Part shown: in pieces, positions 1-32,435 of the stretch
Layout: each line of letters starts with the position of its first letter
Numbering within the stretch: the stretch's first letter is position 1
Assembly (NCBI GenBank): GCA_005879815.1
Contig: VBKA01000069.1
Coordinates: 1-32,435 of the forward strand
Reading direction: 5' to 3'
DNA from: Chloroflexota bacterium
GTDB taxonomy: Bacteria > Chloroflexota > Limnocylindria > QHBO01
DNA length: 32,435 nt
Notes under the pieces: model-generated
Database searches by the model: none
What the model was told of the DNA's origin: nothing
The model's input: the letters and a program-made list of their open reading frames with translations, nothing else
Made by a program: the position numbers and the translations under genes

Positions 1-1
1 C

Positions 2-814
2 CAGATGAAGATCTGGTGCCCGTTCCATGAGGAGGTCATCCCGCGCTCGGAGACTGTGCGCGGCTACGAGTGGAGCAAGGACAAGTACGTGGTGGTCACC
101 GACGAGGACCTGGAGTCGGTGCCGCTCAAGACGGTGCGGGCAATCGAGATCGAGAAGTTCGTGGACGAGGAGCAGGCCGAAGAGACCGCCTCGCGCTTCG
201 TCAAGCAGGCTTACTACCTGGAGCCAGATGAGATCGGCCGTAAGGCGTTCTACCTGTTGAAATCGGTGCTCGCCGACGCCGGCAAGACCGCGATCTGCAA
301 GATCGTGCTGAGGGACCGCGAGCAGCTGGCAGCCCTCAACCCCTTCTCGGAGACGATGCTGCTGACCACGCTGCATTGGCCCGATGAGATCCGCTCCCTG
401 GAGGAGCTGAACCTCCCTGAGCAGGAGATCGAGATCAAGCCCACCGAGCGCAAGATGGCCGAGCAGCTGGTGGATTCGATGACCGGGGAGTTCGATGCCA
501 CCGAGTACAAGGACGACTACCGCGAGGCGCTGATGGGCGTCATCGAGGCCAAGGTGGCGGGTGAAGAGCCGACGCGGGCGGCCAAGGCGGAGCCGACCAA
601 GATCGGCGACCTGATGGCCGCCCTTGAGGCGTCGGTCGCCGCCGCTCGCGAGGGACGTCGCGCTGGTGGCGAGGAGACCAAGGCCCCAGCCGCCGAAGGC
701 GGTGGACGCTCCAGGCGCTCCGCGAAGGAGCCTGCGAAGAGCAGGGGCGGTGAGCGGGCCGGCGCGCGCCGAGCCCAGGAGGAGAAGCCGGCTCGGCGCC
801 GCAAGACGGCGTAG
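2..814 (+). CDS. ku: Ku protein (bacterial NHEJ), 5' truncated by the window edge
   Basis: Translation has Ku-core features (VRGYEWSKDKYVVVTDEDLESV, YYLEPDEIGRKAFYLLKSVL, KPTERKMAEQLVDSMTGEFDATEYKDDYREAL), the C-terminal DLMAALEASVAAARE segment and a Lys/Arg/Ala-rich tail. The N-terminal part of Ku is missing, and the frame is open to the window start. Confidence 0.95.
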   Translation, partial: QMKIWCPFHEEVIPRSETVRGYEWSKDKYVVVTDEDLESVPLKTVRAIEIEKFVDEEQAEETASRFVKQAYYLEPDEIGRKAFYLLKSVLADAGKTAICKIVLRDREQLAALNPFSETMLLTTLHWPDEIRSLEELNLPEQEIEIKPTERKMAEQLVDSMTGEFDATEYKDDYREALMGVIEAKVAGEEPTRAAKAEPTKIGDLMAALEASVAAAREGRRAGGEETKAPAAEGGGRSRRSAKEPAKSRGGERAGARRAQEEKPARRRKTA

Positions 815-823
815 CCTCGCGCC

Positions 824-1519
824 GTGCTCGGCGACCAGCTCAAGCTCCCGCTCCCCGAGGAGCAGGCCGCACCGCGCCTTCCAGAACGGATCAACCCGAT
901 GCAGGCGGTCGGCGTCGACCAGCCCTTCGACGACCCTGGGTACTTCTTCGAGCCGTGGTGGCCGGGCGCCCGAGCGCTCGCCTTCGTCGAGTCGGGACGG
1001 CTGCGGATGCAGGTGAGCGGACTGTCAGATCCCCTCGCGGCTTTCCCGGAGCTGCGCGATCTGCCCCGGCAGGTGGTCGGGGAGGGCGTGGTGCTGGACG
1101 GCACCCTGCTTGTCCTCGACGACGAAGGGCGTCCTGATTCGGAGCTCCTGCGGGCGCGGCTGACCGGTGCCCCCTCCGGCGCGACCGGTCCCGGGAGACC
1201 GGCGTACGTGGCTGCGGACCTGCTCTGGAGCGAGGGGGCGTCCTGGACCCGACGGCCGTTCAGCGCTCGGCGCGATCGTCTGACGGCCGTGTTGCCGGCC
1301 GGGGACCGGGTGATCGTCGGCCGCGGCTACGTTCAGGAGGGGACGTTGGTGGCCGAGGCACTTGCCGCGCTGGGCCTGGACGGTCTCTCCGCGCGGCGCC
1401 TCGCCGCTCGCTACCGGGCGGGGTCGGGCCACGACGCCTGGTTGCGTGCGCCCATCACCCCGCCGGAACCCCGGCCCCGCCCCACGCTGGCGCTCATCCT
1501 TCGCCTGCCGCTGACCTGA
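824..1519 (+). CDS. LigD ATP-dependent ligase-domain-like protein, predicted catalytically inactive
   Basis: GTG start 9 nt after the Ku stop. Collinear with LigD adenylation domains (NPMQAVGVDQPFDDPGYFFEPWWPGARALAFVESGRLRMQ...FPEL...VVLDGTLLVLDDEGRPDSELLRARL...YVAADLLW...LGLDGLSARRLAARYRAGSGHDAWLR), but motif residues are substituted. Confidence 0.75.
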   Translation: MLGDQLKLPLPEEQAAPRLPERINPMQAVGVDQPFDDPGYFFEPWWPGARALAFVESGRLRMQVSGLSDPLAAFPELRDLPRQVVGEGVVLDGTLLVLDDEGRPDSELLRARLTGAPSGATGPGRPAYVAADLLWSEGASWTRRPFSARRDRLTAVLPAGDRVIVGRGYVQEGTLVAEALAALGLDGLSARRLAARYRAGSGHDAWLRAPITPPEPRPRPTLALILRLPLT

Positions 1520-1522
1520 CCC

Positions 1523-3787
1523 TTATCCGTCCGGGGGCAGGAAGCGCTCGAGCGCCCACGGCCACGGAGGTGCCGGCGTCAGCCGCTCGGCGGCCTGCAC
1601 GAGCTCGTCCCGGGGAGCGATGTGCAGCGAGCTGATCTCGTAGGTTACCGGTGGCGGAGGCTGGGCGACGAACGCCAGCGCCCCACCACGCAGGAAAGCG
1701 GCGACCGCGATCACCTGGGTCGGGTCCTCACTCCAGTGCGCCTTGAGCACCGACGCGACTTCCCAGGTGAGCGGTTCGAACGGCTGGCGGCGCTCGGCGT
1801 CCACCAGTGCATCGGCAGCATAGGCGTGGTCGCCGCGGATCGCCGCTGCGACGGCGGTGACGACCGGATCGCTCCCGGCCGGTGCGATCACGGGCTCGCC
1901 CTCCGCTGCCAGTGCCAGGACGAGCGCCAGCTGGCTGGTTACCGTCGCCGGCGACGGCAGGCTCGCCGGGTCGATGAGGACGCGACGCGGCCAGGAGACG
2001 CTCAACGCCGTGGAACGGTTGTCGAGCAGCGAGCGCCCATACAGGTCGTCTGCCTGTTGCGGGCGGCCTAAGCGGTCCTCGACGAGCGCCGCGTTGATCA
2101 GCTCGCGGTGCGTCACCGGGCTCCAGCGAGCCGATGCATCGGCCGCTACCAGGGCGCATGGGCGATCGCCGCCCGCCGCGCAGAGCAGCGCCAGATTCGT
2201 CCATGACGGGCCGTCGCCGGGGTTCAGCCGCGTCGCCTCCCGAGCCGCCGCGATGGCCGTCTCGCGATCTCCGACCATGTCGGCAGCCACGGCCAGGGCC
2301 TTGGGTCCGCTCGGCTGCCATGGATCGAGCGCAGTCGATGCCCGATACCAGCCCTCGGCAGAGCTCCATCGGCCGGCCCAGACGTCCTCCGTTGCGAGCC
2401 GGTAGGTGACGCTCGCGGCGTCACCCAGCAGCACGGGAATGAGCAGAGCTGCCGCCGCGATGGCGGCCACCACGACTGCGCGAGTCGGGAGGCGAGGGCG
2501 CGTCCAGGACACGGCGCCAGCATCGACCACCGCGACTGCCGCCAGCAGCAGGACGATCAGGTCGAAGCTGGGCAGGAAGGTCAGGTCCTCGACGACACCG
2601 GCGACCAGGAAGCCGGCCAGGACCGAGGCCGCGGCCCGCCCGCGCGTGGTTCGCGATCGCTGTGGCCCGGCGATCCAGAAGAAGAGGACGACGATCGACA
2701 GGCCGGCGGCCAGGCCGAGCAGCCCGGCATCGCCCAGCACGCCCAGCGCCAGGTCGTGGGAATGGGGCTGGCGAATCGGCCCGATGCCTGGCGCGGCAGC
2801 TGCCTGGCGGGCGTAGGGCATGGTTCCCGGCCCGATACCGGTGATCGGGCTCACCGACCAGGCCGTGAGCGTGTCCATCCACAGGCGCTCGCGATAGACC
2901 AGCGAGGTGATGGCCGTGAATCGCGGAGCCACGAATGCGACTCCGATCGCCAGCACCACGACGAGCAGGGCGGCGGCGACCAGTCCTCCGCGGCTCGGAC
3001 GAGGAAGACGGAACCGTGGCAGGCGGCCGACGGCGGGTGCGACGAACACAAGTGCGGCCACGCCGAGCGCCAACCAGGCCGAACGCGACCCTGACAGGGC
3101 CGCCAGCGGCGCGATCAGCACGACCGTTGTCCCCAGCAGCAGCAGCCGCAGCCAGCGAGGCCGGACGAGCAGGCAGAGCGGAAGCAGGCCGAGGAGGATG
3201 AATGGTGGCACGGCAACCGAACCAAACGCGGTCGATTCGCCCACGACACGCACCGGCGGGAGACCTCCGACACCCAGCGAGAACCAGCCGATCCGCCGCG
3301 AAACGAGCTGCCACAGGATCGAGGCCGCCAGCATCAGGGTGGGAACCATCGCCACCAGCGCGGCCAGGACCGGTCGGCGGGTGATCGCCAGGATTGCGAG
3401 CGGCAGCAGGCCGGCGAACGCGAGGGTCGCCGCCAAGGCGCGGGCCGCGAGCCCGTGATTTTGACCGAGCACACTGGCCAGCCCGAGCGCCACCAGGAAG
3501 ACGAGGATCGGGATCTCGAGGCGCGATCGGGGAAACGGCGCTCCTCGCAGAAGCGCCACCACGCCTGTTGCCAGTGCAGCACCGCCGAGAAGATGCAGCA
3601 TGAGCTGGAGGCGGCCGTCCCAGAGCGCGCTGTCCCAGCCCAGGTTGCCGAAGACGGCCAGGCCTCCGAGGGAGGCGCACAGCTCGACGGGTGTCAGCCG
3701 TGCGTGCCCGATCCAGATCGTCCGCGGGAAGCGCCGCCGGTCGCCGTCCAGGCTGGTTGCCGGCGGATCGGCCTCAGGCCGAGACAC
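1523..3787 (-). CDS. O-antigen ligase (WaaL-like) family membrane protein with C-terminal TPR-like repeats
   Basis: 754 aa, many hydrophobic helices, Wzy/WaaL-type segment (SGSRSAWLALGVAALVF; GIGPGTMPYARQ...PHSHDLALGVLGDAGLLGLAAGL), then TPR-like Ala-rich C-terminus. Confidence 0.8.
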   Translation of the reverse strand: MSRPEADPPATSLDGDRRRFPRTIWIGHARLTPVELCASLGGLAVFGNLGWDSALWDGRLQLMLHLLGGAALATGVVALLRGAPFPRSRLEIPILVFLVALGLASVLGQNHGLAARALAATLAFAGLLPLAILAITRRPVLAALVAMVPTLMLAASILWQLVSRRIGWFSLGVGGLPPVRVVGESTAFGSVAVPPFILLGLLPLCLLVRPRWLRLLLLGTTVVLIAPLAALSGSRSAWLALGVAALVFVAPAVGRLPRFRLPRPSRGGLVAAALLVVVLAIGVAFVAPRFTAITSLVYRERLWMDTLTAWSVSPITGIGPGTMPYARQAAAAPGIGPIRQPHSHDLALGVLGDAGLLGLAAGLSIVVLFFWIAGPQRSRTTRGRAAASVLAGFLVAGVVEDLTFLPSFDLIVLLLAAVAVVDAGAVSWTRPRLPTRAVVVAAIAAAALLIPVLLGDAASVTYRLATEDVWAGRWSSAEGWYRASTALDPWQPSGPKALAVAADMVGDRETAIAAAREATRLNPGDGPSWTNLALLCAAGGDRPCALVAADASARWSPVTHRELINAALVEDRLGRPQQADDLYGRSLLDNRSTALSVSWPRRVLIDPASLPSPATVTSQLALVLALAAEGEPVIAPAGSDPVVTAVAAAIRGDHAYAADALVDAERRQPFEPLTWEVASVLKAHWSEDPTQVIAVAAFLRGGALAFVAQPPPPVTYEISSLHIAPRDELVQAAERLTPAPPWPWALERFLPPDG

Positions 3788-4514
3788 GGTCGATGAGCGC
3801 CACGGCCCGCTCGAGCTTGGTCATCGGCTCAATGGCGAGACCTCCGACAGCGAGCAGGTCGGCCAGCAGGCGGCGGATCGGGCCCTCTCGCGGTGCTGCG
3901 GTCGTCCGTTCGATCTCGAGCTCGACGCACCAGAGCCGGCCGATGGGCGCTCCGTGCTGGACAACGCTGATTCGATCCAGGCTCAGGATCCCGACGCGAA
4001 CGAGCCCGTCGCGTACCGAGCGCTCGGTCCTGCGCTGCCGCAGCACGAATCGTTCCTGCAGCTCCCGCCCGCCGGTGAGCTCCAGGAGGCGATCGCGCGC
4101 GGCGGAGGCCGGCCAGTCCCTGGGATCCAGGCGGGCGCTCGCGGGTCCCTCGATCTCCGGTCGCCGATGCAGCGCGCCGCCCAGTGTCTCCTCCTGTGCG
4201 CCATCCGGCCCGTCAGTCGCGGCTGCCGGAGGTCCCTTGAGCGAGATCAGGTGCCGCCTCGCTCGTCTCCGATGCCGGCATGCCCAGCCGGCGGCGGCCA
4301 GGCGGCCTTCGCCGGTATCCAGGTAGCGATCGACCTCGAGAAACGTATCTGGCGTACCGAGCGGCATCGAGCCGAGCTGCCGCATGCCGGCAAGCCGCTG
4401 CAGCGGACCCTCGCCCGTCGCTGAGAGCTTGAGCTCGGTTTCGACCAGGCCCGGGTCGAGCCGTCCTGCAAACGAGCCCTCAGCCACCAGGACGCGCCGC
4501 CGCCACCGGTCCAT
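3774..4514 (-). CDS. CYTH domain (adenylate cyclase/thiamine triphosphatase-like triphosphatase fold) protein
   Basis: N-terminal VETELKL (ExExK), FLEVDRYLDT, LISLKGP, CVELEIER, MTKLERAVAL: alternating charged tunnel-fold motifs. Start chosen at MDRWRRR rather than the longer ORF start. Confidence 0.7.
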   Translation of the reverse strand: MDRWRRRVLVAEGSFAGRLDPGLVETELKLSATGEGPLQRLAGMRQLGSMPLGTPDTFLEVDRYLDTGEGRLAAAGWACRHRRRARRHLISLKGPPAAATDGPDGAQEETLGGALHRRPEIEGPASARLDPRDWPASAARDRLLELTGGRELQERFVLRQRRTERSVRDGLVRVGILSLDRISVVQHGAPIGRLWCVELEIERTTAAPREGPIRRLLADLLAVGGLAIEPMTKLERAVALIDRVSA

Positions 4515-5541
4515 AGCGCATGGCGGTCCTGCCCACGACCTGGGCAACGGACTCGCGCAGGCTGGCGGGGGCCAGGACCTCAACCGCATCGCCCCACGAC
4601 AGGATCCACGGCCGGATCTCGACAATACCGGCGACGGTGAAGGTCAGCTCGACGCCCCCGTCAGGCAGCTTGACCAAGCGCTGCGAGCGGTGCCACACCG
4701 CCTCCTGCACGCGACGCGCGATCGAGGCGTCGAACCGCAGACGGACCTCCTCGGTGGGCGTGCCTTCCGAGGACCAGATCCCCCACGAGTGTGCGAGGTA
4801 GCGGTCAGGATCGAAATCATCGGGAATCTCGTAGCGCTTGGTGGTCAGCGTGGCGGATCGAGTGCGCTCGATCTTGAACGTGCGCAGGGCGCCGGCGGAC
4901 TCGTCGAAGCCGATGAGATACACGGTGCGCAGCGCGGCATCCGGCTCCAGGAAGTACGGGTGGACCCGCGTTGACCGGCGGGGCCCCTCGCTTGGCTCGT
5001 AGTCGATCTCCACCACCAGCCCCTCGGACCATCCTCGCGCGACGGTCGCGAAGGTCCGCGTGAAGGGCTCGTTCGGCGAGTGCTCCCCGACCGCCAGCAT
5101 CGTGGCCGCCACGTGCCTGGCGATCGGCTGAGGGAGAAGGTCGGCGAGCTTGGTGAACGCGCTCACGACGGCCTGGTCGTATTCATCGCTCCAGCGTGCG
5201 ATAAGCCGGGCCGCCAGGAAGAGCACGATCGCCTCAGGCACGGACAGGTGCAGGGGCGGCAGGAAGTACTTGCGCTCGATCCCGTATCGGCCCCTCCCAG
5301 CCTGGAAGATGGGGACCGCGAGCTCCTCCTCGAGCGCGTTGAGGTCGCGGTAGACCGTCCGGGTGGTCATGCCAGTGAGCCTCGCGATCTCCGCGACGGG
5401 GACGCCCTGCTCGCCGCTTCCCACGCTGTACAGGATCGACGCGACCCGCAGCAGACGCGCGAGGCGATCACGCTTGCGTCCGGCGCGATCGTCGGCGAGC
5501 CCGTCCTCGCCCCACTCGTCGGCTGCTGGATCAGCCCTCAT
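4480..5541 (-). CDS. HTH (DeoR/YafY-type) WYL-domain transcriptional regulator
   Basis: Winged HTH (GVPVAEIARLTGMTTRTVYRDLNALEEELAVPIFQAGRGRYGI) followed by a WYL-like domain (VEIDYEPSEGPRRSTRVHPYFLEPDAALRTVYLIGFDES). Confidence 0.88.
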   Translation of the reverse strand: MRADPAADEWGEDGLADDRAGRKRDRLARLLRVASILYSVGSGEQGVPVAEIARLTGMTTRTVYRDLNALEEELAVPIFQAGRGRYGIERKYFLPPLHLSVPEAIVLFLAARLIARWSDEYDQAVVSAFTKLADLLPQPIARHVAATMLAVGEHSPNEPFTRTFATVARGWSEGLVVEIDYEPSEGPRRSTRVHPYFLEPDAALRTVYLIGFDESAGALRTFKIERTRSATLTTKRYEIPDDFDPDRYLAHSWGIWSSEGTPTEEVRLRFDASIARRVQEAVWHRSQRLVKLPDGGVELTFTVAGIVEIRPWILSWGDAVEVLAPASLRESVAQVVGRTAMRYGPVAAARPGG

Positions 5542-5583
5542 CGGCCGGATGGTACGCCGCGCCGGGGGATGAGGGTCCGACGG

Positions 5584-6369
5584 CTAGCTCGCGGCTGGTG
5601 GGGAACTGGTCGCCGGCGTGGAGGCGCCGGCACCACTCGGATTCGCGCTGGCCCGCGGGGTCGGGCTTGGACGTGGCGTGGGGGTCGGCGCCGGCTGTCC
5701 CGGCAATGCCTTCAGCATGGCGCGATTGGCCGCGTCGCTCGACCCGGTCAAGAGAAAGACGTATTGCCCGGCGCTCCAGCAATAGAGGGTCGTGCCGGGG
5801 AGGGTCGCGGCATCGTCGCCGCGTCTCCAGACGCGCTTGCCGGCGACGATCGTTGCCCGCCACGCTTCGAGGTGCAGTCCGTGGATGCCCACGTACTGGC
5901 CGGCAGCCGCGAGATACGGACGAAGCGTCGCGGTATCGACAGGTGCGCCGCCAACCCGGACGGCGAAGAGCGAGAGACGCGGCTTCTCGACGAAGGCGAC
6001 CGCCAGAGACTCGAAGCGGAGGCCCAGCTCGCCGAACGTCAGGCCGATGTCGCCCGGGGTGATGCCGAACTCGCTGGGTGCCGGCTTCTCCACGTGAGCA
6101 CCGACGATCCTGGCGGGGATCAGCGCCTCCAGCTGGGGATCCGGCTGATTTGTGAAGCGCGGCGTGGGCGCGGGGGTCGGGGACGGCCGGACGCTTGGCG
6201 TCGGCGTCGCGGGCATGGTGCTGCCCGACACCGAGGGGCTGGGTGTCGTGCTGCCCGGTCCCGGCTCAGCGGTCGAGCACGCTGCCAGCACGACCACCGC
6301 CAGCACGAGGCATGGGCCGAGCGTACGCCACGGAGACGGGCGTGCGGCAGCAAGGAGATGCGTCGGCAT
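5584..6369 (-). CDS. Predicted lipoprotein of unknown function with Pro/Ser/Thr-rich tails
   Basis: Signal peptide with lipobox LVLAVVVLAAC, then PSPSVSG...PTPAPTPRF linker, a globular domain and a PTPTPRPSPTP C-terminus. Confidence 0.7.
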   Translation of the reverse strand: MPTHLLAAARPSPWRTLGPCLVLAVVVLAACSTAEPGPGSTTPSPSVSGSTMPATPTPSVRPSPTPAPTPRFTNQPDPQLEALIPARIVGAHVEKPAPSEFGITPGDIGLTFGELGLRFESLAVAFVEKPRLSLFAVRVGGAPVDTATLRPYLAAAGQYVGIHGLHLEAWRATIVAGKRVWRRGDDAATLPGTTLYCWSAGQYVFLLTGSSDAANRAMLKALPGQPAPTPTPRPSPTPRASANPSGAGASTPATSSPPAAS

Positions 6370-6442
6370 GGGCGCCGACAGGATAGCAGCCGACCGCCCA
6401 GCCAGACGGACCGGCCAACCGGGCGGTCGCGCTGATGGCGGG

Positions 6443-9400
6443 TCAGGCGGCTCCAGCGACGGCGGGTCGGTCCGTGCGTCGCCGTCGCGCTCGGATCGGC
6501 TCGGGGTCCGGCACGACGACGGCCTGAAGCGCGTCCAGCACCTCGCCTCGCAGGCGGGGATGCGCGGCCTTCATCGCGGCCACCGCTTCCCCAAACTGCC
6601 GTCGCCGGGCAGACGGAGCGTGGGCCATCTCGTCGTAGGCATTGGCGGCGGCGACGACTTCGGTGGCCAGCGAGGTGGAGGCGCGCAGTCGCCGCCGCGG
6701 ACGGCCCTCTGCGAGCTGACGGACACCCGCGATCACCTCGCCCACTTCGCGCAACGAGCGGATGGCTCCGAGCTCAGTACGTCCGAGGCTCGTCACCTCA
6801 TGCAGGCGCGCCGCCAGCTCGATGACCTCGATCTCCTCCTGCGTACAACCGAGACGCTCGGCCATCGCGGAGGCCAATCGTCCAACACGGTCCGCGTGCT
6901 GGCTCATGGCCTTCCCAGGATCGAGCGAGCGAGACACCGTCAGGAGCACGGAGCGGGTTGCATCCTCGGATTGGACGTCCGCGCCGCCCAGGCGCGCGGC
7001 CTTCTCGACCAGGTGCTCGACCGCGCCCGCCTCTTCCGGGTGCATGAGGGCCGCGCGGGCCAGCTGGTCGAGCGTTCCGCGCAGGTCGCGCATCTCGCTC
7101 GGCACGTCGGCGAAGCGCACGACCCGGTTCTCCCCGGACCGCTTGCCGTGATAGAGCGCCGTGTCCGCGGCGGTGATGAGGGAGTTCTTGTCTCGCGCAT
7201 CGGCCGGGAAGGCCGCGGCGCCCACGGTGATGGTCACCGGGGTCGCCTCCGAGGCGCTCAGGCGGGCGACGGCCCGGCGGATCCGGTCGCCGACAACGGC
7301 GGCGTCGGCAGCGTCCACGTCGCTCAGCACGAGCGCCAGCTCGTCGCCTCCGTAGCGGTAGACGCGGTCACCGGTGCGCGCCGCGGTGGTGATTGCGCTG
7401 CCGATGGCCTGCAGCAGGGTGTCGCCGGCCGGGTGGCCCAGCCGATCGTTGTAGTCCTTGAAGCGATCGAGGTCCATCATCAGCAGGCCGATGCGCGGTG
7501 TGTCGGCCGTATCCGGGTCGGCCTCCTCGAGCAGCTCCGACAGGTAGCGCTGGAACGAGCCGTGATTGCCCAGGCCGGTGAGCGCATCGGTCTCGGCGCG
7601 GATGCTGACGGCCTGGTGCGCCTCGGCCGGTCTCCGAGAAGTACGCCTCCTCGCCTCCGATGCGCCCGATGTTCATGGAGCCGATCGCCTCGCCGTCGTT
7701 GATGAGCGGCACGACGCAGAGCGCCTCCGGATCGGGTGGCGTCCCCGGAATCTGCAGCGCGCGGGGATCGTTGAGGGCGTCGTTGGCGAGGACCGGCTCG
7801 CCGTTATCGAGGGCCCAGCCCATCAGGCCGCGACCGAAGGGGATGATGTAGCGCGCCACCTCGGCGGCGTGCCGTTCGCGGGTGAGGACCGGGACGAAGA
7901 TTCGCTTGAGGTGGTCCGCGCGGTAGATCGAGAGGTTGTCGTAGGTCACCACCGAGCGCAGCCCGTCGGCGATCAGCTCAAGGACGCTGGCCTGGTCGAA
8001 GGTCGAGAGCAGCTTCTCGTTGATCTCCAGCAGACGGCGTTGCGACTGCAGCTGTCGCGCGAGCTCGCCTGACTGGATCTCGAGGCGCTCGAACGAGCGC
8101 GCGTTGGCGATGGCCTGCGCCGCGTAGCCGGCGAAGATCGACATCGTCGCCAGGTCATCGGTGCTGAACTGGTTGGTGCCCAGCTTGGAGAGTGCCACCA
8201 CGCCGACCGCTCGACCCTCGTACAGCATCGGCACCACCAGCATCGACTCGTCGATGTCATCGGTCCCGTCGATGGTGTGGCCTCGGTCATCGGCGAGCGC
8301 GTCGTTGATGAGCATCGGCTCGCCGGTCTGCGCCACCATGCCGGTGAACGAGCCTTCGCCGACGGTCACCCGCAGCCGGTCGCGGAAGTCGCCCTCGCCC
8401 AGCAGGCGGTCCGTGAACGCGACCGGCTCGCAGATTCCATGCTCCCAATCAACGGTATAGATGCGGATGTCGTGGTACTCGGCGAGGGTGCTCGCCTCGG
8501 CGACGATTGCCTCGGCGATGGCCTGCACGTCGGTCAGCCGGTTGAGCCGCGACGAGAGGTCCTGGATCGAACGCATGCGGGCTGCCTGGTCGGCGACCGA
8601 CCGATACAGCCGCGCGTTGCTGATTGCCACCGCCGCCTGGTTCGCGAACGACTGGACCAGCGTGAGCTCCTCCTCCGGCCATTCCCGGTCGCGCGTGTGG
8701 TAGAGACCGATGACGCCCACCGCCCGCTCGTGGCTGACCAGCGGGACGAGGCAGGCTGTCTCAATGCTCTCCGCGGCGTAGGTGGCTCGCATCTCACCGG
8801 CGGTCGTGTCGGTGCCGGCCCGGTGCACCACAAACGTGCGCCGCTCCCGCACGGCCCGGACGCCAACCGAGACGCTCTGCAGGTTGAGCGCGCGCACTCG
8901 AGCCTGGAACGCGTCACCGATGCCGCGTGAGGCGGCGAGCTGGAATGGGTGATTGCCCTCGACCACCAACCACAGCCCGGCCTTGTCCGCTTCGAAGAGG
9001 GCGCGGGTCCGATCGACGACGTCGTCGAGCACTGCGGCGAGATCGAGTTGACCGGTAAGCTCCTGGGTGACCGCCCGCAGCGCACGGGAACGCGTCACCT
9101 CGCGACGAGCGCGCGACAGGAGGCGGGCATTGTGGACGGCGACCCCCAGCGCTCCGGCGACGGTGCGCAGGAAGGGCAGCTGGGCGCGGCTGAGGGTCGT
9201 CCCGGTCGGGTCTGCGATGACCAGCAGGCCCAGTGGGTCGCCCGCTGCCCTCAAGACGAGCCGGGCCTCGGTCATCGGCTCGCCGTCCTGCCCCATCCTC
9301 GCCTCGACCTGGGCCAATGCCGACTCCTCGATCAACGATGGGGGAGCGACGTGATAGCCCGCATGCGTTTCGAGGCGGAGGGCTCCCCGGCTGGCCAGGT

Positions 9401-9767
9401 AGATGGCGACCTGCGCATAGCCATACTGCGTCCGGAGCGCGTCGATCGCCACGCGGCACACGGAGACCGGGTTCGGCCCGCTGGCTCCCTGCGCGAGACG
9501 GCCAAGGACGGCAAGCTCGTGGTCCCGCTGCGACGGATCGTGGCTCGCGACGGCCCCCTCGGTGAGGGCACCCTCGGCGAGCAGGCGCTCAACGTCTCCA
9601 CGTCGGAAGCGCCGGTCGCCGCGCGCGTTGATTCGATACGCGGGAAGACGGCCTGAGTCGGTCCAGGTGCGGACCGTGTTGGGGTGGACGCCGAGCAGCG
9701 CCGCCGCCTGGGCGACGCTGATGAGTGCCTGATCGTCCCCGTCACGGGTCCGCGCGTGAATCGGCAC
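6443..9767 (-). CDS. HTH (MerR/excisionase-type)-GAFx4-GGDEF-degenerate HD protein; reading frame interrupted near 7626-7632
   Basis: ORF 7368..9767 (-) encodes the HTH (ALISVAQAAALLGVHPNTVRTWTDSGRLPAYRINARGDRRFRRGDVERLL) and four GAF-like units. ORF 6443..7480 (-) encodes DLDRFKDYNDRLGHPAGD...RTGDRVYRYGGDELALVL and an HD-like tail. Removing one base near 7628 joins them as ...YFSETAEAHQAVSIRAETDALTGLGNHGSFQRYL... Confidence 0.85.
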
Positions 9768-9914
9768 GTCTTCGGCCCCCTGGCCGTTCGATCGGTCCTT
9801 TCGACCCCGAAATGGAGCTTCTGTGAGGAACCGTGCAACGGATGGTAGAAGTGGGAACAGGCGAGCTCGATGGTCCCTTGGTACCGATGGCCCCCGTACC
9901 CGGATTTCCTGCGC

Positions 9915-10670
9915 TCAGCCGGCGGCGAGAACGCTCGCCAGGCTGGCCACGACGCCCCCGACCAGGAGCAGACCGCCGACGGCGAGGACGGCGATCGCCA
10001 CGGCAAGCTGCCGACGATGCGGCCCTCCCAGCAGCCGCATGGCCGCGTCGAGCTCGAGTGCGGAGATGACGAAGCCGCCGGCGGGAGGCTCGAGGCGTGC
10101 GGCGCCCCCGCCAGCCACCCGAACCTGGGCGAGGACGAGGAGACGGTCCACCTCCGCGATCGTGCGGGTCACCGCGCGCGCGGCGACGGGTGGTCCCTCT
10201 TCGGCCCCGACCCGCGCGAGGCCCGACGCCAGCTCACCACCAAGCTCGTCGGGTCGACCCTCCCAGACTAGGGGAATCGTGACGAGTGGCTCGGCGGCCA
10301 GCGCTGGATCGACCACCATCGATCCGGCATGGTCCCAGAGCTCGAATGAGCGCGTTTCCCGAAGCCGCTCGATGGTGCGCCATGCGCCCTTTGGCGACCT
10401 GACATCGACGTCGCGGTGATAGGCCACCAGGCGCTCGCCATCGGGTGCGACGAGGGGGTCCGGGCAACGAATGCGGCCCGTGACGCGGAGGGGCCGAGAC
10501 GGCGCCTGGGTCAGGCCTGCCGCGTCGCCCACCGTGATCTCTCTCGCACCCGCGAGTCGCCTGCCGAGCCCCATCTGTGCGCCGATCGCACGCAACCACA
10601 GCGCGCCTGAGGCGAGGAGGACCGCTCCCAGCAGCGCGCAGCCGAAGAGGATGACGGGCAGCGGGGGCAT
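9915..10670 (-). CDS. GIDE-domain-like membrane protein (E3-ubiquitin-ligase MULAN-type fold without RING)
   Basis: N-terminal TM (LPVILFGCALLGAVLLASGALWL), central VTGRIRCPDPLVAPDGERLVAYHRDVDV...FELWDHAGSMVVDP resembling the GIDE module, C-terminal TM hairpin. Confidence 0.6.
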   Translation of the reverse strand: MPPLPVILFGCALLGAVLLASGALWLRAIGAQMGLGRRLAGAREITVGDAAGLTQAPSRPLRVTGRIRCPDPLVAPDGERLVAYHRDVDVRSPKGAWRTIERLRETRSFELWDHAGSMVVDPALAAEPLVTIPLVWEGRPDELGGELASGLARVGAEEGPPVAARAVTRTIAEVDRLLVLAQVRVAGGGAARLEPPAGGFVISALELDAAMRLLGGPHRRQLAVAIAVLAVGGLLLVGGVVASLASVLAAG

Positions 10671-10833
10671 CGCGGGTGAGTCTATCCCGGTAATCCGGCG
10701 GTAAGCAGGCCCCGATATCGTGGCATCTGCGAGCACGGACCGCCGGTCCGGTCGCCGCGGCAGGGAGGTTCCCGACGCCAACGAGAGTTCCGTCATCGGT
10801 CGCAGTCAATACGCATCCGAACGGAGGTCTCCG

Positions 10834-11892
10834 ATGTCCGTCAGGCATCGATCAATCCGGGGCGGCCGCGCACGCCTTCGCTCCGCCGTGCCGATTCTCA
10901 TCATCATCACCGTCGCCTCCCTGAGTGGCGCGCAGATCGCGAGCGCCGATCCGCCACCCACTGCCACCGTCAAGACCGCCGACCAGGCACGTGCCTCGGG
11001 GTCTGCCGTCGGGGTCGTCCGCCATGTCGAGCAGGGCGGCGAGCTCCTCGAGCTCCAGCTGCCCGCCACCAGGATCGATTCGTCGGCGCTGCCCGCGTCC
11101 GAGCGGGCGCGTCGCGCCTATGGGCGCTTCCTGGATAGCGCCCCCACTGGAGCGCTCGTGGTCGCGGACGGCGTGGGCGACCCGGAGGGCGGCCTGGTTA
11201 TCGGCTTTCCCGACGGCTCGCAGGTGCACACCGGCCTGGCCGGCGTGGCCGGCGCTGCATTCGCGCCCGACGGCTCGTGGCTGGCGGCGGTCGACGCTTC
11301 CGGTCGGCTGTGGCGCATCGAGGCGAGGACAGGAGTTGCCTCATCCCTTGCGGCCGGCCCGTACACGGGCTCGGTCCGCTTCACGCGCTCCGGCCAGCTG
11401 CTCCTGGTTGAGGCCGCTTCACTGGAGAAGCCGTTCGCATCGACGGTCGTCCGCCTGGCCCCGGACACGCGGCGTGCGGTCCTGGTTGACAGCGAGGACG
11501 GCTTCGTCTTCTCGGCCGCCGAGCTGGCGGACGCCTCGATTGCCGTGACGACGCACGTCTTCGGCGGGGGCGTTGAAGTGCACCGCGTGAAGGATGGGGC
11601 GTCGGGAAGGCTGGCCAGCCTCGACCCGAGCGCGATCGATGCCTCGCTGGCCGATGACGGAACGCGCATCGCCTACACGGTTGAAGGCGAGGTCTACCTG
11701 CATGACGTGCCCCACGGCACGGTGCAACGCATCGGGCCGGGCGAGCTCCCTCGCCTTGCGCGCGACGGAAGCTCGCTGCTGGTCCTGCGCGACGGGCAAA
11801 CCCTGCTGCTGGCTTCCGACGGCACCGAGCTCGACCGCTTCGGAACCGCCACAGTGGGCTGGGCGAACTGTGCGGGGAGGTGCCAGCCATGA
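10834..11892 (+). CDS. Secreted protein with beta-propeller-like repeats
   Basis: ggagg SD upstream of ATG 10834; signal peptide (AVPILIIITVASLSGAQIASA); repeated PDGSWLAAVDASGRLWRIE / DDGTRIAYTVEGEVYLHD / RDGSSLLVLRDGQTLLLASDG units. Confidence 0.65.
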   Translation: MSVRHRSIRGGRARLRSAVPILIIITVASLSGAQIASADPPPTATVKTADQARASGSAVGVVRHVEQGGELLELQLPATRIDSSALPASERARRAYGRFLDSAPTGALVVADGVGDPEGGLVIGFPDGSQVHTGLAGVAGAAFAPDGSWLAAVDASGRLWRIEARTGVASSLAAGPYTGSVRFTRSGQLLLVEAASLEKPFASTVVRLAPDTRRAVLVDSEDGFVFSAAELADASIAVTTHVFGGGVEVHRVKDGASGRLASLDPSAIDASLADDGTRIAYTVEGEVYLHDVPHGTVQRIGPGELPRLARDGSSLLVLRDGQTLLLASDGTELDRFGTATVGWANCAGRCQP

Positions 11893-12887
11893 TTGGCCGC
11901 GTCTCCATCGGTCTGTCATTCGCCATGGCTGTCTCGCTGGCGAGCGCCAGCCGCGCGCTGGCCACCGACGACTACACCCTTCCCTTCTACGACCCCTCCA
12001 TCTCGCTCTCCTACGGTGTCGATCGTGATCCCAGGGTCTGCTACCAGCGCGACTGGGCGAATGTCCTGTGGACCGACTGCAACCTCCACTACGGCCGCGT
12101 CTATGACGGCCACACGGGCATGGACTACCCGATGCCGGTGCTCAGCCCCATCGCCGCCTCACGTGACGGAACAGTGATCGACCTGTTCGAGGGTTTCGGC
12201 ACCGAGCAGTTCGGCACCAACGGGAACTACGTGCTCGTTTCGCACGCCGATGGGCGACGGACGCTCTACTACCACCTGGGCCACGACGGCGCGCGCGTGT
12301 CGGTGGGCCAGACGGTGGCTGCAGGCCAGTGGATCGCGGATTCCGGCTGCAGCGGGCAGTGCTACGGGGCACACCTCCACTTCGAGATGCGCGCCGTGAT
12401 CAACGGACGCTGGACATCGGTGGATCCCATCTTCGAGAAGCGGTTCACCACGAATCCCGGGCGAGTTCCTTTCCTGGCCACGTACCTTCGCGAGTCGAAC
12501 AGCGGCACCGAGGTGATCAAGCGCTACACGACCGTCACGCATTGGGTGGAGTTCGTGAACGCCGGCGGTCGAACGTGGCGGAACAACATCGGGATTGGTC
12601 GAGTGCTGCTGGGCACTTGGAACCCTGCGACGCGCGACAGCAAGTTCAGCGCGCTTGACTGGCCGTCGAGCTGGGTTGCGACCAACGTCGACCAGAGCGC
12701 CGTGCCGCCCGGCGGCGTGGGTCGATTCACCTTCGGGTTGCACGCGGAGAGCCCGCCGGGAACCTATGACGAGCCATTCAACCTGCTGGCGAACAGCCTG
12801 CGCTGGTTCGACTGGCCTCGGCTCGGGTCGTTCCACGTGCCGATCCAGGTGATCCTCAATACCAGGTTTGGCGCGCCCCAGAAATGA
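11889..12887 (+). CDS. M23-family metallopeptidase with C-terminal Ig-like (NBR1-type) domain
   Basis: Signal peptide; HTGMDYPMPVLSPIAASRDGTV...YYHLGHDGARVSVGQTVAAGQWIADSGCSGQCYGAHLHFEM (M23 HxxxD and HxH motifs); HWVEFVNAGGRTW C-terminal domain. ATGA overlap with the upstream gene. Confidence 0.88.
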   Translation: MIGRVSIGLSFAMAVSLASASRALATDDYTLPFYDPSISLSYGVDRDPRVCYQRDWANVLWTDCNLHYGRVYDGHTGMDYPMPVLSPIAASRDGTVIDLFEGFGTEQFGTNGNYVLVSHADGRRTLYYHLGHDGARVSVGQTVAAGQWIADSGCSGQCYGAHLHFEMRAVINGRWTSVDPIFEKRFTTNPGRVPFLATYLRESNSGTEVIKRYTTVTHWVEFVNAGGRTWRNNIGIGRVLLGTWNPATRDSKFSALDWPSSWVATNVDQSAVPPGGVGRFTFGLHAESPPGTYDEPFNLLANSLRWFDWPRLGSFHVPIQVILNTRFGAPQK

Positions 12888-13327
12888 GGTTCATCGGCCG
12901 CGGCGCGGTGGTTCTGCTACTGGCCGCGGCCGCCTCCGGCTGCATGGCACGGGAAGAGGCCGGCACGTCGCCCGTCGCTGCGTCGAGCGTGGGCGGCGGC
13001 CTTTCTTCCCCGACCGCGGAGGGATCACCGCCTTCTGAGAGGCCGGCCGCCCCGTCCGGATTTCCGATCATGCCCGGCGCAAGAACTGCTCCGCTGCCCG
13101 ACGATGCCACGCTGATCGCCCGATGGAGCGTGCCGGTTGTCGGCAGCGCCGCCTATGACTTCTACACTCGCGCGCTGCCCAAGGCGGGCTTCGCCATCGT
13201 GGGAGCCTATCCGACGGAGCGCGCCGCTCTGATCCGGTTCCGCGATCGGACGGGGACGATCTGGCAGCTGCTGGCGGAGCTCGTCGGCGATCGGACCCAA
13301 GTCACGATCCAGACGGATCGGCCCTAG
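12884..13327 (+). CDS. Predicted small lipoprotein
   Basis: Signal peptide with lipobox (AVVLLLAAAASGC); ATGA overlap with the M23 gene; tail overlaps the convergent ybaK-like gene. Confidence 0.65.
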   Translation: MRFIGRGAVVLLLAAAASGCMAREEAGTSPVAASSVGGGLSSPTAEGSPPSERPAAPSGFPIMPGARTAPLPDDATLIARWSVPVVGSAAYDFYTRALPKAGFAIVGAYPTERAALIRFRDRTGTIWQLLAELVGDRTQVTIQTDRP

Positions 13328-13817
13328 CGATGGCCACCACCCGGGCTCGCGCGGCGCGCGCGAGATCGTCGGGAGCGACCGCAAAGACGGCGTCCGGGAG
13401 CCCTGCGGCAGCCCACACGACCTCGTGACGCAAAAGGCCCTCGTCGATCAGGACCGGTAGCGCTCGCGCGTGGCCGATCGGCGGGATCCCGCCGATCGCA
13501 AAGCCCGTCGCGTCGCGCGCCTCGTCTGCCGTGGCGCGCCGAATCGGCGAGCTCGGGCTGGATTCGGCGATGCCCAGCACCGCCGACAGCAGGTCAAGGT
13601 CGGCGCGGTCGGCTCCGGAGACCAACACCAGGATCGGCTGCTCATCAGCGACGAATACGAGCGACTTCACGATCTGTCCCACGCTGCAGCCCACCGCTCG
13701 TGCCGCATCGGCGGCTGTTCGCGTGCCCTCTGGGAAGCGCCCGATCTCGATACGCAGGCCCTGCTCCTTCGCTGCATCGAGCACCCTCTGTACGCTCGGA
13801 TGGCCGGCATCGGTCAT
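13302..13817 (-). CDS. YbaK/EbsC-family aminoacyl-tRNA deacylase
   Basis: ADAARAVGCSVGQIVKSLVFVADEQPILVLVSGADRADLDLL...ATGFAIGGIPPIGHARALPVLIDEGLLRHEVVWAAAG is characteristic of the YbaK family. Confidence 0.9.
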   Translation of the reverse strand: MTDAGHPSVQRVLDAAKEQGLRIEIGRFPEGTRTAADAARAVGCSVGQIVKSLVFVADEQPILVLVSGADRADLDLLSAVLGIAESSPSSPIRRATADEARDATGFAIGGIPPIGHARALPVLIDEGLLRHEVVWAAAGLPDAVFAVAPDDLARAARARVVAIARADPSGS

Positions 13818-13862
13818 CGCTCGATCATCCCACGCGTGCTAGGCTGGCCGGCACAGCTCAAG

Positions 13863-13950
13863 AGCGACAGGGGAGCGCGAGAGCGCTGAGAGTGCGGGCG
13901 ACCGCAGACCCTCCAACCTGATCTGGGTCATGCCAGCGAAGGGAGTCGGT
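13863..13950 (+). promoter_or_regulatory. TPP (thi-box) riboswitch aptamer
   Basis: Conserved core ggggagc...gcTGAGAG...GACCCtccaACCTGATCTGGgtcATGCCAGCGaAGGGA; P1 candidate cgac/gtcg; extra tgcgg-gcga-ccgca stem (optional P3a). Confidence 0.95.
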
Positions 13951-13961
13951 GACCACCTTCG

Positions 13962-13985
13962 CGGCGCACTCATGTGAGTGCGCCG
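13962..13985 (+). terminator. Candidate riboswitch expression platform: 11-bp GC-rich hairpin followed by a pyrimidine-rich stretch
   Basis: cggcgcactca-tg-tgagtgcgccg then ttcgtcgttctc, directly between the aptamer and the downstream coding region. Confidence 0.6.
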
Positions 13986-13997
13986 TTCGTCGTTCTC

Positions 13998-14711
13998 ATG
14001 AGCCGATGGGGCGCCGGACGCGGTGCCTCGGCGCCGGAAGGGAGCGACGCGAGCGTGCTGGCTGTGGTCGTAGCCGATGGCGAGCCTGCGTCCGAGGACG
14101 CAGGCGTGGCACGGCGTGCGGACCTCCTCGTCGCGGCCGATGGCGGCGCTCGATGGCTGGCTGCGCAGGGCCTGCGGCCCAATCTCGTGGTGGGCGACCT
14201 CGACTCGCTCGATCGCCGCGAGATAGAAAGGCTGCAGGAGTCTGGGGCGCGAGTCGTCCCTCAGCCAGCCGAGAAGGATGCGTCGGACACGGAGCTCGCG
14301 GTGGAGGCGGCCATCACGGCGGGCGCCGATCGGATCGTGCTGGTTGGCGCCTTCGGCGGCAGCCGGGTCGACCATGAGCTGGCGAACCTGATGCTCCTGG
14401 TGGAGCCGGGCTTCTCCCAGGTCGACCTCCGACTGCAGCGCAGCTCGACGCTCGTGCGTGGCATCAGCGGCAATCGCAGCCTTGTGATCGAGGCCGAAGT
14501 GGGGGAGACGGTGACGCTGCTCCCGCTCGGGAGCGACGCGATCGGAGTCTCCACCCGGGGTCTGCGGTATGCACTCGACCAGGAGACCCTCCTGATGGGT
14601 CGCTCGCGCGGCCTCTCGAACGTGGTTATCGGGCAGCCGGCATCGGTATCGATCCGGGCCGGCTCGCTCCTCGTCATCGAAATCGGCAAAAGCATGGAAG
14701 GTGAGTCATGA
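13998..14711 (+). CDS. thiN: Thiamine pyrophosphokinase
   Basis: ADLLVAADGGARWLAAQGLRPNLVVGDLDSLD...QPAEKDASDTELAVEAAITAGADRIVLVGAFGGSRVDHELANLMLL. Downstream of a TPP riboswitch. Alternative GTG start at 13974 lies inside the hairpin. Confidence 0.93.
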   Translation: MSRWGAGRGASAPEGSDASVLAVVVADGEPASEDAGVARRADLLVAADGGARWLAAQGLRPNLVVGDLDSLDRREIERLQESGARVVPQPAEKDASDTELAVEAAITAGADRIVLVGAFGGSRVDHELANLMLLVEPGFSQVDLRLQRSSTLVRGISGNRSLVIEAEVGETVTLLPLGSDAIGVSTRGLRYALDQETLLMGRSRGLSNVVIGQPASVSIRAGSLLVIEIGKSMEGES

Positions 14712-15292
14712 CAGAGATGGGCCAGCCAGCTGGCTGGCGAACGGTTGACATCGTGGTGGCCGCGGTCATCGCGGTGGCCTTCGGTGTGGTCTTCTGGGCC
14801 TGGAACGTGGTGACGCTGCCCCTCTTCTCGGGGCAGGTCAACCCGTTCGCCTACCTTGTTTCGGGAGTCTGGCTGGTGCCCGGGGTGCTCGCCATGCTCG
14901 TGATCCGCAAGCCGGGCACTGCGCTCTTCGCGGAAGTCCTGGCAGCCATCGTATCGGCGCTGCTTGGCTCGCAGTGGGGCCTGGACACGATTCTCTCTGG
15001 CGCCGTGCAGGGAGCGGGGGCCGAGCTCGTCTTTGCAGTCCTGTTGTATCGGGCCTTCGGGTTGCCGATGGCCGTGCTTGCAGCTGGCGGAGCGGCTCTG
15101 GGCGAATGGCTGCACGACATGCCCGTGTACTACGCCAAGACCGCATTTGGGGTGCAGCTGGGTTATGGCTTCTTCATGCTGATCAGCGCCGTGCTGATCG
15201 CCGGGCTCGGCTCCTGGCTGCTAGTGCGCGCGCTCGCGCAGACCGGCGTCCTGGCGCCCTTCCCGTCCGGGCAGTCGCAGCGACCCATCTGA
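14708..15292 (+). CDS. ykoE: ECF transporter S component, YkoE family (thiamine/HMP)
   Basis: Multi-TM protein beginning WRTVDIVVAAVIAVAFGVVFWAWNVV, typical of YkoE; ATGA overlap with thiN. Confidence 0.88.
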   Translation: MTEMGQPAGWRTVDIVVAAVIAVAFGVVFWAWNVVTLPLFSGQVNPFAYLVSGVWLVPGVLAMLVIRKPGTALFAEVLAAIVSALLGSQWGLDTILSGAVQGAGAELVFAVLLYRAFGLPMAVLAAGGAALGEWLHDMPVYYAKTAFGVQLGYGFFMLISAVLIAGLGSWLLVRALAQTGVLAPFPSGQSQRPI

Positions 15293-15308
15293 CGCTACCC
15301 TCAGCCGC

Positions 15309-16802
15309 GTGACACCCGCCGCGGCCGCTGCCCCGCGCCCCGCTGGAATCGAGGCGCGCGGCTGGGGCTGGCGGCACGCCGGACGCAGCGGGTGGGCCTT
15401 GCGCGGCATCGACCTGCGCGTCGACCCGGGCGAGCGAATCCTGCTCCTCGGCCCATCCGGTGCCGGCAAGTCCACGCTGCTGCTGGGGCTGGCCGGGCTG
15501 CTGACGGCCACCGGCGGCGCCGAGTCACAGGGGAGCCTCGTGCTTGACGGTCGTCCCCCGGCGGATGCACGCGAGCGGGTGGCGATCGTCTTCCAGGATC
15601 CGGACACGCAGCTGGTGATGGGGCGCGCGGGAGACGACATCGCCTTCGGGCTCGAGAACCGCTGCGTTCCGACCGAGGCCATCTGGCCGCGCGTCGACGC
15701 GGCGCTGGACGCGGTGGGCTTCCCCTACGGACGCGATCGGCCGACGACCCAGCTCTCGGGTGGCGAGCAGCAGTGCCTGGCGATCGCCGGGATGCTGGCC
15801 CTACGACCGGGGCTCATCCTGCTCGACGAGCCGACGGCCAACCTGGATCCCGACGGATCCGCCCTCGTCATCGACCTGCTGCGCCGGATCGTCGATCGCA
15901 ACGCGCCGACGATCGTGCTCGTCGAGCATCGCCTCGACGAGATCCTTCCGCTCGTCACCAGGGTGGTGGCGTTGAGCGCGAACGGCGAGCTGATGGCGGA
16001 CGGCGACCCGAACTGGGTCTTCAGCCGGTACGCGGGGCAGCTCGAGGCTTCGGGCGTCTGGCTGCCGGGCCATCGCGCGTCGTCCACTCTCAGCCGCCCG
16101 CGGCCCCCGACCAACACCATGGTCTTCGGCGAGCGGGTTGGCTTCACCTACCCGAGCGCGAGGCTCCCGGCGCTCGCCTCGGTGGAGGTGCAGGTGCGTT
16201 CCAGCGAGGCGCTGGCGGTCGTCGGTCCCAACGGCGCCGGCAAGTCGACGCTTGCCCTGATGCTCGCGGGGCTCCTGCGACCGACCAATGGCGACGTCCT
16301 CTCCGGGGAAGCGCTCGCCGCGGGACGCGGTCACGAACCGATCTGGCGCTGGCGCGCGCGCGATCTTGCCGGACGAATCGGGATGGTCTTCCAGGAGCCT
16401 GAGCACCAGTTCGTGACCGCGCGAGTGCGCGATGAGCTGGCGCTGGGACCGAAGGTCCTCGGGCTGCCCGACCTCGAGATCCGGCGCAGGGTGACCGAGC
16501 TCCTGGAGCGGCTTCGCCTGACACACCTAGCTTCGGCGAATCCGTTCACCCTCTCAGGCGGCGAGAAGCGGCGGCTTTCGGTGGCGACCGCCCTGGCAGC
16601 GGCGCCATCGGTCCTTATCCTCGACGAGCCCACCTTCGGGCAGGATGCGCGTACCTGGGGCGAGCTGCTTTCGCTCCTCGCGGCCCTACGCGACGCGGGA
16701 CGCGCCATCTGCTTCGTGACTCATGATCGCGACTTCGCGAGGGCGCTCTCCGATCGCACGCTTCACCTTCACGTGCCACAGGGCGAGCTGGTGCCGAGGT
16801 GA
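15309..16802 (+). CDS. ykoD: ECF/ABC transporter ATP-binding protein with two fused ATPase domains (YkoD-type)
   Basis: Two Walker A motifs (GPSGAGKSTLL; GPNGAGKSTLA) and two signatures (LSGGEQQ...LILLDEPTANLD; LSGGEKRR...LILDEPTFGQD). Confidence 0.93.
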   Translation: MTPAAAAAPRPAGIEARGWGWRHAGRSGWALRGIDLRVDPGERILLLGPSGAGKSTLLLGLAGLLTATGGAESQGSLVLDGRPPADARERVAIVFQDPDTQLVMGRAGDDIAFGLENRCVPTEAIWPRVDAALDAVGFPYGRDRPTTQLSGGEQQCLAIAGMLALRPGLILLDEPTANLDPDGSALVIDLLRRIVDRNAPTIVLVEHRLDEILPLVTRVVALSANGELMADGDPNWVFSRYAGQLEASGVWLPGHRASSTLSRPRPPTNTMVFGERVGFTYPSARLPALASVEVQVRSSEALAVVGPNGAGKSTLALMLAGLLRPTNGDVLSGEALAAGRGHEPIWRWRARDLAGRIGMVFQEPEHQFVTARVRDELALGPKVLGLPDLEIRRRVTELLERLRLTHLASANPFTLSGGEKRRLSVATALAAAPSVLILDEPTFGQDARTWGELLSLLAALRDAGRAICFVTHDRDFARALSDRTLHLHVPQGELVPR

Positions 16803-17599
16803 GGATCGAGATCGCGCTGTTCGGCGACCCGCGCGCGCCGTTGGCTCGCCGACACCCACTCGCCAAGCTGGGGGCCGCCGCGCTGCTGATGCTGGCGCTC
16901 TTCGTCGCCGTCGACATCGTCACACCAGTGATCCTGCTTGCCGCGCTGGTCGCCGCATTGCCGCTGAGCGGCCTGAGGCCGATCACTCTCTTGCGACGCG
17001 CCTGGCCCCTTCTCGTGGCGGGCCTGGCGATCGCGATCTTGAACACGGTCTTCGCGCCGCATCAGGCCGGCGCAGCCGTGCGAATCGGGCCCCTCCTGCT
17101 TGGCCTCACCACGATCGTCGAGGGTGCGGCCGTGGGCCTGCGCATCGTGGGGATCGCCCTCGCCGGCGTGCTGGCGCTGGCGACCATCGAGCCCACGGAT
17201 CTGGCCGATGCGCTGGTGCAGCACCTGCACGCCCCGCCGCGCTTCGCGCTGGCCGCACTGGCCGCGGTCCGCATGCTACCGGTTCTGGCCGATGAGTGGC
17301 GGTTCATCGGCCTGGCGCGCCGAGCACGGGGCATCGAGGCCGGGCTCAACCCGGTGATTGGCCTGCGCCTGGCGGCCGGCCGGCTCTTCGCGCTGCTCGT
17401 GGCCGCCATCAGGCGCGGAACCCGCCTGGCCCTGGCCATGGACGCTCGGGGATTTGGCGAACGCCCGTGTCGAACGGTCGCCCGTCCCCGGTCGGTGAAC
17501 CGCGCCGACTGGCTCCTGGTCGGGGGAGCGCTGCTGGTCGGCGTGACCGCGACGGCCGTCAGCCTGGCGCTCGGCAGCTATCGACTCCTGTTCGGATGA
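16799..17599 (+). CDS. ykoC: ECF transporter T component (CbiQ/YkoC family)
   Basis: Multi-TM; DPRAPLARRHPLAKLGAAALLMLALFV...PPRFALAALAAVRMLPVLADEWRFIGLARRARG; GTGA overlap with ykoD. Confidence 0.88.
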   Translation: MRIEIALFGDPRAPLARRHPLAKLGAAALLMLALFVAVDIVTPVILLAALVAALPLSGLRPITLLRRAWPLLVAGLAIAILNTVFAPHQAGAAVRIGPLLLGLTTIVEGAAVGLRIVGIALAGVLALATIEPTDLADALVQHLHAPPRFALAALAAVRMLPVLADEWRFIGLARRARGIEAGLNPVIGLRLAAGRLFALLVAAIRRGTRLALAMDARGFGERPCRTVARPRSVNRADWLLVGGALLVGVTATAVSLALGSYRLLFG

Positions 17600-17629
17600 T
17601 GGTGGGCAACCCGGAGCCAGCGGATCGAG

Positions 17630-18946
17630 TCAGCCGAGCCCGCCCTCGAAGGGGCTGAGCCATGTCGGTTCGTGCGCAGTGCCCACGTAGCGCTGCGGAT
17701 CGAACGGATTCAGCGGGAGCGTCCGCGACGCGCCGGTGGTGATGAGCTCCGACACGAGTAGCGCCAGGATCGACGAATAGGGGAGGCCGTGTCCGGTGAG
17801 GCCGCAGACGAGGTACCCGCCCGGCAGCGGAGTGCCGTCCGAGGCGGGAAGCGCGCCTGCCATGGGGATCTCCAGCGACGCGAAGTCCAGGAGGCCGGCC
17901 CATGCGCGGACCACGCGCGCGTCACGCAGCGCTGGGTGGAAGCGACCGAGGAGGCGTGCCAGCTGCGGGACGATCTCGCGGCGCGTGGCCATCGAATAGG
18001 TCCCGATCCCCATCGCTTCGTCGGTCGCGGCGTGACCGCCGATCAGCAGCTCGCCAGTCGGCTCCTGGCGCCAGTACTCGTTGCAGTGGTTCGTCTCGAA
18101 GCCCTGGGTGAGCAGGCGCGGCAGGCGCTCGGTGACCATCACGTGCTCGCGGATGGGCGTCAGGTTGGCCGCGATCGATGGCACCAGCCACGGGGTCCAC
18201 GCGTTCGTGGCCAGCAGGACCGCGCCGGCCTGCACTGTGCCGTGCGACGTCTCGACACCCCACACTCGCCCGCCCCTGGCGACGACGCTCTCCACCCGTA
18301 CTCCGCGCACGGTCCGCGCGCCCAGGCGATGCGCCGCCTCGAGCAGGCCGTACACCAGCTTGAACGGGTTGAGCTGGCCGTCGCCGGGCGTCCACTTCGC
18401 ACTTCGCGCCTGGTTAAGGTCGAGGGCCGGCGCCATATCCCTCAGGTCGTCCGGCTCGAGGATCTCGACGGGCAAGCCCTCGGCGCGCTGCAGTTCGGCC
18501 ATGCTTCGACCATCGGCCGCCTGTCGTTCGTCGGTCAAGAGGTCGAGCGAACCACAGCGCTCCCACTCGATCCCGCCGGGTAGCCGGGCGTCGATGTCCT
18601 CCAGGAGGTCGAGCGAGCGGCACGTGTAATCCGCGATCGACCGACCAGAGCTCGCACGGACGAGTGCGTTCACGCGTTCGAAGTGGCCCCCCACACCTGC
18701 CAGCGCCAGCCCGCACAGCCGCCCCGAGGCGCCGGAGGCGGGCGCGTTGGCCTCGATGACGAGGGGACGCATCCCGGCGCCGGCCAGGTGGTACGCCGCC
18801 CAGGCGCCCACGAAACCGGCTCCGACGACGATCACCTCGGCGCTGCGCGGCAGGTCGGCTCCGGGATCTGGCTGGAAGCTGACCCTCTCCGGCACGGGGA
18901 AGAATCGGCTCCCGCCCGCGCCGAACGCAGCCGACGTCACGGGCAT
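17630..18946 (-). CDS. FAD-dependent oxidoreductase, DadA/glycine oxidase type
   Basis: Rossmann motif AEVIVVGAGFVGAWAAYHLAGAGMRPLVIEANAPASGASGR, and C-terminal GYLVCGLTGHGLPYS. Start MPVTSAAF at 18946 chosen over the longer ORF. Confidence 0.88.
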   Translation of the reverse strand: MPVTSAAFGAGGSRFFPVPERVSFQPDPGADLPRSAEVIVVGAGFVGAWAAYHLAGAGMRPLVIEANAPASGASGRLCGLALAGVGGHFERVNALVRASSGRSIADYTCRSLDLLEDIDARLPGGIEWERCGSLDLLTDERQAADGRSMAELQRAEGLPVEILEPDDLRDMAPALDLNQARSAKWTPGDGQLNPFKLVYGLLEAAHRLGARTVRGVRVESVVARGGRVWGVETSHGTVQAGAVLLATNAWTPWLVPSIAANLTPIREHVMVTERLPRLLTQGFETNHCNEYWRQEPTGELLIGGHAATDEAMGIGTYSMATRREIVPQLARLLGRFHPALRDARVVRAWAGLLDFASLEIPMAGALPASDGTPLPGGYLVCGLTGHGLPYSSILALLVSELITTGASRTLPLNPFDPQRYVGTAHEPTWLSPFEGGLG

Positions 18947-18991
18947 GCGGAGCGCACGGCGTGCATGGGAGGCCGAGTGTACCCTCGTGGC

Positions 18992-19975
18992 GTGTCCGAT
19001 CCGGAGCCGATCCGCTTTCGCGCCGGCGACCTGACGCTGGCCGGCGAGCTGGTCCTCCCGGATCGTGCGCCGACGGATTCCCGCCGCCAGATCCCATGGG
19101 TGCTCCTGTTGCCTTCGTGGCTGCCTCGGGATCGCGACGGCGCCTTCGACGATGGTGCGCATCCGGAGTGGTTCGGCGTCGGACCGATGGCGCCGCATCG
19201 GCCGGCCCTCCTGCGCCGCCTGGCCGGGGCGCTGGCGGAGACCGGGGTGGCGTCCTTCCGCTACGACCCACGCGGCTGCGGGGAGTCGGAGGGCGATTGG
19301 CCGGCGGGCGACCTTTTCACGCGTATCGACGACGCGCGCGATGCGCTCGGTGCGATGCGGTCGCGCCGCGAGCTGGACCTTGCGCGGACGGGGATCATCG
19401 GCCACGGCGAGGGCGCAGTGATCGCCTTATCGGTGGCGATCGCCGATCCGGCGGTCGGCGCCCTGACGCTGATCGGCGCACCGGCCCGCAGCCTGCGCGA
19501 CCTGTTGCGTCGAGGCGCGGCCGCTCGCGCGCGGAGCGGAACGGACCGGGAGCATCCATTGGTTGCCGCCCTGGATCGTTGGTCAGAGGAGCTGATCGAG
19601 CGCGCCGAACGCCGCGAGCTGGAGCTCATCCTGCGCCTGCCCGGAGCGGGTCGGGAACGGGTGACGCTCAACCTGGCCGCCTGGGAGCAGGGATTTCACA
19701 CGCCGGCGATCGCCCTGGCCACAATGCTGCATCGGTCGGTCAATCTGGTGCACGGCGCCGCTGACGCATGGAGCCACCCCGACGAGTCGCGCCTTCTGGA
19801 GTTCGTCCTCGCCGGCGCGGGAAACCGCGCCGAGCTGCGCCCCATCGCCGAGGCCGGACATGACCTGACAGAGGCGCCTGAACGGGTCATTGCAGAGATT
19901 GCCGAGGACCTCGCCGGCCGCCTCGTGACACGGCCGCTGCCCGCGGTCCTGCTGGCGATCCAGGAGATGGGCTGA
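18992..19975 (+). CDS. Alpha/beta hydrolase family protein
   Basis: GVASFRYDPRGCGESEGDW, nucleophile elbow GHGEGA, late His in AEAGHDLT. GTG start (VSDPEPIRF) divergent from the oxidoreductase. Confidence 0.82.
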   Translation: MSDPEPIRFRAGDLTLAGELVLPDRAPTDSRRQIPWVLLLPSWLPRDRDGAFDDGAHPEWFGVGPMAPHRPALLRRLAGALAETGVASFRYDPRGCGESEGDWPAGDLFTRIDDARDALGAMRSRRELDLARTGIIGHGEGAVIALSVAIADPAVGALTLIGAPARSLRDLLRRGAAARARSGTDREHPLVAALDRWSEELIERAERRELELILRLPGAGRERVTLNLAAWEQGFHTPAIALATMLHRSVNLVHGAADAWSHPDESRLLEFVLAGAGNRAELRPIAEAGHDLTEAPERVIAEIAEDLAGRLVTRPLPAVLLAIQEMG

Positions 19976-19976
19976 G

Positions 19977-20471
19977 GTGACGTACGATTCGCCGGTGACT
20001 CGGCCGCAAACCGGGGAGGTTGCCCCGCGCTTCAGCCTGACCGCCGACGATGGCGCGGTTGTGAGCAGCGACCTCCTGGCTGGCCGGCGTTACGTGCTCT
20101 ATTTCTACCCGAAGGACGACACCCCTGGCTGCATGACGCAGGCCTGCTCACTGCGCGACAGCTGGAGCCGCGTCACGGACACAGGCATTCAGCTCTTCGG
20201 CGTCTCGCCCGATTCGGTGAAGAGCCACGTCAGGTTCCGGGACAAGTATCGGCTGCCGTACCGGCTCCTCTCCGACGAGGGCCATTCCGTGGCAGAGGCG
20301 TTCGGCGTCTGGATCGAGAAGACCCTCGCCGGTCGGACCTATCACGGCAACGAGCGCACCACCTTCGTGATCGGTCCTGACGGTCGGGTCGAGGCGGTCC
20401 TTCCGCGCGTCAAGCCCGACGAGCACGTGGATCTCCTCCTCGGCGCTCTCGCGGGGGGCGTGCCCGGATGA
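19977..20471 (+). CDS. bcp: Bcp-type thiol peroxiredoxin
   Basis: YFYPKDDTPGCMTQACSLRD with peroxidatic Cys and a second Cys 5 residues later; GVSPDSVKSHVRFRDKYRLPYRLLSDEG. Confidence 0.93.
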   Translation: MTYDSPVTRPQTGEVAPRFSLTADDGAVVSSDLLAGRRYVLYFYPKDDTPGCMTQACSLRDSWSRVTDTGIQLFGVSPDSVKSHVRFRDKYRLPYRLLSDEGHSVAEAFGVWIEKTLAGRTYHGNERTTFVIGPDGRVEAVLPRVKPDEHVDLLLGALAGGVPG

Positions 20472-20614
20472 TCTGGGTCGCCATCGCCGTTGCACTGGTG
20501 CTCTGGCTGGCCGGCCTGTTGGCGAACCTTGGCCCGCTCGTCAACCTCCTCCTGGTGGCGGCGGCAATCCTGTTGGTGGCGCAGGTGGTCAACGAGCGCG
20601 ACCGGCGCGTCTGA
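20468..20614 (+). CDS. 48-aa single/double TM small membrane protein
   Basis: ATG overlaps the bcp stop (ATGA). Translation MIWVAIAVALVLWLAGLLANLGPLVNLLLVAAAILLVAQVVNERDRRV. Not in the supplied ORF list. Confidence 0.65.
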   Translation: MIWVAIAVALVLWLAGLLANLGPLVNLLLVAAAILLVAQVVNERDRRV

Positions 20615-20696
20615 GCCCTTCGCGTCGGCTGGCACGGCTCGTGCATCTCATCACCTCGACGGCACTCGGGGTGTGCCGATGGAAAGGAGGAACGCG

Positions 20697-20843
20697 ATGC
20701 TCTGGACGATCATCGTCGTCCTGCTCGTCCTCTGGCTGCTTGGCCTGATCGGCGGTATCGGGGCGGGTTTCATTCACCTGCTGCTCGTGCTTGCCCTGAT
20801 CGTGCTGGTCTTCCAATTGCTGAGTGGACGGAGCGTTGCCTGA
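20697..20843 (+). CDS. 48-aa small membrane protein, DUF5670/lmo0937-like
   Basis: Strong SD (ggaaaggagg) 5-7 nt before ATG. Translation MLWTIIVVLLVLWLLGLIGGIGAGFIHLLLVLALIVLVFQLLSGRSVA. The listed 117-aa ORF merely extends this frame upstream. Confidence 0.8.
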   Translation: MLWTIIVVLLVLWLLGLIGGIGAGFIHLLLVLALIVLVFQLLSGRSVA

Positions 20844-20869
20844 CGCAGCTTCAGCCTCATGACTGAATA

Positions 20870-20893
20870 GAAGCCGCCCGGATGGGCGGCTTC
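20870..20893 (+). terminator. Perfect 10-bp hairpin, candidate terminator without a strong U-tract
   Basis: gaagccgccc-ggat-gggcggcttc, 27 nt after the small membrane protein stop. Confidence 0.6.
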
Positions 20894-20952
20894 GCTGCGT
20901 CGTGTGACAGTCAACCTGTCATGTCGATCGGCTACCCTTCCGGCCGATCGGT

Positions 20953-22044
20953 ATGAAGCTGCTGCACTTCGCGGACCTCCACCTTGACGCGCCATTCGCG
21001 TGGGCGTCACTGGAAGGGGCACGGCTGCGGCGACGCAATCGACGCCAGGCGCTGACCCGCATCCTGGAGCTCGCCTCCATCGAAGGGTGCGACGCGATCC
21101 TGGCGGCCGGCGACCTCTTCGAGCTGGATCGCGTTCGGCCCGATACCCTCGAGTTCCTGCGGTCTGCCTTTGCCGAGGTCGGGATCCCGGTCTATGTGGC
21201 GCCCGGGAACCACGACTGGCTCTCGCCGCGCAGTCCGTATCGCACCGTCCGATGGTCCCCGAACGTCCACATCTTCGCCAATGACCAGCTCGAACCCGTG
21301 ACCCTCCAGGATGGACTGACGCTGTGGGGTGCGGCCCATCGTGCGCCTGCCAACACGGCGAGCTTCTTCGCCGGCTTCCGCCCGGGACGTGGCGGGACGC
21401 ACATTGCCGTCGCGCACGCGTCGGAGCGCACGGCCCTCCCGTGGCAGGAGCCCGGCAAGCAGCCCCACGCGCCATTCGAGGCCGCCGAGCTCGTGGAGGC
21501 GGGACTGAATCACGCCTTCCTCGGGCACTATCACGTCCCGCGCGACGCGGAGCGGTATACCTACCCAGGCAACCCGGACCCGCTCGAGTTCGGCGAGACG
21601 GGACAGCGCGGCGCCGTTCTCGTGACGCTGTCGGCGGATGGCACCATCGGTCGCGAGCGACGATCCGTGGCCGTCTCCGAAATCCACGACCTGACGGTCA
21701 CCCTGCATGGGGCCTCCCATGGAGGTGAGGTCGCGCAGGCTGTCGCGCGGGCGCTTTCGGGACTGAATGGCTTCGTCCGGTTGACGCTTGCCGGGGAGGT
21801 TGCGGCCAGTCTCGAGCTTGACCTGACCGATCTGCGCCGGCTCGGAGCTCACCTGGATGGGCTGGCGCTGCGCATTGGCGAGCTCAGGACTGGCTACGAC
21901 CTGGGGGAGATCGAACGAGAGACCACCGTCCGCGGTCACTTTGCCCGCTCCGCATCCGGAATCGAGGATCCCGACCTTCGGCGTCGCGTGCTGTTGACTG
22001 GCCTGCGCGCGCTCGAGGGGCGCGGAGACCTGGAGGTCGCCTGA
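20953..22044 (+). CDS. SbcD/Mre11/YhaO-type metallophosphoesterase (DNA repair exonuclease)
   Basis: MKLLHFADLHLDAPF, AAGDLFE, VYVAPGNHDW, FLGHYHVPR metallophosphoesterase motifs. Confidence 0.92.
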   Translation: MKLLHFADLHLDAPFAWASLEGARLRRRNRRQALTRILELASIEGCDAILAAGDLFELDRVRPDTLEFLRSAFAEVGIPVYVAPGNHDWLSPRSPYRTVRWSPNVHIFANDQLEPVTLQDGLTLWGAAHRAPANTASFFAGFRPGRGGTHIAVAHASERTALPWQEPGKQPHAPFEAAELVEAGLNHAFLGHYHVPRDAERYTYPGNPDPLEFGETGQRGAVLVTLSADGTIGRERRSVAVSEIHDLTVTLHGASHGGEVAQAVARALSGLNGFVRLTLAGEVAASLELDLTDLRRLGAHLDGLALRIGELRTGYDLGEIERETTVRGHFARSASGIEDPDLRRRVLLTGLRALEGRGDLEVA

Positions 22045-22045
22045 C

Positions 22046-24604
22046 ATGCGCGTCACGCACGTGGTTGCGCGCGCCTTCGGCCCCTTTCACGGTGAACGGC
22101 TCGAACTGGCCCCGGGCATGACGGTGGTGACCGGTCCTAACGAATCGGGAAAGTCGAGCTGGCACGCGGCCTTGCGGCTGGCGCTCACCGGGCTGCGACG
22201 CGGTCGCGGACGTGCGACCGCTGCAGACGCGGCCCTCTCCGCGCAGCACCGTCCCTGGGACACGCCCGACGAATGGGAGGTCGAAGCCGGGCTCGTCCTG
22301 AATGATGGTCGTGCCATCGAGCTGCGCCAGGATCTCGAAGGAAAGGTGGCCTGCAGCGCCCTCGACGTCGGGCTGGGCCGGGACGTCTCGAACGAGATTC
22401 TCGACGGAACGCCGGATGCGTCTCGGTGGCTTGGGCTGGATCGGGAAGCCTTCGCCGCCACGGTCTCCGTCAGCCAGGCGCAGATCATGGGCGTCACCGA
22501 CGCGGCGGGTGGGCTCCAGGAGCAGATGCAGCGGGCTGCGGCGACGCGGGGCACGGATGCGACGGCCGCTGAGGCTATCGAACGTCTGGCCGACTTCCGG
22601 CGAGATGCCGTCGGCGCGGACAGTGCCAACGCCAAGGGTCCATTGCGCCTCGCGAGGGTCAGGCTCGCCACCGCCCTCGAGCACCGCGACGCGGCGCAGG
22701 CCAGGCACGCCGAGCATCTTGCGGAGCGAGCCCGCGTCGAGGAGTCAGCGCGAACGGTGAAAGAGGCCAACCTGCAGCTCGATCTTGCCCTCGCCGCTCA
22801 AGCTCGGTATCTTGCTGCGGAGAGCGATCGACGAGCCACCCGCGCTTCGGGATTGGCCAGTCGATACCCACAACGGCCAACCCTCCTCTCACGCGAAGGA
22901 GGCGCTGACCTCGTGGTGGCGGCGATCACCGCCTGGGAGCGACGTCCCGCCTCCCCGGAGCTGGTCGGCCCACCGAGCGCAGTGCTCGCGGCCGACCTGC
23001 AGGCGCTGCCGCCTCCGCCGGACGGCGACGTCGCGCCCCATCCACACGTCACCGATGCGCTGCGCGACCTCGACCTTGCCCAAGAGGCGAACCGGCTCAT
23101 GGGCCAGTCCCCAACACCGGATACGCAGGTCCAAACCGACGACCGCCGCGCCGCCCACTCGCTGGTCGTGCCTTCCGCCCTCATTGCTGGCGGTCTGCTG
23201 CTGGCGTGGATGGGACAGCCCTTGCCGGCCGTGGCATGCGTGGCCTCGGGCCTGGTCGCCGCGACGTGGGGCGTCGCCCGTATGCTTGGCGGCCGTGCCC
23301 AGGTCGCGGCGCGCGACAGGCAGGACGCGGCATTCTGGGAAGCGCGACGGCGCGAGCTCGACGAGCGTCTGATCGCCGCGCGCGAGCTCCTCCTGGGCAT
23401 GCTGGCCGAGCGCGGTGCCGTCAGCGGGGGCGACGCGTGGTCTGCCTGGCTGGACTATCGTTCCAGCTGCGAGAGGCGTGCCGAGCAGGCGGCGGCCTCG
23501 GCCACCCGTGAGTCGCTCGGCGCGCAGCTGGCCGCTCGGAGGCTCGCCGAGGCGTCGTTGGCCGCGAGCAGGCAGGCCGTTGACGAAGCCATGCGCGCGC
23601 TACGCGAGGCGGCCGACGCGGTTGGAGTTCCACATGTCGGGGCGGATCCCCCGCAGATTTGCGAAGCGCTGCGGCGCTGGCAGCAGGAGCAGGCATCGGC
23701 GCTGCGGGCAAGCCGGACGGCGGTCGAGGAATGGCACGAGCTGGAAACGCTGCTCGGCGGGGGGACCCTATCTGACCTCTTGAACGATGCGGTGCGGCGC
23801 GCGGAGATCGCCACGCGGCTGGAGGCCGCAGTGGCGCCCGCATCGGCGAGCCTTCCACCAGGTCCCGACCTCGAGGGAGTCATCGACGAGCGGCGTCGTA
23901 GCCTGGCCGCGGCCGAGGCGGAAGCGGCTGAGTTTCGGGGAGCATTGGATTCGAGCGCTCGATCCCTCCCCGACGTCGCCGAGGCAGAGGAGGCAGTGAC
24001 GGCTGCCGCGGAGGAGCTGGCCGGCGTGGAATCCACGGCGCGGACGATCGACGAGACCCTTCGACTCCTGCGACTCGCGCAGGAGCGTGTGCATCGCGAC
24101 CTGGCGCCGATCCTCGCGGATGCCGTGCGCCGGTGGCTCCCCACCGTCAGCGGCGGAGCCTACCTGGACGTCAGCGTCGATCCCGCCGACCTGGCGATCC
24201 AGGTCAAGGAGACGCGGACGGGCATCTGGCGAGAAGCCAGGCTGCTCTCCGAAGGCACGCGTGAGCAGGTCTACCTGCTGCTGCGGGTGGCCATGGCTCA
24301 GCACCTGGTCACCACCGACGAGACCGCGCCTCTCATCCTCGACGAGGTCACAGCCCAGGCGGACGGCGAGCGACGTTCGGCGCTCCTCTCGGTCCTGCAC
24401 GCATTGAGTGCCGAGCGACAGGTCATCCTCTTCAGTCACGACGCCGAAGTCGCCGCGTGGGCAGAGCGTTCCCTCGCCGGACCTCAGGACCGGCTCGTTC
24501 GGCTTCCCTCGATGACGCGGCCGTCGATGGCCTCCGTTGAGGGGGAGCGCACGAGCATTGCGATCGCGAACGGCCTCGCGGCGGAGCCCGCACGGCTGGT
24601 CTGA
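22046..24604 (+). CDS. SbcC/Rad50/YhaN-like AAA ATPase with internal TM hairpin
   Basis: Walker A GPNESGKSS, C-terminal LSEGTREQVYLLLRVAMAQHL and LILDEVTAQAD, long heptad-like arms, hydrophobic segment VVPSALIAGGLLLAWMGQPLPAVACVASGLVAATWGV. Immediately follows SbcD. Confidence 0.88.
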   Translation: MRVTHVVARAFGPFHGERLELAPGMTVVTGPNESGKSSWHAALRLALTGLRRGRGRATAADAALSAQHRPWDTPDEWEVEAGLVLNDGRAIELRQDLEGKVACSALDVGLGRDVSNEILDGTPDASRWLGLDREAFAATVSVSQAQIMGVTDAAGGLQEQMQRAAATRGTDATAAEAIERLADFRRDAVGADSANAKGPLRLARVRLATALEHRDAAQARHAEHLAERARVEESARTVKEANLQLDLALAAQARYLAAESDRRATRASGLASRYPQRPTLLSREGGADLVVAAITAWERRPASPELVGPPSAVLAADLQALPPPPDGDVAPHPHVTDALRDLDLAQEANRLMGQSPTPDTQVQTDDRRAAHSLVVPSALIAGGLLLAWMGQPLPAVACVASGLVAATWGVARMLGGRAQVAARDRQDAAFWEARRRELDERLIAARELLLGMLAERGAVSGGDAWSAWLDYRSSCERRAEQAAASATRESLGAQLAARRLAEASLAASRQAVDEAMRALREAADAVGVPHVGADPPQICEALRRWQQEQASALRASRTAVEEWHELETLLGGGTLSDLLNDAVRRAEIATRLEAAVAPASASLPPGPDLEGVIDERRRSLAAAEAEAAEFRGALDSSARSLPDVAEAEEAVTAAAEELAGVESTARTIDETLRLLRLAQERVHRDLAPILADAVRRWLPTVSGGAYLDVSVDPADLAIQVKETRTGIWREARLLSEGTREQVYLLLRVAMAQHLVTTDETAPLILDEVTAQADGERRSALLSVLHALSAERQVILFSHDAEVAAWAERSLAGPQDRLVRLPSMTRPSMASVEGERTSIAIANGLAAEPARLV

Positions 24605-24710
24605 TACAGGGTCGGAGAGAGGGCAGCGATCCGCTGCTACGATGGCTCGGCCCAAAGTCGCTCCGCTCCATCAGCGCATGCCTTCATCAACGACCCGGCT
24701 CACCTGACCG

Positions 24711-25430
24711 ATGGCGATCGACCGATTGCCCGCTCCCGAGCGGGTGCTCGTCGTCGCCGCCCACCCGGATGACATCGAGTTCGGGGCCGCGGGAACGGTG
24801 GCGCGTTGGGTCGATGGCGGCGCCCAGGTTCGGTATCTCCTCGTGACACGCGGCGACAAGGGCAGCGACGACCCATCTGTCGATCCACGAGAGCTTGGCG
24901 AACGGCGCACGGGGGAGCAGCGCGCGGCGGCCGCTGAGATTGGCGTGTCAGGCGTCGATTTCCTGGATGAGCCAGACGGCCAGGTAGAGCCCAGCCTGCC
25001 GCTCCGGGAACGAATCACGTACGCGATCCGCCGGTTCCAACCCGAAATCGTGATGGGCCACGATCCCACCGTGCTCTTCGTCAACAACGAATGGGTGAAC
25101 CATCCCGATCATCGCGCGGTGGGCATGGTCACCGTGGACGCCGTCTTTCCCACCGCTCGCGATCCACTCAACTTCCGGGAGCACATCGACGCCGGACTCC
25201 AGCCCTGGAAGGTGGCAGAGATGTTCCTGTGGAGCACGAACGAGGCGAACCAGCTGGTCGACATCGGGGGCACGCTCGACCGCAAGATCGCCGCGCTGCG
25301 CTGCCACGAGAGCCAGTTCACGAGCTTCACCGAAACCGAGCGATGGCTTCGTCGCACGGCAGAGGAGCTCGGCGAGCGAGCCGGCTATCGAGCGGCCGAG
25401 GGGTTCCGGCGGGTAATGCTGGCGAGATGA
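24711..25430 (+). CDS. PIG-L/LmbE family deacetylase
   Basis: VLVVAAHPDDIEFGAAGTVARW (AHPDD motif), LVTRGDKGS, NHPDHRAVG. Confidence 0.93.
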   Translation: MAIDRLPAPERVLVVAAHPDDIEFGAAGTVARWVDGGAQVRYLLVTRGDKGSDDPSVDPRELGERRTGEQRAAAAEIGVSGVDFLDEPDGQVEPSLPLRERITYAIRRFQPEIVMGHDPTVLFVNNEWVNHPDHRAVGMVTVDAVFPTARDPLNFREHIDAGLQPWKVAEMFLWSTNEANQLVDIGGTLDRKIAALRCHESQFTSFTETERWLRRTAEELGERAGYRAAEGFRRVMLAR

Positions 25431-27523
25431 CGAGCCGTTGGGGGAGCCTCTTGGAAGGCCGCGCGCCAGGCACCGGAAAGCTCGCGATCCTGGCGCTCGC
25501 TGGATTCGTGACGCTCAGCGCCTGCTCCTCTGGACCGGCACCGACTCCGTACCCGACACCGGTTCCCACGCCGCCAGCCGCGGCCGCAAAGCTCACAGCC
25601 CAGCAATACCTGGCGGCCTGGGCGGCCGGCAACTTCGAGGCGATGTGGGACCTGCTCGCGCCCATCGACCAGGCTAGGGTCGGGCACGCTCGCTTCGTCG
25701 CACTCCATCGTCAGTTCGCCACACTCGTGCACGAGACCGGCCTGGTGGCGACCCCTGGCGACCCGCAGCCTGCCGCGCTGCCACCCGAGGCGCGCCTCCC
25801 CGCAGCTGTCGCCAGGGGTTCGCAGCAGCCCGGGGCCTCCAGTACGCCCGGCCTCTCCGGCGCGCCGAGCGCCTCTGAGACGCCCAGCGCCTCCGCCACG
25901 CCTGGCGTTTCGCCATCGGGCTCGGAGGAGTCGCTTGCCGCCGGCCCAGTGCCGGGAATGGCGGTGCCGGTCAGCCTCGCCTTCTCCACCGACCTGCTGG
26001 GCGAGATAAGCCTGCAACGCACGATGATGCTGGGTCAGGGCGCCTCCACGTGGCAGGTGCGCTGGAACCCGGAGCTGCTCTTCCCCGAACTGGGCAGCGA
26101 CGGCACTCTCGCATTGACCAGGCAGACCTCGCCTCGTGGCAGGATCGTGTCCCGCAATGGGACCGTGTTCGCCATGACCCGGCGCGATGGCATGCGCGTG
26201 TATCCGCAGGAGTCGCTGGCAGGCCAGGCCATCGGCTACGTCAGCAAGGTGACCGCGGAGGACCTCAAGACGCTCTCGGCCAAGGGTTACCTGCCAGGTG
26301 ACTGGGTCGGTCGCAGCGGGCTTGAGCACGGCGCTGAGGCGCTGCTTCGCGGGACGCCAGGCTTCAAGCTCCTCGCCGAACGACCCGGCATGGACCCCGT
26401 CACGGTCTTCCACACGCCTGTGATTCCCGGCGCAACGCTCACCATCAGCCTGCACCCGGACCTGCAGCGAGCCGCCGAGGCAGCCATGAGCCGCTATCCA
26501 CGGGTCGGCAACGCCGCGGTGGACCCGCGCACTGGCGAGGTCTGGGTGCTCGCCTCACTCCCGGCGTTCGACCCGAACGCGATGACCCTGGGCACGACCC
26601 TGCGCGGCTTCCCCCTCGCCAGGCCCGGCCAGGAGCAGATCATGGACAAGGCGGTCCTCGGCGCATATCCGACCGGTTCCTCGTTCAAGCCATTCACCCT
26701 TGGCGCCGCGCTGCAGACGAGGACCGTCACAACGGCGACGCGCATGCTCTGCCCCGGCACCTGGACGTACTCGGGATTCACCTTCAAGAACTGGATGCGC
26801 GAGTCCCTCGCCGGCTTCCGACCGTGGGTCGACACGATGGCGCTTAGCTGCAACACGACCTACATGCCGCTCAGCATCCTTGTGTACGAGCGAAACAGGA
26901 CCGCCCTGACCGATCTGCAGGCGAGCTTCGGCTACGGCCAGCCGACCGGGATCGCGTTCCTGGCTGAGAGCCCTGGCGTCCTCCCGGACGCCGCCTACTT
27001 CAAGACGCACAAGCGATGGACTGGGAAGTACTCCCCGTACGGGCCCTTCGACCAGATCCAGCTGGCGATCGGGCAGGGGTCATTCCTGGGTACGCCGCTC
27101 CAGCAGGCAATGGCCTACGCCGCATGGGGCAATCGAGGCACGCTCTGGCGCCCACGCATCGTCCTGAAGGCGACGCTGCCGAACGGGCAGGTCGTGTACC
27201 AGGGCAAGCCAACGGTGCATCGCAAGATCCCGCTCACGCGGCCGGTGATGGACTTCGTGGTCACCACGCTGCGCGCCGTGGTCACCTCGCCGCTCGGAAC
27301 GGCCACCAACGCCTTCGCCGGTTTTCCCATCGCCGCTGCCGGGAAGAGCGGCACGGCGGAGACGGGCGGGCCCGACCCCGACGCCTGGTTCCCGGCCTTC
27401 GCGCCCATGAACGGCCCGAGCATCGCGGTCGCCACCGTGGTGGTGACCGTGCCCCTGGGGACCGGGGGAGACTTTGCCGCGCCCATCACCCGGCGCGTGA
27501 TGGAGGCCTACTTCTTCCGTTGA
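25427..27523 (+). CDS. Lipoprotein penicillin-binding protein (NTF2-like MecA_N-type domain + transpeptidase)
   Basis: Lipobox LAGFVTLSAC; NTF2-like LTAQQYLAAWAAGNFEAMWDLL; transpeptidase SSFK (TGSSFKPF), SCN and KSGT motifs; ATGA overlap with the PIG-L gene. Confidence 0.9.
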   Translation: MTSRWGSLLEGRAPGTGKLAILALAGFVTLSACSSGPAPTPYPTPVPTPPAAAAKLTAQQYLAAWAAGNFEAMWDLLAPIDQARVGHARFVALHRQFATLVHETGLVATPGDPQPAALPPEARLPAAVARGSQQPGASSTPGLSGAPSASETPSASATPGVSPSGSEESLAAGPVPGMAVPVSLAFSTDLLGEISLQRTMMLGQGASTWQVRWNPELLFPELGSDGTLALTRQTSPRGRIVSRNGTVFAMTRRDGMRVYPQESLAGQAIGYVSKVTAEDLKTLSAKGYLPGDWVGRSGLEHGAEALLRGTPGFKLLAERPGMDPVTVFHTPVIPGATLTISLHPDLQRAAEAAMSRYPRVGNAAVDPRTGEVWVLASLPAFDPNAMTLGTTLRGFPLARPGQEQIMDKAVLGAYPTGSSFKPFTLGAALQTRTVTTATRMLCPGTWTYSGFTFKNWMRESLAGFRPWVDTMALSCNTTYMPLSILVYERNRTALTDLQASFGYGQPTGIAFLAESPGVLPDAAYFKTHKRWTGKYSPYGPFDQIQLAIGQGSFLGTPLQQAMAYAAWGNRGTLWRPRIVLKATLPNGQVVYQGKPTVHRKIPLTRPVMDFVVTTLRAVVTSPLGTATNAFAGFPIAAAGKSGTAETGGPDPDAWFPAFAPMNGPSIAVATVVVTVPLGTGGDFAAPITRRVMEAYFFR

Positions 27524-27654
27524 CGCGGCGCGCCCTTCTTTGACACGCCGAAGCGGCGAACGGTAGCATCGGCTCGCGGTGGCTCCTTGCGCGGCTCCTC
27601 GTCCGGCTCTCCAGGAAGCGCACCCCAACGTTCCCCTGGCACCCCGCCCAAACC

Positions 27655-29679
27655 TTGCTGGCGACCTCCTCCAGCCTCCAAATCGGACCCGATGAGCGAA
27701 CGCTAGTGATCTCAGAGAACGCAATTCCGCTTCGGTTCCAGACAGCCGAAGTTGGCGTCGACTGGTTGCAGTGCAACATCGAGTGCCAGGAAGGCTGCCC
27801 GGTGAACACGAACTGCCGAGGCTACCTGATGCTTGCCGCGGAGGGTCGCTTCGAGGAGGGATACATCCTCGCCCGCGACCCGAACCCGGTCGCCGCCATC
27901 TGCGGCTACGTGTGCAGCGCGCCGTGCGAGAAGGCCTGCCGTCGGGCCGACATCGACAAGCCGCTCGCCATCCGGGCCATGAAGCGCTTCCTCGTCGACT
28001 GGCACTACGGCAACAACATGCCCGACAACGTCCAGGTGGCGCCCCAGACCGGAAGGAGCGTGGGGGTGGTGGGGGCCGGACCCGCGGGCCTCACTGTCGC
28101 CAAGGAGCTGGCCAGCTACGGCCACGAGGTCCACATCTACGAGGCGCTCCCCTCCGGTGGCGGGACGTGCCTGATCGGCGTGCCGGCCTTCCGCCTGCCG
28201 CGAGACGTCATCGAGCTCGACGTGGCGTGGGTCGCGAAGCATGGCGTCGAGTTCCACTACGACGTCGAGATCGGCCGCGACATCACGCTCGACCAGCTTC
28301 GCGAGCGTCACGATGCCGTCGTGGTCGCCGCCGGCTGCATGTATCCGGTGGCGATGAACGTGCCCGGCGAGGAGCTCGACGGCGTGATCTACGGCGTCGA
28401 CTTCCTCAAGCGCGCCAACCTGGGCGAGGAGCAGTGGGTCGGCAATCACGTGGTGGTGGTCGGTGGCGGCTACACCGCCATGGACTCTTCCCGCACGGCG
28501 CTCCGGCTGGGCGCCAAGACGAGCACGATCCTCTACCGGCGAGGACCGGAGGAGATGGTCGTCGACGAGGAGGAGCAGCACGAGACACGCTTCGAAGGCG
28601 TCAAGTTCGAGTTCTTCGCCTCGCCGGTCGAGGTGATCACCGACGACCACGGCAAGGTCACCGGCATGACCTTCCAGCGCACCCGCCTGGGGCCGCCGGA
28701 CGCCACCGGCCGTCGGTCCGCGGAACCGATTCCCGGCAGCGAGTTCACCATCACCTGCGACATGGTCATCCCGTGCACGAGCCAGGCGGCCGATAACAAC
28801 GTGCTCGGCGAGTTCGGCTCCAAGCTGAATCGACACCTGGGCGTGACCGATACGCGCTCGGTCCTGGACGGCGGCTCGGTCTCCTCCTGGCGCACCAATC
28901 CCTTGAATGGAACCACTCCCCGGCACGCCGACGGCACGCCCTATAACGCCATGAAGTTCGACTTCAGCCGCGGGTACGTCGGCACCAACGCCGACTCCTT
29001 CGTCACCAACGTGGACGGCGTCTTCGCCTGCGGCGACTTCGTGACCGGTCCCGCCACCATCATCGAGGCCGCCGGCCGCGGACGGCGGGCCGCGAGAGCC
29101 GTGGACCGATGGCTGACAGGGGCACGCGACGTGGAGCTCGAGGAGCTTCCCGTCATCAACCGTGCGGTGATCACCCAGACCCTCGAGCACGACATGCCCA
29201 AGGACTACGAGTCGTTCGAGCGCCACCACATCCCCATGGCGCCCCCGGAGCTGCGGCGTGACTTCACGAGCCTGGTCGAGGTGGGCTACGACACCCGCAG
29301 CGCGATCGAGGAGGGCGCGCGCTGCCTCCAGTGCAACCACAACATCAACATCGATGGGCCCCGCTGTATCCTGTGCGGGCTCTGCGCAGACGTGTGCCCC
29401 GAGGGCGTGATCTACATGGTCGACAAGGCGCAGGTGGGCGGCGACGACCCGGAGGTCGACCTCTTCCAGTCGTGGCCACGCGGGATCGCCATGATCATCG
29501 ACGAGGAGCGCTGCATCCGCTGCAACCTCTGCGTCGAGCGCTGTCCGACCAACTGCATCACCATGGACCGGCTCGAGCTCGAGCGCTTCACGCCTGACGG
29601 GAAGGTTCTGTTGGAGAGCTACAAGGACAACGTCCTGGGTCAGATCGGGCAGGTAGCCGGCATGCCGGTGCAGCGATGA
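27655..29679 (+). CDS. GltD-like FAD/NAD(P)-dependent oxidoreductase with N-terminal Fe-S domain and C-terminal 2x[4Fe-4S] ferredoxin domain
   Basis: N-terminal [20 protein letters not shown]...[65 protein letters not shown]-terminal [12 protein letters not shown] and [12 protein letters not shown]. Start uncertain (TTG 27655 or GTG near 27706). Confidence 0.9.
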
Positions 29680-30410
29680 GCTTCCCGGGGCCGGGCGACC
29701 TTTACAAGTCCGTCAAGGAATCGCAGATCTGGCGATCCTTCTTCCGCCAGCCGTACCCGACCACCAGCCGCACGCGCGCGCTGGCGGTCATGAACAACGT
29801 CTTCCTCCACCTCCACCCGGTGCGCGTCAAGCGTCACGCCGTGCGCTACACGTACACCTTCTGCCTTGGCGGAATCAGCTTCTTCCTGTTCCTGGCGCTG
29901 ACCGTGACCGGGCTCTACCTGATGTTCTTCTACGTCCCGTCGGTGAGCCGCGCCTACCAGGACATCCTGTCGATCGAGAATTCGGTCGCCTTTGGCTCGC
30001 TCGTCCGCAACATGCACCGATGGGCCGCGCACCTCATGGTGCTGACCGTCTTCCTGCACATGATCCGGGTCTTCTACCACGGTGCCTACAAGCCGCCGCG
30101 CGAGTTCAACTGGGTGGTCGGCGTGGTCCTCCTGCTGCTCACCCTGCTGCTGAGCTTCACCGGCTACCTGCTGCCGTGGGACCAGATCGCCTTCTGGGCC
30201 ATCACGGTGGGCAGCCAGATGGCGACCTACGCACCACTCATCCCCGGCGAGTCGTCGATCTTCATCCTGGGCGGCATCGAGGTGGGCCAGAACACGCTCA
30301 TCCGCTTCTACGTCTTCCACGTGATCGCGTTCCCGCTCATCGCCGCCATCTTCATGATCGTCCACTTCTGGCGGATCCGGAAGGATGGCGGCATCAGCGG
30401 ACCCGTGTGA
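29676..30410 (+). CDS. Cytochrome b6-type cytochrome b N-terminal subunit
   Basis: [15 protein letters not shown] (H-x13-H) and [16 protein letters not shown] (H-x14-H) heme ligand pairs; [21 protein letters not shown]. Confidence 0.95.
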
Positions 30411-30438
30411 GCGTCGCTAGCATGGAGCTCGTAGAGCC

Positions 30439-31056
30439 ATGACCATCGAGAAGCGCCCCAACGCGATCGCCGACAAGACGGCTCCCAGCCAGGCGCCGCG
30501 GGTGCCGGCCGTCGAACGGCCCGGCGGTGGCCCAAAGCTGCCTGGCCCGCCCGGCGGCCCGGGAACCGAGCGCTTCCGGCTGCTCGCCTACGTCAAGCAG
30601 GAATCGATGGTCCGCGTCGACAAGCGGCCGGACGAGACCGTCCTCACCTGGCCGCACCTGCTCCGCGCCGAGTTCCTGATGGCGGGGCTCATCAGCGGTC
30701 TGCTGGTGGTCACCTCGTTCCTGATCCAGGCCCCGCTCGAGGAGATGGCCAACGCATCGGTCACCCCGCACGTGGCCAAGGCGCCGTGGTACTTCCTTGG
30801 TCTGCAAGAGATCCTCAGCTACTTCAACGCCACCGTGGCCGGTGTCCTCGTCCCAACCCTCTACCTGGTAGGACTGGCCATCATCCCGTACATCGACCGC
30901 TCGCCGTTCAAGGCGGCGCGCGATCGGAAGCTGATCTGGATCTTCTTCCTGTGCCTGATGGTGGGCGGCCTGATCGTGACCTTCATCGGCTCATTCTTCC
31001 GCGGCCCCGGCTGGAACTGGCGCTGGCCGTGGGAGGGGATCTTCTTCAACCTGTGA
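30439..31056 (+). CDS. Cytochrome b/b6 C-terminal subunit (subunit IV-like)
   Basis: Three predicted TM helices; KAPWYFLGLQEILSYF Qo-site-like motif; VLVPTLYLVGLAIIPYIDRS. Follows the b6-like gene. Confidence 0.88.
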   Translation: MTIEKRPNAIADKTAPSQAPRVPAVERPGGGPKLPGPPGGPGTERFRLLAYVKQESMVRVDKRPDETVLTWPHLLRAEFLMAGLISGLLVVTSFLIQAPLEEMANASVTPHVAKAPWYFLGLQEILSYFNATVAGVLVPTLYLVGLAIIPYIDRSPFKAARDRKLIWIFFLCLMVGGLIVTFIGSFFRGPGWNWRWPWEGIFFNL

Positions 31057-31066
31057 GCAGCGCGAC

Positions 31067-31681
31067 ATGAGCACGAACCTCTCCTACGGGCCGGTCACCG
31101 AGCAGCCGGCCGGCGAGATCAGCCGGCGCACCTTCATGCGCCGCATGATTGGGGTGGGGGTGGGCGTGCTCTCGCTCGAGTTTCTTGGCGGCACGCTCGC
31201 GTTCCTCTATCCGAACCTGAGCGGTGGCCTCGGGGGCGAGATCGCGATCGGCAGCGCCAGCGACATCACCTCGCTCTTCCCCGACTGGGCCAAGGGCCAG
31301 CCCTTCAGCTACCCCAAGGCACGCCTCTTCCTGGTGAACGTCCCAGCCGGCAAGGCGCTGGTCGACGGTAAGGAAACCAGCGTGCCGGACCCCAAGGACC
31401 AGGTCCTGGCGCTGTACCGCAAGTGCCCGCACCTCGGCTGCCAGATCCCGCCGCTTTGCGAGAAGAGCCACTGGTTCGAATGCCTCTGCCACGGAAGCAA
31501 ATACACCATCCTCGGCGAGAAGCGGGCGGGTCCCGCTCCGCGTGGCATGGACCGCTTCCCGACCAGCATCACTGGCGGCCAGTACGTGGTGAACACCGGC
31601 AAGAAGGAGACCGGCCCGCCCATCGGCACCGCAACGTTCGACAACCGGGACGCCGACAAGATCCCGCATTGCACCGGCTGA
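31067..31681 (+). CDS. Rieske [2Fe-2S] protein with Tat-type N-terminus
   Basis: SRRTFMRRMIGVGVGVLSL; cluster motifs CPHLGC and CLCHGS. Confidence 0.95.
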   Translation: MSTNLSYGPVTEQPAGEISRRTFMRRMIGVGVGVLSLEFLGGTLAFLYPNLSGGLGGEIAIGSASDITSLFPDWAKGQPFSYPKARLFLVNVPAGKALVDGKETSVPDPKDQVLALYRKCPHLGCQIPPLCEKSHWFECLCHGSKYTILGEKRAGPAPRGMDRFPTSITGGQYVVNTGKKETGPPIGTATFDNRDADKIPHCTG

Positions 31682-31714
31682 GCCGATGCGCGACATCCTC
31701 CTGAGCCGATGCGC
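31679..31714 (+). repeat. 14-nt direct repeat ctgagccgatgcgc spanning two successive stop/start junctions
   Basis: Copies at about 31678-31691 and 31701-31714 (23-nt period). The second contains the ATG of the cytochrome c gene. Confidence 0.75.
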
Positions 31715-32435
31715 CTGAAGACGCTGGGCGTCATTGTCGTCACGGCGCTGGCGCTCTTCACCGTCTTCTACTGGGTCACCGATCCGTCCCGCCTGACGGG
31801 CCGCCAGGCCCAGGCCAGCAAGGACGAGCTCGCGTATGGCGAACGCGTCTTCGCCAACAACAAGACCGACGCCTCCGCGGCCCAGTGCGCCCGATGCCAC
31901 GGCGATGACGGCAAGGGCGGCCAGGTGCCCGGGACCAAGAACATGGCTCCGAACCTCCACAGCCCCAGCATTGCCAAGAAGCTCAAGGTCAACCCGGATT
32001 ACGTGAACCTGGTGATCCGGTATGGCGGCGTCGTGGTGTCGGGCAACGTCAACTCCGACATGCCGGCCTGGAGCACGGAGGTGGGCGGATCGCTGACGGT
32101 GGAGCAGATCGATGCGGTGACCGCGCTGGTCACTGGATGGGCGGAGGAGGCGGCCTCACAGTCGCAGGCCCCTGTCGCCAACACGCCGGAGGGCGGCAAG
32201 CAGGTCTACAACTCCGCCGGCTGCGTCAGCTGCCACCAGCCCGATCTTGGCGGCGTGCCGGGAACCTACCCAAGCCTGCAGAACGTCGGCAACGAGATCG
32301 GCACCGGCCTGCCCACCCCGCCAAGCGGATTGGCCAAGATGAAGGCCGACTACGCCAAGGATCCCAAGACCTTCTTCACCAACTGGATCCGCGACTCGAC
32401 CAACAACTACAACGGCGGCACCGCGACCGGCATGC
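31709..32435 (+). CDS. Diheme cytochrome c, membrane-anchored, 3' truncated by the window edge
   Basis: MRLKTLGVIVVTALALFTVFYWV anchor; CARCH and CVSCH heme motifs. Absent from the ORF track because it has no stop in the window. Confidence 0.9.
   Translation, partial: MRLKTLGVIVVTALALFTVFYWVTDPSRLTGRQAQASKDELAYGERVFANNKTDASAAQCARCHGDDGKGGQVPGTKNMAPNLHSPSIAKKLKVNPDYVNLVIRYGGVVVSGNVNSDMPAWSTEVGGSLTVEQIDAVTALVTGWAEEAASQSQAPVANTPEGGKQVYNSAGCVSCHQPDLGGVPGTYPSLQNVGNEIGTGLPTPPSGLAKMKADYAKDPKTFFTNWIRDSTNNYNGGTATGM

Follow-up and report, generated by a model that had tools for sequence, protein, structure and literature searches.

Directly behind the gene for Ku, the bacterial end-binding protein of non-homologous end joining (NHEJ), a Chloroflexota genome encodes what looks like a DNA ligase domain with its active site erased, which raises the question of what such a protein is kept for. 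The window analysed here, 32,435 nucleotides long, is one whole contig (G000:C217). The Ku gene occupies 2..814 (+), truncated at its 5' end where the contig begins, and matched the Ku models of Pfam (103 bits) and NCBIfam (Ku_bact, 204.9 bits). Its stop codon ends at 814 and, after a 9-nt gap, the ligase-like gene starts with a GTG at 824; this gene, which we call PSL (pseudo-ligase), lies at 824..1519 (+) and encodes 231 aa. The coordinates, motif readings and gap reported in an earlier note on this DNA were exact. Further along the same contig (20953-24604), a metallophosphatase gene is followed by a SMC/RecN-like ATPase gene, forming an SbcD/SbcC-like pair.

PSL residues 13-208 matched NHEJ-ligase models (NCBIfam PRK09632, E 1.4e-24; TIGR02779, E 1.2e-18), and phmmer aligned M. 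tuberculosis LigD (1vs0/6nhx) to residues 39-208 with an E value of ~1e-8. Pfam DNA_ligase_A_M scored 22.6 bits, slightly below its cut-off of 26.2. An AlphaFold2 model built from a 31-row alignment had a mean pLDDT of 88 and a pTM of 0.82; the nucleotidyltransferase (NTase) core was mostly above 90, and residues 1-20 and 211-231 were lower (56-71). When this model was compared with the PDB in Foldseek, DNA ligases were returned at probability 1.0, among them Pyrococcus ligase 2cfm (TMq 0.74) and mycobacterial LigD 6nhx (TMq 0.67, rmsd 2.6 A). PSL is therefore predicted with high confidence to be an NTase domain of the LigD/LigC kind, with its core at residues 19-210 (878..1453 (+)). The earlier note had aligned the protein by eye with the LigD-type adenylation domain and had left room for a structure prediction showing no NTase fold; both the profile matches and the confident model bear its alignment out. 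It had also held that overall ligase length was kept, which proved mistaken: only the NTase domain remains, and the OB domain with motif VI is fully missing, as the protein ends 21 residues past the NTase core and the OB columns of the alignment are empty. Nor is PSL a LigD, being a single domain without polymerase or phosphoesterase domains.

The NTase fold is the one feature of an ATP-dependent DNA ligase that PSL retains. At the motif I position (950..973 (+)), EPWWPGAR (E43 to R50) stands for ExKxDGxR, so that KxDG with its nucleophilic lysine is absent, and WWPG was found in 37/37 orthologs. The motif III position (1097..1105 (+)) reads DGT for DGE, and the Glu was absent from 31/31 aligned sequences (T in 19, W in 9, V in 2 and I in 1). 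At motif IIIa (1211..1225 (+)) the adenine-stacking Phe is replaced in AADLL; most orthologs read ASDLL, with S at this position in 23/31 and T in 4/31. DGLSAR takes the place of EGxxxK at the motif IV/V position (1379..1396 (+)), with no Glu consensus at residue 186; residue 191, where the Lys would be, is R or H. The terminal WLK has become WLR (1439..1447 (+)), with Arg in 31/31. Like the NTase domain of LigD and LigC, PSL has the fold, aligns along the full domain and sits in the neighbourhood of Ku; unlike them, it has lost all of these motifs together with the OB domain, and it carries extra conserved peptides at its ends.

A retained NTase fold might still be active if the nucleophile had moved. 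This is barely credible here, as no conserved Lys or His column was present among the 31 aligned orthologs, 25 of which are entirely free of lysine (against 21 lysines in the adjoining Ku fragment), and the motif III Glu, the IIIa Phe and the motif V Lys are gone as well. The missing column and the lysine-free sequences make it very unlikely that lysyl-AMP forms elsewhere in the protein, and we reject a relocated catalytic lysine.

The loss of every catalytic motif and of the OB domain might equally mean that PSL is a pseudogene, a solitary copy of a Ku-linked ligase in decay. When the source genome and 40 relatives were searched at the protein level, PSL orthologs turned up in almost every genome of the source family, and a further family of the class had them too; in a phylum sample of 301 genomes, matches at E <= 1e-45 were confined to the class. 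The full set comprised 37 sequences (the window plus 36 loci); nearly all of the named loci come from Chloroflexota MAGs, CSP1-4 and a Candidatus Limnocylindrales bacterium among them, and one is labelled Steroidobacteraceae. All of the orthologs read FE[PA]WWPGx, with R next in nearly all. W45 and P47 were kept in 37/37, and F42, E43, W46, G48, W206, R208, R227 and L228 were invariant with them in the 31-row alignment. Pairwise dN/dS was 0.07-0.23 for PSL and 0.08-0.29 for Ku, showing that PSL is under purifying selection similar to that on Ku, and the reading frames were open in nearly all copies. The invariance of the new residues across dozens of species, the low dN/dS and the high-confidence fold lead us to reject decay, which we regard as extremely improbable. 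The earlier note had taken orthologs with an intact KxDG as the sign of a decaying copy; KxDG was found in none of the orthologs, and the K-to-W change was universal. We conclude that PSL belongs to the ATP-dependent DNA ligase family (LigD/LigC-type) as a genuine pseudoenzyme, retained by selection.

Genomic context ties PSL to Ku. It was present in 27/118 genomes of the class (threshold >280 bits), all 27 of which also encode Ku, and in 25 it stands directly behind Ku; in the other two, PSL lies at a contig end (G101) or Ku and PSL are on separate contigs (G035). Both operon position and co-occurrence make PSL a putative component of Ku-dependent NHEJ. In G023 and G033 the gene order is Ku, PSL, LigD. 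The separate intact LigD that the earlier note had suggested looking for was found in the source genome (G000:C81), with FEVKWDGYR and ligase, OB and Prim-Pol domains, and an intact LigC-like ligase is also encoded there (G000:C30). Together with the purifying selection and the Ku synteny, these intact ligases agree with that note's proposal of a selected pseudoenzyme rather than random decay. In several genomes, the PSL-linked Ku is not the only one, and another of more canonical type is encoded as well (G003:C23:179413, G005:C51:6541, G006:C26:1071, G010:C12:15604, G018:C103:27904 and G019:C513:592).

Elsewhere in the class, in families f2 and f4, Ku is followed by a gene for an intact ligase with NTase and OB domains (~360 aa, FEVKWDGIR; L043, L045 and L046). 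It shares with PSL the position after Ku and a matching C-terminal peptide, its tail RPRLVVLxSLPF aligning with the PSL tail RPxLALIxRLP[LF]; it differs in having the catalytic motifs and the OB domain and in lacking an N-terminal QLxLxL. Synteny and the shared tail suggest that PSL may have descended from this Ku-adjacent intact ligase, with the tree leaving the sister relation open.

A sister family of dead ligases, PSM, was found in further genera of f3. It reads FEPxWGGxR, with S, A, R, N, T, W, I, V or M at the Lys position and the Asp changed to Gly (34/35) or Ala. PSM resembles PSL in the loss of this Lys and Asp, in the missing OB domain, in an N-terminal QLSLxL and in a C-terminal VLALIxRLP[LF]; it differs in retaining DGE and the Phe, in being free-standing rather than beside Ku, and in occurring without Ku in two genomes. 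In the tree, PSL and PSM formed one clade (95/96) and PSL was monophyletic (100/100), while placement of the intact Ku-adjacent ligase was unsupported. Shortly upstream of the PSM start codon, most of the loci L121-L149 carry TACCATCG, probably the -10 element of a leaderless promoter, and its position fixes the N-terminus for most PSM. In the two genomes of genus g23 (G042 and G043, about 90% complete), PSM was present, and neither Ku nor a full LigD match was found. These two genomes rule out that the dead-ligase clade as a whole depends strictly on Ku; because PSM persists there in the absence of Ku, at least PSM has a Ku-independent role. These Ku-less genomes keep a LigC-type ligase and a LigD-type Prim-Pol alongside the dead ligase (G042:C50:7761 and G042:C25:703; G043:C5:147917 and G043:C3:223318). 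A second short, dead-looking NTase family of ~240 aa (L053:3772-4488, L054:2717-3448, L055:2349-3077, L056, L063 and L064) occurs in the same family of genomes and forms one clade (100/100). Its members read FEP[LCY]WxGxR or VEPCWKGER, with DGE changed to DGI or DGS and the motif IV/V Lys kept, and none was seen beside Ku.

PSL and PSM both begin with the pattern M..[DE]QLxLx[ILF]. In the window this is DQLKLPL (833..853 (+)), a putative β-clamp-binding peptide of the QLxLxL type. QLx[LMF]x[LIVFM] occurred in 26/37 PSL and 35/35 PSM, against means of 0.13 and 0.2 (maximum 3) in shuffled sequences. The strict QLxLxL was lost or altered in 11/37 PSL, mostly from the other family of the class (EPLPLQF, RPSLAL), and none of the LigD, LigC, LigB-type or intact Ku-adjacent ligases inspected had an N-terminal QLxLxL. 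The bacterial clamp-binding consensus is QL[S/D]LF, with QLSLPL a tight binder (PMC12309361), and QLSLPL is present at the N-terminus of Hda (PMC3836487). ImuB, a catalytically dead polymerase that serves as a hub of the mycobacterial mutasome, uses QLPLWG for the clamp (PMC10421592), and DinB of the PSL genomes carries QQLTLFD or EQLGLFD. As expected of a clamp-binding peptide, the PSL peptide lies outside the folded core, in the low-pLDDT N-terminus. From this match to the consensus, binding of the N-terminal peptide of PSL and PSM to DnaN is putative.

At the other end, the tail RPTLALILRLPL (1478..1513 (+)) is a conserved peptide common to the intact Ku-adjacent ligase, and it too falls outside the part of PSL that is folded with confidence. 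The motif was found in 34/37 PSL and 35/35 PSM; the three misses were two truncated records and one conservative variant, MALLQRLPL. A second clamp motif here is not favoured, as the first position is Q, R or L rather than a conserved Gln. This conserved peptide, the putative clamp-binding peptide and the PSM family, which is not linked to Ku, are all new beyond the earlier note.

We propose, at a probability of about 0.5, that PSL is a dead ligase kept as a clamp-tethered, non-catalytic Ku/NHEJ adaptor. Its N-terminal QLxLxL peptide would bind the sliding clamp, DnaN. The NTase body would keep the surface of the LigD ligase domain that faces protein and/or DNA and so may sit on Ku or on the break; in Ku, the minimal C-terminus and the core both touch the ligase domain of LigD (PMC13201618). 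At the other end of PSL, LALIxRLP[LF] may hold a further partner, such as Ku, LigD or another repair protein. PSL would thereby anchor Ku-bound ends or active LigD at the clamp, or keep the ends in place for LigD. Because PSM is Ku-independent and the strict N-terminal motif is lost in 11/37 PSL, the clamp half and the Ku half of the model can separate, which is why we rate the full model no higher. The broader reading, that a class-wide natural family of dead ligases connects the sliding clamp with Ku, or with some other partner in break repair, as a clamp-tethered NHEJ scaffold, is plausible and is offered tentatively.

The same observations can be read without the clamp. PSL may be a Ku partner or end-bridging scaffold, as the earlier note had suggested; its body would then bind both Ku and the DNA ends, and its N-terminal peptide some other target. 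Its strict co-occurrence and adjacency with Ku, the contact between Ku and the LigD ligase domain (PMC13201618) and the degraded clamp-like motif in 11/37 PSL would all fit. This reading is nonetheless rather unlikely, given that QLSLxL is present in 35/35 PSM, agrees with the clamp consensus at each position and is found even in genomes without Ku. PSL could also act as a brake or antagonist that occupies the site of the ligase domain on Ku or at nicks and limits error-prone joining by LigD. A ligase fold without the activity motifs, in a genome that encodes an active LigD, favours a brake, as does the involvement of the ligase domain in the handover between Ku and LigD (PMC13201618); however, the sequence holds nothing that separates a brake from a scaffold, and PSM persists without Ku, leaving an antagonist doubtful.

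Two known systems offer analogies for the proposed adaptor. The way in which ImuB hooks DnaE2 to the clamp is similar in logic, although ImuB is a Y-family polymerase of another pathway and shares no homology with PSL. In vertebrates, synapsis requires the ligase body of Lig4 whether or not it is catalytically active (PMC9638927; PMC10858965), and inactive Lig4 still promotes repair (PMC9638927). Lig4 is, however, normally active and its dead form is an engineered mutant; both systems are analogies only.

In the literature searched, which was largely open-access, we found neither a description of a bacterial pseudo-DNA-ligase beside Ku nor a paper linking the clamp to bacterial NHEJ. If the clamp-Ku bridge is real, we know of no earlier bacterial adaptor that is a natural pseudo-DNA-ligase, nor of any earlier physical connection of Ku-type end joining with the sliding clamp. 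The structural role of Lig4 has been studied in vertebrates with engineered dead mutants, whereas PSL is a naturally evolved dead body beside Ku. With dead PSL and active LigD occurring together, the non-catalytic role of a ligase becomes directly testable in a small bacterial system and, if the clamp peptide works, bacterial end joining would be tied to the replication clamp.
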